Shown here: piece after piece, positions 1 through 64,000 of the stretch
Numbering within the stretch: the first letter of the stretch is position 1
How the letters are laid out: every line of letters starts with the position of its first letter
Source: Ruminococcus sp.
Lineage (GTDB): Bacteria; Bacillota; Clostridia; Oscillospirales; Acutalibacteraceae
DNA length: 64,000 bases
Direction: 5' to 3'
Assembly (NCBI GenBank): GCA_023665555.1
Contig: JAMPDR010000006.1
Coordinates: forward strand, 1 to 64,000
Position numbers and translations under genes: made by a program
The notes under the pieces: generated by a model
The model's database searches: none
The model's input: the letters and a program-made list of their open reading frames with translations, nothing else
Told to the model about the DNA's origin: nothing

Positions 1-31
1 CCACTACGTCTGCCAATTCCATCACACCGGC
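1..31 (-). tRNA. tRNA-Leu, 5' part only
   Basis: Read on the minus strand, the first 31 bases give the acceptor 5' strand and D-arm of a leucine tRNA: GCCGGTGTGATGG, then AATTGGCAGACG and TAGTGG. The GGAATTGGCAGACG D-arm is typical of bacterial tRNA-Leu. The anticodon arm, long variable arm and 3' end lie beyond the left edge, so the anticodon cannot be given. A TATATTATATAAT stretch just upstream (about positions 42-54) could serve as its -10 region. Confidence 0.8.
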
Positions 32-58
32 ACGTTGATTGAAATTATATAATATAAG

Positions 59-95
59 GCTGAATTTGTCAAGATGTTTAACGCAAATTCAGCAA
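59..95 (-). terminator. Hairpin after the phosphopantetheinyl transferase gene
   Basis: A perfect 10-bp stem (GCTGAATTTG / CAAATTCAGC) with a 15-base loop lies 20 bases past the stop of the transferase gene. On the minus strand it is followed only by CTTATATT, a weak U-tract, so it is a probable rather than certain intrinsic terminator. Confidence 0.5.
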
Positions 96-115
96 AAAAA
101 TCACGCAAACACATT

Positions 116-760
116 TTATAAGTCAAATATATCATTAAAAAATTCCAAAAAATCTATATTTTGATATTTATCTGAACATATTGAAATTCTGAATTCACCC
201 ATCTTTATGCATTTATAGCAAAGACCATTATACATAAAATTAGTTTCATTAAGATACGGCGAAAAATCAAGCGTATTCAACTCGCACGATATTCCTGCTC
301 CGGTGAATTTCAAAAAACTTTCTTTTCGTGTCCAGATGTCAATGAACAATTCGTCAGGATCATCACTTTCACGTACAGCAGAAAGTTCACCAATACTGAG
401 CACCTTTTTTCGCAAATTATCCGAACTTGGTTTGATTATCTGAACATCCAATCCAATCTCCGAATCAGCCACTGCAACACAAACAAAACCATCACTGTGA
501 CTGATATTAAAATAAAAGCCGCTTTCCGAAAACAACGGCTTACCGTTTGCGTGATATTCTATTTTCGGCAATCGCTCAATTTTTGCATTCTCTTTGCGAT
601 AAAGACTCGATACAATATACCAAGCAAGTATGCTTTCTTTTTTTGTTTGCTGATGTGAGATATTTTCGGCGGATAGGCGCTTTTCCTTCGGGATAAGCGT
701 GAGTGCCTTATTATAAAAATCATCGTCGAAAGAATCTATATGTGCATAATATATTTTCAT
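116..760 (-). CDS. 4'-phosphopantetheinyl transferase, Sfp type
   Basis: 214 residues, the usual length for Sfp/Gsp-type enzymes, which transfer the phosphopantetheine arm of CoA to a serine of carrier proteins. Visible family motifs are FNISHSDG (about residue 81), the GLDVQ metal-binding segment (about 103; canonical form G-[IV]-D-[IV]-E) and W-T-R-K-E-S-F-L-K (about 144). No carrier-protein or synthase gene is nearby, so the substrate may be the housekeeping acyl carrier protein or one encoded elsewhere. It lies between two hairpins and seems to be transcribed alone. The ribosome binding site before the ATG at 760 is weak. Confidence 0.9.
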   Translation of the reverse strand: MKIYYAHIDSFDDDFYNKALTLIPKEKRLSAENISHQQTKKESILAWYIVSSLYRKENAKIERLPKIEYHANGKPLFSESGFYFNISHSDGFVCVAVADSEIGLDVQIIKPSSDNLRKKVLSIGELSAVRESDDPDELFIDIWTRKESFLKFTGAGISCELNTLDFSPYLNETNFMYNGLCYKCIKMGEFRISICSDKYQNIDFLEFFNDIFDL

Positions 761-768
761 GTCAATTC

Positions 769-805
769 AAAAAAGGCAGGCAGAACTTTCTTGATTGCTG
801 CCTGC
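769..805 (-). terminator. Intrinsic terminator after the PspC-domain gene
   Basis: On the minus strand an 8-bp stem (GCAGGCAG / CTGCCTGC) is followed by CTTTTTTG. It lies 8 bases past the stop of the PspC-domain gene and would end the citrate synthase-to-PspC transcript. Confidence 0.75.
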
Positions 806-812
806 GGTTAAT

Positions 813-1367
813 TTATTCATTATTGGTGTTTTCGTCTTGGGGATTTTCATGTGCAGATGCATCGGAATCTGGTTGCTGATACTGATTATTATACTGCTGA
901 TAAGGCTGTTGATATTGACCGCCGAAGTTCGGGTCATATCCGCCTGCCTGATACTGCTGTTGATAATAGTTATTAACAGCAGGTGCCGGGAAAATGATTG
1001 CAAATGCAATGTAGAAAAGAACACCGGAATACATCAATCCAAGAAGAAGGAAAATAATTCTTACGATTGTAACATCGCAGTTGAAATATTCAGCTATACC
1101 GCTACAAACACCACAAAGCATTTTATTTTGTCCTTTAGTGATGCGTCTTGAAGTGTTGTTATAAAGCTGATAGTAATTTTCAGGCGCTTTTGGCACAATA
1201 AGTGCAACGAGAAAATAGAAAATCAATGCCGGAACAACTGCTGTTAAAACAGCAAGAATTGCAACGATTGAACGAATTATTGTTGGGTCAATATTAAAAT
1301 AATCAGCAAGACCTGCGCATACTCCGCAAAGTTTTTTATCGGGACTGCAATATAATTTTTTATGCAT
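813..1367 (-). CDS. Membrane protein with two PspC domains
   Basis: 184 residues from the ATG at 1367 (AGGTG 7 bases upstream). Two tandem PspC domains are visible, each beginning with K-x-L-C-G-V-C-[AS]-G-[LI]-A-[DE]-Y-F-N followed by a hydrophobic pair of helices (about residues 5-60 and 80-130). The C-terminal 50 residues are rich in Gln, Tyr, Asn and Pro. PspC proteins are linked to envelope stress in many bacteria; that role is inferred here. The start sits 4 bases from the folD stop, so translation is probably coupled. A GTG at 1376 is a possible longer start. Confidence 0.85.
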   Translation of the reverse strand: MHKKLYCSPDKKLCGVCAGLADYFNIDPTIIRSIVAILAVLTAVVPALIFYFLVALIVPKAPENYYQLYNNTSRRITKGQNKMLCGVCSGIAEYFNCDVTIVRIIFLLLGLMYSGVLFYIAFAIIFPAPAVNNYYQQQYQAGGYDPNFGGQYQQPYQQYNNQYQQPDSDASAHENPQDENTNNE

Positions 1368-1368
1368 A

Positions 1369-2232
1369 TCAATCACCTATTTTTACGCTATTCTGCAATT
1401 TTGCCGCCGCCACTGTGTTATCCATGAGAATTGCAATCGTCATCGGACCGCAACCGCCCGGAACGGGTGTGATATATGAAGCTTTATCTTTAACATTTTC
1501 AAAATCAATGTCACCGCAAAGTTTACCATCTTCATTTCGGTTGATACCGACATCAATGAGGACTGCACCATCCTTGACCATATCGGCGGTTACAAACTTC
1601 GCCCTTCCTACAGCTGCAACGATAACATCAGCATTTTTACAGATTTCAGCAAGGTTCTGAGTTCTTGAGTGGCAAATTGTAACAGTTGCATTTTTCTCAA
1701 GAAGCAAAGCCGCCATCGGTTTGCCGACAATGTTGCTCCTTCCGATAATAACACAGTTCTTACCGCATACATCAATATCATATGCAGCAAGCAGTTCCAT
1801 AACACCTTGCGGAGTGCAGGGTTTAAAAATACCCTCACCTACCCACATTTTACCAACGTTTACACAGCTGAAACAATCAACATCCTTTTTAGGATCAATG
1901 CTTTCAATAACTGTTTTTTCATCGATTTGCTTCGGCAGTGGTAACTGACACAAAATGCCGTTGATCGCAGGATCTTCATTCAATTCATCAATAAGAGTCA
2001 GCAATTCTTCCTGCGTAGTATCTTCACCAAGCGCATACTCAACAGATCTGATACCTGTTACTTCGCAGGCTCTTTTTTTATTGTTGACATATACTCTTGA
2101 AGCAGGATCATTACCGACAATAATTACTGCAAGGGCGGTTTCAATACCTTGCGATTTAAGTTCTTCAACCTCAAGTTTAACACGCTGCTTAACTGCTGCG
2201 GAAACAGCCTTTCCATCAATTAATTTACACAT
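1369..2232 (-). CDS. folD: Bifunctional methylenetetrahydrofolate dehydrogenase / methenyltetrahydrofolate cyclohydrolase
   Basis: 287 residues, normal FolD length. FolD interconverts 5,10-methylene-, methenyl- and 10-formyl-tetrahydrofolate in cytosolic one-carbon metabolism. Recognisable segments are Y-V-N-N-K-K (catalytic Lys region, about residue 50), QLPLP (about 98), the K-D-V-D segment (about 116), the GRSNIVGKP nucleotide-binding motif (about 164) and the TPVPGGCGPMT signature near the C-terminus. It starts 6 bases after the lgt stop and runs into the PspC gene, so it is in an operon. Confidence 0.97.
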   Translation of the reverse strand: MCKLIDGKAVSAAVKQRVKLEVEELKSQGIETALAVIIVGNDPASRVYVNNKKRACEVTGIRSVEYALGEDTTQEELLTLIDELNEDPAINGILCQLPLPKQIDEKTVIESIDPKKDVDCFSCVNVGKMWVGEGIFKPCTPQGVMELLAAYDIDVCGKNCVIIGRSNIVGKPMAALLLEKNATVTICHSRTQNLAEICKNADVIVAAVGRAKFVTADMVKDGAVLIDVGINRNEDGKLCGDIDFENVKDKASYITPVPGGCGPMTIAILMDNTVAAAKLQNSVKIGD

Positions 2233-2238
2233 TATTAA

Positions 2239-3300
2239 TCACTCCGTTTCAGTTTTTATATCCTCTGTTATTTCGTCTTTTATGATTTTGCCATCTCGGA
2301 TTTTTATAGCTTTCATCTTCTGCCGCATAGCTTTTTTCTCTTGCTTTTTCTTTTCAGCGGCAATTTCCTTCTCTGTTTTAGGCGGGAAATAATCAATACC
2401 TTCAATCGGCTTCGGATGTTTAGTATATTTAACAAGCAACGCAATAAGAAGTGCCAAGCACACAAGCATAAGCGCCAGTGAAATTAACTGCGAAACTCTG
2501 ATACCGGAATTACCGATATACAAGCTGTCAGAACGCATCCCTTCAACTATTGTTCTTTCAAATCCGTACCAGACACCGTATGTCAAAAACAACTGACCGC
2601 TGAACTTCCTATATTTGCGCATGATGATATAAAGTACAGCAAATCCCAACAAACACCAGACCGACTCATAAAAAAATGTCGGATGAACATACAAATCGTT
2701 TTCTGCTATATATTGCGGAATATTATCAACATTCTCAAGTCCGAAATAATCAGCATGTGAAGAAATGTATGATACAACGGTATCGCTCATCATTCCCCAG
2801 CTTTTGTTGGTAATTGAGCCGAATGCTTCTTGGTTTGCATAGTTGCCCCATCTGCCGATTCCCTGACCGATAAGAAAACTCATTGAAGCCATATCCATAA
2901 GATTGAGCATATTAAGTTTCTCAACCTTACAAACAATATATGCAGCGATAAGTCCGCCGATAAGTCCGCCGTAAATTGCAAGACCGCCTTCCCAGATTTT
3001 TACTATATCTCCGAGATGCGAACCATAATAATCCCACTTAAAAGCAACATAATAAAGTCTTGCACCGATGATACCGCCAATTGTTCCGTAAATCAGAACA
3101 TCAACCATTTTGTCAAGATTTATCTTCCATTTATAGGCGATTCTTCCGCCGAACAAAACCGCAAGCAAAAAGCCGAAAGCAATGATTGCGCCATACCATC
3201 TGACCGTCGTAAATCCAAGGTCGAGGGTCTGCGAAACAGAAAACTCTTTTGCAATCCCTGCAAATTTAACTAAAACTGTATCAGTTGACATAAAATCCAT
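2239..3300 (-). CDS. lgt: Prolipoprotein diacylglyceryl transferase
   Basis: Integral membrane enzyme that adds diacylglycerol to the lipobox cysteine of prolipoproteins. The family signature GRWGNYANQEAFG lies at about residues 150-162, with the YGAI segment near residue 38 and seven hydrophobic helices. The protein has a charged Lys/Glu-rich tail of about 60 residues after the last helix, longer than in many Lgts. The start is uncertain: ATGs lie at 3300 and 3291 and a TTG at 3306, while the only good Shine-Dalgarno (AGAAAGGA) is more than 30 bases further upstream. Confidence 0.95.
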   Translation of the reverse strand: MDFMSTDTVLVKFAGIAKEFSVSQTLDLGFTTVRWYGAIIAFGFLLAVLFGGRIAYKWKINLDKMVDVLIYGTIGGIIGARLYYVAFKWDYYGSHLGDIVKIWEGGLAIYGGLIGGLIAAYIVCKVEKLNMLNLMDMASMSFLIGQGIGRWGNYANQEAFGSITNKSWGMMSDTVVSYISSHADYFGLENVDNIPQYIAENDLYVHPTFFYESVWCLLGFAVLYIIMRKYRKFSGQLFLTYGVWYGFERTIVEGMRSDSLYIGNSGIRVSQLISLALMLVCLALLIALLVKYTKHPKPIEGIDYFPPKTEKEIAAEKKKQEKKAMRQKMKAIKIRDGKIIKDEITEDIKTETE

Positions 3301-3357
3301 ATGCAATAATTTAAATAGTAATAAATAAATTATTGTTCCTTTCTAAAAATTATGCTT

Positions 3358-4293
3358 TTATGCAGTACCGAGTGTTTGAGCCGCGGCAATAACAACCGGC
3401 ATTGTGATAATCGAAATAAAACTTACCAATGCAACCGTTTTTGATGCAACACCCGTATCTCTTGAATATTTTGAGGCAAACATAAAAGTGTTATTCGCAC
3501 ACGGTACACTTGCCGTGATTGCGCTTGAAACAAGCAGCGTTCCCGTGATACCGCAAAGTCTGTATATACCGATACAAATAAACGGCAAAACTATCAGTTT
3601 AAGCAAAGCTACAAGATAAATACGCTTTTCAAAAAACATCTTTTTCAAATCCGTGTTAGCTAAATATGTTCCGAAAATCAGCATTGCCAACGGTGTATTA
3701 AGCGAACCGACAAGATCAAGCGGCTTAGCTATAATCTGCGGTACATTTACTTGAAGCAAAAAAATCGGCAGTCCGATTATTACAGATATTACACCCGGAT
3801 TTAGAATCAAGCTTTTTATATTAAACTTAAACTTATCTCCCGCCATAATCTTTGCACCGTGAGTAAATGTTAATACATTGAAAGCAATCACACCGCTTGC
3901 ACAGTAAAATACACCTTCAGAACCTAATACTGCATTCGCAAGCGGCAATGCCATGTATCCAACATTGCCGTATATCGAAGCAAATTTAAAAACCGGGTTC
4001 AATTCATTTTTCTTTCTGAAAAACGGCAGATTCAATCCGATTGCAATGAAATGAGTGGCAAAAGCAACGGCAAGCGAAATGAAAAATTTCATAACAGTGT
4101 CGCTTGTCATCTCCATTTCAATAAATGAGGTAACCAGCATACATGGAACAACTATATGCAGAAGAAGGTCAATTGTTGCCCTTGCGGTCTTTTCCGTATA
4201 TATTTTGGCGCGGTCACACAGATAGCCAGCTACAACGATTATATATAAAATCGACACTTGAACCGCAGCCGATTTCATATTTTCAAAAAACAT
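3358..4293 (-). CDS. AEC-family (auxin efflux carrier-like) transporter
   Basis: 311 residues with about ten hydrophobic helices in two halves, typical of the AEC/MleP family that moves malate and other organic acids or small anions. Supporting segments are the early pair of helices, the G-N-V-G-Y-M-A-L-P motif at about residue 109 and the mid-protein N-P-G-V-I-S segment. Its place downstream of citrate synthase and an unknown membrane protein makes a carboxylate substrate plausible, but this is inference. Confidence 0.8.
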   Translation of the reverse strand: MFFENMKSAAVQVSILYIIVVAGYLCDRAKIYTEKTARATIDLLLHIVVPCMLVTSFIEMEMTSDTVMKFFISLAVAFATHFIAIGLNLPFFRKKNELNPVFKFASIYGNVGYMALPLANAVLGSEGVFYCASGVIAFNVLTFTHGAKIMAGDKFKFNIKSLILNPGVISVIIGLPIFLLQVNVPQIIAKPLDLVGSLNTPLAMLIFGTYLANTDLKKMFFEKRIYLVALLKLIVLPFICIGIYRLCGITGTLLVSSAITASVPCANNTFMFASKYSRDTGVASKTVALVSFISIITMPVVIAAAQTLGTA

Positions 4294-4335
4294 TGATAAT
4301 CACATCCGATTTATATGTTATCGTGTAAACGCTGA

Positions 4336-5286
4336 TTAAAGCACATCTGCGTCAGGATTCCTCTTTTCAGAAGAATTCGCATCAATATCATTTTCCGATA
4401 CAGTTGTCCTTTTATTAGCGTGTCTGCACATTGTGAAAACAAGAATAGGAACAAAAATGCAGAACATCAAATCGATGATATTGAACGGATGATTCGGATT
4501 TATATACTTCACTCTATCAATAATTGTAAAAATCAATCGTGACACTTCAAGAGAAGCCGCAATAAGAGCTGCTGACAAACCAAAACCTGTCAATTTCCAT
4601 GATGTACCGTCACTGTATACCCCCGATGCCACTTGTGCCAATGCCATGAAAAATATTGCCATACATGCAAACATAATCAATTCCAAAAACAAATCGGAAA
4701 CGCGAATGAAACTAATTTTGCTCACAAAGAGATAAATCATTCTAAAAGCAACCCAGCCGACAGGTGCGAGAGCCATCAGCTTGCGGTTAGCTACTTTTCT
4801 GTTTCCATTTTTGAAAGAAAAAGCAAGACAGAAGAAATATATGATTGAGAACAATCCGAAAATGCTTTGTATCAGCATCGGAATTGTACCATTCGACATC
4901 ATGAACTTAAACTTGCTTTCTTCAAAGCCTGAAAAGTCGTTATATGACGATAAACCGGACAGAAAGTTTTTCACTGTGTCAAACACCAAAAGCACTGCAT
5001 AAGCATAAGTCACAAATGCAAGCGGTTTGCTTTTGATGCCGGATACCTCAAGTTTCATTGACTGGCTTGACAAAAATGAAAATACAATAAACACAAGTCC
5101 GGTACCGAAAATCAACACATAAAAAACTATATTTACCAAACTTGACTGCTTATAAAAACCGGTCGAAGCGTCTATAAGATTGTATACCTGCATTGAGCGC
5201 ACAAGAATTGATGATAATGTGCTGACAATAAATATCGGCAAAAGTGCACTGACGTTCAATGCCTTGACTTTACCCTTAATTTTCAT
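4336..5286 (-). CDS. Hypothetical multi-pass membrane protein
   Basis: 316 residues with about eight hydrophobic segments and a short, polar, Asp/Ser/Glu-containing C-terminus. No family motif is recognised. The ATG at 5286 overlaps the 3' end of the citrate synthase gene by 11 bases, which implies translational coupling, and the AEC carrier starts 42 bases after its stop. It is therefore part of the citrate synthase operon, but that does not reveal its function. Confidence 0.75.
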   Translation of the reverse strand: MKIKGKVKALNVSALLPIFIVSTLSSILVRSMQVYNLIDASTGFYKQSSLVNIVFYVLIFGTGLVFIVFSFLSSQSMKLEVSGIKSKPLAFVTYAYAVLLVFDTVKNFLSGLSSYNDFSGFEESKFKFMMSNGTIPMLIQSIFGLFSIIYFFCLAFSFKNGNRKVANRKLMALAPVGWVAFRMIYLFVSKISFIRVSDLFLELIMFACMAIFFMALAQVASGVYSDGTSWKLTGFGLSAALIAASLEVSRLIFTIIDRVKYINPNHPFNIIDLMFCIFVPILVFTMCRHANKRTTVSENDIDANSSEKRNPDADVL

Positions 5287-6718
5287 TAATCACACCATCC
5301 TTGGCGAAAATTCTTTCCTCAGTCGGAACGTATGTATCAAGTGCTCTAAAACTTTCCACACGTTCGTCAATAGGAACATATTTTTTAGGAAGAGAAATGC
5401 TCTTGTAAGCAGGACGCATAATACGTCCTCCCGTAATAATTTCTTCCATTCTGTGAGCCGACCATCCTGCAATTCTTGCGGTTGCAAACATCGGTGTGAA
5501 CAGATCCTCAGATACACCGAGAATTTTAAGTACAAGACCTGAATATAAATCTACGTTTGCGCAAAGCGGCTTATTATTTGACTTAATTTTTCTGAACAGT
5601 TCAGGCGTAAGTGTTTCGATAAGATTAATCAGTTCAAATTCTTTTTCATATCCGTGCTTATATGAAAATTCTTTTGCTTTTCTTTTGAGAATAACAGCGC
5701 GCGGGTCAGACAAGGTATAAACTGCATGACCCATACCGTAAATAAGTCCTGAGCCATCGCCGGCTTCTTTCTTGATAATCTTTTCAAGATATGCGGCTAC
5801 CTGCTCCTCACTGGTTATGTCTTCAACATGCTCCATGATATCTTCAATCATGCGGCGAACCTTAATGTTTGCACCGCCGTGTTTCGGTCCTTTGAGTGAA
5901 CCGATGGCAGCGGAATATGCTGAATAGGAATCCGTACCGCTTGAAGAAAGCACACGACAAGTGAAAGTTGAGTTGTTTCCGCCGCCATGTTCAGCGTGAA
6001 GCATAAGACAAATATCCAGCAACTTCGCTTCTTCATCAGTATATTTACGATCAGAACGAATTGAGCGAAGAATTGTTTCAGCGGTTGAAAGTTCCTTTTT
6101 ATCCGGGTGGAAATACATACTCTTACCTAATGACTTACGTCTTACTTGATAGCTGTAGCACATCAGGACAGGCATTTGCGCAATGATCTGTATACTTTGG
6201 CGAAGAACATTTTCAATTGAAGTATTATCGGGATTTTCATCATATGAATACAAAACAAGAACGCATCTTGCAAGTTTGTTCATGATGTCAACCGACGGAT
6301 TTCTCATTAAAACATCCTCAATGAAAGTTTCAGGAAGTTCACGGCATACACCGATTGCATTTTTGAAAAATTGCAACTGTTCCTTAGTCGGAAGTGAACC
6401 GAACATAAGAAGATAAACTACCTCTTCATAACCGAAACGATTCTCTTTTTCGCAGGCAGAAATAATGTCATTAATATTGACACCTCTATATTTCAATACA
6501 CCGTCCTTAGGCACTTTCTCACCGTCTTCAACATAGTAACCTTCAACACTGCATATTTTTGTAAGACCTGCCATAACACCTGTACCGTCATGGTTGCGAA
6601 GTCCGCGTTTAACACCGTATTTCCAAAAATCATCATGATTAATTTGGCTCTTACGTTCAATTTTTTCGCACATCCTTGCGAGCATTTCAGGTGAAATCGG
6701 ATTAATATTTTCGTGCAT
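5276..6718 (-). CDS. gltA: Citrate synthase
   Basis: 480 residues from the ATG at 6718, which has GGAGGTG 9 bases upstream; an in-frame upstream extension to 6808 has no ribosome binding site. Condenses oxaloacetate with acetyl-CoA. The first catalytic histidine region H-A-E-H-G-G-G-N-N-S-T-F is at about residue 245, the CoA/oxaloacetate region G-P-K-H-G-G-A-N at about 285, and G-M-G-H-A-V-Y-T-L-S-D-P-R at about 335. The long N-terminal region before the catalytic core is common in clostridial versions. It leads the operon. Confidence 0.95.
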   Translation of the reverse strand: MHENINPISPEMLARMCEKIERKSQINHDDFWKYGVKRGLRNHDGTGVMAGLTKICSVEGYYVEDGEKVPKDGVLKYRGVNINDIISACEKENRFGYEEVVYLLMFGSLPTKEQLQFFKNAIGVCRELPETFIEDVLMRNPSVDIMNKLARCVLVLYSYDENPDNTSIENVLRQSIQIIAQMPVLMCYSYQVRRKSLGKSMYFHPDKKELSTAETILRSIRSDRKYTDEEAKLLDICLMLHAEHGGGNNSTFTCRVLSSSGTDSYSAYSAAIGSLKGPKHGGANIKVRRMIEDIMEHVEDITSEEQVAAYLEKIIKKEAGDGSGLIYGMGHAVYTLSDPRAVILKRKAKEFSYKHGYEKEFELINLIETLTPELFRKIKSNNKPLCANVDLYSGLVLKILGVSEDLFTPMFATARIAGWSAHRMEEIITGGRIMRPAYKSISLPKKYVPIDERVESFRALDTYVPTEERIFAKDGVINEN

Positions 6719-6959
6719 CTGAACACCTCCGTAAGCCGACGGCAATATAAGTCGACTAAAAAAATTGTAATTATCATTAATTTTATAACATATGCTGAAA
6801 TAAGTCAAGAATCAAACAGACAGTAAAATCCCACTATAAATTGCACGTTTATGTATGTATTTACCAATAATTCTCAATCCGGCGCTTTTTTTAACTCTAT
6901 TGTATATATTATTATTACATATAAAACAAAATTCAACTTAAAAGGACAGGTTTAATTTT

Positions 6960-7967
6960 ATGAAAATGTATTTCATTCTTATTGCTTTGCTTGCCGTATT
7001 TATGCTGCTGTTTCCTCTCGCATCTGTCGGAATAGCAAACAATCAGCAGAATAAAAATGAAAATACCCCAACATCAATTGAGCAGATTTCTGAAAGCGAA
7101 ACAAAAACCACGGAAAAAGACGATGATGATTCAACTATCAAGGTTTTGCGTGTAAGTTCGGACAAGGTAATTGATCTTGAACTTTATGATTACCTTATCG
7201 GTGCTGTTTCAAGCGAAATGTCGCCGGTTTATGAAAAAGAGGCACTTAAAGCTCAAACTGTTGCATGCTATACATATGCTAAATGGCTAAAGGCAAATTC
7301 TGACAGTGGCAAATTGAACGGTGCTGATATTTCAGATTCACCATCAACACATCAGGGATATCTTGATGAGCAGGAGCTCAAAGACAAATGGGGCGATAAG
7401 TATGATGAATACATTGCCAAAATCAAGGAATGTGTTAACGAAGTTATGGGTGAATATCTATCATATAATAATGAACCTATCATGGCAGTTTATCATGCAA
7501 TTTCACCGGGCAAAACAGAAAGCGCTTCTGTTGTTTGGGAGCAGGACATTCCTTATCTGCAAAGTGTTATTGCAAACGGTGATAAACTCTCACCTGATTT
7601 TGACTCGACCGTAACACTCACAGAGGAAAAATTTAAAGAATACGCTAAAAAAATAAGCGGTGTATCTCTTGATAACAAAGCTGAAAGTTGGGTTAAAAGC
7701 TGCAAAAAAAGTGACAATGGATTTGTCACTTCGATTACTATAGGAGGCAAAAAGCTGGACGGAAACACAGTCAGAAATGCTTTTTCACTGAAAAGTCCTT
7801 ATTTCACTTTGACATATGAAAGCGGAAAATTTACTTTCAAGGTCAAAGGATACGGCCACGGAATCGGCATGAGCCAATATTCTGCCGACTACATGGCTCG
7901 TCAAGGCAGTACATATAAGGAAATACTTCTGCACTTTTATAAAGGTGCTAAGCTTGTCAAAGGTTGA
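6960..7967 (+). CDS. spoIID: Stage II sporulation protein D (SpoIID/LytB amidase-enhancer family)
   Basis: 335 residues with one N-terminal membrane helix (residues 4-26) followed by a low-complexity Glu/Thr/Lys linker and a SpoIID domain. SpoIID is the lytic transglycosylase that acts with SpoIIP in engulfment. Family marks include the V-S-S-E-M-[SP] segment, A-Q-T-V-A-x-R/C-T-Y around residue 100 and the C-terminal G-Y-G-H-G-I-G-M-S-Q-Y-S motif. It indicates a spore-forming lineage. Its 3' end overlaps the convergent ABC ATPase gene by 11 bases. Confidence 0.92.
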   Translation: MKMYFILIALLAVFMLLFPLASVGIANNQQNKNENTPTSIEQISESETKTTEKDDDDSTIKVLRVSSDKVIDLELYDYLIGAVSSEMSPVYEKEALKAQTVACYTYAKWLKANSDSGKLNGADISDSPSTHQGYLDEQELKDKWGDKYDEYIAKIKECVNEVMGEYLSYNNEPIMAVYHAISPGKTESASVVWEQDIPYLQSVIANGDKLSPDFDSTVTLTEEKFKEYAKKISGVSLDNKAESWVKSCKKSDNGFVTSITIGGKKLDGNTVRNAFSLKSPYFTLTYESGKFTFKVKGYGHGIGMSQYSADYMARQGSTYKEILLHFYKGAKLVKG

Positions 7968-8517
7968 TTACTCTTGTTGCAAACGCATTGATTTCCACTT
8001 CTTCATGTGAGGAAAAAATAATCAGTCGATCTTCGAAATGCTCACTTAGCAGATTCATTATACTTTCCTTCAGCACTTTATCAAGGCCTTTAAACGCTTC
8101 ATCAAGAATCAACACATCAGGTTCATATCCTACCGCTCTTGCAAGCGCAACTCTGCGACACATGCCGCCGCTCATTTCATCGGGATATGCATCATATTTA
8201 TCACCGAGTCCGAACGTGCTAAGCCAATTTTTTGCTGATTTTTCATCACATACATTCATAACATTTTCTTTAGCTGTTTGCCATGGCAACAATACATCAT
8301 TTTGAAAAACCATACCGATTTTTATGTTTTCTTTAAATTCAATACTGCCCGTCTGTGCATTTTCCAAGCCTGTCATCAAACGAAACAAAGTCGTTTTTCC
8401 TTTGCCTGACGGTGCACTGATGCACACTCTTTCACCTGATTTAAATTCAGCGGAGAAATCATGAATTATAGTTTTTTCACTGTTATATCCGAAAGTGAGA
8501 TTATTTATTTTTATCAT
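7957..8517 (-). CDS. ABC transporter ATP-binding protein (SsuB/TauB/ThiZ-like)
   Basis: 186 residues from the ATG at 8517, with GGAAGGAG 6 bases upstream; a GTG at 8532 is less likely. Walker A is A-P-S-G-K-G-K-T-T (about residue 35), the Q-loop is V-F-Q-N-D, the signature M-S-G-G-M, Walker B V-L-I-L-D-E-A and the H-loop S-S-H-E-E. It is shorter than the 240-260 residues usual for the SsuB/TauB group because the C-terminal part is minimal. It is the last gene of a substrate-binding protein / permease / ATPase operon and overlaps the permease by 17 bases. Confidence 0.88.
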   Translation of the reverse strand: MIKINNLTFGYNSEKTIIHDFSAEFKSGERVCISAPSGKGKTTLFRLMTGLENAQTGSIEFKENIKIGMVFQNDVLLPWQTAKENVMNVCDEKSAKNWLSTFGLGDKYDAYPDEMSGGMCRRVALARAVGYEPDVLILDEAFKGLDKVLKESIMNLLSEHFEDRLIIFSSHEEVEINAFATRVINL

Positions 8518-9280
8518 GCGTTCTCCTTCCACTGTGTTTGCGTATCAGATGAGATATTATCTTTTCAAGAACAGTGCTGAGAATAATTACAACAGCTGTC
8601 CAAGCGAATAAATCTGCGGTTTCAAGCGTGATTTTTGAACGATATAAATTATATCCGATTGACTTAACAGGCATAGCAAGAACTTCCGCCGCAACTCCTG
8701 ACTTCCATGCAAGACCGAGAGTAGTTGTTGCACCTGCAGTGAAAAACGGCAAAATAGAATGGAAATAAATCGCTTTTAGTTGTTTAAACTTACTGAAATG
8801 AAAAATTCTTGCCATTTCAAGATACTCTTTATCAGTTGACAAAATGCCTTCTCTGACATTTGACCACATGACAGGCAAAACAATAAGAAAAACAATGAAG
8901 ATCGGTATATAGTCTTTTTTTATCCACACAAGTGCCAGTATGATGAACGAAGCAACCGGTGTTGATTTAATCAGCATCAAAATTGGACGGAAAAGTTCAT
9001 CAAGGAATTTGAGTGATGTTGTCAAATATGCAAGCAGACAGCCCACAACAACACCGAGAAGATATCCTGAGAAAATTCGCACAAAGCTAAGCAGAATATT
9101 CTGCCAAAAAGATGCAGTTCGTATAAGCGCAAAAATGTTTTCAAGTACTGTAAGCGGCGAAACCACCAGCAGTTCCTGCCCAACTGCCATAAACACACCT
9201 TGCCATACCCCCAACCAGATCAGGAGTACGGCAAGTTTTGTGAATATTTTCTTTGCTCTGCTATGTTTATTTTGCAGCAT
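8501..9280 (-). CDS. ABC transporter permease (SsuC/TauC/NitT family)
   Basis: About 259 residues from the ATG at 9280, which lies 14 bases inside the 3' end of the binding-protein gene; a longer reading frame to 9382 is unlikely because its N-terminus is polar and lies inside that gene. Six hydrophobic helices and the EAA-type cytoplasmic loop (about E-M-A-R-I-F-H-F-S-K) contact the ATPase. Membrane-embedded component of an importer for an anionic or organosulfur-type compound. Confidence 0.88.
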   Translation of the reverse strand: MLQNKHSRAKKIFTKLAVLLIWLGVWQGVFMAVGQELLVVSPLTVLENIFALIRTASFWQNILLSFVRIFSGYLLGVVVGCLLAYLTTSLKFLDELFRPILMLIKSTPVASFIILALVWIKKDYIPIFIVFLIVLPVMWSNVREGILSTDKEYLEMARIFHFSKFKQLKAIYFHSILPFFTAGATTTLGLAWKSGVAAEVLAMPVKSIGYNLYRSKITLETADLFAWTAVVIILSTVLEKIISHLIRKHSGRRTHDKNK

Positions 9281-10340
9281 AATATATTTCTGAAGCCGGA
9301 ACTGAACCGCCAACCGATTTCGGGTCAGCATTGAAGTAAACATTGAAGTTTGCATCTGCGATCGACTGCATCGTTTCACCATCTATGAAAACAATGTTGC
9401 AACGTGTAATCACATCAGCAGCCTTTTCTTTCTTAGCAGCCTTGACCTTGTTTGCAGATTGATTCTCATCAACAGCAAAAATTGCACTGTCAACAATCTT
9501 CTTTTCAACAATTTTTTCTGAGGCTTCAAGTGTGTTTCTGTTAACATATTCAACAGAAGCTTTATAGTTATTGATGAACTGATTTACGGCATCAGGATTC
9601 TTTTCAACAAAGTCGCTTCTTGCAATTACGCAACCCATTGCGAGTTCTGTTTCAGAAGCAACGTTTTCCCATTCAGAAGTAAGACTCAGGGCAATATTAA
9701 GCTTGTCATTTTTAGATGCAGCAAGTGAAACAAACGGTTCAGGAAGAACACCTATCTGAGCCTCGCCTGATGCAAGCTTCGCCGCAAGTTCGCTATGCTC
9801 ACTGAGATATTCAATCTTAACATCATCTTTAATACCATTTTCAGCAAGGATATAGTTAAGGATAAATTCAGGTGTTGCACCTTGGCCTGTTGAATAGATT
9901 GTCTTATCTTTAAGGTCTTTGATGCTATTTACGGTAACACCATTTGTAACAACATAAAGAACACCGAGAGTATTGATTCCTAGCATTTTAATGTTGCCGT
10001 TTGTCTTTTTATAAAGATTTGCAGCAAGGTTGAGCGGACAAGCAGCAATATCAACTGCGCCTGTTGAAATCAGAGCAACAACTTCCGTGGGATCGGTAAC
10101 AAGCTTGAAGTTATAGTTACTGTTATCCATAAGCTTAACCATGCCCATTCCTGTAGGGCCGCTGATTGCAGCAACATTGATTTTTGTGCCGTTTGTTTCG
10201 TCAGAATTCTCTGACGGAGCAGTTGCTAAAGTTGTTTCTGCTGTGGTTGTTTCATCATTTGAACCGCTATTGCAAGCTACAAAAGAGAACAAGAGCAATG
10301 CGGCGAGAACCAATGCAATGATAGGTTTGATTTTTTTCAT
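9267..10340 (-). CDS. ABC transporter substrate-binding lipoprotein (NMT1/SsuA-like)
   Basis: 357 residues from the ATG at 10340 with GAAAGGA about 9 bases upstream. A signal peptide ends in the lipobox F-S-F-V-A-C, so the mature protein is lipid-anchored, followed by a Thr/Ser/Glu-rich linker. The body has the class II binding fold of the sulfonate/nitrate/thiamine-precursor group (K-D-L-K-D-K-T-I-Y-S segment, L-P-E-P-F near the middle). The ligand cannot be told from sequence, since no sulfonate or thiamine enzymes adjoin the operon. Confidence 0.88.
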   Translation of the reverse strand: MKKIKPIIALVLAALLLFSFVACNSGSNDETTTAETTLATAPSENSDETNGTKINVAAISGPTGMGMVKLMDNSNYNFKLVTDPTEVVALISTGAVDIAACPLNLAANLYKKTNGNIKMLGINTLGVLYVVTNGVTVNSIKDLKDKTIYSTGQGATPEFILNYILAENGIKDDVKIEYLSEHSELAAKLASGEAQIGVLPEPFVSLAASKNDKLNIALSLTSEWENVASETELAMGCVIARSDFVEKNPDAVNQFINNYKASVEYVNRNTLEASEKIVEKKIVDSAIFAVDENQSANKVKAAKKEKAADVITRCNIVFIDGETMQSIADANFNVYFNADPKSVGGSVPASEIYYAAK

Positions 10341-10498
10341 ATCTATCGTTCCTTTCAAAAAGAAATATATCATTGAAGTTTGTAACTATGCGATGATAAC
10401 TTAAATCTCAGACACATATTTGCAAATAAATCAACTTCGAAATTATATCACAGTTGACAATTGATTGTCAATTAAAACCATGTAAGTATAAAATAAAA

Positions 10499-10525
10499 TC
10501 GCCCGACAACACAAATCAGGCGATT
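10499..10525 (-). terminator. Terminator after GPH transporter
   Basis: A 9-bp stem (ATCGCCTGA / TCGGGCGAT on the minus strand, with one G-T pair) is followed by TTTATTTTAT. It lies 24 bases beyond the stop of the transporter gene. Confidence 0.75.
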
Positions 10526-10548
10526 GCATTAGTTTAGTTTTATTATGT

Positions 10549-12114
10549 TTAGTTATCTTCAGTTGTTTCAGCTGATGCACTCTGTTCATCAACAAGAGCC
10601 TGAACTCTGATTCTGCGGCGCTCTTCAAGGTCGATAAGCATTTCTTCCTTGAACTTGCCGTGAACATTGAAGAAGATGCATGACACGCCGAGAAGAAGTC
10701 TTGCAGCGGCGGGAGCAAGTGCAAAAACTGCCCACAGACCGCGAAGAACGTTCGGGTCAGTATGAGGAATTGACATTCCGTTTGCATCTGTCATCGGCTG
10801 ATAGTGAACCCATGCGAGAACCATTCCGCCGAGCCAACCGTTAATGTTATAGCCGACTTTTTCAAAGTATGCGCTGACTGTATTAACAAGGCCTTCGTTT
10901 CTCATACCTGTTTTCCACTCGGTATAGTCATATACATCACCCATAAGTGACGGCAGACAAACACGAATGATACTATTCGGCAAGCCGCAAACTGTAAGCG
11001 CAATAATCATCCAAATAAGATTAAATATTGTGTTTTTGCTGAAATCTCCGCCGCCGAACCAGCCGTGCCCGCTGAACGGCGCATAGCCGACGCAGAACAT
11101 AATAAGATATGCAACGAAACCGAACAGACCGCCAGCAACAATGGTTTTTCTTGCGCCGAACTTATTTACCCACTTACCTGTGAGCGGAGTCATAATATAG
11201 TTCGGTAAGCCTGTGAAGATACCTGTAATTGTCGCATATGAATATTTACCGGTACAGTTGAACCAGAAGAACTTTTCATTACCTGTTCCGACTGATTTAA
11301 CCGAGTTGAAACAGTTAGCAAGAACCATGATAAACATCGGACGGTTTTTGAAAATCTGCTTGAAAGATTCAAGAATACCGACTTCGTTCATTTCTTCGCG
11401 CGATTGAAGGGGAATTCTCTCTCTCATATTAGCAAAAGCATAGATACATGTCAGAACCGTTATAATAACACATACGATTGCAAAAATACCGTAAACGCGT
11501 GTTTCGGGAATACCGCCTTTCATACCAAGGTCAAGGCAAATCGGTATGATGGAAACTATCCATGTACTGAACAGCTTTGCAAATTCAGAAACAGTAATAA
11601 GGTTATTACGCTCCTTCATGTTTGGGGTATTATTATAAAGAATCAAATACCATGCACCGAAATATGAAAAAGCAAGACCGCGAAGCAACATACCTGCACA
11701 AGCCCAGACTGTTCTTGCCGTTGTACCTAAGTCAGGTGTGCTGAAAAGCATGAGAGTTGAAATGATCAACAGCGGAATCGGCAAAATAAGGTACGGTTTT
11801 ACTCGTCCCCAACGTGTTCTTGTTCTGTCGATAATAAGACCGGAAATGGTATCATCAACGGCATCATAGATTCCTGTTGCAAGAGTAAGGTTTGCATATG
11901 CTTGCGGCGAAACCTTCAAAAACTGAACAAGGAAATACTGAACATTGTTGTTTAAAAATTCTTCAAGATTTTTGTGACCGAAGTAAGCAATGCAGAACGC
12001 AACGAACTCCTTTGGACGCAAATAACGTCTTCGGGAGGTTTGATCGCCGTCAAGCACTGTTTCAACTTGAATTTCTTCATTGACTTCGGTAACTGCTGTT
12101 TTACTATCTGACAT
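10549..12114 (-). CDS. GPH-family (glycoside-pentoside-hexuronide:cation) sugar transporter, MFS superfamily
   Basis: 521 residues with 12 hydrophobic helices. The early D-x-x-x-G-x-I-x-D-R-T-R-T-R-W-G-R segment (about residues 64-80) and the Y-D-Y-T-E-W-K-T-G-M-R segment (about 395) are characteristic of MelB-like GPH carriers that symport sugars with Na+ or H+. Start is the ATG at 12114 with AGAGGG upstream. It stands alone, so the sugar is unknown; the GH31 and GH2 enzymes elsewhere in the window are possible partners. Confidence 0.9.
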   Translation of the reverse strand: MSDSKTAVTEVNEEIQVETVLDGDQTSRRRYLRPKEFVAFCIAYFGHKNLEEFLNNNVQYFLVQFLKVSPQAYANLTLATGIYDAVDDTISGLIIDRTRTRWGRVKPYLILPIPLLIISTLMLFSTPDLGTTARTVWACAGMLLRGLAFSYFGAWYLILYNNTPNMKERNNLITVSEFAKLFSTWIVSIIPICLDLGMKGGIPETRVYGIFAIVCVIITVLTCIYAFANMRERIPLQSREEMNEVGILESFKQIFKNRPMFIMVLANCFNSVKSVGTGNEKFFWFNCTGKYSYATITGIFTGLPNYIMTPLTGKWVNKFGARKTIVAGGLFGFVAYLIMFCVGYAPFSGHGWFGGGDFSKNTIFNLIWMIIALTVCGLPNSIIRVCLPSLMGDVYDYTEWKTGMRNEGLVNTVSAYFEKVGYNINGWLGGMVLAWVHYQPMTDANGMSIPHTDPNVLRGLWAVFALAPAAARLLLGVSCIFFNVHGKFKEEMLIDLEERRRIRVQALVDEQSASAETTEDN

Positions 12115-12257
12115 CAAATCCCTCTTTTCACATATGAAGTCTATATTAGTTTAGCATACAGAAAATATAAATTCAAGTATTCTTGCCAAATTTCACAATT
12201 AATTCATCTATTTAGTAATTCACAACAACAAAATGCATAAAAAAAGTTAATTTCATC

Positions 12258-12286
12258 TTGACATATAAGGAATAAATCCGTAAAAT
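12258..12286 (+). promoter_or_regulatory. Sigma-A promoter for the zinc-ribbon membrane protein
   Basis: TTGACA (12258-12263) and TAAAAT (12281-12286) with exactly 17 bases between, 35 bases before the start codon at 12321. Confidence 0.75.
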
Positions 12287-12320
12287 ACTATATATAGTTT
12301 ATTTTACGGAGGCTTGTCTT

Positions 12321-13136
12321 ATGGCTAAATGTCCAAACTGTAACAGAAAATTACATATCTGGAATATCAAAGCAGAGTGTCCTGACTGCCACGCTAATAT
12401 TCCGAATTATAACTGGGAAGGCAGACTCGCTGAGGATGCATTGATAAGAGAAGAATCATTCTTCAAATTGTATTCAAAGCTTAATAAAATTAAATTTGCA
12501 GCTATCGGAACACCGCTACGTATCGCAAGGCTTGCACTCTCATTTCTGCCGATTGTCGGCTACGTTATTCCACTTGCGAATCTCACTGTAACAACAGCTG
12601 CAGGTGAAGAAACCGCACTGAAAGGAATCAGCCTGATTTCACTTTTCACAAGCAAGCTGAATTTTGGTGAATTGACAGGTATGCTTTCAAATGCGGACAC
12701 AAAAACAGCCGGAATTTTCGGATTACTGTCGCTCGCTTCCCTTTTCCTAAGTCTATTGCTTGCAGTTATTGCTTTCTTTTTGATTCCGATTAACTTCAAA
12801 AAGCCTGCCAGTCCGATCAGCGCTATACTCCACGCTCTGTCCATTCCATTTTATGCTTTGTCGCCGTTCATTCTCTCAAAATTCGCGGCAGAATATGCAG
12901 TAGCGGGACTTGGCACAGCATCAAGTTCATACGGCTGGGGCATTATCATAGGAGCAATTCTTTTCGTAGCGGTATTCATCATTGACATCATCGTCGCAAA
13001 AACACCGCTCGGTGAAAAAGACGGCAAATATATTCCGACTGATGAATTACAGCGTGAATATGCGATTTCAATCGGTGCTATTACCGAGGATGAAATGCCG
13101 ATTGTTAAAGAGAAAAAGGCTAAAAAGAAAGCATAA
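12321..13136 (+). CDS. Zinc-ribbon membrane protein of unknown function
   Basis: 271 residues. The N-terminus holds a four-cysteine zinc ribbon (C-P-N-C at residue 4 and C-P-D-C at residue 19). A cytoplasmic stretch is followed by about five hydrophobic segments between residues 70 and 225 and a Lys-rich tail. It is preceded by a good promoter and GGAGG 8 bases before the ATG, and followed by a terminator, so it is a single-gene unit. No known family is recognised. Confidence 0.85.
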   Translation: MAKCPNCNRKLHIWNIKAECPDCHANIPNYNWEGRLAEDALIREESFFKLYSKLNKIKFAAIGTPLRIARLALSFLPIVGYVIPLANLTVTTAAGEETALKGISLISLFTSKLNFGELTGMLSNADTKTAGIFGLLSLASLFLSLLLAVIAFFLIPINFKKPASPISAILHALSIPFYALSPFILSKFAAEYAVAGLGTASSSYGWGIIIGAILFVAVFIIDIIVAKTPLGEKDGKYIPTDELQREYAISIGAITEDEMPIVKEKKAKKKA

Positions 13137-13154
13137 TCTGAAAAACAAAAAATT

Positions 13155-13186
13155 AAGAACGCCGAACAGATCGGCGTTCTTTTATT
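13155..13186 (+). terminator. Intrinsic terminator after the zinc-ribbon gene
   Basis: An 11-bp perfect stem (AAGAACGCCGA / TCGGCGTTCTT) is followed by TTATTTT, 18 bases after the stop codon. Confidence 0.85.
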
Positions 13187-13191
13187 TTACA

Positions 13192-13222
13192 AAAAAAGAG
13201 CCTTCGGCATAATCGAAGGCTC
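13192..13222 (-). terminator. Intrinsic terminator after the 43-residue small protein gene
   Basis: On the minus strand a 9-bp stem (GAGCCTTCG / CGAAGGCTC) is followed by a run of seven T. It lies 8 bases after the stop of the small gene and supports that gene being real. Confidence 0.85.
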
Positions 13223-13229
13223 AACAAAA

Positions 13230-13361
13230 TTATTTTGTAAAAAGTGAAACGATGTATTCAATGAACTTTCTATACAAAGAAACGAACAATGCAACAAGAC
13301 CAACAATTTCTTCTTGCGACATCTTCGGCTCTTCTTCTTCTTTTTTGAAAATATCAAGCAT
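13230..13361 (-). CDS. 43-residue small protein, acidic N-terminus and amphipathic or membrane helix
   Basis: A short ORF starting ATG at 13361 with an excellent AGGAGGAAA 6 bases upstream and stopping TAA at 13230, directly before an intrinsic terminator. The protein begins MLDIFKKEEEEPK, then a mostly hydrophobic segment (about residues 19-42, I-V-G-L-V-A-L-F-V-S-L-Y) broken by Arg and Lys. The head is acidic and the tail could lie on or in the membrane. The family is not recognised. The combination of ribosome binding site, ORF and terminator makes it a convincing gene despite its length. Confidence 0.75.
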   Translation of the reverse strand: MLDIFKKEEEEPKMSQEEIVGLVALFVSLYRKFIEYIVSLFTK

Positions 13362-13536
13362 GTCAATTTCCTCCTATAATATTTTGTTAAGATTATTCTA
13401 CCACATGCAAATAAAAAATTCAAGTATTATTCACCTTTTATTAACATTCTGCTGAATATTGGCAGCAAAATATTTTGCAATCATAGCAAATGAGTGGTAT
13501 AATAATACGGTAAATTTTGTCAATTGGAGTGATATT

Positions 13537-15069
13537 ATGTTCGCTAAAGTCAACAGCATTGGACTTTTCGGCATGAATACCTATTCGGTCGGAGTTGAAG
13601 CCGCACTTGAAAACGGACTTCCAAGGTTCGATATAGTGGGTCTGCCTGATGCGGCCGTAAGTGAATCGCGCGACCGTGTACGAGCCGCAATGAAGAACAG
13701 CAGATTTATTTATCCTGTGTCAAGAATCACAGTCAACCTTTCCCCTGCTGACCGCAAGAAAGAAGGACCTGTTTATGATTTGCCTATTCTCATTGCACTT
13801 ATGCTGGCATCCGGACAGTTACAGGCTGATGTTTCCGACTGTGCTTTTATCGGCGAACTTTCACTCAGCGGAAAAGTCAGACGCGTTAACGGTGCACTTC
13901 CTATGGTTATCCATGCGCAGGAGAGCGGCATCAAAAGAATGTTTGTACCGCTTGAAAATGCCAGTGAAAGCTACATAGTTAAGGGCATTGAAATTTATCC
14001 CGTTAAAGATGTTGCGCAACTTATTGCTCATTTACGCGGAAAAGAAAAGATTAGACCTGCCGACAGCAAATTTTATGGCGAATATGAAACACCGCAGGAA
14101 TATTTATTTGATTTTGCCGATGTTAAAGGTCAGTATCAAGTTAAGCGTGCACTTGAAATAGCAGCCGCCGGCGGACACAATACATTGATGATAGGCCCTC
14201 CGGGATCAGGCAAAAGCATGCTTGCTAAAAGAATACCCTCTATTTTGCCTGACATGTCATTTGAGGAAAGCCTGGAAACAACTAAAATTTATTCTATTGC
14301 AGGTATGCTCGGAGATAACATTTCACTGATAAAATCCCGTCCCTTCCGTGCTCCGCATCACACAATTTCATCAGCAGGACTTGCGGGTGGCGGACGCATA
14401 CCGAAGCCCGGTGAACTAAGCCTTGCTCACCACGGTGTACTTTTTCTTGATGAACTCCCCGAATTCCCGCGTTCATCAATGGAAGTAATGCGCCAACCTA
14501 TGGAGGATGGGCAAATCACCATCGCCAGAGTTTCGGGCACACTAACCTATCCATGTGAAACTATTCTTGTTTGTGCAATGAATCCATGTCCGTGCGGATA
14601 TTACGGCCATCCAACGCGTAAATGTACATGTCCAAACGGTGCGCCGGCAAAGTATCTTGCGAAAGTCAGCGGCCCGCTACTCGACCGACTTGATATACAT
14701 ATCGAAGTGCCGCAGGTCGATTTTAAGAAATTATCTGATGATGAACCGGGCGAAAAGTCGGCAGACATCAAGAAAAGGGTCGATGCCGCAAGAGAGATTC
14801 AACGAAAAAGATTCGCAGGAACAAATGTGACATGCAACGGAAAAATGACCCCTGCAATGACACGTAAATTCTGTGTTCTTGATGAAAAATCAAAAAACAT
14901 GCTTGAACGCAGCTTTGAAGCCCTCGGTCTTTCCGCAAGAGCCTACGACAAAATTCTTCGCGTGGCAAGAACTATCGCCGACCTTGATGCAAGCGAAAAT
15001 ATTGAACTCGAACATATCACTGAAGCCGTTCAATACAGAAGCCTTGACAGAAAGTTTTGGAAAGAATAA
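13537..15069 (+). CDS. comM: YifB/ComM family Mg-chelatase-like AAA+ ATPase
   Basis: 510 residues from the ATG at 13537 (GGAGTG 8 bases upstream); the upstream TTG extension to 13459 is unlikely. An N-terminal ChlI-like domain (M-F-A-K-V-N-S start, S-V-G-V-E, G-L-P-D-A-A-V-x-E-S) precedes the AAA+ core with Walker A G-P-P-G-S-G-K-S-M (about residue 220) and Walker B F-L-D-E-L-P-E-F, then the C-N-P-C-P-C-G zinc-type motif. In Vibrio and Haemophilus, ComM is a branch-migration helicase for transformation; in Clostridia its role is less clear. Confidence 0.93.
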   Translation: MFAKVNSIGLFGMNTYSVGVEAALENGLPRFDIVGLPDAAVSESRDRVRAAMKNSRFIYPVSRITVNLSPADRKKEGPVYDLPILIALMLASGQLQADVSDCAFIGELSLSGKVRRVNGALPMVIHAQESGIKRMFVPLENASESYIVKGIEIYPVKDVAQLIAHLRGKEKIRPADSKFYGEYETPQEYLFDFADVKGQYQVKRALEIAAAGGHNTLMIGPPGSGKSMLAKRIPSILPDMSFEESLETTKIYSIAGMLGDNISLIKSRPFRAPHHTISSAGLAGGGRIPKPGELSLAHHGVLFLDELPEFPRSSMEVMRQPMEDGQITIARVSGTLTYPCETILVCAMNPCPCGYYGHPTRKCTCPNGAPAKYLAKVSGPLLDRLDIHIEVPQVDFKKLSDDEPGEKSADIKKRVDAAREIQRKRFAGTNVTCNGKMTPAMTRKFCVLDEKSKNMLERSFEALGLSARAYDKILRVARTIADLDASENIELEHITEAVQYRSLDRKFWKE

Positions 15070-15086
15070 ATTCGGAGGTTGAAACG

Positions 15087-15542
15087 GTGAACAGAAAGAC
15101 CGAAGTTGAATTAACAAACATGTGCTTAGTTTGTGACGGAGATAAAGTCCTTGTTCAAGAAAAAGTCGGCACAAAATATAATGGCGGTCTTGTGTTTCCG
15201 GGAGGACACGTTGAACCGCACGAATCGTTGAATGACTCAATAATAAGAGAAATCAAAGAAGAAACCGGTTTAACCATTCTCAATCCAAAGCTATGCGGAG
15301 TTAAAGATTGGATAACGCAGGATGGCACAAGATACATTGTAATGCTTTATAAAGCAATTGAGTTTGCAGGTGAACTAAAAAGTTCCGATGAAGGAGAGGT
15401 TTTCTGGCTAGAGAGAAGAGATATTCCAACGGTAAATTTAATTTGGAATATGAGAGAACTGCTTGAAATATTTGATACCGATAATTATAGCGAGTTCTTC
15501 TTCAAAACCGAAAACGGCGAGCGCAAAGTTCAACTGATATAA
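15087..15542 (+). CDS. NUDIX hydrolase (8-oxo-dGTP diphosphatase-like)
   Basis: 151 residues from the GTG at 15087, which has CGGAGGTT 7 bases upstream; a TTG at 15057 inside comM is less likely. The Nudix box reads G-G-H-V-E-P-H-E-S-L-N-D-S-I-I-R-E-I-K-E-E-T-G-L, with the R-E-x-x-E-E metal-binding core intact. It resembles the MutT/YtkD-like group that hydrolyses oxidised nucleotides. It follows comM by 17 bases, so the two are probably co-transcribed. Confidence 0.9.
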   Translation: MNRKTEVELTNMCLVCDGDKVLVQEKVGTKYNGGLVFPGGHVEPHESLNDSIIREIKEETGLTILNPKLCGVKDWITQDGTRYIVMLYKAIEFAGELKSSDEGEVFWLERRDIPTVNLIWNMRELLEIFDTDNYSEFFFKTENGERKVQLI

Positions 15543-15558
15543 AATTACATAAATAAAG

Positions 15559-15593
15559 AAGCCGACACTGGTAATCTCAGCGTCGGCTTTGTC
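15559..15593. terminator. Terminator between NUDIX gene and convergent membrane protein gene
   Basis: An 8-bp stem (AAGCCGAC / GTCGGCTT) with a 15-base loop is followed by TGTCTT on the plus strand. The minus-strand exit (TTTATTTATG) is also T-rich, so it may serve both convergent genes. Confidence 0.7.
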
Positions 15594-15602
15594 TTATTGA
15601 AT

Positions 15603-16439
15603 TTATGCGTTATCTTGTCTTAACAGTTTAAACTGTTCAACTGATATTTTGATAAAATCATTTAAATCAACATCACCGTTTTGCTCATCATAAACAAATT
15701 TAGCATCATAGCGATAGTCTGAACCTTCGATAATAACGTTGTATGAATTCTCAAACACATCTTCATATTCGCAGACATAGAGCTTGTAATTCTCGGTATC
15801 ATTAATATTTTTTGCGTAGTTTTCAATTTCGCTCCAACCGTAATCATCAACATCACGATCGAAAATATTATCACTTTGATAAAGCTTTTTCAAAATCAGG
15901 CTGTCTGACTCATAATATGTAGATAAATATTTGCAGTATGATGACGACTCCTCATTAAACGAAATGACAAAATAACTGTTATAAGTAAATTCGTTTGATT
16001 TGTATTTGTGAACTTCAACCTCAGTTGATTCTTCATCATGCTTCTCTACCTCATCATAATATGGAAGATAGGCTTTATACTTTTCACCTTTATCAGGTTC
16101 GTTTTCCGAATAGTAATTCTCACATTCGGCAATACCGCGGCTTTGTACAATCGGAACTGCCGCAATTATACTGCAAACGACAGCTATAATAACGAATGAC
16201 GCAACAAAACGGCTTGTGACGAAAAAATCTGAATCACTCTTTATCAGAACAATGAGCATAATAACAAGAATCAAAACGAAAATCCCGCTTGCTATTGAAA
16301 GATGATATACCACAATAAAGTTTTGAATATCAGTCAAATTTTCGAACTCATAGGTAAATATCCAACCAATCGTCGTTCCCAATGCTGTAAAAAAGAAACT
16401 GACGATTGTTATAATGGTGAAAACGATTGCAACTGTCAT
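15603..16439 (-). CDS. Hypothetical membrane protein with extracytoplasmic C-terminal domain
   Basis: 278 residues. Three hydrophobic helices occupy about residues 1-105, followed by a polar domain of about 170 residues rich in Tyr, Asp, Glu and Ser that probably faces outside. No known motif is recognised. It follows the YhhN-like gene by 26 bases on the same strand. Confidence 0.75.
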   Translation of the reverse strand: MTVAIVFTIITIVSFFFTALGTTIGWIFTYEFENLTDIQNFIVVYHLSIASGIFVLILVIMLIVLIKSDSDFFVTSRFVASFVIIAVVCSIIAAVPIVQSRGIAECENYYSENEPDKGEKYKAYLPYYDEVEKHDEESTEVEVHKYKSNEFTYNSYFVISFNEESSSYCKYLSTYYESDSLILKKLYQSDNIFDRDVDDYGWSEIENYAKNINDTENYKLYVCEYEDVFENSYNVIIEGSDYRYDAKFVYDEQNGDVDLNDFIKISVEQFKLLRQDNA

Positions 16440-16465
16440 ATAAATATCCCCTTAACAAATAGCTA

Positions 16466-17170
16466 TTACGCAATCGGAGTTGCCGCCATGAAATAGATTG
16501 AAAGAGCAATCAGGAACTGACCTGCGTAATAAGTTACATGATTGAGAATAAAATTGAGCGGTGTATTTTTACCCTCGCCGAAATACATCGGCGAAAGAAT
16601 CAAATCTGAAATGATGAACAAAATTGCACCGACTGCAAGAATGATAAACGCTGCCTGAGCAGTTACGATAGCTGAAATAACAGCCGTTGCAACCATAGTT
16701 GCAAGAATAAAACTGTAAAGAGATACTATCAGTTTGAATTCGCCGAATTTTTGTTTCATCGGCTTTTCAAGAAGAAGATTTCCGACTGCAACAACGATAC
16801 CGATTACGGCTGCAATAATAATCTGAACAATTGTCAGCTGTGCTGCTTTTGCGATTGCAGGAATATAGAACATATGTCCGAATCCGAAGCAGATAAAACC
16901 ATATTCGAGATACTTTTTCATATCATCCGGATATACCCACTTGAGATCAAGGTAAATATCACCCAACATTCCGAAAACAAGACCTACTGTGATGAAAAGA
17001 CCGTATTTCCACTGAGCAGGGTTCTGATAACAAGCCATAACTGCCGTCAGAAGGAACATCATGCTTGTTGAATTTTTGGTGTATACACCCGAAACGCTTC
17101 TTTTATCCTTACATCTTACAATAAAGATAATAAGAAAAATCAAACCGAATACGACAGGAACAAATACCAT
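16466..17170 (-). CDS. YhhN/TMEM86-family protein (lysoplasmalogenase-like)
   Basis: 234 residues from the ATG at 17170 (AAAGG upstream; an upstream TTG at 17194 is rejected). About eight hydrophobic helices. The G-D-I-Y-L-D-L segment at about residue 72 and the later L-F-I-I-S-D-L-I-L segment are the paired acidic motifs of the YhhN family, whose members hydrolyse lysoplasmalogen; plasmalogens are common in anaerobic Clostridia, which fits. The activity is inferred from family membership. Confidence 0.75.
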   Translation of the reverse strand: MVFVPVVFGLIFLIIFIVRCKDKRSVSGVYTKNSTSMMFLLTAVMACYQNPAQWKYGLFITVGLVFGMLGDIYLDLKWVYPDDMKKYLEYGFICFGFGHMFYIPAIAKAAQLTIVQIIIAAVIGIVVAVGNLLLEKPMKQKFGEFKLIVSLYSFILATMVATAVISAIVTAQAAFIILAVGAILFIISDLILSPMYFGEGKNTPLNFILNHVTYYAGQFLIALSIYFMAATPIA

Positions 17171-17243
17171 TTTTGTCAAACCTTTCTGCTGCAAAATATA
17201 TTCACTTGAACCCCTGCCGCAGCAAAGCAGGAAGGAAGAGCCG

Positions 17244-17274
17244 TAATCTGCCGTTAAAAATTAAAGGCAGATTA
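17244..17274. other. Stem-loop between GPH transporter and YhhN-like gene
   Basis: A 9-bp perfect inverted repeat (TAATCTGCC / GGCAGATTA) with a 13-base A/T loop. Neither side has a real U-tract, so it could be a processing or Rho-type site rather than an intrinsic terminator. Confidence 0.45.
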
Positions 17275-17299
17275 CAACTATTATATATTAATTCAAATA

Positions 17300-18790
17300 T
17301 CAGGCATCAACGATAACGCCACGTTCCGTTCTCATAACCGCAAGTTCTTCTGTGATCTTCTTTTTCTTATCGCCGACTATGTCATAGAAGAACAGCGGAA
17401 GTGCTGTGAGCAGCAAGCTAATACCCGGAACAATTGTAACAAGCGAGAACATTGCGAAGTTTTGGCTTGTTGTGAGGTTGCGTGCGATGTTAACGATTGC
17501 TTCACCAGAGCCTGAATTCATTTTATTAATGTCTATACTTACAATCATATACATTGCAATAATCGCAACTGTTGCAAGAGCATTGCCAAGTTTGTTAACA
17601 AATGACTGGCATGCGGAGCCGAGGGCGGTATCTCTGTGCCCTGTTTTCCATTCCATATAGTCAAGGCAGTCACAAACCATTGCACCCGAAACAACATTGA
17701 TAACACCGAGCGGTATGCTTGAGATAATCATGAACGGAATACAGATAAACAAGTTGCGTGTGAACCAGCCGATGATCAATGTGAAAATGCTTGATCCGAA
17801 ACCGACAAGACATGAAACGATCATAAGAGATCTATATTCAAACTTTTTAAATAACTTCGGCATAAAGAGCATTGAGCCGAACATACCAACTGCTGCACAA
17901 ACCTGGATAATCAGCTGAACGGTTGAAATGTTCGAGTTGATATCTTTAACCGTTGCGGTTGCAGGGTCAATCCCAATATAGAAGCCTGCATAACGTGCAA
18001 CGTGAGGAGCAGCTGCCTGAAGCATATAGCGGCCAAAGCTGAGAATACCGGAAATAACAACAAGCAAAAGCGGCTTACAATGGAAGATTCTTGAAAGCGT
18101 TGACGGCTCTCCCGGTGCTCTTTTCTGAGCATTAGGAAGAGTGATCCTTTCCTTAACCTTAAATGATGATATTGCAAACAGCGGCATGCCGATAAGTGAC
18201 ATCGAAATTGCCATGATAGCATACTTTAATGTATCTGCATTCGGGTTGTTAGCAAGAATGAAGCCGACAATAATCGGAAGAACAACCGTAACAGCCGAGC
18301 CGACACCGCCAACTGTACGACCATAGGAAATAATGTTTCCACGCTCTTTCGGATTGGGTGTCATAAGGTTCGGCATACTCCAAAACGGAACGTCACTGGA
18401 GGTATAAACCATTCCCCAAATCACATAAACCGCCGCAACATACACATAAAGACCGATGGTTTTGTTTTGTGTATCGAATCCGAGTGGCTTAACAAACATC
18501 AAAATTGTGAGTATCGCAATCGGCAATGCGGTTATAACGGGATACGGAATGAGCCTACCCTTTTTTGTCTGATGTCGGTCGATTATCATACCCATCATCG
18601 GGTCGTTGATTGCATCCCATACTCTTGCAAAAAGCATGAGCAGGATAACGAACATTGCGTTAAGTCCGAGAACGTTCATGTAATAGTCTGTTATGTAACT
18701 CGACATGCAGCTATACACAAGTCCCTGACCGAGTGCGGCAACTGAATAAATTACCGCTTCATTTTTTGGTACATACTTTTTCTCATCCAT
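17300..18790 (-). CDS. GPH-family sugar:cation transporter
   Basis: 496 residues from the ATG at 18790 with AAGGAGA 6 bases upstream. Twelve hydrophobic helices; D-A-I-N-D-P-M-M-G-M-I-I-D-R-H-Q-T-K-K-G-R (about residue 49) and D-Y-M-E-W-K-T-G-H-R (about 375) are hallmarks of MelB-like carriers. The first 40 bases overlap the 3' end of trkH, so it is either coupled to the Trk genes or reads from a promoter inside trkH. Substrate unknown. Confidence 0.9.
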   Translation of the reverse strand: MDEKKYVPKNEAVIYSVAALGQGLVYSCMSSYITDYYMNVLGLNAMFVILLMLFARVWDAINDPMMGMIIDRHQTKKGRLIPYPVITALPIAILTILMFVKPLGFDTQNKTIGLYVYVAAVYVIWGMVYTSSDVPFWSMPNLMTPNPKERGNIISYGRTVGGVGSAVTVVLPIIVGFILANNPNADTLKYAIMAISMSLIGMPLFAISSFKVKERITLPNAQKRAPGEPSTLSRIFHCKPLLLVVISGILSFGRYMLQAAAPHVARYAGFYIGIDPATATVKDINSNISTVQLIIQVCAAVGMFGSMLFMPKLFKKFEYRSLMIVSCLVGFGSSIFTLIIGWFTRNLFICIPFMIISSIPLGVINVVSGAMVCDCLDYMEWKTGHRDTALGSACQSFVNKLGNALATVAIIAMYMIVSIDINKMNSGSGEAIVNIARNLTTSQNFAMFSLVTIVPGISLLLTALPLFFYDIVGDKKKKITEELAVMRTERGVIVDA

Positions 18791-20265
18791 ATTATTCTCC
18801 TTTTCAGTGCACTGAAACTTTCTTTCCACGTTGACGGAGCAAGCAAAACAAGCATTGGGAAAAACTCAAGTCTGCCTGCGAGCATGTCAAAGATAAGTAC
18901 TATTTTTGACAGCGGCGAGAAGATACTGAAATTTCCCGTTGGACCTACCAGACCGAAGCCGGGTCCTATATTGTTCATGGTTGCCGCAACAGCGGATATT
19001 GAAGTTGTCATGTCAAAGCCGTTGCAACTTATAACAAACGTTGACAAAACAAAAACAATCATACTTATAACAAAAAACGAAGTTGTTCCCTTGAGTGATT
19101 CATGATCAACTCGTTTTTTATCAAGTTTAACAACGTTAACTCCTCTCGGATGCACCACCGAACCGATTTCGCGAAGCGAACTTTTAACCAAAAGAATCAA
19201 TCTTGATACTTTCATACCGCCGCCCGTACTGCCTGCACTCGCACCGATAAACATCAATATCAAAAGGATAAATTTTGAAAGCTGCGGCCATTTATCAAAA
19301 TCAGCCGTGCAGAATCCCGTTGTTGAAATGACCGACGCAACGGAAAACGCCGCGTCATGAAATGAGCCATATAGACTTCCTGCATAATAAACAGTATTGC
19401 GAATATTCAGCGTTATACAAATGACAGCGAAAGCTATTATTCCGAGATACCATCTCAACTCTTCACTTTTGAGCACCTGCTTGAATTTTTTCAAAAGCAG
19501 AAGGTAATAAATATTGAAATTCACACCAAACAAAATCATGAACACTGTCACGACAGTTTGAAGATAATTACTCTGATAAAATGCCATGCTTGCATTTCTG
19601 ATTGAAAAACCACCTGTACCTGCTGTACCGAGCGCAGTTGTGAGTGAATCAAACCACGGCATACCGCCTGCAAGAAGCAGGATAAGTTCAAGAAGCGTCA
19701 GAATAAAATATATCGAGTAAAGAATAAATGCAGTCTGTCTGATTCTCGGAACAAATTTTCCGACTGACGGTCCGGGACTTTCCGCCCTCATGAGCTGCAT
19801 TATATGTCCGCCGGTGAGTGGGATTATTGCAAGCAGGAAAACAAGAACACCCATACCGCCTATCCAATGAGTAAGACTTCGCCACAAAAGCGATGCATGT
19901 GACAGTGCCTCAACATTTGTCAGAATCGTTGCACCTGTTGTTGTAAAACCGGAAGTTACCTCAAAAACCGCATCCAGGTAAAACGGAATTTCACCCGAAA
20001 TAACCATCGGAAGCGCACCTACAAGGCTGAGCGTTATCCAACAAACTGCTACCGTAACAAAGCCGTCTTTTGCATAAAAAACGGTTCTTCGCGGCTTCTT
20101 CACGGTGAAAATCAATCCAACAACAAGCGCAATAACAGCCACAACGGCATATGCTTTCCATTCAGACTCACCGTAAAACAAACCTACAAGCATCGGCAGC
20201 GACAAAAACGCTGCTGTTATTTCCATTACCCAACCGAAGAGGTATAGAATCATAAAATAGTTCAT
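18751..20265 (-). CDS. trkH: TrkH-family potassium uptake protein, membrane subunit
   Basis: 504 residues from the ATG at 20265 (TGAGG about 10 bases upstream); a TTG at 20286 with AAAGGA upstream is also possible and would overlap trkA. Four pseudo-repeat pore loops are visible: T-T-G-A-T-I (about 108), G-T-G-G-F-S (about 216), S-T-T-G-F-C-T (about 312) and N-N-I-G-P-G-F (about 430). Together they form the K+ filter. It works with the TrkA subunit encoded just upstream. Confidence 0.95.
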   Translation of the reverse strand: MNYFMILYLFGWVMEITAAFLSLPMLVGLFYGESEWKAYAVVAVIALVVGLIFTVKKPRRTVFYAKDGFVTVAVCWITLSLVGALPMVISGEIPFYLDAVFEVTSGFTTTGATILTNVEALSHASLLWRSLTHWIGGMGVLVFLLAIIPLTGGHIMQLMRAESPGPSVGKFVPRIRQTAFILYSIYFILTLLELILLLAGGMPWFDSLTTALGTAGTGGFSIRNASMAFYQSNYLQTVVTVFMILFGVNFNIYYLLLLKKFKQVLKSEELRWYLGIIAFAVICITLNIRNTVYYAGSLYGSFHDAAFSVASVISTTGFCTADFDKWPQLSKFILLILMFIGASAGSTGGGMKVSRLILLVKSSLREIGSVVHPRGVNVVKLDKKRVDHESLKGTTSFFVISMIVFVLSTFVISCNGFDMTTSISAVAATMNNIGPGFGLVGPTGNFSIFSPLSKIVLIFDMLAGRLEFFPMLVLLAPSTWKESFSALKRRIIWMRKSMYQKMKR

Positions 20266-20278
20266 TAATTTTTTCGCC

Positions 20279-21637
20279 TCACGCAAGAATATCCTTTAAG
20301 TCATTAAGTCCCTTACTTGTTGTGACGACCACAACGGTGTCACCGATTTGAATAACATCCTGTCCGCTCGGAACAATTATTTTGCCGCCGCGGCTGATAC
20401 AGCAAAGCAACAAATTATCACGAAGTTTAAGATTACAAAGCGGAACTCCGACAACAGCACTTTGTGAGCGTACGTTAAATTCCAAAGCCTGTGCGCGTCC
20501 GCCAACGATATTATAAAGAGTCTGAACATTACTGCCCGTTGTGTTTTCAAGGGCACGTACATAGCTGATAATCATTTCAGCGGTGATATTTTTAGGATAG
20601 ATTACCGAGCCTATTGTAAGACGGTCAATGATACCCTCAAAGTTCAGTTTGTTAATTTTTGTGACGGTTTTTGCTTTATAGTTAGAACCGACATACAATG
20701 AAAGCATGATGTTCTCTTCGTCAATATCTGTGATTGATGCAAAACCATCCGCACTGCTGATTCCTTCTTCATGCAACAGTCGCTGATCACTGCCGTCACC
20801 GTTAATAATAACAACATTGCTTGGAAAAATCGAATTAAGATATTCGCAGTGCTTTCTGTCTTTTTCAATTATCTTAACTTTAAAGCCGTAATCAGACAAT
20901 TTTTTAACAAGATAATAGGTTATCTTTCCGCCGCCGACAATTATAATAGACTTGATATGGTCATTATCAATACCGGCTTTTTTGAAAAATGACGATCTTG
21001 CTTTATGGGTGGTAACAAATGATATTTTGTCGCCTGCGTTAAGATAGGTATCGCCTGTCGGTATTATTACCTGCGAATCTCTTTCAATTGCACAGATAAG
21101 CATTTTACCCGACAGTTTACCGAGAGCATCTTTAATCTGCTTGCCGACAATCGGCGACCACTCCGGAAGCTTGGTTTTAAGAAGTTCTATTCTTCCTCTG
21201 GCGAAAGTATCAACCTCAATTGCGGACGGAATGGAAAACAATCTTGCCATTTCGGATGCAGCCTCAAGTTCGGGGTTAATAATCATTGATATGCCGAGTT
21301 TTTCTTTTATAAAACCTCTTTCACTGATAAAATCAGGGTTTCTGACACGTGCTATCGTTCTGCATGACGATGCTTTTTTTGCAATAAGACAACAAAGAAG
21401 ATTCATTTCATCAGACGCTGTCATCGCAATAAACATGTCCGCATATTTTATTCCTGCCTCTTCCTGGATCATATGAACAAGGCCGTTGCCCTCGATACCC
21501 ATGACATCGGCAACATCTGTCACACGTCTTATTGCATCCGGATTGGTGTCGATAACTGTTATATCGTGACCCTCAGCATCAAGCTGTTCTGCAAGAGCAG
21601 AGCCAACCTTTCCGCAACCGACAATTATAATATTCAT
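20279..21637 (-). CDS. trkA: Trk system potassium uptake protein TrkA, NAD-binding regulatory subunit
   Basis: 452 residues from the ATG at 21637 preceded by a GGGGGG ribosome site. Two repeated halves each contain a Rossmann nucleotide-binding RCK_N domain and an RCK_C domain. The first starts M-N-I-I-I-V-G-C-G-K-V-G-S, the second I-I-I-V-G-G-G-K-I-T-Y (about residue 228). The cytosolic ring gates the TrkH pore in response to nucleotides. Upstream in-frame sequence to 21856 lacks a ribosome site and is not included. Confidence 0.95.
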   Translation of the reverse strand: MNIIIVGCGKVGSALAEQLDAEGHDITVIDTNPDAIRRVTDVADVMGIEGNGLVHMIQEEAGIKYADMFIAMTASDEMNLLCCLIAKKASSCRTIARVRNPDFISERGFIKEKLGISMIINPELEAASEMARLFSIPSAIEVDTFARGRIELLKTKLPEWSPIVGKQIKDALGKLSGKMLICAIERDSQVIIPTGDTYLNAGDKISFVTTHKARSSFFKKAGIDNDHIKSIIIVGGGKITYYLVKKLSDYGFKVKIIEKDRKHCEYLNSIFPSNVVIINGDGSDQRLLHEEGISSADGFASITDIDEENIMLSLYVGSNYKAKTVTKINKLNFEGIIDRLTIGSVIYPKNITAEMIISYVRALENTTGSNVQTLYNIVGGRAQALEFNVRSQSAVVGVPLCNLKLRDNLLLCCISRGGKIIVPSGQDVIQIGDTVVVVTTSKGLNDLKDILA

Positions 21638-21880
21638 TTTCAACCCCCCGTTGAACAGAAAACATAAGACGACCCACATGCGGTCGTATTTAATATATTT
21701 TAACACAAAAAAAATAAATTTTCCATATATTTTATGAAACTGAATGTCTGCTTTCGGTGCGAATATGTAGAAAAAGAGAAGTATTTTTTGTCTGTTTTTG
21801 CCAAAATGAGCGACTATTGTTGATTTAAAAAGCAAAATACTATATACTTTTATCATATATAATTATTGGAGGAAAATACG

Positions 21881-24307
21881 ATGAAAGAACCATCAGCATA
21901 CTTCAAAAAAAGCTTTGGCATAAATGCACTCAGCAAAACAGATGAGAAGTATATTTTTACCAAAAACAATTTTCGCTTTTCGATTTTAACGTCAAGGCTT
22001 TTGCGTGTTGAATTCGATAAAGAAAGAAAATTTACCGATGAACCAACACAGGCTGTACTGTGCAGAAATTTTGATGCCCCTGAGTTTAAAATAATCGAAA
22101 ACAATAGTATTATCAAAATAGGAACTCGTGACACAGTGTTCACATACGACATTGCAAAGAAAAAAATGCTTTCCGTTACCCTCAAAAACGGTGAAACGGT
22201 CACGGACTTCAAAAAAGGAAATCTTAAAGGAACTTACCGCACTCTGGATATGGTGAACGGCTCAATACCTCTCGGTGATGGTCTTATCAGCCGAAATGGT
22301 GTTGCTGTTATTGATGACAGCAAGTCAGTTCTTTTAGCAGAAAACGGCACGATCAAAGAAAGACGAGCATGCCGTGATGAATATTTTCTCGCCTACGGTC
22401 ACGATTATCGCGGCTGCCTTTCGGACTTTTTCAAGCTTTCCGGTGAAGTTCCGCTTGTTCCGCGATATTGCCTCGGTAACTGGTGGAGCAGATATAAAGA
22501 CTACTCTCAACAGGAATATGTTGATTTAATGAGAAACTTCATCAGACGACAAATCCCAATCACTGTTGCAACAATCGATATGGATTGGCACTGGGTTAAT
22601 ATTGATGAACGTTTCGGCAAGGAAAACACTGCTTTTGAAAAGCATGGATTACCGCTTGATAATTTTCTTGAACTGTTTCAAAGCAAAGGCTGGACCGGTT
22701 ATAGCTGGAATACAGACTTGTTTCCTGATTACAAAGGTATGCTGAGATGGCTTCAGGAGAATGGATTCAAAGTAACGCTGAATCTGCACCCTGCTCAAGG
22801 TGTGCGCCCGTTTGAGGACATGTATGCTGAGATGGCAGAAAAAATGGGCATTGATCCTGAAACCAAAAAGCCAATACCGTTTGATATCACAGACCCGAAT
22901 TTTATTGATGCGTATTTCAATGTTCTTCACAAGCCATATGAAAACGAAGGTGTTGACTTCTGGTGGATAGACTGGCAGCAGGAGAAAACAACAAAAATCA
23001 AAGGCCTTGATCCGCTGTGGGCACTTAACCATTATCACACCCTCGCAATGAACGGCGATAACAAGCGGCCGCTGATTCTTTCTCGATTTGCAAATGTAGG
23101 CTCTCACCGCTATCCTCTCGGTTTTTCCGGTGACACTATAATCACATGGAAGAGCCTTGATTTTCAGCCGTACTTCACAATAACTGCCGCTAATGTTGGT
23201 TATACATGGTGGAGCCATGACATCGGCGGACATCAGCTCGGCAGCAGAAATGATGAATTATATGCACGATGGGTACAATTCGGTGAGTACAGTCCGATTA
23301 TGCGGCTTCATTCAACCAAAGATGAATTCATGGGTAAAGAGCCGTGGAAATATGATTTTGCAGCAAGCAGTGCGGCAATCAATGCAATGCGTGAAAGACA
23401 TGCAATGATACCTTATATCTATTCGATGAACCATCGCACCAATGCAGATGGGATTGCCCTGTGTGAGCCTGTTTATTATTCATATCCTGATGAAAAATCT
23501 GCTTATGAAATCAAAAACGAATATTTCTTTGGCAGCGAATTGCTCGTTGTCCCTGTCACAAGTCCGATGAGCAAGACAACAAATCTTGCCGCAACAAATG
23601 TTTGGCTGCCAAAAGGAAGATGGACTGACATTTATAACGGCAGAATATACGAGGGTGGAAAAACAATTACAATGTATCGCGGAATAGAAAGTTTGCCTGT
23701 TCTTGCAAAAGAGGGTGCTATAATTCCGCTTTCTGCTAATGACAGAAACAACGATTGCAAAAATCCGCAAAGTATGAAGTTGAGAATCTACAGAGGTACA
23801 AGCGAATTTGAACTTTATGAGGATGACGGCGAAAGCATGAAATTCAAAGATGGCGAGTCTGCAATTACTAAGTTCAAAATCAAAGAGTGCGGCAGAGATG
23901 TATATTTTACCATTTGCAAAGCTGAGGGTGATTTAAACATTATCCCGGAAAAGCGTGACTATGAATTGATTTTTGAAGATATTGTCAAAGCAGAATCAAT
24001 CATCGTGAAAGCAAACGGCAGAAAGAAAAATGTTGACATTCGCAACGATAATGACAAAACCGTCATCACATTGAGCACTGTTGCACCAAAAAGTGAGATT
24101 CAAATTGAATTCAAGAGCATTACTGCAAGAAAGAACCGCAGCAAAAAAGAACAGGTTATCGACTTGCTTTCAAGCTATCAGCTAAGCACTGCATTTAAAA
24201 AGTTGTTCCTCGCTTCGTATATAAAAGATTTGAGCAAGCCGTTCCCGATTAAGAAAAAGGAACTTAGCGGACCTATTGAAGAAATTGAGTATTGTTCTGA
24301 ACTTTAA
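21881..24307 (+). CDS. Glycoside hydrolase family 31 (alpha-glucosidase or alpha-xylosidase)
   Basis: 808 residues from the ATG at 21881 with TTGGAGGA 10 bases upstream. The catalytic nucleophile motif is W-W-I-D-W-Q-Q-E (Asp at about residue 369), the acid/base Asp is in G-F-S-G-D-T (about 415), and R-Y-C-L-G-N-W-W-S-R-Y earlier is typical of the family. No signal peptide, so it is cytosolic and would act on imported oligosaccharides. The specificity (maltosidic, isomaltosidic or xylosidic) cannot be fixed by eye. Divergent from trkA. Confidence 0.93.
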   Translation: MKEPSAYFKKSFGINALSKTDEKYIFTKNNFRFSILTSRLLRVEFDKERKFTDEPTQAVLCRNFDAPEFKIIENNSIIKIGTRDTVFTYDIAKKKMLSVTLKNGETVTDFKKGNLKGTYRTLDMVNGSIPLGDGLISRNGVAVIDDSKSVLLAENGTIKERRACRDEYFLAYGHDYRGCLSDFFKLSGEVPLVPRYCLGNWWSRYKDYSQQEYVDLMRNFIRRQIPITVATIDMDWHWVNIDERFGKENTAFEKHGLPLDNFLELFQSKGWTGYSWNTDLFPDYKGMLRWLQENGFKVTLNLHPAQGVRPFEDMYAEMAEKMGIDPETKKPIPFDITDPNFIDAYFNVLHKPYENEGVDFWWIDWQQEKTTKIKGLDPLWALNHYHTLAMNGDNKRPLILSRFANVGSHRYPLGFSGDTIITWKSLDFQPYFTITAANVGYTWWSHDIGGHQLGSRNDELYARWVQFGEYSPIMRLHSTKDEFMGKEPWKYDFAASSAAINAMRERHAMIPYIYSMNHRTNADGIALCEPVYYSYPDEKSAYEIKNEYFFGSELLVVPVTSPMSKTTNLAATNVWLPKGRWTDIYNGRIYEGGKTITMYRGIESLPVLAKEGAIIPLSANDRNNDCKNPQSMKLRIYRGTSEFELYEDDGESMKFKDGESAITKFKIKECGRDVYFTICKAEGDLNIIPEKRDYELIFEDIVKAESIIVKANGRKKNVDIRNDNDKTVITLSTVAPKSEIQIEFKSITARKNRSKKEQVIDLLSSYQLSTAFKKLFLASYIKDLSKPFPIKKKELSGPIEEIEYCSEL

Positions 24308-24323
24308 AAACAAACACTGAAAC

Positions 24324-24368
24324 AAGAACACGACAGATTGCATATAGCGACCTATCGTGTTCTTCTAT
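24324..24368 (+). terminator. Terminator after GH31 gene
   Basis: A 10-bp stem (AAGAACACGA / TCGTGTTCTT) with a 21-base loop is followed by CTATATTT, 17 bases past the stop. Confidence 0.65.
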
Positions 24369-24396
24369 ATTTGGTTAAGAATGGACTGAAACAATA

Positions 24397-24861
24397 TTAG
24401 TATCCGCAACCTTTTACATGCCATTTTCCATTTGCACTGTTGCGTGTCAATATCCATCTCCAGCCGTCGATCTCACCCTTATTGAAGCTTCCCTTGCCTG
24501 CATAGTCGGTTAAAGCCTCAAAAGATGATGTGAGAATAATTGAATTTTCAGCTGAAGTAATTATCGTACTATCGGACTTTAGATACTCTTCAATAATCGA
24601 ATTGCTTTCTGTTTCGTCATATTCAATCGTCAAAAGACTGCAATCGTTGAATGTTCTGAAATATTTCTTGACTGCCCTGCATGCATTATCAAGTTCGCCA
24701 TCATTGAATTTCTCGCTTTTACCTAAATTTATAACGCAGTCACTTGTTTTTGCCGCGAAATCAATACCGCCACCGTCAATCACAAGCAATGCTGACGCAA
24801 TTGTAAAACCTGCTGTTAAAACTACTGCGAGGATCAAAATAAATACTACTGATTTTTTCAT
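24397..24861 (-). CDS. Hypothetical secreted or membrane-anchored protein
   Basis: 154 residues. A hydrophobic N-terminal segment (residues 4-28) acts as signal peptide or anchor, followed by an alpha/beta-looking domain with two Cys and a W-R-W motif near the end (G-W-R-W-I-L-T). Ribosome site AGGAGA lies 7 bases before the ATG. It starts 4 bases after the stop of the gene at 24866. No family recognised. Confidence 0.7.
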   Translation of the reverse strand: MKKSVVFILILAVVLTAGFTIASALLVIDGGGIDFAAKTSDCVINLGKSEKFNDGELDNACRAVKKYFRTFNDCSLLTIEYDETESNSIIEEYLKSDSTIITSAENSIILTSSFEALTDYAGKGSFNKGEIDGWRWILTRNSANGKWHVKGCGY

Positions 24862-24865
24862 GATG

Positions 24866-25471
24866 TCATCTCCTATTAGTTGTTATTTTTCTTCTTTGAA
24901 TTATCTTAAAAATCATCAACACACAACCCCAATAAATTAGCGTTATGACTGCAATGTCAATCAAATATGCTCGAAGATATGACTGACCAACTGATTTATC
25001 AGGTGCATCTTCTCCGGAATGATAATCAAAATCAATGTTAATCTTTCTCATTCGATAGATTCTGATAGTTTCGTCCATCGTTTCGTCACAATCTATAATT
25101 GCTGAATATGTTTCCGGAAAGCCAAGGTATGTTCTTGCTTTACAGTTACTACCATTATATTTTATTAAATTAATTTTTCGGCTAAGTGAAACAAAATAGG
25201 TGTAATTATCTGTATCAAGCTTTTCTTTGTCATAATCAGGAAGTAACCTTGAGAGATATTCAAAACCATCATAAAAACCGTTGAAACTCTCGTCTTTTAC
25301 AACAAAGTATTTATCCGGATAAGCTGCCGTCATATTTTCATGTTTGATTTCATCAATCTGTTCAATATCAATCTTATGAGTGATTATAAAAACATTCAGT
25401 GAGTAAACTATACCCATTATATAAATTATCGTGACAATCAGCAACGCTACTCTTTTCGTATTTGTATTCAT
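24866..25471 (-). CDS. Hypothetical membrane protein
   Basis: 201 residues with one hydrophobic helix at each end (about residues 8-30 and 168-190) and a polar central domain that would lie outside the membrane. AGGGG lies about 11 bases before the ATG. It is the middle gene of a three-gene set with the SanA-like protein (17 bases upstream) and the small secreted protein. No family recognised. Confidence 0.7.
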   Translation of the reverse strand: MNTNTKRVALLIVTIIYIMGIVYSLNVFIITHKIDIEQIDEIKHENMTAAYPDKYFVVKDESFNGFYDGFEYLSRLLPDYDKEKLDTDNYTYFVSLSRKINLIKYNGSNCKARTYLGFPETYSAIIDCDETMDETIRIYRMRKINIDFDYHSGEDAPDKSVGQSYLRAYLIDIAVITLIYWGCVLMIFKIIQRRKITTNRR

Positions 25472-25488
25472 CTGTTATACATCCCCTC

Positions 25489-26109
25489 TCAAATTCCGTC
25501 GGCAATACATTTAAGGAAGTCTTTATTCCGTGCAAGCACTTCCCTGGTTGACCAAATGACCTGTGCAGGATACAGCGGCAGCCATGCATTAACTCCATAT
25601 GCCTCGATACCAAGTGTTTTTGCGATATACAGTGCTCTAGGCATATGATAGGATTGTGTGATAATTATGATTCGTTTTACATTGTATTTAGTCTTTGCGT
25701 TATACAGACTCTCGTATGTGGAAAAACCAAAATCATCAATTGTCATATCAGCTTCATCGACACCGTTTTTTATACTTTCACTTTTCATAACGGCAAGTTC
25801 ATTATATCTTTCCCCACTGTTGTCACCGGTCAATAAAAGTGTTTTACTGTTCGATTTTTCAAACACATCAGCGCCTGTTTTCAACCTTTCATAAAGCATA
25901 TGTGATGGTGTGCCGTCAGCTTTGACTCCGCAGCCGAGAACCAAAACACAGTCTATATCGCCAAGCTGTGCAGTTTCTTCAGCTGTCATGATTTTACTTT
26001 TCGCCGAGCCGATTATATAAAAATTAACGCTAAGTGCATAAATGCCTACTGCTATAATAGCGATGATAATTGATAGAAGTATCTTTTTCATTTTTCCGTG
26101 TTTTTTCAT
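25489..26109 (-). CDS. YdcF/SanA/ElyC-like envelope protein (DUF218)
   Basis: 206 residues with an N-terminal membrane helix (about residues 8-30) followed by a DUF218 domain. Diagnostic segments are V-L-V-L-G-C-G-V-K-A-D-G-T-P-S (about 55), L-L-L-T-G-D-N (about 90) and the I-I-T-Q-S-Y-H-M-P-R-A motif (about 152). SanA and ElyC affect envelope integrity and cell-wall precursor handling in enterobacteria; the biochemical role is unsettled. A second ATG at 26091 is possible. Confidence 0.85.
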   Translation of the reverse strand: MKKHGKMKKILLSIIIAIIAVGIYALSVNFYIIGSAKSKIMTAEETAQLGDIDCVLVLGCGVKADGTPSHMLYERLKTGADVFEKSNSKTLLLTGDNSGERYNELAVMKSESIKNGVDEADMTIDDFGFSTYESLYNAKTKYNVKRIIIITQSYHMPRALYIAKTLGIEAYGVNAWLPLYPAQVIWSTREVLARNKDFLKCIADGI

Positions 26110-26150
26110 ATCTATATGTCCTTTCTCTTGCTATAGTAAGAACATACTAC

Positions 26151-26183
26151 AAAAAAACATTTCGGTCAATAGATGACCGAAAT
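26151..26183 (-). terminator. Intrinsic terminator at edge of accessory block
   Basis: A 10-bp perfect stem (ATTTCGGTCA / TGACCGAAAT) followed on the minus strand by GTTTTTTT. It lies between the XRE remnant and the SanA-like gene and would stop minus-strand transcription coming from the accessory block. Confidence 0.75.
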
Positions 26184-26308
26184 TTGTAAGAAACTTAAGA
26201 AAATCTTAAGAAATTTACACTCGACAATCCGCACCACGTCTGTATTTCTCTCTTACAGCGTCAGCAACCCGTCAACAATACAAAACAATACTAAATGATA
26301 CAATAACA

Positions 26309-26331
26309 CCCCAAGACCCACACACGTGGGG
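26309..26331. other. Small stem-loop
   Basis: CCCCA / TGGGG, 5 bp with a 13-base loop, followed on the plus strand by CAATTTT. It lies just past the stop of the XRE remnant. Weak evidence for a terminator. Confidence 0.3.
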
Positions 26332-26350
26332 CAATTTTCATACATACAAA

Positions 26351-26610
26351 TCAAGCCGCATCCACATCAGCCTGTTCAAACTTTGCTTTCAACTCATCAA
26401 GAAATCTCGGCACATCATCACAGCAATAAATCAGATATAAAACCAACGTCACCGCACTGCAACATGATTTTCCGCTTTCGATATCAGCATATGACCGCTC
26501 AGACATTTCAAGCAGTTCTGCCATTTTTGCTTGCGATATATTCAGCTTCATGCGTTTCACGATAACATACTTCCCAAATCATCACACACCAAGCTTAAAT
26601 TCATACTCAT
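26351..26610 (-). pseudogene. XRE-type HTH regulator, probably frameshifted
   Basis: From the ATG at 26551 a 66-residue ORF shows the second half of an XRE helix-turn-helix (I-S-Q-A-K-M-A-E-L-L-E-M-S-E-R-S-Y-A-D-I-E-S-G-K), so the first helix would be nearly absent. A reading frame one base off begins at ATG 26610 with M-S-M-N-L-S-L-V-C-D-D-L-G-S-M-L-S and then stops at TGA, exactly where the missing helix should join. Adding one base at about 26563 would restore a continuous XRE protein of about 85 residues. It is either a true one-base deletion or a sequencing error. Confidence 0.5.
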
Positions 26611-26643
26611 CATTTCATCTCAACAAAATCAAATAAATTAGCA

Positions 26644-26674
26644 CCTATCAAGTAATACCATAAAACTTGATAGG
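26644..26674. other. Stem-loop upstream of XRE remnant
   Basis: A 10-bp perfect inverted repeat (CCTATCAAGT / ACTTGATAGG) with an 11-base loop; plus-strand exit is CACTTCTTATAACTTTT. It may be a terminator or the recognition site of the nearby regulator. Confidence 0.4.
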
Positions 26675-26761
26675 CACTTCTTATAACTTTTGAATAAAAA
26701 ATTGATAAAATCTATCCAACTTTCCGTGATGTTCTTAACGGAGAATTGGTGGTTGGTATGT

Positions 26762-26788
26762 ACCCGGAAGGCCTTATGCCTTCCGGGT
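26762..26788. other. Strong GC-rich stem-loop
   Basis: An 11-bp perfect stem (ACCCGGAAGGC / GCCTTCCGGGT) with a 5-base loop, just beyond the stop of the 51-residue fragment at 26797. There is no clean U-tract on either strand. Probably a transcription end or a remnant end of the accessory block. Confidence 0.5.
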
Positions 26789-26796
26789 ATTGCTGT

Positions 26797-26952
26797 TTAT
26801 GCAGGTATTTGCGGTAACGGCATTACTTTTTCGATTGCAGGCATTCCGTTTTGTTCGGGTAGTTGGAACGCATAGTGGATAACAATGGGATTGCCGCAGG
26901 TACGTGAATACTTTTCGAGCTTTTCGTACACCTCAATTTTGCGGATAAACAC
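26797..26952 (-). pseudogene. 51-codon protein fragment (C-terminal end of an unknown protein)
   Basis: On the minus strand a frame from GTG 26952 to TAA 26797 encodes a peptide that looks like real protein: it contains E-V-Y-E-K-L-E-K-Y, then S-R-T-C-G-N-P-I-V-I-H-Y and Q-L-P-E-Q-N-G-M-P. There is no ribosome binding site before the GTG, and a TGA immediately precedes it. A strong hairpin follows the stop. This fits the surviving C-terminus of a gene truncated when the accessory block formed, but it could be a small gene. No family recognised. Confidence 0.35.
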
Positions 26953-26977
26953 TCACGTTCAGTTTTGAACAGGAAAA

Positions 26978-27565
26978 TTAAGCAATAATTGATTTGATGT
27001 TATCCAATATGAACTCTTGAGCTTGTCGTGAGAAAAGAATTTGTTGTTTTGCCTCGCCGGTTTTTGAATCTACAACAGTTTGCTCAATAATACCTATTTG
27101 AGCAGAAAGCGGTGTGACAATCTTTACAGTTTTGTTAATTACAGTAGGTACTTTTGATTCGCTCAGATATTCTCGTTGTAAAAGCCATTTATTAACTGTT
27201 GTGAGTGACAGCTTTTCCATCGTTTCAGTATCTACCACTGAATTTATGTTTTTTAGAAAAAACGATGGCAGAATTGGATTGCTCGTAATTCGTATACCAC
27301 TTCTTTGCTGTTTGTTTATTGAAAACACAGCTTTCTTTTTCACAACAACATATCCCTGGGAAAATTCTGTTGCAGGCAGCGTTACAATTCCGTTAGTCTT
27401 TATAATTTCATCAAGAATTTCAGATACAAACGAAAAACATTTCTGCAATCGCTCCTGCTGCAAAGTAGAATCATTTTCCACCAATTCACCGCTTATGGGA
27501 TCAATACCTTTAGCAAGCATATCCATATAAGATTTAGCTCTTTGAATTACTTGTAATTTGTCCAT
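26978..27565 (-). CDS. Unrecognised 195-residue protein of the helicase operon
   Basis: 195 residues, no signal peptide or membrane segment. The first 60 residues look helical, with K-S-Y-M-D-M-L-A-K-G-I-D-P-I-S-G-E. Residues about 115-190 resemble a winged-helix-like fold (L-T-T-V-N-K-W-L-L-Q-R-E-Y-L, and an aromatic Q-E-F-I-L-D-N-I end). The start lies 8 bases after the helicase stop, so the two are surely co-transcribed and probably act together. The function is unknown; a DNA-binding accessory or specificity factor for the helicase is a guess. Confidence 0.75.
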   Translation of the reverse strand: MDKLQVIQRAKSYMDMLAKGIDPISGELVENDSTLQQERLQKCFSFVSEILDEIIKTNGIVTLPATEFSQGYVVVKKKAVFSINKQQRSGIRITSNPILPSFFLKNINSVVDTETMEKLSLTTVNKWLLQREYLSESKVPTVINKTVKIVTPLSAQIGIIEQTVVDSKTGEAKQQILFSRQAQEFILDNIKSIIA

Positions 27566-27573
27566 AGTTCAAC

Positions 27574-30500
27574 CTATCTTTCCTGCAAAATGTTCAGCAG
27601 TTTTTTCAGCTTATTCACTGTGATGATTTCATCATAATGCATCCCCTCATAAGTTGGATGAAGTACGGGGTATGTAGGATGTTTTGTCTTTAATACAAAA
27701 TGGTTTTCGATCAACCATTCAATAATGACAATTAAATTATCACGGCTAACTTGTCTAAGTTTTCCATACTCTGGCAGCTTGTCCAATCCTGCATCTGCAA
27801 TACGTTTGCTGTTAGCACCGCGAAGAACATCTGCTAAAATGTTTATGCCATAATACCTCTTTTCGCTGATATGAGAGAGACATTGTAAAACAGTATAAAT
27901 TATATCATTTAGATCGCTTTCTTCAAACATAACCGATTTAATAGTTGCCTTCTTTATGACATTGTTTTGTTCGTATTGTGGCTGAGTCGTTGCAACTTGA
28001 ATTCGTGTCGGGATTTTAGCCGTTGCAGATATAAACTCTTTTGCAGGCACTGGTTCTGGATCCATCTTGAACATTTCATAATAGTATTTGGGCGTAATAA
28101 ATCTTCCACATCCAGTACCATCTTTTTTATAATTGGTACAGCCAAGGAAATAGCTATTTTCTTTTCCGGGTTTGACAATAAGATAGCCGTCTCTGCACTG
28201 ATCGCATTTAAGAATGGAGAGTTTTCCGGCTTTATACTCATTAGTCATAAATCCGCAGATTTCCGGTTCATTGGTGCAAATAAACAACCGTAATCCATAA
28301 GCGTTTTTATAGCGGAATTGCATAGGATATCCACAAATAGGACAAGTTTTCTTTGCAATATTATTTTGCGGTGGCTCCTCACTCCAATTACCACGAAGAA
28401 CAACATTTTTGTAATCACGCTTTATTTCAAGCAAAAATTCAGAAGGGTTCTGTTCCGGAGCTATAAAATAAACACGATTTTTAGTTCTTGTCATTGCAAC
28501 GTAAAACAAGCGGCGCTCTTCTGCATAATCAATGGAGCGATCACCCTTGATTACAAACGCAAGAACGGGATCATCTTCAATTTTTGAGGGAAAACCGTAT
28601 GTTTCATTGCGTCCATTTACAACGATAACATTATCGTATCCCAAGCCTTTCGAGGCGTGAGCTGTCATAAATGTGATGTTGAGTTTCGGATATTTTACGC
28701 TTTTGAGTTTACTTCCTCGATCAGTGTATTCAAACAAACCCGATTTTTCTAACTTGTCGCCATCGAATCCAAACCTACCGAGTAATAAGATAGAACCATC
28801 CTCGGATTTGCCTTCCTGCTTGTTAAATTCAATGATCTGCTCAAGCGCAACTTCGACAGCATGTGCAATGGCGTAATTTGCACCGCTTTTATTATCGGCA
28901 TTTAGTTTTTTAGGGCTTCCATCATAAGTGTAGATAATAACAGGATCAACGATATTTTTTGGAGACTTCAGTTCTTTTGAAATTTGTGCTTCATTTTTCT
29001 GAATGAAGTTGCCGGCAATATCAATCACTTCCTGCGAGTTACGATATGTCTTTACAATCTTCAAGAGTTTTGCATACCCCATCTTCTCTTCAAACTTCGT
29101 AAAGAGCGTTATATCGGAACCGCTAAAAGCATAAATTGATTGCCAATCGTCACCTACGGCAATGATCTTAGCTTCAGTCACTTCCGACAACGCTGTCACT
29201 AAATCAAATCTTTGACGAGATATGTCCTGGTACTCGTCCACGATAATATACTTGAAATCAAGTTTCTGCTTCATTTCCTTGACTTCACGGAGAACCCGTG
29301 CAGATTCATTTATCATATCCTCGAAGTCAACTGCGTTGTGTTCCTTTAAATAACGCTCGTATTCCAAGTAGCAATCATTGCAAATATCCAAGAAAAGTCT
29401 TGTACGTACATTCTGCGTAGAATGGTACATGCGGCTAAATTCATCCGTCGTAAATCCATTTGTCTTAAAGTTCGTAATAAATCGACAAATCAGATTGACG
29501 AGTTTTCTTATATAACGGTTTTCTTCTGTCGATACAAGTTTTTCCATTACTTCTTTGTTTGAACGAGGATGCAACTCAAAACCGTTATTTTCCAATTCCT
29601 CTTGTAAATGCTCTAAAAATGATCTTCGGTCGGAATACTGTGAAAAGGTATAGATAAGTTTTGTGCCGTGCTGTCTGTGAAGATTGATTTTATCATTTAT
29701 GGCTTTTTTATAGTCTTCAAGCTGATCGTCGCTAAAGCGGTCATTTTTACCATCTTGTGTAATACCGAAATGCTCAAGATATGCTATCTTATCTCCTTGC
29801 CGAATAATAAAGTCAGGAGTATATAGCTTTTTGGAAAATAGAATATCATACTGATACATCGGCTCATAATCATAGTCGATATTATTTAGATAAAGGAAAT
29901 TCGCAATTTCAACTTCCTGATGGGAGCGCATTATTTCGCTTTGAATAGTTACAGACTTCTTTGTACGAATATCAACAACCTGTTTTTTAAACTCGTCGAG
30001 ATCGCTTCGCATTGTAGAAAAATTGGACTTCGCAATTTTATTGAAGAAACTATTGAGATCTTCCCCCTCATACGGTGCGTCAAAATATGAGGCAAAGAAT
30101 AATATCAAGTTATTAACAAGGCTTTCGTTTTTTAGAATTGAGTTCTTGAAATAATCTTGCAAAACAAAATAGAGTTTTGATGAGTCAACAATGTTGAGTT
30201 TTTCAGACGATTGCTTTCTAAGTATTGCATTTCCGGTCGAATGGAATGTGGCAATAGGGCAATCAATCGCCAAATCTTTATTAAGTTTGTCTCGAAGTTC
30301 TTGAACTGCTTTGTTAGTAAAAGATACAACGAGAATCTGAGAAGAATCTATCCCTTTTTTCTCGACTAAATATTTAACCTTTGCCGCAACAGTAGTAGTT
30401 TTTCCTGCACCCGCTCCGGCAATAACGAGGCAATAATCCTCATCCGTAAGAATAACGCGGCGCTGATCTTCATCCAAGTTGATTTGCGGATCGACATTTT

Positions 30501-30885
30501 GGAGTATATTATCCAAGTAAGTTTGCTCTTCGGTCATTGCACGGCGAATAAAAGCCTCATTATGTTCATCAACGAGAGTTTCAAAATTCATATATTTTGA
30601 TAGCGCACTTTCGACAGCAACAAGAGAAATACCGTTATTTTTGCAAAAAGTTTCCATCAATCCACTACTTTTAAGCACACCAAAATACTCGACGGTTTTC
30701 TTTTCGTCAAGCAATTTAGCACGATATTCACTTCTTGCTACATAGCGGTTTTGTGATAATATGGCATCCATAAAAACTTTTAAATCCCATAGACTTTGGC
30801 ACTCTGGACTCTCAAATGACATATTCTCTTGAACTATATTTGCCGTTGGCTCCTTCTTTTTAAAGAGTTTAGAAAACAATCCCAT
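27574..30885 (-). CDS. UvrD/Rep-type SF1 helicase with nuclease-like insertion, zinc ribbons and RQC-like winged helix
   Basis: 1103 residues. Order: helical N-terminus (1-130); Q-motif and Walker A A-G-A-G-A-G-K-T-T (156-164); insertion 310-420 that resembles a PD-(D/E)XK nuclease (Y-T-P-D-F, Asp at about 358; Y-L-E-H-F-G, Glu at about 371, with Phe where the usual Lys would be); Walker B Y-I-I-V-D-E-Y-Q-D (546-554); motif III G-D-D-W-Q-S-I-Y-A-F-S-G-S-D (578-591); motif IV T-Y-R-N-S (613-617); motif V T-A-H-A-S-K-G-L-G-Y (741-750); motif VI V-A-M-T-R-T-K (796-802); two topoisomerase-type zinc ribbons (Cys 848/851/870/877 and 894/897/916/926); RQC-like winged helix about 994-1075 (V-L-R-G-A-N-S-K-R-I). 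The layout suggests DNA unwinding coupled to nucleic-acid sensing or cutting; biological role not established. Confidence 0.9.
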   Translation of the reverse strand: MGLFSKLFKKKEPTANIVQENMSFESPECQSLWDLKVFMDAILSQNRYVARSEYRAKLLDEKKTVEYFGVLKSSGLMETFCKNNGISLVAVESALSKYMNFETLVDEHNEAFIRRAMTEEQTYLDNILQNVDPQINLDEDQRRVILTDEDYCLVIAGAGAGKTTTVAAKVKYLVEKKGIDSSQILVVSFTNKAVQELRDKLNKDLAIDCPIATFHSTGNAILRKQSSEKLNIVDSSKLYFVLQDYFKNSILKNESLVNNLILFFASYFDAPYEGEDLNSFFNKIAKSNFSTMRSDLDEFKKQVVDIRTKKSVTIQSEIMRSHQEVEIANFLYLNNIDYDYEPMYQYDILFSKKLYTPDFIIRQGDKIAYLEHFGITQDGKNDRFSDDQLEDYKKAINDKINLHRQHGTKLIYTFSQYSDRRSFLEHLQEELENNGFELHPRSNKEVMEKLVSTEENRYIRKLVNLICRFITNFKTNGFTTDEFSRMYHSTQNVRTRLFLDICNDCYLEYERYLKEHNAVDFEDMINESARVLREVKEMKQKLDFKYIIVDEYQDISRQRFDLVTALSEVTEAKIIAVGDDWQSIYAFSGSDITLFTKFEEKMGYAKLLKIVKTYRNSQEVIDIAGNFIQKNEAQISKELKSPKNIVDPVIIYTYDGSPKKLNADNKSGANYAIAHAVEVALEQIIEFNKQEGKSEDGSILLLGRFGFDGDKLEKSGLFEYTDRGSKLKSVKYPKLNITFMTAHASKGLGYDNVIVVNGRNETYGFPSKIEDDPVLAFVIKGDRSIDYAEERRLFYVAMTRTKNRVYFIAPEQNPSEFLLEIKRDYKNVVLRGNWSEEPPQNNIAKKTCPICGYPMQFRYKNAYGLRLFICTNEPEICGFMTNEYKAGKLSILKCDQCRDGYLIVKPGKENSYFLGCTNYKKDGTGCGRFITPKYYYEMFKMDPEPVPAKEFISATAKIPTRIQVATTQPQYEQNNVIKKATIKSVMFEESDLNDIIYTVLQCLSHISEKRYYGINILADVLRGANSKRIADAGLDKLPEYGKLRQVSRDNLIVIIEWLIENHFVLKTKHPTYPVLHPTYEGMHYDEIITVNKLKKLLNILQER

Positions 30886-30911
30886 ATATAAGCCTTTCTA
30901 CTTAAACAACA

Positions 30912-31097
30912 TCAGTCGGCGGAAGCCCCGGATTTAATCCAACTATCCACTTCATCTAATTTGAACTTCCATTGTCTGCCCATTTTATGTGCGGGCATAT
31001 TTTTATTATCAATCCATTTGAAAACTGTATCTCTGCTTACGCCAAGATATTCGCATATTTCTTTTAGAGAATACCATCTGTTAGTTATTTCCACCAT
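30912..31097 (-). CDS. Excisionase-type helix-turn-helix protein
   Basis: 61 residues. Almost the whole protein is one MerR/excisionase-like HTH: W-Y-S-L-K-E-I-C-E-Y-L-G-V-S-R-D-T-V-F-K-W then H-K-M-G-R-Q-W-K-F and D-E-V-D-S-W-I-K. GAGAGG lies 5 bases before the ATG at 31097 and a good promoter lies further upstream. It is the first gene of the helicase operon (26 bases before the helicase start). From general knowledge, such small HTH proteins often head restriction-modification and other defence operons, where they may autoregulate. Confidence 0.85.
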   Translation of the reverse strand: MVEITNRWYSLKEICEYLGVSRDTVFKWIDNKNMPAHKMGRQWKFKLDEVDSWIKSGASAD

Positions 31098-31138
31098 TTT
31101 GACCTCTCAATTTAAAAGTGTTACTTCGGTACATTTGT

Positions 31139-31167
31139 AGTATATCATAAAATTAAGCTGTTTGCAA
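31139..31167 (-). promoter_or_regulatory. Sigma-A promoter of the HTH/helicase operon
   Basis: On the minus strand TTGCAA (31162-31167) and TATACT (31139-31144) with 17 bases between, about 40 bases before the ATG at 31097. Confidence 0.7.
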
Positions 31168-31235
31168 TATGTTAAAGTCGATTAGCGTAGATTTTTAATG
31201 TTCAAAATAACTTATCACAGTTATCTGTAAAAAGC

Positions 31236-31273
31236 AAATAAAAAATAACAGTACAGTCTTTCGACCATACTGT
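31236..31273 (-). terminator. Terminator after the carB-dapF fusion gene
   Basis: Inverted repeat ACAGTA...GTC / GAC...TACTGT with a 4-base loop and a small internal mismatch, followed on the minus strand by ATTTTTTATTT. It lies about 85 bases past the stop of the fusion gene, between it and the helicase operon promoter. Confidence 0.65.
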
Positions 31274-31357
31274 CATTTTGTTTATCCTATTCGGTTTTCG
31301 TTTTCTCCGTTAAGGATATGCCACTTCCTTCTGATGTAAATTTTTTACACCTTAAAC

Positions 31358-34300
31358 TCAGTACTCAGCTTCACCGTTGTATATCAACTGTGCGTTACCT
31401 GACATCGTTATACCCTCTTCGGTGTAAATAATATGCAAATCGCCGCCTTTGAGTTTAACTGTGACTTCATCACCTGCTTTGCAAAATCCGTTTTTGACTG
31501 CCGCTGCAACCGCTGCACATGCACCTGTTCCGCAAGCTGTGGTTTCTCCGTTGCCACGTTCATATACCCTCATTTTAAGTGTGTTGCCGTTTACAACCCT
31601 GACGAATTCTGTGTTGATACGTTCAGGAAAGATTTCAGCATTTTCAAATAACGGTCCGATTTCATCAAGATTCATTGAATCAATGTCATTTCTGAAAACA
31701 ACACAGTGCGGGTTGCCTACACTAAGACAGCTGATTTTATAATCATCATTGCCTATGGTTATCGGATAATTAACAAGCTCATCTTCATCAAGAGTGCATG
31801 GCAGCGACTTGCAAGTGAAATCTGCCTTTCCCATACCAACTTTAACCGATGATACCTTTCCGCCGCGGATAAACAAATCAAGATTTTTGATTCCTGCACC
31901 GGTTTCAACCGTAATGTGCTCTTTTTTCACAATATCATTATCATACAGATACTTTGCAACGCAACGTATCGCATTACCTGCAACCTGACCGTTACTGCCG
32001 TCTTGGTTGAAAATACGCATTTTAGCATCAGCAATATCTGAATTCTCAATCAGCACGATACCACAGCCGCCTATGCCATAGTGCCTGTCACAAAATGTGA
32101 TGCAAAGCGACTCCGGCGAGGTTACACTGCCGTCACGGTTATCAATGAAAATATAGTCGTTGCCCGTACCCTGCATTTTTGAAAAACGCAGAACATCACG
32201 CTGACTTCTCATATTGTTGATATCAATCAGTTCAGTATTCTGCTGATTATAATTGCTTGCCATGATGTCAAGCAGTGCATTGGCAGTGTCAAGAGAAGTC
32301 AGACATGCTATGCCAAGCTGCAAGGCTCTTCTGTGAAGTGCAATATAATCATCCAAAGTGCGGTCAAACAATGCACCTGTATATACGATGAAATCTACAT
32401 TTCCGCTTTCAAGAAGTTTAAAGCAATCATCACTGTTGTGAATTCCGTTTACCGTTTTAACCTCAATTCCGAGATTACGTATTGCATTCGCCGTATCCTC
32501 TGTTGCAAATATTTTTACGCCCAGGTCATCCATTTTCTTTGCAATATCCACAATTTCATCAAGGTCATGCTCATCAACACTCACAAATGCTCCGAGATTC
32601 CCCTTTTCTTTTTTGCTTTTAACTGTTATACCTGCCGAGGTCAGTCCCTTGAACAATGCCTCACTCAAAGTCTTTCCGATACCGAGAACCTCACCTGTTG
32701 ACTTCATTTCGGGTCCGAGATAGCTGTTGACATCAGTCAACTTTTCAAATGAGAATACAGGTACTTTAACCGCATAATACGGCGGTGCTTGATAAAGTCC
32801 GGTGCCATAGCCTAAATCTGCGAGTGCTGAACCGGTCATAACCCTTGTTGCAAGATCTACCATAGGAACATCGGTTACCTTGCTGATATACGGTATCGTT
32901 CTGGACGCTCTCGGATTAACTTCGATTACATAAAGTTCATTTTCATAAATCAAATACTGAATATTTACAAGACCTTTTGTGCCGAGCGAAAGGGCAAGTT
33001 TTTCACTACATTCAATAACCGTTTTAGTCATTGCATCGGAAAGGCTGAACGGCGGGTAAACGGCGATTGAGTCACCGCTGTGTACACCTGCACGTTCAAT
33101 ATGCTGCATGATGCCCGGAATAAGAACATCTTTACCGTCTGATATAACATCAACTTCAATCTCAGTGCCTGACATATATTTATCAACAAGCACAGGATTG
33201 TCGATACCTGTTGAGAGAATTTTGCTCATGTATCGCTCAACTTCAACATCATTGTGAACAATTTGCATATTCTGACCGCCGATAACATATGACGGACGCA
33301 GCAAAACAGGGTAAGTCAGCTTGTTGGCGGCACCAAGTGCCTCTTCAAGTGTCATGACGCCGAATCCCTGCGGGCGGCGAATTGAAAATCTTTCAAGCAA
33401 TGCATCAAAGCGTTCTCTGTCCTCTGCTGTATCTATACCATCCTGCGACGTTCCGAGAATCTGCACTCCGTTATCGTCAAGGAATTTTGTCAGCTTTATC
33501 GCCGTCTGACCGCCGAAAGCAACAACAACACCTATCGGATTTTCAATTTCAATAATGTTCATAACATCTTCTTCACACAGCGGCTCAAAGTAAAGCCTGT
33601 CCGCAGTATCATAGTCAGTTGATACCGTTTCGGGGTTATTGTTCACGATAACTACATCATATCCGAGTTCTTTAAGCGTCCATACACAGTGAACCGAAGA
33701 ATAGTCAAATTCAATGCCCTGACCGATTCTGATAGGACCCGAACCGAGAACCATAACAACTGGCTTACCGGAACGGACGTGTCGTTTTGATTCGCAGACA
33801 TTATCATATGATGAATAGAAATAAGGGGTTGATGCGTAGAATTCAGCCGCACAGGTGTCAACCATTTTATAGCTTGCCGATTCATGCCACACCTTATCAA
33901 AACTGCAAAGCGAAGCAAGCGCTTTATCAGTATATCCAAGCTGTTTCGCCTGATGATATTGCTCTTTGGTGATCGACTTGCCTGCAATTTCATTTTCAAA
34001 ATCGGCAAGATTTTTCAACTTAGCAATGAACCACTTATCAATTCTTGTAATACTGCTTATCTTTTCAACAGATATTCCTGACTTAAGCGCCTCGAAAACG
34101 GTGAACATTCTTCTGTCGTCAACATGTTTCAGACGTTCTTCAATCGGTTCAACAGTGAGCGGTCTTGCATTAAGTGTATCAAGTGAAATTTCTGCACCTC
34201 TAACCGCTTTCATAACTGCCGATTCAAAACTCTGACCGATTGACATAACCTCGCCTGTGGCTTTCATCTGTGTGCCGAGTTTTCTGCTTGAACCATAGAA

Positions 34301-35392
34301 CTTATCAAACGGCCACTTCGGAAATTTGACAACAACATAGTCAAGCGCAGGTTCAAAACATGCGCAGGTTTTGCCTGTTATGTCGTTTGTGATTTCGTCA
34401 AGTGTATAGCCGAGTGCAATTTTTGTGGTAATCTTCGCAATCGGATAGCCTGTTGCTTTACTTGCCAATGCGGACGAACGTGATACTCTCGGATTAACTT
34501 CTATAACCGCATATTCAAATGAGTTCGGATTGAGCGCGAACTGGCAGTTACAACCGCCGACTATACCAAGAGAAGATATGATATCAAGTGATGCACTTCT
34601 GAGCATCTGATACTCCTTATCAGCAAGCGTCAGTGCAGGTGCAACAACTATACTGTCGCCCGTGTGTACACCAACAGGGTCAAAGTTTTCCATGCTGCAA
34701 ACCGCAATCACATTGCCAAGGCTGTCACGCATAGTTTCAAACTCGATTTCTTTCCAACCCATGATATATTTTTCAACAAGAATCTGAGTTATCGGTGAAG
34801 CATCGAGTCCTGTTTTGGCGATTATTTTCAATTCATCTTCATTTTCGGCAACACCGCCGCCGCCACCGCCGAGCGTAAATGCAGGGCGAACTATAATCGG
34901 ATAACCGATTTTTTCTGCAATTTCAAGTGCAGTTTCAACATCGTTTGCAATATCCGACGGAATAATCGGCTGACCGATTTCGTTCATTGTATCTTTGAAA
35001 AGCTGTCTGTCTTCAGCTTTATCAATCGCTTCAGCATTTGTTCCGAGAAGCCGCACTCCCCTGCTTTCAAGAAAGCCTTCTTTTGAAAGCTGCATTGCAA
35101 TTGTCAAACCAATCTGACCGCCGAGAGATGCAAGCAGACTGTCAGGTTTTTCTTTATCTATAATGCGCTTTACTGTTTCGCTTGTCAGCGGTTCAAGATA
35201 GATTTCATCCGCAAGCGCCTTATCTGTCATAATGGTTGCAGGGTTCGAGTTAACAAGCACAACATTTACACCGGCTTGTTTTAGCACACGGCAAGCCTGA
35301 GCACCTGCATAGTCAAATTCGGCAGCCTGTCCGATAACGATAGGACCCGAACCTATGACGAGAACTTTTTTTATATCTTTACAAAGAGGCAT
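31358..35392 (-). CDS. carB: Fusion: carbamoyl-phosphate synthase large subunit + DapF-like domain
   Basis: 1344 residues in one frame. Residues 1-1055 are a complete CarB: two ATP-grasp halves (V-L-V-I-G-S-G-P-I-V-I-G-Q-A at 10 and V-M-V-L-G-S-G-P-I-R-I-G-Q-G at about 550) and the C-terminal MGS-like allosteric domain ending T-S-L-D-T-A-N-A-L-L. Residues about 1061-1344 (bases 31358-32212) match diaminopimelate epimerase: M-Q-G-T-G-N-D at 1073, N-Q-D-G-S at about 1129, G-N-P-H at about 1226, A-C-G-T-G-A-C at about 1286. There is no ribosome binding site at the join. In the DapF part the first catalytic Cys (normally in C-G-N-x-x-R-C) is Ala at about 1138, while Cys stands in G-G-C-G (about 1110) where Asp is usual. 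CarA is just upstream with a 14-base overlap. Confidence 0.93.
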   Translation of the reverse strand: MPLCKDIKKVLVIGSGPIVIGQAAEFDYAGAQACRVLKQAGVNVVLVNSNPATIMTDKALADEIYLEPLTSETVKRIIDKEKPDSLLASLGGQIGLTIAMQLSKEGFLESRGVRLLGTNAEAIDKAEDRQLFKDTMNEIGQPIIPSDIANDVETALEIAEKIGYPIIVRPAFTLGGGGGGVAENEDELKIIAKTGLDASPITQILVEKYIMGWKEIEFETMRDSLGNVIAVCSMENFDPVGVHTGDSIVVAPALTLADKEYQMLRSASLDIISSLGIVGGCNCQFALNPNSFEYAVIEVNPRVSRSSALASKATGYPIAKITTKIALGYTLDEITNDITGKTCACFEPALDYVVVKFPKWPFDKFYGSSRKLGTQMKATGEVMSIGQSFESAVMKAVRGAEISLDTLNARPLTVEPIEERLKHVDDRRMFTVFEALKSGISVEKISSITRIDKWFIAKLKNLADFENEIAGKSITKEQYHQAKQLGYTDKALASLCSFDKVWHESASYKMVDTCAAEFYASTPYFYSSYDNVCESKRHVRSGKPVVMVLGSGPIRIGQGIEFDYSSVHCVWTLKELGYDVVIVNNNPETVSTDYDTADRLYFEPLCEEDVMNIIEIENPIGVVVAFGGQTAIKLTKFLDDNGVQILGTSQDGIDTAEDRERFDALLERFSIRRPQGFGVMTLEEALGAANKLTYPVLLRPSYVIGGQNMQIVHNDVEVERYMSKILSTGIDNPVLVDKYMSGTEIEVDVISDGKDVLIPGIMQHIERAGVHSGDSIAVYPPFSLSDAMTKTVIECSEKLALSLGTKGLVNIQYLIYENELYVIEVNPRASRTIPYISKVTDVPMVDLATRVMTGSALADLGYGTGLYQAPPYYAVKVPVFSFEKLTDVNSYLGPEMKSTGEVLGIGKTLSEALFKGLTSAGITVKSKKEKGNLGAFVSVDEHDLDEIVDIAKKMDDLGVKIFATEDTANAIRNLGIEVKTVNGIHNSDDCFKLLESGNVDFIVYTGALFDRTLDDYIALHRRALQLGIACLTSLDTANALLDIMASNYNQQNTELIDINNMRSQRDVLRFSKMQGTGNDYIFIDNRDGSVTSPESLCITFCDRHYGIGGCGIVLIENSDIADAKMRIFNQDGSNGQVAGNAIRCVAKYLYDNDIVKKEHITVETGAGIKNLDLFIRGGKVSSVKVGMGKADFTCKSLPCTLDEDELVNYPITIGNDDYKISCLSVGNPHCVVFRNDIDSMNLDEIGPLFENAEIFPERINTEFVRVVNGNTLKMRVYERGNGETTACGTGACAAVAAAVKNGFCKAGDEVTVKLKGGDLHIIYTEEGITMSGNAQLIYNGEAEY

Positions 35393-36485
35393 TTTTATTT
35401 TCCTCCATTAAATCAATGAATTTATCAAACAAGAAACTTGTGTCGTGCGGTCCGCCGCATGCTTCGGGATGAAACTGCACTGTGAATGCATTAAACGTTG
35501 GATAGTTCATACCCTCTGTTGTGCCGTCGTTGGCATTGATGAAACTTTCCACACCGTGTTCGGTTGAATCACCAACTACCGCATAGCCGTGGTTTTGACT
35601 AGTGATGTAGGTTCTGCCTGTTGCAAGATTCTTACACGGCTGATTTGCTCCGCGGTGACCATACTTAAGTTTAACTGTTCTTCCTCCGTCGGCAAGTGCT
35701 GTAAGCTGATGTCCGAGACAAATACCAAACAACGGCACTTTACCCAAAAGCTTTTTGATTTGCTTGATTGAATATGTATTGTCGGCAGGGTCTCCCGGCC
35801 CGTTGGAAAGCATTATTCCGTCGGGGTTCATGCCGAGAATATCCTCAGCCGATGTGTTAAACGGTACAACAGTTACATTGCAGCCGCGCTCGCAAAGAGA
35901 ACGGACAATGTTCATTTTTGCGCCGTAATCAATCAAAATGACCTCATACTTTGCCGCAACAGTAGCAGGATATTTTTCCGGTTGCTTCGTGCTTGCGGTT
36001 TCAACCGAGTTTGTGACTTTATATTCCTTTATCGGCTCAAGATTTTCGGGGATACGGTCGCACAAGGAGGCATTGATAACACCGTGTTCTCTGATGATAT
36101 TCGTAAGTTCGCGCGTGTCAACACCGTAGATACCGGGAATCGAATAATTTTTCAAAAAAGTGTCAAGGTCATATTCACATCTGAAATTAGACGGATAGTC
36201 ACATTTTTCACGCACAACATAGCCGTTAAGAAGCGGCTGACCCTCAAAATCTTCACTTATAACTCCGTAATTGCCTATCATAGGGAACGTTTGAATAACA
36301 ATCTGACCGCAGTAACTTGGGTCGGTGAGAGTTTCGATGTATCCTACCATGCCTGTTGTGAAAACAAGTTCACCGACACATTCACAGTCCGCACCGAAAG
36401 CAATCCCCTCAAACACAGTTCCGTCTGCAAGGACAAGATATCTTTTTTTCATATCAACATACATCGTGAACATCATCATGCCCAC
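35379..36485 (-). CDS. carA: Carbamoyl-phosphate synthase small subunit (glutaminase)
   Basis: About 368 residues. N-terminal CarA domain (Y-L-V-L-A-D-G-T-V-F-E-G) and class I glutamine amidotransferase domain with the nucleophile in L-F-G-I-C-L-G-H-Q-L (about residue 250) and the catalytic His-Glu in F-H-P-E-A (about 339). Supplies ammonia to CarB for arginine and pyrimidine synthesis. Start options are GTG 36485 (AAGGA 6-8 bases upstream), ATG 36479 and ATG 36452; the last gives the most typical N-terminus. Overlaps the carB fusion by 14 bases. Confidence 0.95.
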   Translation of the reverse strand: MGMMMFTMYVDMKKRYLVLADGTVFEGIAFGADCECVGELVFTTGMVGYIETLTDPSYCGQIVIQTFPMIGNYGVISEDFEGQPLLNGYVVREKCDYPSNFRCEYDLDTFLKNYSIPGIYGVDTRELTNIIREHGVINASLCDRIPENLEPIKEYKVTNSVETASTKQPEKYPATVAAKYEVILIDYGAKMNIVRSLCERGCNVTVVPFNTSAEDILGMNPDGIMLSNGPGDPADNTYSIKQIKKLLGKVPLFGICLGHQLTALADGGRTVKLKYGHRGANQPCKNLATGRTYITSQNHGYAVVGDSTEHGVESFINANDGTTEGMNYPTFNAFTVQFHPEACGGPHDTSFLFDKFIDLMEENKNASL

Positions 36486-36514
36486 GATGCTTCCTTTCTA
36501 TATTTTTATTATTT

Positions 36515-36541
36515 GGAAGCTCTGATTAATTCAGAGTTTCC
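36515..36541. repeat. Short interspersed palindrome, copy 1 (between argF and carA)
   Basis: Near-perfect palindrome with arms CTCTGA / TCAGAG flanked by GGAA and TTCC. A close copy occurs at 61247-61271 (about 22 of 25 positions the same). Here it lies between argF and carA and could form a hairpin in the transcript. Confidence 0.6.
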
Positions 36542-36551
36542 CTCTACTAGT

Positions 36552-37457
36552 TTACTCTGTCATGCACTTAACGAGGACTGCCTTTTGTGCATGAAGTCTG
36601 TTTTCGGCTTCGTCAAAAATTTCGTTAGCATGCTCTTCGAACACTTTTGCGGTGATTTCCTCTTCACGGTGAGCGGGCAGACAATGCAGTACCATTGCGT
36701 CGCTTTTTGCAACTGCCATAACAGCATCGTTAATCTGATAGTTTTTGAAAATTTTCTTTCTCTCCTCAGCTTCGCCCTCTTGACCCATTGATGCCCAAAC
36801 ATCAGTGTAAAGCACATCTGCATCCTTTGCAGCGGCAAGAATATCATCAGTGCAGGTGAAGTCGCCGTTTTCCTTTGCCCATGCCATAAGTTCAGCATCA
36901 GGCTGATAGGTTTTCGGGCAGGCGACTGCAACTTTCATGCCTGTTCTGATACCACCTGCAATAAGGCTGTTTGCCATATTATTGCCATCGCCGATATAGC
37001 AAAGTTTTTTACCTTCAAGTGAGCCTTTGTGTTCGCGGATAGTCTGCAAATCGGCAAGCACCTGACAAGGATGACAATAGTCCGTCAAGCCGTTGATGAT
37101 GGGGATTGAGCCGTATTCAGCAAGTTTTTCAACTTCTTCCTGGTCAAATGTACGAATCATTATGCAGTCAAGAAAACGTGAGAGCACGCGTGCTGTATCT
37201 TCAACGGGTTCACCGCGGCCAATCTGCAAATCTCTTGAAGAAAGGAACAATGCACTGCCGCCAAGGTCATACATACCTACTTCAAAAGAAACACGGGTTC
37301 TTGTTGATGATTTTTGGAAAATCATGCCGAGGGTCTTACCTTTGAGAATATGGTGCTCGATTCCGTTTTTCTTTTCATATTTCAGCTTATCCGCAAGGTC
37401 AAGCGTTTGTGTGATTTCTTCTGTTGTCCAATCCTGAAGTCTTAATAAATGTTTCAT
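36552..37457 (-). CDS. argF: Ornithine carbamoyltransferase
   Basis: 301 residues, normal length. Carbamoyl-phosphate binding motif S-S-T-R-T-R (about residue 50), H-P-C-Q (about 131) and the ornithine-binding H-C-L-P (about 262) are intact. Makes citrulline from ornithine and carbamoyl phosphate, the product of the CarAB proteins encoded next. A candidate arginine-repressor box lies about 100 bases upstream. An aspartate carbamoyltransferase is unlikely given the D-C-I-M-I-R and H-C-L-P context. Confidence 0.95.
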   Translation of the reverse strand: MKHLLRLQDWTTEEITQTLDLADKLKYEKKNGIEHHILKGKTLGMIFQKSSTRTRVSFEVGMYDLGGSALFLSSRDLQIGRGEPVEDTARVLSRFLDCIMIRTFDQEEVEKLAEYGSIPIINGLTDYCHPCQVLADLQTIREHKGSLEGKKLCYIGDGNNMANSLIAGGIRTGMKVAVACPKTYQPDAELMAWAKENGDFTCTDDILAAAKDADVLYTDVWASMGQEGEAEERKKIFKNYQINDAVMAVAKSDAMVLHCLPAHREEEITAKVFEEHANEIFDEAENRLHAQKAVLVKCMTE

Positions 37458-37553
37458 AAAAGTTACACCTCAATAGAAATTAAAATAACTGATTGTATTA
37501 TACATTAATAACATGTATTTGTAAAGTGTTTCCGCATATATTTTGTATATTTA

Positions 37554-37567
37554 TGCATATATATTCA
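37554..37567. promoter_or_regulatory. Candidate ARG box (ArgR/AhrC operator) upstream of argF
   Basis: TGCATATATATTCA is a good match to the palindromic ARG box (TGAATnnnnATTCA), about 97 bases before the argF start. A second, weaker TTATGCATGAAG stretch follows at 37580. No argR gene is in the window. Confidence 0.5.
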
Positions 37568-37685
37568 ATTTTACATTGATTTATGCATGAAGATACATTT
37601 ATTTAATGCGTAATTCGTAATGCTTAATGCGTAATTGCGGGGAAGATTGTGCCCGTCGTAAAGCAATTCCCCGCAAAGGAAAAAA

Positions 37686-38103
37686 ATGAGGAATGAGGAG
37701 TGAGGAATTAGGAGTTGTGGTCGCGAACAAGAATATCAACGATATTTAGCATTTCACCGCGAAGATGAATAAGTGTATACAAAAAATATGTGAAGTGTTT
37801 ATGTTTTTTCAAAATTGAAAAAGGTTACATAAAATTTGTATACTTTGTGTACGATTAAAAAATCACACCTTGTCAAAGCGTAATATATTCACGAATCTAA
37901 CTAAAACGCAAATCAAAATAATATGTTTGCTGTAATGTGAGATTCAATGTTGACACATAAGGTTAAGACTGCAAAATTTATCCATATTTATAAATAAAAA
38001 ATTCTAATCAGCTACATTCTCCCTCTGCGGCAAAAAAGTTGAAGTCGCAGATATCCATACCCGCGACCGCAACTCCTCACTCCTAATTCATAATTCCTAA
38101 TTA
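37686..38103. repeat. Repeat element R1 with inverted GGAATTAGGAGT-type arms
   Basis: Fills most of the 685-base gap between argF and ispE. The left arm (37686-37728) is a run of GAGGAATGAGGAGTGAGG-type units ending TTGTGGTCGCG; the right arm (38061-38103) is its approximate inverse (CGCGACCGCAACTCC...). Between them lies a palindromic core (37773-37852) and AT-rich DNA without a convincing ORF. Related elements lie at 44572, 47407 and 50541. Bases 37600-37685 hold degenerate GCGTAATTCGTAATGC-type direct repeats and the inverted pair GCGGGGAA / TTCCCCGC. Confidence 0.7.
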
Positions 38104-38142
38104 TTCTTCCTCTGCGGACTAAATCTTACCAACAGGCACAAC

Positions 38143-39033
38143 CTACCCCGCATCATAGCCGTACGCAAGTACCTCACAGCCTTGTTCCTTACTGCTGCAT
38201 AAAAATGTTTGAGGAAATTTCTCTTTCAGTTCTTCGGTGCATTTTTTTGCACTTTCTTCATCATCAAAAATTCCGAATACACTCGGTCCGCTTCCGCTCA
38301 TACAGCTGCATTTTGCGTTATACTTTCGCATGATTGCTTTGATTGCTGCTCGTTCGGGAACATCAATAAATTGTTCAAACACGTTACCCACGCAGTCATA
38401 TAGCTTGTCCGTGTCTGATGAAAGTGCAGCTTTAAGTATACCGTCGCGATTGAGATGTCTTACTCTTTCAGCAGTATCAAAAGCCTTATATGCCGCACCT
38501 GTTGAAACGGAACAATCAGGCTTCACAACAATGATATTCTTAATTTCAAGCTGTGGTAGATATGTCAGAACTGTTCCCGTATATTGTGCAAGCATTGTGC
38601 CGCCGACAGCGCAAAACGGTACATCCGAACCGAATGAGGAACATATTTCGATAACATCGCGTTCTGCCAACTGCGGCATAAACAGCTGTCTGAGAGCGAC
38701 AACCACCGCCGCACCGTCAGCACTTCCGCCTGCAAGTCCTGCCGCATGAGGAATACGCTTTTCTATTGAAATATGTATACCGTGATTCGTCAGCTTTGTA
38801 TAACTGAAAAATGCAAGCGCCGCCTTATATGCAATGTTGCGTTCATCGGTCGGGATATCTTCAACATCACATGAAAGTGTTATTTTTCCTGACTCATTTG
38901 TTTCAACAGTAACGGTGTCATATATTCCAACGGACTGCATAAGCATGAACAAGTCATGATATCCGTTATCGAGCGTACCGAGAATATCAAGCAGAAGATT
39001 TATTTTAGCATAAGCCTTTACTGTAATTTTCAT
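38143..39033 (-). CDS. ispE: 4-diphosphocytidyl-2-C-methyl-D-erythritol kinase
   Basis: 296 residues from the ATG at 39033 with GGAGGTTG 7 bases upstream. GHMP kinase of the MEP isoprenoid pathway. Features: A-K-I-N-L-L-L-D-I-L-G at the N-terminus, the ATP-binding P-x-A-A-G-L-A-G-G-S-A-D-G-A-A (about 92-106) and the S-C-M-S-G-S-G-P-S-V-F motif (about 243). Stands alone next to the sulfatase/maturase pair. Confidence 0.95.
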   Translation of the reverse strand: MKITVKAYAKINLLLDILGTLDNGYHDLFMLMQSVGIYDTVTVETNESGKITLSCDVEDIPTDERNIAYKAALAFFSYTKLTNHGIHISIEKRIPHAAGLAGGSADGAAVVVALRQLFMPQLAERDVIEICSSFGSDVPFCAVGGTMLAQYTGTVLTYLPQLEIKNIIVVKPDCSVSTGAAYKAFDTAERVRHLNRDGILKAALSSDTDKLYDCVGNVFEQFIDVPERAAIKAIMRKYNAKCSCMSGSGPSVFGIFDDEESAKKCTEELKEKFPQTFLCSSKEQGCEVLAYGYDAG

Positions 39034-39069
39034 TGTCAACCTCCACGAAGTTATTTTTCAAATTACAAA

Positions 39070-39125
39070 TGGGAACCTTTAAAAATTTCGCACCGTATTT
39101 ATACACGCGTTTTTATAGGTTCCCA
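39070..39125. other. Long-loop inverted repeat between anSME and ispE genes
   Basis: TGGGAACCT (39070-39078) and AGGTTCCCA (39117-39125) are a perfect 9-bp inverted pair with further A-rich/T-rich matching inside (AAAAA...TTTTT). It lies 12 bases past the maturase stop and may end its transcript. Confidence 0.5.
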
Positions 39126-39137
39126 ATTCGAGTTCTT

Positions 39138-40220
39138 TTATCGTTTACTGAACATTCTGAACAACGGCAAGCATGATGAATAAAACTTTTTATATGCGTC
39201 ACAGTAGTTTCTGTCCTCACGCTGTCTTTTGCATCCGCCTGCCCTGCACATGGGATAAAATCGGCAGTTTTTGCACTGTTCATCGACTGTCAGACTTTCC
39301 TTAATGAATTCGGATGCCTTTTTGCCGTTAGCCATCTCTGAAAGTTCAGCGTCATTGATATTGCCGAGAAGCCACTCATCTGTGCAATAGAAATCACATG
39401 GATAGATATTGCCGTTACCCTCAGCAACAAACTGATGCGTACAAAAGCCACAAAGCCCGCACTGTTCGGGGCGCTCACCGAGATACATTCTGACAAGATT
39501 GTCAAACTGCCTGATACTGATATAATTACCGCGCATGAAGTCTTTTACGTACAAATTAAAAATCTTTATCAGATACGATGCATATTGCTCGTTTGTCATG
39601 TATAACTCGCTTTCGCTGTTATCACCAAACGGACGTAAACACGGGATAAACTGCAAATACTTGAAGCCGTTATCGCGAAAATATTTATATATCCGCTCGC
39701 AGTTATCAGCACAGTGACCCGTCAGAACAATGAGAATATTGAACTCAACCTTATGCTTTTTCAGCTTGTTTGCGCCCTTAACGATTTTATAATATGCGTT
39801 CTGACCGTTTGCGTCAACACGAAATTTGTTACCGTCATAATCTCCGTCAAGACTGAGTCCGATGAGGAATTCATTTTTTCTGAAAAACTGCGCCCATTCA
39901 TCATCAATCAAGGTGCCGTTAGTCTGAAGTGAATAGTAAATCTTAGAATTCCTGCTGTTGAGTCTGTTCACCGTTTCAACAAAATGATTGAAGTATTCCT
40001 TGCCTGCAATCAGCGGTTCACCGCCTTGAAAAGCAAACGAAATGCTTTCACCATCAGCAAATTTCAGTGCCGACCTTATTAAATTATCAGCTGTGCCTTG
40101 CGTCATGACACCGAAACTTACTTCCTCACGCTGAGCGGCAACATCACAGTAAAAGCAATATTTGCATCTTAAATTGCAAAGACTTGAGGAAGGCTTTATC
40201 ATAATTGAAAGCGGCGGCAT
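39138..40220 (-). CDS. Anaerobic sulfatase maturase (radical SAM/SPASM)
   Basis: 360 residues. Radical SAM cluster motif C-N-L-R-C-K-Y-C at residues 14-21; G-G-E-P segment (about 66); C-terminal SPASM region with about seven cysteines (C-G-L-C-G-F-C, C-D-F-Y-C, C-K-N-C-R-F-Y-P-M-C). anSME enzymes oxidise the active-site Cys or Ser of sulfatases to formylglycine without oxygen. The sulfatase gene ends 1 base before this start, so the client is evident. Confidence 0.93.
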   Translation of the reverse strand: MPPLSIMIKPSSSLCNLRCKYCFYCDVAAQREEVSFGVMTQGTADNLIRSALKFADGESISFAFQGGEPLIAGKEYFNHFVETVNRLNSRNSKIYYSLQTNGTLIDDEWAQFFRKNEFLIGLSLDGDYDGNKFRVDANGQNAYYKIVKGANKLKKHKVEFNILIVLTGHCADNCERIYKYFRDNGFKYLQFIPCLRPFGDNSESELYMTNEQYASYLIKIFNLYVKDFMRGNYISIRQFDNLVRMYLGERPEQCGLCGFCTHQFVAEGNGNIYPCDFYCTDEWLLGNINDAELSEMANGKKASEFIKESLTVDEQCKNCRFYPMCRAGGCKRQREDRNYCDAYKKFYSSCLPLFRMFSKR

Positions 40221-40221
40221 A

Positions 40222-42252
40222 TTATTTCACTATTCCTCTCGGATTTTGTTCAAAATCTTTTTGTATTTCTTCAAGCTGCTGCTTCATTTCAGCTGAAATC
40301 TCCGGATATACAGGTGTACGGTTATAGTTTTCTCCCTCATCATCTGTGAGAATATGAAGCCAATTCTTGCGATATTTGTCAAAGAAAGCAGAGTTGTCGT
40401 TTTGAATACGCTTGAAATACTTAAACGTCAGATAATCATTATCCTTAAGCACATCATAGTCATAATTTTTATATTCATCTCTGTTTTTGATATTATCTGT
40501 GTCAACGGTATATTGAATCGCCTTGATGCTTCTTCTCTTCATGTGAAGAATCGGCACATCTTGATTGTGTATTACCTCGTCATTTGCCAACAACGGAATC
40601 ATTGATACACCGTCAATTGTTCTGTCTGTGGGCATATATGATTTCTGGCCGCCGTTACCCGTGATACCGCAAAGGTCAACAAGGGTCGGATAAAGGTCAA
40701 CAAGGGTTGCAGTTTGCGAACGCGTTCCCTTTTCGCCGAGTGCACCGTTATCATTATCCCATCTTATCATGAACGGCACTTTCTGTCCGCCCTCATATGC
40801 AAGATATTTACCGCCGCGAAGTTCGCCCGTTGAACCTTCAAGTGCAGGTCCGTTGTCACTTGTGAAAACGATAATTGTATCATCCAGTACCCCGAGTTCC
40901 TCCATTGTATTAAACAACTCACCGAGATAATGGTCGAACTCAGTCACACAGTCAACATATGTACCCATGCCGCTGGCACCCTTGAATTCATCACCTACAA
41001 ACACGGGAGCATGCGGCCACGGTGTTGTATAATATGCGAAAAACGGTTCATCAGAATTTTGAACTTTATCTGTTATCCAATTTGTGATCTCTTCATGTAT
41101 CCACTTGGTTGCATTGCCCTGATCTTTCAGTTCATCAGTTCCGTGCGTGATAACATACTCGCCGTTTTCTTCCGTAGCATGATAGAACGGTACCATATCA
41201 TTAACATGGTGACTGCCATAGAAATAATCGAAGCCCTGATTTGTGGGAAGATATTCACCGTAATCGCCGAGATGCCATTTACCGAAACAGCCTGTGTTAT
41301 AGCCGGCACTTTTGAACGTTTCCGCAATTGTGATTTCGTCGCCGAGCATACCGTCTGTGTTATTGAGCATTTCAATGCTATTGAATATTCTTGTTTGAGC
41401 GAACGGACTTAAGCAATCAACAGTCGGATAAATAACATTATCTGCATAACCTCTGTATGGATATCTTCCTGTCAATGCAGCAAAACGGGCAGGAGAACAC
41501 ACGGAATAGCTTGAATAGAAATTTTCAAAATTAAGTCCGTTTTCACCTATAGAGTCGATGCTCGGAGTGTCATAGATTGCACCGTTAAGAGAAATATCAC
41601 TGTAGCCGAGGTCGTCCATCAAAATCACAAGAACATTCGGCTTGCCGTCTGTGTTTTTGTCAACATTTTTAAGATAGTCGTCATGACCTTCCCAAAGTCT
41701 TTCGGTAACAGGCTTGGTTCTCATATTCATTGTGAGAACATAAAAAACTGATGTTCCTACAAGAAGAACACTCATAACTGCACAAACTGCCTTTTTTGCG
41801 CCCTCAGATTTAAAGCCTTTCCGTGCAATAAGGAATAATCCCCAAAGTGCCAAAGCCGTTGGAAGAACGAGCAAAATATTGCCCGCAAGTCTTGTGAAAA
41901 GATTTCCCTCGCCTGCCATTAACGTGTGTTCAACCGTTGACCAGCCTGCCTTGCCGCTTGTGAATGCACCAAAACCGGCATCAGCACCCCAAATCACATG
42001 AAAGAGCACCGTACCGAAACTTGACAATGCATAGCCGAGTATCATTTGAAAATAAACTTTTTTCTTGATAATCAGCGAAAGCAAAATCACTGCCGACATA
42101 ATACAGCAATATCCGACTGAAACAACCGCAACAAGGTTCTGCCTTGTAATAAGCTGCACAAGCATGATTACTGCCCCGATTATCATTGTTATAATCGGAA
42201 ATACCTTTTTTGAAAAATCAACCTCAATTTTTTTCTTCATAAAAATCGTCAT
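40222..42252 (-). CDS. Membrane-bound sulfatase (Cys-type, formylglycine-dependent)
   Basis: 676 residues from the ATG at 42252. About five hydrophobic helices (residues 15-180) are followed by a sulfatase domain outside the cell. L-M-D-D-L-G-Y-S-D begins the metal site (about 212), C-S-P-A-R-F-A-A-L-T-G-R (about 252) is the sulfatase signature with Cys as the residue converted to formylglycine, and F-T-S-D-N-G is a later metal ligand. Substrate is probably a sulfated glycan, e.g. mucin or host polysaccharide (inference). The start is uncertain: AAGGAGG at about 42311-42317 is too far upstream for the ATGs at 42252 and 42240. Confidence 0.9.
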   Translation of the reverse strand: MTIFMKKKIEVDFSKKVFPIITMIIGAVIMLVQLITRQNLVAVVSVGYCCIMSAVILLSLIIKKKVYFQMILGYALSSFGTVLFHVIWGADAGFGAFTSGKAGWSTVEHTLMAGEGNLFTRLAGNILLVLPTALALWGLFLIARKGFKSEGAKKAVCAVMSVLLVGTSVFYVLTMNMRTKPVTERLWEGHDDYLKNVDKNTDGKPNVLVILMDDLGYSDISLNGAIYDTPSIDSIGENGLNFENFYSSYSVCSPARFAALTGRYPYRGYADNVIYPTVDCLSPFAQTRIFNSIEMLNNTDGMLGDEITIAETFKSAGYNTGCFGKWHLGDYGEYLPTNQGFDYFYGSHHVNDMVPFYHATEENGEYVITHGTDELKDQGNATKWIHEEITNWITDKVQNSDEPFFAYYTTPWPHAPVFVGDEFKGASGMGTYVDCVTEFDHYLGELFNTMEELGVLDDTIIVFTSDNGPALEGSTGELRGGKYLAYEGGQKVPFMIRWDNDNGALGEKGTRSQTATLVDLYPTLVDLCGITGNGGQKSYMPTDRTIDGVSMIPLLANDEVIHNQDVPILHMKRRSIKAIQYTVDTDNIKNRDEYKNYDYDVLKDNDYLTFKYFKRIQNDNSAFFDKYRKNWLHILTDDEGENYNRTPVYPEISAEMKQQLEEIQKDFEQNPRGIVK

Positions 42253-42373
42253 GCGATACAGATTATCGCTCAAACAGAGATGAAATATTTTATTCGAGCG
42301 TCCGTACCACTACCTCCTTCTAATTTTTATAATAGTCACCTCATGTAAATTATAACTTATTTAACCCCATCGG

Positions 42374-43777
42374 TCAACAATTATTTAATATCTGCACAAT
42401 AAGTTTGAAAACTTTTTTTGCCGATTCTTTTGAAAGTTTCTCATCAGCGGTGTGAATATCAAAAATATTCGGTCCCATTGAAACGCAGTCAAGACCATCT
42501 ATTTTTCCGCAGAAAAGTCCGCATTCAAGGCCTGCATGAATTGACGCAATTTTCATTTTACTGCCAAAAAGTTTTTCATATGTATCGGTAATCACATCAC
42601 GCAGTCTGCTGTTTTCTTTGTATTCCCATGCAGGATAGTCACCGTAAAAATCTATCGCCGCGCCGAATGATTTTGCATATTCCGAAAGTTGCAATTCAAG
42701 TGCAGTCTTTTCTTCATCCACACTGCTTCTCAGTGCATGGCTCGTTATGACACAAGTTTCATCTGTATCGATTATGCCTAAATTAAGCGACGTTTGAACA
42801 ATGCCATCTATATTTTTTGAATATGCAATAACACCGTCAGGTATATCGGCAAGATATGACAAAACCGCGTCACTGCTTTGACTTGTCAGCTGTTTCTGAC
42901 TGATGCAGTCTGTCAATACAATAGTCATGTTCGGGTCGGTTTCTTCGGCAGTTTGCCTCATTTTTTCAAATGCTCTGAGAACATCCGACTTTAAGTCAGA
43001 TATATTGCCGCTTGTCAAAATTGCTTTACAAAAGTCGGGTATAGCATTATCAGCACTTCCGCCCTCAATTGAAACAAGAGTTTTATTCTCTATGCTCTTC
43101 AAAAGTTTAGCCATGGTAATAACCGCGTTAAGCCTGCCTTTGTCAATTTCTGTTCCCGAATGACCACCTGTAAGTCCGGAAAGGACTATCTTAACTGCCT
43201 GCACTTGCGCTTTTTCGGTTTCAATCGGCAATTTTATGTCAGCTCTGACACCGCCTGCACAGCTGACAAGCAAAGTATCCTCTTCTTCAGAATCAATGTT
43301 TATCAGCATTTTTGCTTTAAGCATGGAAACATCAATTGCGTTCGCGCCGATCATACCGACTTCTTCATCAACCGTGAACACGACCTCAAGCGGAGGATGA
43401 GCAATTGAATCACTATCCAAAATTGCAAGTGCATATGCAACCGCGATACCATCGTCACCGCCGAGAGATGTACCCTCTGCCCAAATGAACTCGTCATCTT
43501 CGCAAATGGTCAGACCCTGTTTTTCAAAATCAATTTCAAAACCGTCCTTTTTCACGCATACCATATCGAGGTGGCCTTGAAGAATTACGGCAGGTGAATT
43601 TTCATATCCTGCTGTGCCGTCCTTGAAAATAATAACGTTTCCGATTTCATCTTTTATAAAATCAAGTGAATGTTCTTCAGCGAAACTGACGCAGTAGTCG
43701 CTTATCAGTTTTGTGTTCCCCGAACCGTGAGGAATACAGCAAAGCTGTTTAAAATAATATAAAACCTTGTCAAACAT
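42374..43777 (-). CDS. pepD: Aminoacyl-histidine dipeptidase (PepD, M20 family)
   Basis: 467 residues from the ATG at 43777 with GAGGAG upstream. Di-zinc peptidase: G-H-L-D-M-V (metal His/Asp, about 76-81), S-L-G-G-D-D-G (about 114), D-E-E-V-G-M (catalytic Glu about 145) and H-A-G-L-E-C-G (near 415). It cleaves Xaa-His and related dipeptides in the cytosol. Lies downstream of upp but is separated from it by a terminator-like hairpin. Confidence 0.92.
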   Translation of the reverse strand: MFDKVLYYFKQLCCIPHGSGNTKLISDYCVSFAEEHSLDFIKDEIGNVIIFKDGTAGYENSPAVILQGHLDMVCVKKDGFEIDFEKQGLTICEDDEFIWAEGTSLGGDDGIAVAYALAILDSDSIAHPPLEVVFTVDEEVGMIGANAIDVSMLKAKMLINIDSEEEDTLLVSCAGGVRADIKLPIETEKAQVQAVKIVLSGLTGGHSGTEIDKGRLNAVITMAKLLKSIENKTLVSIEGGSADNAIPDFCKAILTSGNISDLKSDVLRAFEKMRQTAEETDPNMTIVLTDCISQKQLTSQSSDAVLSYLADIPDGVIAYSKNIDGIVQTSLNLGIIDTDETCVITSHALRSSVDEEKTALELQLSEYAKSFGAAIDFYGDYPAWEYKENSRLRDVITDTYEKLFGSKMKIASIHAGLECGLFCGKIDGLDCVSMGPNIFDIHTADEKLSKESAKKVFKLIVQILNNC

Positions 43778-43810
43778 AGTAAATCTCCTCACTTCTAATT
43801 TCTCATTACC

Positions 43811-43842
43811 AAAAACCGCCATTGAAAAATCAACAGCGGTTT
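43811..43842 (-). terminator. Terminator after upp
   Basis: On the minus strand AAACCGC and GCGGTTT form a 7-bp stem around a 16-base loop, with three T more from the stem end into TTGG. It lies about 18 bases past the upp stop. Confidence 0.55.
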
Positions 43843-43859
43843 CCATGCCATTTTTTCAA

Positions 43860-44492
43860 TCATTTGGTTCCGAAAATTCTGTCACCCGCATCACCAAGAC
43901 CGGGAACTATATAACAATTCTCGTTGAGTTTTTCGTCAAGAGCCGCACAATATACGGGAACATCAGGATGAACTTTACCAAATGCTTCCATTCCCTCCGG
44001 TGCTCCGATGATGCACATGAAACGGATAGACTTAGGATTTCTCAGCTTAATTTGTGAAACTGCATCAATTGCAGAACCGCCTGTTGCAAGCATTGGGTCA
44101 ACAACTATAACGTCGCGTTCTTCAATATCTTTCGGAAGCTTGCAGAAATATTCAACCGGCTGATGAGTTTCCTCGTCACGATAAAGTCCGATGTGTCCGA
44201 TTCTTGCAGACGGAATCAAGGCACTTACACCGTCAACCATACCGAGTCCTGCGCGGAGAATCGGGACGATTGCAAGCTTTTTGCCGGCAAGATGCTTAAC
44301 CGTTGCTTTGCAAATCGGAGTTTCTATCTCAACATCCTCAAGCGGTAAATCTCTTGTTGCCTCATAACACATGAGCATTGCAATTTCAGAAACAAGTTCT
44401 CTGAAATCCTTTGAGGGAGTGTTTTTATCTCTAAGGATAGAAAGTTTATGCTGAATAAGCGGATGGTCATAAATTGTTACGTTACTGTTCAT
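43860..44492 (-). CDS. upp: Uracil phosphoribosyltransferase
   Basis: 210 residues. Salvages uracil to UMP using PRPP. Motifs: P-I-L-R-A-G-L-G-M (about 78), the PRPP loop [11 protein letters not shown] (about 130-140) and the C-terminal uracil-binding [18 protein letters not shown] lies about 10 bases before the ATG. Single-gene unit between a terminator hairpin and repeat element R2. Confidence 0.96.
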
Positions 44493-44571
44493 TTTTTCAA
44501 GTCCTTTCCTTGCATTTTCATTGACTATTATATACCAAACAAGTTTAAAATCACAAGAGGTTTACTAAAAA

Positions 44572-44831
44572 TAATGAGGAGTTTGGTTTAATGAGGAATG
44601 AGGAGTGAGGAATTAGGAGTTGCGGTCGCGAATAAAGCGACAGCAATTTATTAGTTTTCGCCCGCGGAAATAAATTTCATATAACGGTTAAAGATTTATT
44701 ATAATAACAATCTATAAAATAGTTACTATCTATCTTTGCGGGAGAAAATCTGACAGTCGTTGCTATCTCCCCCGCAACCTTCGTTCCTCACTCCTAACTC
44801 CTAATTCTTTTACGCTCCTAATTCCTCATTA
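44572..44831. repeat. Repeat element R2
   Basis: Occupies most of the 336-base gap upstream of upp. Left arm AATGAGGAATGAGGAGTGAGG...TTGCGGTCGCG (44591-44631), right arm TCACTCCTAACTCCTAATTC...CCTCATTA (44787-44831), with a core (44677-44741) that aligns with the core of R3 (shared ATATAAC, ATTATAATA and CTATCTATCT-GCGG). The right end includes the TAA of the QueG-like gene. No ORF with a ribosome site lies inside. Confidence 0.7.
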
Positions 44832-45503
44832 ATTTCCGTACGGGCAAACTTTCATGCAAATTCCACACACTGCTCCCCTGCCGATATGCTTGAACTGCTT
44901 TTTCATGTATTCACTACATTTTTGCGGGTCAAACATATCATCACGTGTACAGCCGATTGTCCACTCAGTTCCTTTAATTGCGCCAGACGGACAGGCATCG
45001 ACACATTTTGTGCACTTGCCGCAGATTGAGATAGGCTTAACATCGTTTACATCAAACTCACAGTTTGTAAAAACAGTGCCGAGTCTTACCGAAGCACCGT
45101 ACTTTTTATGCAGAAACATTGAACTTTTCCCGATTGTACCAAGACCGGCAAGCACTGCCGCCTTTTTATGGGAATATCTTCCGTTATAGTTCCAGCCATC
45201 CTTATTGATGCTCTGAGATGCGGCAACCGTGATGTATTTATATCCGCGGCGCTGTAAAAACAAGCCGCTTTTTAAAAGCAGAGAATCTATAAAAGAATTC
45301 ACTGTTCGATAATGATTGAAATATGTATGAGTCGGCTCAAGTTCAATTTCGTCAACAATCGCTTCAGAAAGCCTGACGGCAATACTCACGGCATAAACAC
45401 ATTCACCGAAATCGCCATCCTCAACCTTGCAAAATCCTACATCGGCAGCACCTTCATTAATAAGAAACTCTTTTAGTTCCTGCTGAGTTTTTTTGTCAAT
45501 CAT
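44829..45503 (-). CDS. Epoxyqueuosine reductase-like 4Fe-4S protein
   Basis: 224 residues. C-terminal double-cluster ferredoxin: C-G-K-C-T-K-C-V-D-A-C-P-S-G (about 161-174) and C-G-I-C-M-K-V-C-P (about 213-221). The N-terminal part has the fold segment A-D-V-G-F-C and G-x-L-A-G-L-G-T-I-G-K-S. It is shorter than QueG (over 300 residues) and lacks its C-terminal HEAT repeats, so it is an anaerobic QueG-like reductase of unknown substrate. It starts 6 bases after the patatin stop. Confidence 0.8.
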   Translation of the reverse strand: MIDKKTQQELKEFLINEGAADVGFCKVEDGDFGECVYAVSIAVRLSEAIVDEIELEPTHTYFNHYRTVNSFIDSLLLKSGLFLQRRGYKYITVAASQSINKDGWNYNGRYSHKKAAVLAGLGTIGKSSMFLHKKYGASVRLGTVFTNCEFDVNDVKPISICGKCTKCVDACPSGAIKGTEWTIGCTRDDMFDPQKCSEYMKKQFKHIGRGAVCGICMKVCPYGN

Positions 45504-45509
45504 AGAACA

Positions 45510-46355
45510 TCACCCAAAAAATCCGCTTTCTTCAATAGCCTTTTTTGCATCGGCAAATCCTGCGGCATACATTTTATAAATCATACTTTTTTCTCGCGTA
45601 AGTGTTTTCATACCAAAACAATCCTTTGGTTCAAGAACAAGAATTTTGCCATCCTTTTCACCATCAGCAATGAACGAAAGTATATCACTGCACCGCTCAT
45701 GGATGTTACCCATAAGTTCAGCAATCTTCGGGTAATCAGCAAAAAAATGTTTCAGAAGCTTTTCTTTGCCGAACGGTATTGTGTATTCTTCTCTGGGTTT
45801 TGAGAGGACAACAACCACCTTGTCACAGCCATCTGCAAACGCTTTTCTTACAGGTATAGGTTCAGCTATTCCGCCGTCAAAATATTCAACATCGTTTATC
45901 ACATAAGGCTTACACACAACAGGCAGACAGCATGACGCTTTCAATATGTCATAGTTGTTCTGCTGAACATCACTTTTGGTGAAATATATCGGTTCGCCGT
46001 CACACGCTCTTGTTGCCACCGCCTTATACTCAATTGGCGAAGATGCAAAATATTCATAATCAAGCGGATATTCACCATCATCGTTGCAAAGGTCTGAAAA
46101 TATATAGTCAAAACCGATATACGAGCCTGTTTTCAAGAAGTTGTCCATACTCATATATTCTTTTCGAAGTGCGTAATTTGAGTAAAATTCAAGGTTTCTG
46201 CCGCGCTGACCGCATGCATATGACATAAGATTCGCACTGCCTGCCGAAACACCCAGACAATAATCTATTTTTACGTTCTTATCCGCAAAACAGTCATATA
46301 CACCGCCCGAATATATACATCTCATTCCGCCGCCGACATCAACTATACCAACCAT
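45510..46355 (-). CDS. Patatin-like phospholipase
   Basis: 281 residues, no signal peptide. Ser-Asp dyad: G-V-S-A-G-S (nucleophile Ser at about residue 37) and D-G-G-I-A (Asp at about 159); oxyanion loop D-V-G-G-G-M-R near the N-terminus. Resembles the YjjU/RssA-like bacterial patatins that hydrolyse acyl esters. Between murI and the QueG-like gene with short gaps (13 and 6 bases), so in an operon. Confidence 0.88.
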   Translation of the reverse strand: MVGIVDVGGGMRCIYSGGVYDCFADKNVKIDYCLGVSAGSANLMSYACGQRGRNLEFYSNYALRKEYMSMDNFLKTGSYIGFDYIFSDLCNDDGEYPLDYEYFASSPIEYKAVATRACDGEPIYFTKSDVQQNNYDILKASCCLPVVCKPYVINDVEYFDGGIAEPIPVRKAFADGCDKVVVVLSKPREEYTIPFGKEKLLKHFFADYPKIAELMGNIHERCSDILSFIADGEKDGKILVLEPKDCFGMKTLTREKSMIYKMYAAGFADAKKAIEESGFFG

Positions 46356-46368
46356 TTAAGTATACCCC

Positions 46369-47148
46369 TTACGCATTATTGCCATATTCAAACAGCTTTT
46401 TCGAAAACGCAATATGACTGCTGTCACTGTTTTCAAAAATAATTTTGCCATTTTTTTGCTGCAAATTCAATTGACCTTTTTCTTCAAGAACACGCTTCGT
46501 CTGTCTTGCCGCGCCCTCACCGCCATCAAAAATACGGACATCGTTTCCGAGTATCTCCTGAATCATATCACGTGCAAACGGATAATGAGTACAGCCGAGA
46601 ACAACGCAGTCAATTTTGCTTTTATCAAACGGAGAAAACAACCGTTCAAGATAATCTTTCATCTCTTGTGTGCCGAGTTTATCGCTCTCAACAAGTTCAA
46701 CCAATTCAGGTGCAGGCAGCTTAATTATCTGCGCATCATCTTCAAAGCGCTGCATTAAATCGGCAAACTTCTTTTCTCTGAGTGTAAGCGGTGTCGCCAT
46801 AACAATAACGGTCGGATCTTCCTTTGAAAGAGCCGCAGGCTTCAGCGCCGGCTCTAGACCTATTATAGGAAAGCCGCTATGCTTTTCGCGAAGATATGCC
46901 GCGGCCGCACTTGTTGCAGTGTTGCAGGCAATCACAACAGCCTTGACACCGCGCGATATCAGATATTCCACGCTGTTTGTGGTAAGTTGCAAAATTTCCT
47001 CGGTTGACTTCACACCGTACGGTGCATTTTTTGAGTCACCGTAATATATATAATTTTCATTCGGCATTATTTTATATAATTCGCGAAGGACACTTACACC
47101 ACCCATTCCCGAATCAAAAACACCGATTGGATTTTTACTGTCTGACAT
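46369..47148 (-). CDS. murI: Glutamate racemase
   Basis: 259 residues. Cofactor-independent racemase that makes D-glutamate for peptidoglycan. First catalytic Cys in V-I-A-C-N-T-A-T (about 75), second in L-G-C-T-H-Y-P (about 187); N-terminal F-D-S-G-M-G-G. Leads the murI-patatin-QueG-like operon. Confidence 0.95.
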   Translation of the reverse strand: MSDSKNPIGVFDSGMGGVSVLRELYKIMPNENYIYYGDSKNAPYGVKSTEEILQLTTNSVEYLISRGVKAVVIACNTATSAAAAYLREKHSGFPIIGLEPALKPAALSKEDPTVIVMATPLTLREKKFADLMQRFEDDAQIIKLPAPELVELVESDKLGTQEMKDYLERLFSPFDKSKIDCVVLGCTHYPFARDMIQEILGNDVRIFDGGEGAARQTKRVLEEKGQLNLQQKNGKIIFENSDSSHIAFSKKLFEYGNNA

Positions 47149-47180
47149 AATTTACCATCCTGTTTGATGAATATATTAAA

Positions 47181-47266
47181 CAGAGTAAAACGAGTAAAAA
47201 AAATGTAAAGTGTTTACGTTTTTCAAAATTAAGAAAGGTTACATAAAATTTACTCTTTTTACTCTG
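47181..47266. repeat. Palindromic element P2 with 29-base imperfect inverted ends
   Basis: Starts CAGAGTAAAACGAGTAAA and ends TTTACTCTTTTTACTCTG, with about 25 of 29 terminal bases complementary. The central part (AAGTGTTTACG...CAAAATTAAG...GGTTACATAAAATTT) aligns with the core of R1 (37773-37852), whose ends differ but are also self-complementary. It lies just upstream of murI. Confidence 0.65.
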
Positions 47267-47345
47267 CGCGAAGCATACACTGTTTCATGTGAACTATACA
47301 CAAAAAATTACTATTAAATGCAGACTGTTCCGACAGTTAGGTGCA

Positions 47346-47366
47346 GGTCGACCGCATCGGTCGACC
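47346..47366. other. Perfect GGTCGACCG hairpin
   Basis: GGTCGACCG, 3-base loop, CGGTCGACC: a very stable 9-bp stem in the intergenic gap between murI and cysS, with no U-tract. Bases 47267-47407 otherwise show nothing that looks coding. Confidence 0.6.
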
Positions 47367-47406
47367 CCTCACTTTTATTCTGCGAACTCAGGCTATCAAT
47401 CTGCAC

Positions 47407-47456
47407 ATTCCTCGCCCGCATAACTCCTAATTCCTAACTCCTAATTCCTCATTATT
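47407..47456. repeat. Repeat element R4 (arm only), next to the cysS stop
   Basis: Two to three tandem copies of ACTCCTAATTCCT-type units ending CCTCATTATTT, directly at the cysS stop codon. Same unit as the right arms of R1, R2 and R3 and in the same orientation relative to the upstream gene. Confidence 0.65.
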
Positions 47457-48857
47457 TTAAGTTCTGTGCCACTTTATACCCTGCGGTGTATCTTCAAGAA
47501 CAATTCCCTGAGCCTTCAATTCGTCACGTATGCGGTCGGCTTCTGCCCAGTTTTTGGCTTTTCTTGCCGCATTTCTCTGCTCAATGAGCGCTTCAATTTC
47601 ATCATCAAGACTGCCCTTGGTTTCTCTGTTATAAACAAGACCGAGAACACCCGTGAGTTCATCAAAGATTTTTGCCGCATATTCAGTCAGTGCCTTACTC
47701 TGCACACCGTCATTGACATAAGTGTTGACATCTCGAACCAACTCAAACACAACACCAATTGCGTCAGCAGTGTTGAGGTCATCCTCCATTGCATTAATGA
47801 ATTCCTGCTTTCTCTTGTCAATAAGAGCGATAATTTCAGCGTCCTTTTCACCTGCCTGCTCGACTGCGTTCTTGATTGCAAAATCAAGATTATCACGGCA
47901 TGTATACATTCTTTCAAGCGATGCCTTGCACTGCTCGATTGCGTCGAAGCTATAGTTGATAGGACTTCTGTATTGACATGAGATCATAAGGAAACGAATC
48001 GGTTCATAGCCAAACTGCTCAGCAACATCACGAACGGTGAAGAAATTGCCGAGTGACTTTGACATCTTAACTTTGTCAACAGTGATAAAGCCGTTGTGCA
48101 TCCAATAGTTTGAGAACGGCTTACCATTGCAGCACTCACTTTGAGCAATCTCATTTTCATGATGCGGGAAAATAAGATCCTGACCGCCGCAGTGAATGTC
48201 GATTGTTTCACCAAGGAAACGTCGTACCATTGCCGAGCACTCAATATGCCAACCGGGTCTGCCGTGACCCCAAGGCGACTCCCAATACGGTTCACCGGGT
48301 TTTGCACCTTTCCAAAGGGCAAAGTCCATCGGCTCTTTTTTTACTTCACCGATGTTGATTCTTGCACCTGCTTCAAGGTCCTCAAGCGGCTGATGTGAAA
48401 GCTTGCCGTATTCGCTGAACTTTTTCGGACTGAAATAAACATCACCGTCAACAGCATAGGCATAGCCTTTTTCAATAAGTGTTGAAACAATGTTGATAAT
48501 CTCATCTATATTTTCAGTTGCTTTCGGGTGGCAGGTTGCTTCGCGGACATTCATGCCCTTCGCATCTTTCCAAAATTCTTCAATATACTTCTCGGAAACC
48601 TGCTTATAAGTCAAACCCTCTTCGTTTGCACGGCGGATAATTTTGTCGTCAATGTCAGTGAAGTTCTGAACAAAATTAACTTTGTTTCCTCTATATTCGA
48701 GATAACGGCGAAGAACATCAAAAACGCAAAGCGGTCTTGCGTTACCGATGTGAATAAAATTATATACTGTAGGACCGCAGGCATATATTTTATATTCGCC
48801 CTCTTTAATCGGAACAAGTTCTTCTTTTTTTCTTGTGAGAGTATTGAAAATTCTCAT
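47457..48857 (-). CDS. cysS: Cysteinyl-tRNA synthetase
   Basis: 466 residues from the ATG at 48857, which has AAAGGA 10 bases upstream; the ATG at 48866 is too close to it. Class I synthetase: zinc Cys in Y-A-C-G-P-T-V-Y, HIGH-type H-I-G-N (about 36), K-M-S-K-S (about 266), and C-H-x-x-H-H-E-N-E-I-A-Q-S. Charges tRNA-Cys. Third gene of the operon headed by a cysteine T-box, so it should be induced when uncharged tRNA-Cys accumulates. Confidence 0.96.
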   Translation of the reverse strand: MRIFNTLTRKKEELVPIKEGEYKIYACGPTVYNFIHIGNARPLCVFDVLRRYLEYRGNKVNFVQNFTDIDDKIIRRANEEGLTYKQVSEKYIEEFWKDAKGMNVREATCHPKATENIDEIINIVSTLIEKGYAYAVDGDVYFSPKKFSEYGKLSHQPLEDLEAGARINIGEVKKEPMDFALWKGAKPGEPYWESPWGHGRPGWHIECSAMVRRFLGETIDIHCGGQDLIFPHHENEIAQSECCNGKPFSNYWMHNGFITVDKVKMSKSLGNFFTVRDVAEQFGYEPIRFLMISCQYRSPINYSFDAIEQCKASLERMYTCRDNLDFAIKNAVEQAGEKDAEIIALIDKRKQEFINAMEDDLNTADAIGVVFELVRDVNTYVNDGVQSKALTEYAAKIFDELTGVLGLVYNRETKGSLDDEIEALIEQRNAARKAKNWAEADRIRDELKAQGIVLEDTPQGIKWHRT

Positions 48858-48903
48858 ATCAATCATTTCCTTTCAATTATTCAGCATTGATTAAAGGCAT
48901 AAT

Positions 48904-49542
48904 TTAATCAGCATCTTTTTGTTTTGCCAGTTCTTTTTCCAGATATTCCACTCTTTCACGAAGTCGGCAAAGTTCCTGAGAAATCGGGTCGGGAACATGG
49001 ATTTGATCAAGGCGGTCAATTCGCTTGCCGTCTTGCTTAACAACCCTTGCAGGCACACCGACTGCCGTTGAATTCGGCGGTATTTCCGAAAGTACAACTG
49101 CACCTGCGGCAACATTAGAATTATCGCCGATTTTCATCGGTCCGAGAACTTTTGCGCCGGCGCCAATCATAACATTATTGCCGATGGTCGGATGTCTTTT
49201 TCCGTGATCTTTTCCCGTACCGCCGAGTGTTGCACCCTGGTAAATCGTGCAATCGTCACCGATTATTGTTGTTTCACCGATAACCACACCTGTTCCGTGA
49301 TCAATAAAAATCCTTCTTCCGATTTGCGCACCGGGATGTATTTCTATATTTGTCTTTTTCACACTGCGCTGGGATACGGCTCTCGCGAGAAAGAACATTT
49401 TGTGATTATAAAGCCAGTGTGCTCTGCGATAAGACCTCACCGCCTTATAACCCGGATAAAGCAACATTATCTCAAGAGCGCTTCGTGCCGCAGGATCTCT
49501 GTCCTTAACACATTGCAAGTCCTCTTTAATTCTCTCAAACAT
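48904..49542 (-). CDS. cysE: Serine O-acetyltransferase
   Basis: 212 residues, short (EpsC-type) form. Left-handed beta-helix with hexapeptide repeats from about residue 65; H-P-G-A-Q-I-G and D-H-G-T-G-V-V-I-G (catalytic Asp-His) and H-G-K-R-H-P-T-I-G-N are diagnostic. Makes O-acetylserine for cysteine synthesis. The Cys-sensing C-terminal tail of long CysE is replaced by a Lys/Glu-rich helix. Lies between pgsA and cysS. Confidence 0.94.
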   Translation of the reverse strand: MFERIKEDLQCVKDRDPAARSALEIMLLYPGYKAVRSYRRAHWLYNHKMFFLARAVSQRSVKKTNIEIHPGAQIGRRIFIDHGTGVVIGETTIIGDDCTIYQGATLGGTGKDHGKRHPTIGNNVMIGAGAKVLGPMKIGDNSNVAAGAVVLSEIPPNSTAVGVPARVVKQDGKRIDRLDQIHVPDPISQELCRLRERVEYLEKELAKQKDAD

Positions 49543-49558
49543 AGAATCACTCCAAAAT

Positions 49559-50128
49559 TTATTTTGAAAAATTAATCAGCCTTTTGCTGTCATAAAGATA
49601 TTTTGCGCCTGAAACCACCGTAAGCACAGCAACCAGCCACATCAATATATTTGAAATGACCGAAACAGAAACGGCGCACCATGACGGCAAGCCGAACTGC
49701 ATCATGATCATTATAAGCACAGTGAATACCATCTGACAAGCCGTTTTGAGTTTGCCCCAAAAGCCTGCCGCAATAACAACATTCTGCTCTATTGCAACCA
49801 TTCTCAGCGAAGTGATGATGAACTCTCGTGATATTACAATCATAATTACCCAACTGCTGCACATTCCGTATTTCAAAAATGCCAGCAATGCGGCAAGAAA
49901 CAACATTTTATCACCAACAGGGTCGCACAGCTTTCCGAAAACGGTTATCTGATTATATTTTCTTGCAAGATGGCCATCAAAAAAATCGGTCAGCGAAGCG
50001 ATACCAAACACGATACCTGCAACGAGGAAATGATATTTGAAATCAATCAGCATCAATGCGAGATAAATTGGTGCGATAACCATTCTCGAAAGTGTAAGTT
50101 TGTTGGGTAAATTCATTTTTTTGAGCAT
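49559..50128 (-). CDS. pgsA: CDP-diacylglycerol-glycerol-3-phosphate 3-phosphatidyltransferase
   Basis: 189 residues with about five membrane helices. CDP-alcohol phosphotransferase motif D-(x)2-D-G-x2-A-R-x8-G-x3-D-x3-D is present as D-F-F-D-G-H-L-A-R (about 48) ending C-D-P-V-G-D-K. Makes phosphatidylglycerophosphate for anionic phospholipids. It is the first ORF after the cysteine T-box leader, about 117 bases downstream of the leader terminator, which is an unusual neighbour for cysE and cysS. Confidence 0.94.
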   Translation of the reverse strand: MLKKMNLPNKLTLSRMVIAPIYLALMLIDFKYHFLVAGIVFGIASLTDFFDGHLARKYNQITVFGKLCDPVGDKMLFLAALLAFLKYGMCSSWVIMIVISREFIITSLRMVAIEQNVVIAAGFWGKLKTACQMVFTVLIMIMMQFGLPSWCAVSVSVISNILMWLVAVLTVVSGAKYLYDSKRLINFSK

Positions 50129-50244
50129 GTAATCAAATTCCTTTCTGTATTTTTACCCTCTTTTCAAATATTTACAGAAACACCGCACAGGATACTCGAA
50201 TATAAAACCGAAATCATTGATACGGTTTTCTTATTTCTCCGCAT

Positions 50245-50498
50245 AAAAAAAGCTCTGTTGCTCAATGCAACAGAGGCGTTTTGACGCGGTTCCACTCTGA
50301 TTTTTACTCATTCACCGTTAACGCCGGTTTACGCCCTCGGATACTAATAAACTTTCCCCTTGGGTGCTGACGGGTGCATTTCATCAGTATGTCTGACAGG
50401 ACACTTCCACCTTACAGTCCCTCTCTGAGAAAGACGAAAACCGATTACTTCTCCCGCTTGACAGCCGCCTTTGGCTGTATTGCGCATTTTTGTCAACC
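50245..50498 (-). promoter_or_regulatory. Cysteine T-box riboswitch leader of pgsA-cysE-cysS
   Basis: On the minus strand the leader carries the usual T-box landmarks in order: AGCGGG, AGTA bulge (about 50445-50449), AGAGAGG and GGTG(G)AAG of stem I, then the specifier loop GAAATGCA in which TGC (50376-50378) is the cysteine codon followed by the usual A, then CCCGT closing the stem. The T-box AGAGTGGAACCGCG (50285-50298) precedes a terminator with CTCTGTTGC / GCAACAGAG and a 7-T run (50245-50277). Uncharged tRNA-Cys should stabilise the antiterminator and allow expression. Confidence 0.92.
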
Positions 50499-50503
50499 AC
50501 TAT

Positions 50504-50532
50504 ATTATATACATATGTTCACAAAATGTCAA
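50504..50532 (-). promoter_or_regulatory. Consensus sigma-A promoter of the T-box operon
   Basis: TTGACA (50527-50532), 17 bases, TATAAT (50504-50509), both hexamers matching consensus exactly, on the minus strand immediately before the leader. Confidence 0.85.
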
Positions 50533-50540
50533 TATCTTTT

Positions 50541-50757
50541 TGATTAGGAGTGAGAAGCCGAGGCTGCGAAAAAATAGCAACAAAAATTAAATCATTCGCC
50601 GCTCAAATAAATTGCATATAACAATTAGATAACTATTATAATAGCAAATTGTAAATCAATTGCTATCTATCTCTGCGGAATAAAGACTAAAGATACTGAT
50701 ATCCTCCCAACGACCTGCGTTCTTCGTTTCTCACTACTAACCCCTAATTCCTAATTA
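50541..50757. repeat. Repeat element R3
   Basis: Begins GATTAGGAGTGAGAAG and ends CTAACCCCTAATTCCTAATTA. The core (50614-50679) aligns with that of R2 (44677-44741). Its last bases supply the TAG stop of the HD-domain gene (50751-50753). Degenerate compared with R2, suggesting an older copy. Confidence 0.65.
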
Positions 50758-51281
50758 AGTTCCCGATACAACTGCAAAAACTCTTTTTCAACTGTATCAA
50801 AACCGCGAAACGCAAAATTTAAATCAATGTGTATTTCAGGTTTATCCTCAAACAACGGTGTGTTCATCAGTGCCATAAACTCATGATACAACATGCAGTC
50901 ATCAACTGATGAAATCTGCTTTCGCATGACTTCATCCGGCACGAAACCTAAAAACTTTTCATATATCAGTTTCTGTAATTTTTTCTCATATTCAAGATAA
51001 TCTGAAAGCCTTTGCTTAACAGGTCTTGTAATATCAGCAATATATGCTTCGCTTGCATCATGCAGCAGACAGGCAAGCTGAACCGACTCGGTATAATTTC
51101 TTGCTTTGGCTTCTTTTGCGCAAGCGATACTGTGCTGTCCGACTGAATAAAACGATGGAAAATGTCCGCCTGAACGGCACAACAGTGACAGTGCGTGAGC
51201 AATATCTTCAATTGCAATCGAACTTGAATCAGGCTCGCACGGATCAATACCTCTTTTTGTGTATGTAAGAATACAACTCAT
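50751..51281 (-). CDS. HD-domain phosphohydrolase (YfbR-like)
   Basis: 176 residues. Metal-dependent HD signature: S-V-G-Q-H-S (His at about 47), L-L-H-D-A-S-E-A-Y (about 72-80) and D-D-C-M near residue 126. Similar to YfbR-like nucleotide 5'-phosphatases, though the exact substrate is unknown. Its ATG overlaps the rimO stop (ATGA), so translation is coupled. Confidence 0.85.
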   Translation of the reverse strand: MSCILTYTKRGIDPCEPDSSSIAIEDIAHALSLLCRSGGHFPSFYSVGQHSIACAKEAKARNYTESVQLACLLHDASEAYIADITRPVKQRLSDYLEYEKKLQKLIYEKFLGFVPDEVMRKQISSVDDCMLYHEFMALMNTPLFEDKPEIHIDLNFAFRGFDTVEKEFLQLYRELN

Positions 51282-52606
51282 TGCACAACCTCACCAACAA
51301 GGTCGCAGTCGTCAGTACCGATGATTTTCACATTGACGAAAGTTCCCGGCACAAGTTCATCTTCAGTTGAGATTATTACACGGCTGTCAATTTCTGCACA
51401 GTCCATATAGCTTCTGCCATAGTAAAGCATGTCATCTTCATCGAAGCCGTCAACAAGCACTTTAAGCGTTTTGCCGATTTTTACGTTTTGCTTGCGCTCA
51501 AAAATTTCATACTGCTGCTGCATAATAAGTTCGCTGCGATGCTTTTTGACATCTTCATCAATCTGATTGTCAAATTCAGCAGCAGGAGTACCCTCTTCGG
51601 CTGAATACGCAAAGCATCCAAGTCTGTCAAACTCAGCTTTTTCAACAAAGCGTGAAAGTGTTTCAAAGTTCTCTTCTGTTTCACCGGGGAATCCCGTAAT
51701 AAAAGTTGTTCTTATCACTACATCGGGAATCTTGCTTCTTATTTTTTCGATCAGTGTAAGTAATTCTTCCTCGCTTCCACTGCGATTCATTCGGCGAAGA
51801 ACTTCCCTATCCGCATGTTGGAGCGGCAAATCAATATAGTTGCAGATTTTTTCTTCCTGTGCAATGGTATCGATAAGTTCGTCCGTCAAGCAATCGGGAT
51901 AGCAATAAAGGAGTCTTATCCATTCTATACCTTCAATTTTACACAGTTCGCGCAGTAACTTTGCAAGGCTCAATTTTTTATAAAGGTCTATTCCGTATTT
52001 TGTGACGTCCTGCGCAATGATAACAATTTCCTTGGCGCCGCCTTGTGCAAGTGCCTTTGCTTCTTCAATTATCTCCTCCATCGGACGGCTTCTGAAACTT
52101 CCTCTGATTGACGGTATCGCACAATATGCACAGCGGTTTGAGCAGCCTTCGGCAATTTTCAGATATGCCCAGTAATTCGGAGTTGTCAACATTCTGTCAC
52201 CGCTCATCGGCAAACAATATTCTGACGGGAACACACTTACCGTTTCACCGCCGAGCACATCATTGACCAGTTCAACAATATCATTGTTGCCGCCTATTCC
52301 GATAATACCGTCGATCTCCGGCATTTCAGTCAGCACCTCGTCTTTGTATCTTTGAGCAAGACAGCCTGTAACAACAAGTGCGCCTACTTTGCCCTCTGCC
52401 TTAAGTTCGGCAACGGATAAGATCGTATCAATTGCTTCCTGCTTTGCATCATCAATGAAGCCGCATGTATTGACAATCACCAAATCTGCTCCATCTATGT
52501 TATTCGTAATTTCATAACCCGCATCCTTAAGTTTGGCAAGCATAATTTCGGCATCCACCTGATTCTTCGGGCAGCCGAGTGAAATCATTCCAATCTTCTT
52601 TTTCAT
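51278..52606 (-). CDS. rimO: Ribosomal protein S12 methylthiotransferase
   Basis: 442 residues from the ATG at 52606; a TTG at 52630 is an alternative with a weak site. N-terminal cluster cysteines in S-L-G-C-P-K-N, N-T-C-G-F-I-D-D-A and T-G-C-L-A-Q; radical SAM C-S-N-R-C-A-Y-C-A-I-P (about 150); C-terminal TRAM domain. Methylthiolates Asp of S12. P-K-N-x-V-D after the first Cys points to RimO rather than MiaB. Downstream of recX. Confidence 0.93.
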   Translation of the reverse strand: MKKKIGMISLGCPKNQVDAEIMLAKLKDAGYEITNNIDGADLVIVNTCGFIDDAKQEAIDTILSVAELKAEGKVGALVVTGCLAQRYKDEVLTEMPEIDGIIGIGGNNDIVELVNDVLGGETVSVFPSEYCLPMSGDRMLTTPNYWAYLKIAEGCSNRCAYCAIPSIRGSFRSRPMEEIIEEAKALAQGGAKEIVIIAQDVTKYGIDLYKKLSLAKLLRELCKIEGIEWIRLLYCYPDCLTDELIDTIAQEEKICNYIDLPLQHADREVLRRMNRSGSEEELLTLIEKIRSKIPDVVIRTTFITGFPGETEENFETLSRFVEKAEFDRLGCFAYSAEEGTPAAEFDNQIDEDVKKHRSELIMQQQYEIFERKQNVKIGKTLKVLVDGFDEDDMLYYGRSYMDCAEIDSRVIISTEDELVPGTFVNVKIIGTDDCDLVGEVVQ

Positions 52607-52647
52607 ATTATTTTCATATAATTCAGTCAAAGCTGAATTTTCCTTTC

Positions 52648-53274
52648 CTAGTCATCAGTCGGCAAATCATCTTCAAGTCTGCATTTCACAGCTTCAAGCG
52701 CCGCTTTTATCTCACTGTAGCCATAACCCATTCGTACAAGACCGTTTATCGCCTTGGTTATACCTTTTTCAGTGTCCAGATATCTGCCGTATTTTCTTTC
52801 AAGTAAATCTGCAAGCTCATCGCTGTCAGACTCGATTGAATCCGTTACCTGCGATATTATATCACGGCTTACACCTTTTTTATATAGTTCCTGCTCAATT
52901 CTTCTTTTGCCGAAGCCTTTCAAACGCTGCAATTCGGCAGCATAATTTTCAGCAAATCGCCAATCATCAATATATCCGTATTCCGTCAGCTTTTCAATGG
53001 CTTCTTGTGCACCGTCGGCATAACCTTTTTGGCGCAGTTTAACAAGCAGTTCGCCGCTTGCATGATCGCGTCTTGAAAGCAAATCAACAGCTTTATTGAA
53101 AGCGCGACGGGAGCTGACCTGAACTTCAAGTTCAGCCAACTCCTCATCGTTTATTTCACAGTTTTCATAATACCGGGCGGCAGCAATGAAATCACGGTCA
53201 ACTGTCATTCGATATTCACAGTCAACATAAATGTGAACCTTATTTGCCTTGCCGTCTTTAAAATTAAGTTTCAT
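52648..53274 (-). CDS. recX: RecA regulatory protein RecX
   Basis: 208 residues from the ATG at 53274, whose first base is shared with the recA stop (TGATG). Three-helix repeats rich in charged residues: L-L-S-R-R-D-H-A-S-G-E-L, L-x-x-x-G-Y-I-D-D-W-R-F-A, G-F-G-K-R-R-I-E-Q-E-L. RecX binds the RecA filament and limits its activity. The overlap ensures co-expression with recA. Confidence 0.93.
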   Translation of the reverse strand: MKLNFKDGKANKVHIYVDCEYRMTVDRDFIAAARYYENCEINDEELAELEVQVSSRRAFNKAVDLLSRRDHASGELLVKLRQKGYADGAQEAIEKLTEYGYIDDWRFAENYAAELQRLKGFGKRRIEQELYKKGVSRDIISQVTDSIESDSDELADLLERKYGRYLDTEKGITKAINGLVRMGYGYSEIKAALEAVKCRLEDDLPTDD

Positions 53275-54374
53275 CAATCATCGTCCACAGCAATGTCTAT
53301 TTTTGCTCTTGCACTGCCGCTTTTGGAAGATGATGCCTTAGCAGCCGGCTTTTCCTTGGGTGCAGCATCCTTTGAATCACCGGATTTGCTTGCACTGACT
53401 GCATCAAAAATCTTCTTTTCAATTTCAGCTGCAAGTTCTTTTTCTTTTGCGAAAAGCAGTTTAACATTCTCACGGCCCTGTCCAAGACGTGTTTCACCGT
53501 AAGAGAACCATGCACCGCTCTTGTTGATTACACCGTATTCAACACCAAGGTCAACAAGTTCGCCGTCATGAGAAATACCAGTTCCGTACATAATATCGAA
53601 AAGTGCTTCTTTGAACGGAGGTGCAACCTTATTCTTAACAACCTTTGCCTTCGTTCTTGAACCAATAAGTTCACCGCCTGTTGCCTTGATAACTTCAGCC
53701 TTTCTTACCTCGATACGAACCGAAGAATAGAACTTCAAAGCACGTCCGCCTGTTGTAACTTCGGGGTTACCGTAGATAACACCGACCTTTTCACGAAGCT
53801 GGTTGATGAAAATTACCAATGTGTTTGACTTTGCAACAACACCAGTCAGTTTACGCAATGCCTGCGACATAAGTCTTGCATGCAAACCTACATGGCTGTC
53901 ACCCATTTCGCCCTCAATTTCAGCACGCGGAACAAGGGCGGCAACCGAGTCAACAACGATGATATCAAGAGCACCCGAACGAGCCAAAGCCTCAGTAATT
54001 GAAAGCGCATCTTCACCGTTATCCGGCTGAGAAACCAAAAGCGAATCAACATCAACTCCAAGTGACTTCGAATAAACCGGGTCAAGTGCATGTTCAGCGT
54101 CAATAAATGCAGCTTCACCGCCTGCTTTTTGAGCCTCTGCGATACAATGAAGTGCAAGCGTTGTTTTACCTGATGATTCCGGTCCGTAAATTTCAACGAT
54201 TCTTCCTTTTGGAAGTCCGTTTACACCTACTGCTATGTCAAGACCGACAGAGCCTGTGTGGATAGACTCAACATTCAAAGCCGTATTCTGACCAAGACGC
54301 ATAATTGCACCTTTGCCGTATTGTTTTTCAATCTGAGCCAAAGCTGTTGCTAAGGCTGTGCTCTTATCTGCCAT
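53274..54374 (-). CDS. recA: Recombinase RecA
   Basis: 366 residues from the ATG at 54374 with GGAGGATC 8 bases upstream. Walker [10 protein letters not shown] (about 65), Walker [11 protein letters not shown] (about 140), the F-I-N-Q-L-R-E-K and loop L2 segments all intact. Lys/Ala/Ser-rich tail of about 35 residues. Central to homologous recombination and the SOS response. An SOS-type operator lies just upstream. Confidence 0.97.
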
Positions 54375-54394
54375 GAGATGATCCTCCTCGTTAT

Positions 54395-54408
54395 CGTACA
54401 AATGTTCG
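54395..54408. promoter_or_regulatory. Candidate LexA (SOS) operator before recA
   Basis: CGAACATTTGTACG on the minus strand matches the Gram-positive SOS box CGAACnnnnGTTCG with one mismatch. It sits between the -10 element and the recA ribosome binding site. Confidence 0.7.
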
Positions 54409-54421
54409 TTATCTGTCATCC

Positions 54422-54450
54422 ATTATATATCACTCAATCAAAAAAATCAA
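54422..54450 (-). promoter_or_regulatory. Sigma-A promoter of recA
   Basis: TTGATT (54445-54450), 17 bases, TATAAT (54422-54427) on the minus strand, directly upstream of the SOS box. Confidence 0.75.
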
Positions 54451-54538
54451 CCATTTTTGAAAAAAAATTGTAAAAATTCAAAGTTAAGCATGTATCTATA
54501 TGTATCATGGAAGTTCATTACTGCTTACCGACTTTAAT

Positions 54539-54862
54539 TTACAAATTGGTTTTATATGCTTTTCCCCACTTTTCCATTTCATCAAGCAACGGACGTAAAG
54601 TTTCACCAAGCGGTGTGAGTGAATATTCGACCCTCGGAGGTACTTCCGCAAAAACCTTGCGATCGACCAGTCCGTCTTTTTCCATTGAACGCAAGCTATC
54701 AGTCAGAACCTTTTGGCTGATACCGTCAAGCGACTTTTGCAATTCATTAAATCTCCACGGACGTAAACGAAGATTGCGTATAATCAACAGTTTCCATTTA
54801 TTACCGATTAAAGAAACCGTTGTTGCCACATCACACTCAGGCAATTCTGCTTTTGTTTTCAT
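54539..54862 (-). CDS. HxlR-family winged-helix regulator
   Basis: 107 residues from the ATG at 54862 with GGAGGCAG 7 bases upstream. Features: early Cys (about residue 10, P-E-C-D-V), I-G-N-K-W-K-L-L-I-I-R-N-L (about 19-31), R-F-N-E-L-Q-K-S-L-D-G-I-S-Q-K-V-L-T, and V-E-Y-S-L-T-P-L-G at the wing. Some HxlR proteins sense oxidants or electrophiles through a conserved Cys. It points away from the RiPP locus with about 250 bases between the two starts, so it is the natural candidate regulator of that locus. Confidence 0.9.
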   Translation of the reverse strand: MKTKAELPECDVATTVSLIGNKWKLLIIRNLRLRPWRFNELQKSLDGISQKVLTDSLRSMEKDGLVDRKVFAEVPPRVEYSLTPLGETLRPLLDEMEKWGKAYKTNL

Positions 54863-55032
54863 ATGCTGCCTCCAATACATTCATTTTTTTATGTTACATT
54901 GATATTATACTGTTATGTATTTGCAAAGTCAATAAATCAATATCGCACAAAATGAAAATTACCATATCGGCTTATCTGTTTCATTTTTACCGAAAAATCA
55001 CATTCAGACAATAGTTACAAAAAAGTGCGTAC

Positions 55033-55060
55033 TTGTACAAAAAGAAAAAATCCGTATAAT
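55033..55060 (+). promoter_or_regulatory. Promoter and possible operator of the Cys-rich peptide locus
   Basis: TTGTAC (55033-55038), 16 bases, TATAAT (55055-55060). The -35 region overlaps GTACTTGTAC (about 55029-55038), a short palindrome that could be a regulator site. The peptide ATG follows 53 bases later. Confidence 0.65.
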
Positions 55061-55113
55061 AGCAGATACAGAGGAAAACAATCCGCTGAATATATTACAA
55101 GGAGGAAATAATA

Positions 55114-55287
55114 ATGGCACTTTCAAACCTTTCCGGATGGAATGATGAAAAGACTGCATCAGCTTGTGGTGCTACCTGCGGTGCTTCTGACGAGATTTTT
55201 GTTGCACCCGTTTGCTGTGCAGCCCATCCACCCGAAGAGAAGCCCGCTGCTTGCGGCTCTGCATGCGGTGCAGGCGACAAGGAATAA
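55114..55287 (+). CDS. Six-cysteine RiPP precursor peptide (ACGX-like)
   Basis: 57 residues from the ATG at 55114 with AAGGAGGAA 8 bases upstream. The N-terminal 16 residues (M-A-L-S-N-L-S-G-W-N-D-E...) look like a short leader. Six Cys lie at 18, 22, 34, 35, 47 and 51, in a mirror-symmetric pattern C-X3-C-X11-C-C-X11-C-X3-C. The two outer pairs read A-C-G-A-T-C-G-A and A-C-G-S-A-C-G-A, so ACGX-type units. It is followed by a hairpin and a radical SAM/SPASM gene, as in Cys-rich peptide systems where the enzyme makes thioether or related crosslinks. From memory this resembles the group TIGRFAMs calls the ACGX system. Confidence 0.85.
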   Translation: MALSNLSGWNDEKTASACGATCGASDEIFVAPVCCAAHPPEEKPAACGSACGAGDKE

Positions 55288-55309
55288 TTCCTTGCATCTG
55301 TTCTAACTG

Positions 55310-55342
55310 TTCCCGATGGGAATCGTCTTGTCGGGAATTTTT
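55310..55342 (+). terminator. Attenuator-like hairpin between precursor and maturase genes
   Basis: TTCCCGA / TCGGGAA, a 7-bp stem with a 14-base loop, followed by TTTTTG. Its position 23 bases past the precursor stop and 50 bases before the maturase fits partial termination, giving more precursor than enzyme message. Confidence 0.75.
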
Positions 55343-55391
55343 GAAAAATATATCGGTAAAAAACGATTTGATATATAGTGAGGTCAATACG

Positions 55392-56423
55392 ATGAAACAG
55401 TATTTTTCTTTTCAATGGCATATTACTGACGAATGTGATCAGCGGTGCAAGCATTGTTACATTTATTCCGGTGACGTTTGCAAGAAGATTGATTCTATGA
55501 ACCGGCAGCAAATGCAGGACACTTTTTATAACTGTTTGGATTTTTGCAAGGTGTACAACCGCCTGCCCTATTTCTACATTACAGGCGGTGATCCAATACT
55601 TCACCCTGATTTTTGGCGCCTGCTCACGTTACTTCATGACCACAACATACCTTTCACCATTCTCGGTAATCCTTTTCATCTTGACGATCAAGTGTGCAGT
55701 AAACTGAAATATTACGGCTGTAGAAATTATCAGCTTTCCATTGACGGACTACGTGAAACTCACGACTGGTTTCGCAAACCCGGTTCTTATGATTGTACTT
55801 TGGAGAAAATCGGATGCATTAATCGTGCCGGTATCCGAAGCGTGATTATGACTACAGTCTCCAAAACAAATCGCATTGAAGTGCCGGGAATCATTGACGC
55901 CGTAGTAAAAGCCGGGGCAAATGTGTTTGCGTTCTCGCGCTATGTTCCCAGCGGAGGGGATTTGGACGCTAGCATGACACCGCAGGAATACCGTGAGTTG
56001 CTCGCCATCTGCGACAAAAAGTTCAAGGAATATGAGGCTGCCGGATGCAACACCTATTTCAATAAAAAAGACCATCTTTGGACACTGTATGAGTACGAAA
56101 CAGGTACATTTAAAATTCCTCAAAATGCAAAAGAAGGCATGATATACAGCGGCTGTAACTGCGGCAACTGCCACATTACGATTCTCCCCACAGGAGATAT
56201 TTACGCATGCCGCAGAGTTGCGGAAAGCAAAGTCGGCAATGTGTTCCATGACAGACTTGCCGATGTGTGGGTATGTCAAATGGATACATACCGTGAATAT
56301 ACCAAGTTCGAGAAATGCTCAAAATGTGAACTTGCTCCATATTGCCGCGGCTGTCCTGCTGTTGCAAAAGGAACAAACGGAGATTTTTACAGTGCCGATC
56401 CTCAATGTTGGAAGGAGATATAA
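55392..56423 (+). CDS. Radical SAM/SPASM peptide maturase
   Basis: 343 residues from the ATG at 55392 (TGAGGT upstream). Radical SAM motif C-D-Q-R-C-K-H-C at about residues 15-22; T-G-G-D-P (about 64); L-S-I-D-G-L (about 118); SPASM region with many Cys (S-G-C-N-C-G-N-C, I-Y-A-C-R-R, C-S-K-C-E-L-A-P-Y-C-R-G-C-P), which would hold two auxiliary 4Fe-4S clusters. No separate RiPP recognition element is evident at the N-terminus. The adjacent Cys-rich peptide is its likely substrate. Confidence 0.9.
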   Translation: MKQYFSFQWHITDECDQRCKHCYIYSGDVCKKIDSMNRQQMQDTFYNCLDFCKVYNRLPYFYITGGDPILHPDFWRLLTLLHDHNIPFTILGNPFHLDDQVCSKLKYYGCRNYQLSIDGLRETHDWFRKPGSYDCTLEKIGCINRAGIRSVIMTTVSKTNRIEVPGIIDAVVKAGANVFAFSRYVPSGGDLDASMTPQEYRELLAICDKKFKEYEAAGCNTYFNKKDHLWTLYEYETGTFKIPQNAKEGMIYSGCNCGNCHITILPTGDIYACRRVAESKVGNVFHDRLADVWVCQMDTYREYTKFEKCSKCELAPYCRGCPAVAKGTNGDFYSADPQCWKEI

Positions 56424-56425
56424 CG

Positions 56426-57001
56426 ATGTTAATGGATTTAATTAAGGCTCGCCATTCAATTCGGAAATATACAGACCGTCAAATAAGCCGTGAAGACATG
56501 GAATTGATACTCGAAGCAGGAAATTACGCTCCAAATGCAGGCGGTGGTCAGCGCAGCATGATGATTGGGGTGAGAAACAAAGAACTGACAACCAAAATAG
56601 GCATCATGAATCTTGCAAAGTTTGACCGTACACATCTTGCAGGCTCTTATGTTTCAAAAGAACAGCCGAGTGTAATTGATGATTCCACAATGAAAAACGG
56701 TTTTTACGGTGCTCCTGCCGTTATTGCAATTTTCGGACAGAACAATTTCATGTTTCGGATAGCCGACGCTTTCTGCTGTGCTGAAAATATGGTTTTACAG
56801 GCAACAGAACTTGGCATTTCCTCTTGTATAATTTCTCGCGGTGAAGAAACTTTTATCAGCGATGAGGGCAAGGCAATTCTGAGAGAATGGAAAATACCCG
56901 AAAACTACTCTGCAATCTGTTTTATCACGCTTGGATATATTGACGGTGAACAGCCGCATACAAAACCAAGAAAAACAAATCGTGTTAAAATAATTGAGTG
57001 A
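56426..57001 (+). CDS. Nitroreductase-family flavoprotein
   Basis: 191 residues. ATG at 56426 lies 2 bases past the maturase stop, with AAGGAGA upstream. FMN-binding segments: R-H-S-I-R-K-Y (about 9-15), A-P-N-A-G-G-G-Q (about 38-45), G-A-P-A-V-I (about 97) and a C-terminal L-G-Y-I-D-G-E-Q-P. Nitroreductase-fold enzymes can oxidise peptide rings or reduce quinones and thiol-derived groups. The tight coupling to the maturase suggests a role in the peptide pathway, but no direct evidence is visible. Confidence 0.88.
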   Translation: MLMDLIKARHSIRKYTDRQISREDMELILEAGNYAPNAGGGQRSMMIGVRNKELTTKIGIMNLAKFDRTHLAGSYVSKEQPSVIDDSTMKNGFYGAPAVIAIFGQNNFMFRIADAFCCAENMVLQATELGISSCIISRGEETFISDEGKAILREWKIPENYSAICFITLGYIDGEQPHTKPRKTNRVKIIE

Positions 57002-57006
57002 GGTAA

Positions 57007-57243
57007 TATGACACAACAGGAAAACCAAATATATTTAATCAAAGAGTTCTGTTTTTGGAACTCGGTGTGGGATATAACACTCCCGTGATTATAAAATACC
57101 CGTTTTGGCGCTTGACAGTAAAAAACAGCAAAGCCGTTTATGTATGTATTAATTACGGCGAATCGGCATGTCCGAACGAGATTGAAAGGCAGTCGCTTTG
57201 TATTGACAGTGATATAGGAAGTGTGCTGAAGAAACTGATTTGA
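57007..57243 (+). pseudogene. C-terminal remnant of a SIR2-family (NAD-dependent deacylase) protein
   Basis: The frame open from 57007 to TGA 57243 encodes Q-R-V-L-F-L-E-L-G-V-G-Y-N-T-P-V-I-I-K-Y-P-F-W, then Y-V-C-I-N-Y-G and I-D-S-D-I-G. This matches the end of the clostridial Sir2 proteins, where the NAD-binding N-terminal domain comes first. That domain (G-A-G-x-S motif) is missing, and there is no good start. An ATG at 57008 in another frame gives only 26 codons. Confidence 0.65.
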
Positions 57244-57251
57244 TATACTTA

Positions 57252-57299
57252 AATAACCGGCATCTGACTGAAAAGCACATCAGTCAGATGCCGGTTATT
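57252..57299. terminator. Strong bidirectional terminator
   Basis: A 20-bp perfect stem (AATAACCGGCATCTGACTGA and its complement) with an 8-base loop, followed by TTAAAAG on plus and by TTTAAGTATATC on minus. It separates the plus-strand RiPP locus from the convergent GH2 gene. Confidence 0.85.
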
Positions 57300-57314
57300 T
57301 TAAAAGAGTTCCGA

Positions 57315-58922
57315 TTAACGCGATTGCAGTTCCGTCAGCAATTTATATGATGGCTTTTCGTTGCCGTATAAATCCGTTGAGCCATGAACACGCTGACGCA
57401 TCTTATCCTCGCCTGCTTCGCCGCAATGCGTGCGGTAGTCATTGAGCGAGAACCACATATAACCGCATATGTTATCTATCTTCGCATACATTTCAAGTCT
57501 TTCTTTGAGGATTCTTGCACGCTCTACATCTCCGCCTTTGAAGTGCGGTTCGCAAAGTCCGAATTCTGAAACAAGCAAAGGCATACCCGTTGCCTTTTTA
57601 CAGGTTCTTATCATATGGCTTTTAATATCTTCACTAGGCTCCCACAGACCGAGATAATCATTCCACATTGCAATATCGCCGTAAAGTGTTCCATCGTCTT
57701 TATCAGCATTTTCAATTCTGCTCAAAGTATTTGAAACATAGTTCACAAGCCGTCTGTTGTCCAGTGCTTTGAAATAGCCAATCATGTTTTTGATATACTC
57801 AATTGTAGGCTCAGTTTCAGCTCCGAGTTCATTGCCTACACCCCAGCATATAATTGATGGATGGTTTGAATGAAAATACACCATTTCATCTGCCTGTTGT
57901 TTTGCAATGTCAAGCTGAAGTGCTGTCGCCTGTTTCGGATGTCCCCAATAAGGAATTTCTTCCTGAACCAGCAATCCGTTTTCATCACACCAATCAAACA
58001 AGCTGTCGTCCTGCTGCCAATGAAAGCGAGTAAATACACAGCCTGCATTTTTTAACTGTTTCAGGCACTTTATGCTATGTTCAAGCGGCTCTGCCATACC
58101 AAAATCGGGGTGCGAGCCGGGCATCCACTCACAGCCTTTGAGATATATTTCTCTACCGTTCAAAAGAACTTTTTCACCCTTTACTTCAATGTTTCTCAAA
58201 CCGGTACGTATTTCGTAATAATCATCATCTGTTTCAAGAGCGATTCTGTAAAGATTCGGCGAACTGACATCCCATAATTTTAAATCATGGAAGTCAAGTT
58301 TAATTTCATTAGTGATATTATCAAACTGCCTTTCGATAACAGTTTTATTTTCTGCATAGTCAATCATCCGAACGGTTACACTTTTTGCCCGATTATCAAG
58401 AAAAGCAGTTCTCAGCAAAAGGATTCCGTCGCACAAGTTTCCGTTAATTGATTCAATTTTTTCTTCGGCTCTGATATATTCGATTGCAGACTTCGGCATA
58501 AAATTCAGTTCAGCTTTTCTGATAATACCGCCGTCATCCGCCCAGTCAAAATCGCCCTGATGCGGAAGCATTTCTTCAATATGCGTGTTATCAACAAAAA
58601 CCTTGATTACATTTTCTGCACCATAGTGAATCTTCCCGGTTACATCGAATTTAAACGGTGTATAACCGGAACGACTGTGTTCACCTGCAAAAGCACCGTT
58701 GATATATACTTTTGCAGTATGATACACTGCATCAAACGATATGAATGCCTTATCGTCTTTTAAGTTTTCATTGATAAACACAGTAGTTTCATATTCAGCG
58801 ACTCCTCTGTGTTTCATCACCTCATCGTCAACATTCCATGTATGCGGTATGGTGACGTTGGCTGCATAATTTAATTCATTGATTTTAAAATTCCATTTGT
58901 TTAAAGAAATATTGTATCTCAT
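57315..58922 (-). CDS. Glycoside hydrolase family 2 (beta-galactosidase/beta-glucuronidase type)
   Basis: 535 residues from the ATG at 58922 with AGGGGG 6 bases upstream. Jelly-roll domain (residues 1-165), beta-sandwich, then TIM barrel. Acid/base Glu in C-W-G-V-G-N-E-L (about 363) and nucleophile Glu in L-L-V-S-E-F-G-L (about 455); R-F-H-W-Q-Q also fits. No signal peptide. It is near the size of beta-glucuronidases (about 600) and far smaller than LacZ; specificity open. Divergent AraC gene suggests substrate-induced control. Confidence 0.92.
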   Translation of the reverse strand: MRYNISLNKWNFKINELNYAANVTIPHTWNVDDEVMKHRGVAEYETTVFINENLKDDKAFISFDAVYHTAKVYINGAFAGEHSRSGYTPFKFDVTGKIHYGAENVIKVFVDNTHIEEMLPHQGDFDWADDGGIIRKAELNFMPKSAIEYIRAEEKIESINGNLCDGILLLRTAFLDNRAKSVTVRMIDYAENKTVIERQFDNITNEIKLDFHDLKLWDVSSPNLYRIALETDDDYYEIRTGLRNIEVKGEKVLLNGREIYLKGCEWMPGSHPDFGMAEPLEHSIKCLKQLKNAGCVFTRFHWQQDDSLFDWCDENGLLVQEEIPYWGHPKQATALQLDIAKQQADEMVYFHSNHPSIICWGVGNELGAETEPTIEYIKNMIGYFKALDNRRLVNYVSNTLSRIENADKDDGTLYGDIAMWNDYLGLWEPSEDIKSHMIRTCKKATGMPLLVSEFGLCEPHFKGGDVERARILKERLEMYAKIDNICGYMWFSLNDYRTHCGEAGEDKMRQRVHGSTDLYGNEKPSYKLLTELQSR

Positions 58923-59056
58923 TTTTATCCCCCTAAGCAAAATATTTAGAAATATCGCTTATATATTTGACTTTAGATTATTTTTATTATAATATCTTTT
59001 TATAAAGATTTGTTTTGAAATTATATCAAAAAATTTAGAAATCTTATTTTAATGTT

Positions 59057-59887
59057 ATGGAACTTTTAGGTAACGGTCTTAATAACAACTCACATATGTA
59101 TTTTTACACTCCGTCACAAACGGCAAAAAAATTGTTGTACTATCCGATTGCTGTCGGTGAATTTCAATGTAACAGCGACTATAACGTTTCGCGAAAAAAA
59201 TATGACAGTTTTCTTGCTGTTTATGTGCTTACCGGAAGTATAACAATGATTCAGGATGAAATACAGCTGACAGCCAAAAGCAGTGAACTGCTTCTGATCG
59301 ATTGCTACAAAGAACACCGCTATTTCACAAGCAGCAGCGCCCACACCTTGTGGGTGCATTTTGACGGAAACAATTCACGTGAGTGGTTTGCTGAAATCAC
59401 ATCTCAAAAAACGCAAAAAATAAAATGCACCCGACAGACATCGGAATGCATTTTTGACATAATCAATCAAGTCAGAAATAACCAAAGCGAATATGCTATT
59501 TCAAATTCTATCTACTCCCTGCTCTGCATTTTAGCAAAAAATGATGATATCAAACAGGATATCGATAAATCAGCACGAATTGAATCAGCAAAGGAATTTA
59601 TCAAATCAAACTATGACAGGCATTTAACCTTACATGAAATTGCAGCCGCGGCACACATGAGTGTATCTTACTTTTCAAGGATTTTCAAAGAATCGGCAGG
59701 CTTTTCACCATATGATTATCTGCTTGCAATCAGGCTCGACAAAGCAATGGAATTATTGCAGAAAACAGAAAGTTCAATTGAGATCATTGCATATAAAACA
59801 GGATTTAACAGCGCATCAAATTTTATTTATTTTTTCAAAAAGAAAACCGGTATCTCACCGTTGAAATTCAGAAGGTTAAAGTTTTAA
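59057..59887 (+). CDS. AraC-family transcriptional regulator
   Basis: 276 residues. N-terminal cupin-type sugar-sensing domain (about residues 30-130) and C-terminal double HTH from about 170: L-T-L-H-E-I-A-A-A-A-H-M-S-V-S-Y-F-S-R-I-F-K then I-A-Y-K-T-G-F-N-S-A-S-N-F-I-Y-F-F-K-K. Divergent from the GH2 gene, which it probably controls. Confidence 0.93.
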   Translation: MELLGNGLNNNSHMYFYTPSQTAKKLLYYPIAVGEFQCNSDYNVSRKKYDSFLAVYVLTGSITMIQDEIQLTAKSSELLLIDCYKEHRYFTSSSAHTLWVHFDGNNSREWFAEITSQKTQKIKCTRQTSECIFDIINQVRNNQSEYAISNSIYSLLCILAKNDDIKQDIDKSARIESAKEFIKSNYDRHLTLHEIAAAAHMSVSYFSRIFKESAGFSPYDYLLAIRLDKAMELLQKTESSIEIIAYKTGFNSASNFIYFFKKKTGISPLKFRRLKF

Positions 59888-59988
59888 AGATGGTATGTTC
59901 CATTATAACTGTAACCTTGATTTTTACTGCAACAAATGATACAATATAAAAAATTTATATTTGCAGTCAGAAAGGCTTGGTAATACCT

Positions 59989-60651
59989 ATGATTAAGATT
60001 TCTCCGTCAATTCTCTCCTGCGATTATTCGCGCATGGGGGAAGAATTTGAAAATATGAAAAAATGCGGTGCCGATTGGCTTCATATTGATGTTATGGACG
60101 GTCACTTTGTTCCTAACATTACACTCGGTGCACCAATTGTTAAATGCATGAGAAAGTGCTCTGACCTTGTTTTTGATGTGCACCTCATGATCAGCGATCC
60201 GAAGAAATATATCCCCGATTTCGTCAAGGCAGGTGCGGATGTTATAACTTTCCACATTGAATCCGACTCTCCGGTTGAGGAAACCATAGACCTCATCCGC
60301 AACAGCGGCTGTGTCGCTTCACTTTCAGTAAAGCCCGGCACACCTGTTGAGGCTGTTTTCCCTTATCTTGATAAACTCGGCATGGTTCTTGTCATGACAG
60401 TTGAACCGGGATTCGGCGGTCAGGGTTTCATGGCTGATATGATGCCAAAGGTTACTGCTTTGCACGAAGAGATAAAGCGCAGAGGTCTTGATGTTGACAT
60501 TCAGGTTGACGGCGGAGTAAGCCTTAAAACAGTTGAACAATGCGCCAAGGCAGGTGCAAATGTACTTGTTGCAGGCAGTGCAATTTTCGGCTCAGACGAC
60601 CCGAAAGCAACAATCAGTCAGATGCGTTCAATTGCCGCAAAGCACTTTTAA
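59989..60651 (+). CDS. rpe: Ribulose-phosphate 3-epimerase
   Basis: 220 residues from the ATG at 59989. TIM-barrel enzyme of the pentose phosphate pathway: S-P-S-I-L-S-C-D-Y (4-12), H-I-D-V-M-D-G-H-F-V-P-N (about 34-45), H-L-M-I, M-T-V-E-P-G-F-G-G-Q (about 138-147), V-D-G-G-V-S (about 173). The 3' end overlaps the convergent MecA-like gene by 24 bases. Confidence 0.96.
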   Translation: MIKISPSILSCDYSRMGEEFENMKKCGADWLHIDVMDGHFVPNITLGAPIVKCMRKCSDLVFDVHLMISDPKKYIPDFVKAGADVITFHIESDSPVEETIDLIRNSGCVASLSVKPGTPVEAVFPYLDKLGMVLVMTVEPGFGGQGFMADMMPKVTALHEEIKRRGLDVDIQVDGGVSLKTVEQCAKAGANVLVAGSAIFGSDDPKATISQMRSIAAKHF

Positions 60652-61167
60652 CGCGTCATGAGCAATAATACAATTCCAATATTCACGCGTTCTTTGTTCC
60701 GATAAACTGTCACTGTCTTCAAGGTTCATATATTCCCCCAAAAGCAGTGATAACCTTTCATCGCAGTTTTTAACGATCAAACGATATTTTTCATCCTTTT
60801 GATAAAGCACGCTTTCTGTTGCCATATCAACTGTTGACTTCAAAACGCGTACCATGTCAAGAATATTGTTAAAATCATCCGTTTCAAAAATACTGACACT
60901 GCTGTTGACATATTCTGTTTCATCATTCTTGCTGAAAATTATCAGGCAGCCGCCGATTAAATCCGGCATAACGTCAATTCTGATTTCGTTTTCACGATTG
61001 AGCATGATTCCTGTTTCGGCGCTCGCCTCATCGAGGATGCGGTGAATTGTATCTCTGACATGTTCATCAGAATAATCAAGTTCATCATAACTCAGTTTGA
61101 GAAGTTCAAGATCTTCATTGGAAAGTTCGGCAAGGATGCAATTTTTGCACGTTGATTCAAATTTCAT
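60628..61167 (-). CDS. MecA-like ClpC adaptor protein
   Basis: 179 residues from the ATG at 61167 with AAGGAGA 6 bases upstream. The order of segments follows MecA: N-terminal L-S-N-E-D-L (about 15), I-L-D-E-A-S-A-E-T-G (about 42), I-D-V-M-P (about 62), then the C-terminal S-V-L-Y-Q-K-D-E-K-Y-R-L-I-V (about 119) and L-L-G-E-Y. In Bacillus MecA delivers clients to ClpCP; this copy is shorter. The N-terminus has two Cys in C-K-N-C, not common in MecA. Identification is by pattern only. Confidence 0.6.
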   Translation of the reverse strand: MKFESTCKNCILAELSNEDLELLKLSYDELDYSDEHVRDTIHRILDEASAETGIMLNRENEIRIDVMPDLIGGCLIIFSKNDETEYVNSSVSIFETDDFNNILDMVRVLKSTVDMATESVLYQKDEKYRLIVKNCDERLSLLLGEYMNLEDSDSLSEQRTREYWNCIIAHDALKVLCGN

Positions 61168-61246
61168 TTTGTTCTCCTTTTTATTAAAGCAACAGCATAC
61201 AAACATCGGCAAGAAATTTTGCCGTATATATGCATACAGATTTTTT

Positions 61247-61271
61247 GAAGCACTGATCAATTCAGAGTTTC
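61247..61271. repeat. Short interspersed palindrome, copy 2
   Basis: GAAGCACTGATCAATTCAGAGTTTC differs at only three or so positions from the copy at 36515-36541. It lies between the divergent MecA-like gene and the Rnf cluster. Confidence 0.55.
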
Positions 61272-61347
61272 ACTGATATGATGATATCGCATCAGCGAAA
61301 ACTTTTCAATGCACAAATTATGGCAGCCGCCGAAGAGGTGATATTAA

Positions 61348-62481
61348 GTGGCAAAAACAAGAAAATTCGACTTTTTCAAAACCGATGACCCTTTGTTCAA
61401 ATACAGCGTTGACATTCTGCTTTTAGGTTTATGCCTATTAGTTCCCGGAACATTTTTCGGCGGAATAACCGCAATATATCAAGCTGTAACATGTATGGCT
61501 GCTGCGGCTGTTTGTGAATATATCGGATTCAAACTTGTACTCAAAAAGAACCCTGTCGGCAATCTGAGCGCAATTTCAACCGGACTCATAATTTCTTTGC
61601 TTCTTCCGTCATGTGCACCGCTTTGGGTCGGTATTTCAGCATCTGCATTTGCAATTATTGTTGCAAAACTGCCATTTGGCGGAGCAAGAAATGCGCCGTT
61701 TGTACCCGCCGCCGCAGGAATTTGTTTTGTCAGCATCTGCTTTCCGGAACAGATGTCAACATTTGCCGCCGCGTCATCAGGCTGGCAGGCAATTTTCAGC
61801 ACAAGCGAAAACTTCACGACAGGCACAACCTTGCTTAATATGCTGGAAAAAGGCACCGGCATTGACCTTGATATTTTCGGAATTACATCTATTCTTTCAG
61901 GCTCATATCCCGGTGCAATAGGAACAACATGTGTTCTTGCAATGTTCGGTGTTACGGCATATATTTTTATCCGCCGTCCAAGCAGACTTATTTCTTCAAT
62001 GGGATATATTCTTGCGGCAGCAATATTTGCGGCGATTTTTCCGAGAACAAATGCAGGCATTATCAATTCAATGGTGACTGAACTTTGCGCAGGTTCTCTT
62101 CTTTTCATTGCTTTGCTGATTGTCAACGACCCTGTCACGTCACCGAAAAAGCCGCTTGCATCATTTGTTTACGGTGTCGTTGCAGGAATAATTTGCATGC
62201 TGTTGAGAAGATACGCAAAAATTGATGATACCGGTTGCTTCAGCGTCATGATTATAAATGCTATTTGGCCGGTTATTGCAAAAGAAACAGCAACTGACCA
62301 TGCACCGGATAAACGAAAAAACTCAATTTTAAAAAAAGCTGCAAAACTTGATAAAAAGGCTGCAAAGAATAATATAGGCGAAACCGACACCGTCCGTAAA
62401 GATACAGAATCTGTAGTTGAAGATTCAAATAGTTCAGTCATTTCCGACGAAGAAAAATCAAGCGGAGGTGATGAGCAGTGA
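61348..62481 (+). CDS. rnfD: RnfD-like electron transport complex subunit
   Basis: 377 residues from the GTG at 61348 with GAGGTG 9 bases upstream. NQR2/RnfD fold with about eight membrane helices; T-T-G-T-T-L-L (about 157) matches the site where RnfD/NqrB carry covalently bound FMN on Thr (canonical S-G-A-T-P-L). A charged C-terminal extension of about 65 residues (Lys then Glu/Asp/Ser) is not usual. Part of an ion-pumping ferredoxin:NAD oxidoreductase, if the complex is functional. Confidence 0.85.
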   Translation: MAKTRKFDFFKTDDPLFKYSVDILLLGLCLLVPGTFFGGITAIYQAVTCMAAAAVCEYIGFKLVLKKNPVGNLSAISTGLIISLLLPSCAPLWVGISASAFAIIVAKLPFGGARNAPFVPAAAGICFVSICFPEQMSTFAAASSGWQAIFSTSENFTTGTTLLNMLEKGTGIDLDIFGITSILSGSYPGAIGTTCVLAMFGVTAYIFIRRPSRLISSMGYILAAAIFAAIFPRTNAGIINSMVTELCAGSLLFIALLIVNDPVTSPKKPLASFVYGVVAGIICMLLRRYAKIDDTGCFSVMIINAIWPVIAKETATDHAPDKRKNSILKKAAKLDKKAAKNNIGETDTVRKDTESVVEDSNSSVISDEEKSSGGDEQ

Positions 62482-63314
62482 AACATTTCAAAATGAAGAA
62501 AAGAAAAAGAAGCAATACACCCGGACGAAAACTTAAGCTGTCAACTGCACTTTTCAAAGGCGGTTATGTTCATAACACTGTTCTGACTCAGCTTGCAGGA
62601 CTATGTCCGATTGCGGCCGCCGCAACAACATTCAAAAATTCAATTCTGCTTTCGGTATCATTTCTGCTGATTATCACGGCATGCGAAGTGATTACCTGTG
62701 CCTTTCTCAAAGGTGTTCCGCGCTGGATTCGAGTTTGCACCTATGCGATAATTTCAGTAATTTTCCTGATTCCGATTTTTTCATTGTTTAATGAAAATGC
62801 AGTTACATCACTCGGCATTTATCTTACCCTGCTTTGCGTAAGCGGAATTGTTGTTATCCGCTGTGAAAAATTCAGTGTAAGAACAGGAATACGCAATTCA
62901 TTTTTTGACGCGTTGGCAACTGCCGCAGGATTTTCCGCTGTTGCTGTTATCGTCGGTATCATTCGTGAATTTTTTGCATACTCAACTATTTTCGGTATCA
63001 GTGTAAGTACCACACTTCCGAAAGCATCGGCAATGGCAATGCCGTTTGGCGGTCTTATAGTTCTCGGTTTTCTTGCCGCAATTCAAAAGTGGAGTGTCCG
63101 AAAGTTTTTCCCGAACGAAATAACTGATACTTTCAATCTTTCCGGTGCATTTGAAAAACCAACTGCAAAAGATCCTGGTCTTAACAATAAAGTTGAGCGC
63201 CAAAAAGCTAAAATACGCAAGCAGGAAATTCTTGAATACGACGAAATAAAGCCGCGATATTCAATTGAAGATATCGATATGCCGCAGGAAAAAAGGGAGG
63301 ACGAAGAATCATGA
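62478..63314 (+). CDS. rnfE: RnfE-like electron transport complex subunit
   Basis: 278 residues from the GTG at 62478, overlapping the rnfD stop by 4 bases (GTGA) with GGAGG upstream. Six membrane helices as in RnfE/NqrD; L-A-G-L-C-P-I-A-A-A-A-T (about 39-50) and S-F-F-D-A-L-A-T-A-A-G (about 146) correspond to conserved helix segments. Extra basic N-terminus and a charged 60-residue tail make it longer than typical RnfE (200-230). Confidence 0.8.
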   Translation: MKHFKMKKRKRSNTPGRKLKLSTALFKGGYVHNTVLTQLAGLCPIAAAATTFKNSILLSVSFLLIITACEVITCAFLKGVPRWIRVCTYAIISVIFLIPIFSLFNENAVTSLGIYLTLLCVSGIVVIRCEKFSVRTGIRNSFFDALATAAGFSAVAVIVGIIREFFAYSTIFGISVSTTLPKASAMAMPFGGLIVLGFLAAIQKWSVRKFFPNEITDTFNLSGAFEKPTAKDPGLNNKVERQKAKIRKQEILEYDEIKPRYSIEDIDMPQEKREDEES

Positions 63315-63904
63315 ACGGATTTATCACTGTCCTTATCACTGCTCTTTATGCAATGCTCATTCAAAACCTTATTTTTACTGCTGCTTACGGTGTAAGTGAA
63401 ACAATCAAGATCGCAAAACGACCGAAATATTTATTTATGTGTACTGCATCTGTTGCCTTTTTCAGCATTTCATCAGCAGCATTTTGCAATCTGCTTGATA
63501 AAATCAGGGCGGTTTCCGAACTGTCGGCAATAATGCATTTTGCGCTTTATGTTCTTGTACTGGCATCGATTTATTTGATTATCGGATTTTTCAGTATACA
63601 TGTTCTAAAGGCGAACAAAAAATATATGAGTTCACTCGGTATATGTGCATTCAACTCGCTTGTGCTGGCTGTTCCGATGCTCAACTTCAAAGCTAACTAC
63701 AATCTGCTTGAATCAATCGGCAACGGCATTGGTGCCGCACTGGCATTTTTGATTGCAGTACTTCTCATCAACGCAGGAATTCGGCATATCGCATCAAACA
63801 AAAATATACCGGAAATATTCAGAGGTACTCCCTCACTGATTATATATGTTGCTCTGCTCTCTCTTGCATTTTCATGCTTTTCGGGCGAAGCACTGTTTGT
63901 TTAA
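63311..63904 (+). CDS. rnfA: RnfA-like electron transport complex subunit
   Basis: 197 residues; ATG overlaps the rnfE stop (ATGA) with GGGAGG upstream. Six helices, with paired symmetry to the RnfE-like protein: Q-N-L-I-F (about 18), then the second half with C-A-F-N-S-L-V-L-A-V-P (about 111). The N-terminal segment keeps the shape but few of the exact residues (canonical N-N-x-V) of RnfA, so it is a diverged member. Confidence 0.78.
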   Translation: MNGFITVLITALYAMLIQNLIFTAAYGVSETIKIAKRPKYLFMCTASVAFFSISSAAFCNLLDKIRAVSELSAIMHFALYVLVLASIYLIIGFFSIHVLKANKKYMSSLGICAFNSLVLAVPMLNFKANYNLLESIGNGIGAALAFLIAVLLINAGIRHIASNKNIPEIFRGTPSLIIYVALLSLAFSCFSGEALFV

Positions 63905-63928
63905 ACTATCACAGAATGAGGCTTAATT

Positions 63929-64000
63929 ATGGCTTTTAAAAAATCTATATACGGCCACTCTTCTTCAAAGAAAAACGGTGTCCGTGTAAAAAACAGTTAC
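63929..64000 (+). CDS. Start of next gene in Rnf-like cluster, truncated by window end
   Basis: ATG at 63929 with TGAGG 8 bases upstream, 24 codons visible: M-A-F-K-K-S-I-Y-G-H then S-S-S-K-K-N-G. Basic, soluble-looking N-terminus. It does not look like the usual start of RnfC, RnfB or RnfG, so the identity is open. Confidence 0.6.
   Translation, partial: MAFKKSIYGHSSSKKNGVRVKNSY

Follow-up and report, generated by a model that had tools for sequence, protein, structure and literature searches.

Does the mirror-symmetric arrangement of cysteines in a short peptide encoded by a Ruminococcus sp. genome reflect selection for a symmetric product, or is it an accident in the history of its gene? 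The peptide is the 57-amino-acid translation, MALSNLSGWNDEKTASACGATCGASDEIFVAPVCCAAHPPEEKPAACGSACGAGDKE, of an open reading frame at 55114–55287 on the forward strand of a 64,000-nucleotide stretch of contig JAMPDR010000006.1 (the whole of which is referred to here as the window), and its cysteines, at positions 18, 22, 34, 35, 47 and 51, are laid out as C-X3-C-X11-CC-X11-C-X3-C. A sequence-only reading had seen in this frame a RiPP precursor composed of ACGX-type units, lying beside its maturase and preceded by an excellent ribosome-binding site, and this much of it stood. The translation and cysteine spacing agreed exactly; AGGAGG (55100–55105, forward strand) precedes the ATG with a gap of 8 nt; and the family name that it used was borne out by a profile search in which residues 1–56 aligned to positions 1–65 of NCBIfam TIGR04341 with 50.2 bits (curated cut-off 28 bits).

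Because this match is accompanied by a MALSNLxxW leader and an upstream operator-like motif, both common to the window precursor and its relatives, the frame is counted as a real gene. Its product belongs to a named but uncharacterised ACGX-repeat family, and membership of TIGR04341, together with an adjacent radical SAM/SPASM enzyme of family TIGR04340, makes its reading as a RiPP precursor well supported. The window shares with the ACGX system defined by these two models the gene order, the leader and the ACGX units, and both of its proteins pass the curated cut-offs, although its precursor has few units, a hydrophobic first spacer (EIFVAPV) and a central VCCAAH in place of AACGAAD. ACG is found at C18, C47 and C51, and TCG at C22, such that the peptide consists of two ACGX-ACGX-type doublets around one degenerate middle unit. 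No paper on the ACGX family, or on ACGX with radical SAM, was found in the open-access library that was searched.

The maturase gene (55392–56423, forward strand; TIGR04340, rSAM_ACGX, 591 bits against a cut-off of 400) begins 104 bases past the precursor stop codon. Pfam Radical_SAM and SPASM both match its product, in which the CX3CX2C cysteines (C15, C19 and C22) and the SPASM cysteines (C255, C273, C309, C312, C318, C321 and C339) are invariant among 33 sequences. The gene is intact and, with 87–88% identity to relatives, low dN and saturated synonymous sites, is under purifying selection. In two relatives the maturase frame is broken by a stop after 247 codons (L059:6001–6741 and L091:1495–2235, the stop being TAG in L091). 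An AF2 model of the window enzyme (pLDDT 85.9) aligned with CteB from CteB residue 92 onward (Z 26.2), but CteB, anSME, ChlB, SkfB and SuiB fell within about 2 Z units of one another, and with CteB, anSME and SuiB near-tied the comparison of modelled structures does not separate chemistries; two chemistries are compatible with its sequence and fold. The N-terminal region of CteB is its RRE. Since the alignment omits that region, the leader is probably held by the enzyme core, and the maturase would bind the short MALSNLxxW sequence without an RRE domain.

Precursors were extracted from the 80 loci best matching the window maturase and from loci of a class-wide sample, giving 74 distinct homologues (the window precursor excluded) with 470 cysteines in total, most of them drawn from the 80 best matches, with distant branches under-sampled. 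Cysteine context was close to uniform, with Gly following in 463/470 cases and Ala preceding in 450/470. Spacings were mostly 13 (192 cases), 4 (166) or 9 (22), and arise from tandem units such as ACGxxDKPEEKPA and ACGxACGx, the number of which varies freely between precursors. As these are tandem repeats, palindromic spacing lists are common (27/74), and three homologues (L068, L020 and L043) carry the layout [4,13,13,4]. The window precursor is this same layout less one residue of the first spacer, with Gly35 changed to Cys; the Cys35 codon, TGT, is a single base (G-to-T) from GGT. The central unit has also lost the Asp at +4, where His now stands. The mirror plane thus consists of one canonical cysteine and one mutant neighbour. 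A CC pair was not found among the 470 cysteines of the 74 homologues, and the symmetric layout of the window precursor was seen in none of its relatives, which keep the maturase nonetheless. Since a [4,13,13,4] repeat yields this centre through one substitution and the loss of one residue, the mirror symmetry is best explained, on comparison of these sequences, as an accident in a worn tandem repeat rather than a conserved feature. It had been proposed that two equivalent crosslinked arms are joined at the CC centre, and here the earlier account gave way: its ACGX-unit RiPP precursor holds, its selected symmetric centre is not supported. The mirror layout is certainly there, but it carries little information and is of no importance in itself.

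What does recur is the setting of the gene, and the new result is that the precursor–maturase pair sits in a cassette conserved across relatives. Genes were counted by tblastn around maturase loci. A divergent HxlR gene was present in 60/65 relatives' loci with enough sequence, a nitroreductase or PIG3-like quinone reductase lay directly downstream of the maturase in 91/96, and a PNPOx-N/ferredoxin protein (47/60), a macrodomain (41/58) and a sirtuin (40/52) were frequent; no further gene family recurred often around the 96 maturase loci. A match to 5a3a (E 1.5e-73) places the sirtuin in the macrodomain-linked class, SirTM, and one to 8rsi (6.3e-83) makes the macrodomain a Zn-class member. Across 391 genomes sampled evenly from the taxonomic class, SirTM was found in 15 of the 17 maturase-bearing genomes, compared with 50 of the 374 lacking the maturase (Fisher 5e-11, phylogeny ignored), and in 12 of the 17 the two genes shared a strand and lay about 4 kb apart or less. 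In genomes with no match to the maturase, SirTM/macrodomain pairs were accompanied by HxlR in 9/16 cases and by PNPOx-Fd in 4/16. As such pairs also often carry HxlR, ACGX and its maturase appear to be a module that HxlR/SirTM cassettes may carry or lack; and as SirTM cassettes exist without ACGX, the link between ACGX and SirTM may be loose. The cassettes resemble described SirTM/Zn-macrodomain operons (PMC4518038, PMC11490716) in the homologous SirTM and Zn-macrodomain genes that most relatives carry, but differ in that neither GcvH-L nor LplA is among the recurring ACGX neighbours, the flavin partners are not the same, and the pair has been lost from the window genome. In six loci (L017, L022, L026, L046, L062 and L078) SirTM was present with no macrodomain match beside it, unlike elsewhere, where the two act as a pair. 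On the reverse strand of L102, an ACGX precursor is truncated and runs on into other sequence (its frame starts near base 5364, counted on the reverse complement); its maturase is missing while HxlR, PNPOx-Fd, macrodomain and SirTM remain, a parallel loss of the module.

The divergent regulator of the window (54539–54880, reverse strand; Pfam HxlR PF01638, 1.6e-31) is of the HxlR/DUF24 family. Its closest NCBIfam model was redox_TF_RrpB, with a score under the cut-off of that model. An N-terminal cysteine ahead of the first helix, the residue with which DUF24 proteins sense redox state, was present in all 81 HxlR neighbours (Cys16 in the window, within PECDVATTV), and DUF24 regulators are sensors of HOCl, quinones and diamide (PMC6943732). 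A candidate operator, AAAAGTGCGTACTTG (55021–55035, forward strand), lies just upstream of a −10-like TATAAT at 55055–55060 and has only this one exact copy in the whole genome; the related pattern GTGCGTACTT occurs roughly 80–105 bases before the precursor gene in 73/78 upstream regions. The HxlR protein would act at this operator-like motif. Between precursor and maturase, a 13-bp hairpin followed by TTTTT (55309–55343, forward strand) was predicted in the fold of 55288–55391 (−27.6 kcal/mol), and is a possible attenuator. Stems of at least 10 bp were found in this gap in 68/79 relatives versus 29/79 shuffles, but a loose hairpin-plus-T test did hardly better than chance (41/79 versus 96/237 shuffles). 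L003 and L006 have a similar hairpin (TGTTCCCGGCGGGA).

Downstream of the maturase, the window retains an open nitroreductase-family flavoprotein gene (56426–57001, forward strand; PF00881, 8e-21) and, beyond it, a deletion scar (57008–57243) in which the start of a macrodomain gene is fused to the C-terminal part of SirTM. The first piece (57008–57045, forward strand; MTQQENQIYLIKE) comprises the first ~12 codons of the Zn-macrodomain gene and aligns with the starts of those in L007, L070 and L003; the second (57037–57243, forward strand) is about the last quarter of SirTM (69% identity, residues 222–286 of 289). The genome yielded no further SirTM match and no macrodomain match, and PNPOx-Fd is absent beside the locus. 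Intact SirTM and Zn-macrodomain genes are present in most relatives; of the pair, the window has only the fused remnant. As none of 33 sampled congeners carries the maturase, the cassette has probably been gained by transfer or lost widely; in a quick tree the window maturase was placed near L004 and L003 without firm support.

The maturase would oxidise cysteines in A-C-G sites, a 5-thiooxazole type of product being most likely and a Cys-to-Asp thioether second. The former is modestly favoured because A-C-G is near universal and SbtM (TIGR04082) is the nearest characterised maturase family. SbtM acts on Cys/Sec with loss of 4 H (PMC11002830) and scored best of the characterised families against the window maturase, albeit with 154.8 bits over the C-terminal 318 model positions only, well under its 350-bit cut-off, and the window system gives no sign of selenocysteine. 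When 61 genomes from the phylum were searched for SbtM nothing matched, not even the controls, so the result is uninformative. A thioether of the ranthipeptide kind, as formed by PapB between Cys and Asp/Glu in C-X3-D/E, is a possible though minority reading, and would here link C22 to D26 and C51 to D55, the only C-X3-D units of the precursor, for −4 Da in total. PapB accepts such motifs (PMC9413430), the CGAxD units fit them exactly, and 276/470 homologous cysteines have D/E at +4, with Cys at +4 in 166 more; CteB was also the top, if near-tied, structural match. Yet more of the cysteines stand in an A-C-G context than have D/E at +4, and the score against the PapB/freyrasin model (NF047865, 67.6 bits, cut-off 340) was far short of that cut-off and below that for SbtM. 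Of the window cysteines, 18, 22, 47 and 51 keep ACG or near-ACG context, while C34 and C35 lack it and probably escape the usual modification; any crosslinks in the peptide are hypothetical. In captophorins, an MNIO enzyme produces 5-thiooxazoles in EGKCG repeats of Cu-binding, stress-linked peptides (PMC12668002). These resemble the ACGX peptides in their small Cys-Gly repeats with acidic and Lys residues and in their association with stress, but differ in enzyme class (MNIO with a partner) and precursor family.

A purpose-built symmetric peptide might still be defended on the exactness of its spacing and on the intact, selected maturase, from which the peptide is probably still in use; however, with a CC centre in none of 74 relatives, palindromes commonplace in so repetitive a family, and a central unit that has lost its +4 Asp as well as its Gly, selection for symmetry is scarcely credible and was rejected on these homologues. 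That the worn centre belongs to a wholly decaying locus, with it and the macrodomain/SirTM remnant being relics of relaxed selection on a system dead in this species, is a weightier suggestion, though still an unlikely one. The deletion of two cassette genes, the missing PNPOx-Fd, the 33 congeners without the system and the truncated, maturase-less precursor of L102 would all suit it, but the substitution pattern of the maturase, the open nitroreductase frame and the intact operator-like motif and ribosome-binding site would not. A secreted, bacteriocin-like sactipeptide, as a radical SAM/SPASM maturase beside a Cys-rich peptide might suggest, is very improbable: the genes that recur around the 96 maturase loci are those of redox enzymes and of ADP-ribosylation, and include no transporter, peptidase or immunity family.

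The account that we consider somewhat better than evenly probable is of an ACGX precursor with a degenerate middle repeat and accidental symmetry, lying in a stress cassette of HxlR/SirTM type. In such a cassette, a thiol-sensing HxlR/DUF24 regulator would control precursor, maturase and flavin/quinone reductases through a dedicated operator, with induction by redox or electrophile stress; a Zn-macrodomain/SirTM ADP-ribosylation pair, here mostly deleted, often follows. Since export and protease genes do not recur and the neighbours are redox genes, the ACGX product, a thiol peptide, would probably remain within the cell and handle thiol, electrophile or metal stress.

A bolder and rather improbable extension is that the peptide, once its cysteines are matured, serves as a dedicated redox carrier for the HxlR/SirTM cassette, in place of the lipoylated GcvH-L that has a role in staphylococci and streptococci; flavin enzymes would reduce it, and SirTM and the Zn-macrodomain would switch it through ADP-ribosylation of Asp/Glu. 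Were this so, ADP-ribosylation would control the ACGX peptide, a RiPP. What SirTM enzymes act on when they lie outside GcvH-L operons is, according to PMC11490716, not known, and the ACGX cassette offers candidate partners for them. For the ACGX family itself, its constant neighbours (regulator, operator-like motif, reductases and the SirTM/Zn-macrodomain pair) may give a first testable function, in thiol and electrophile stress.
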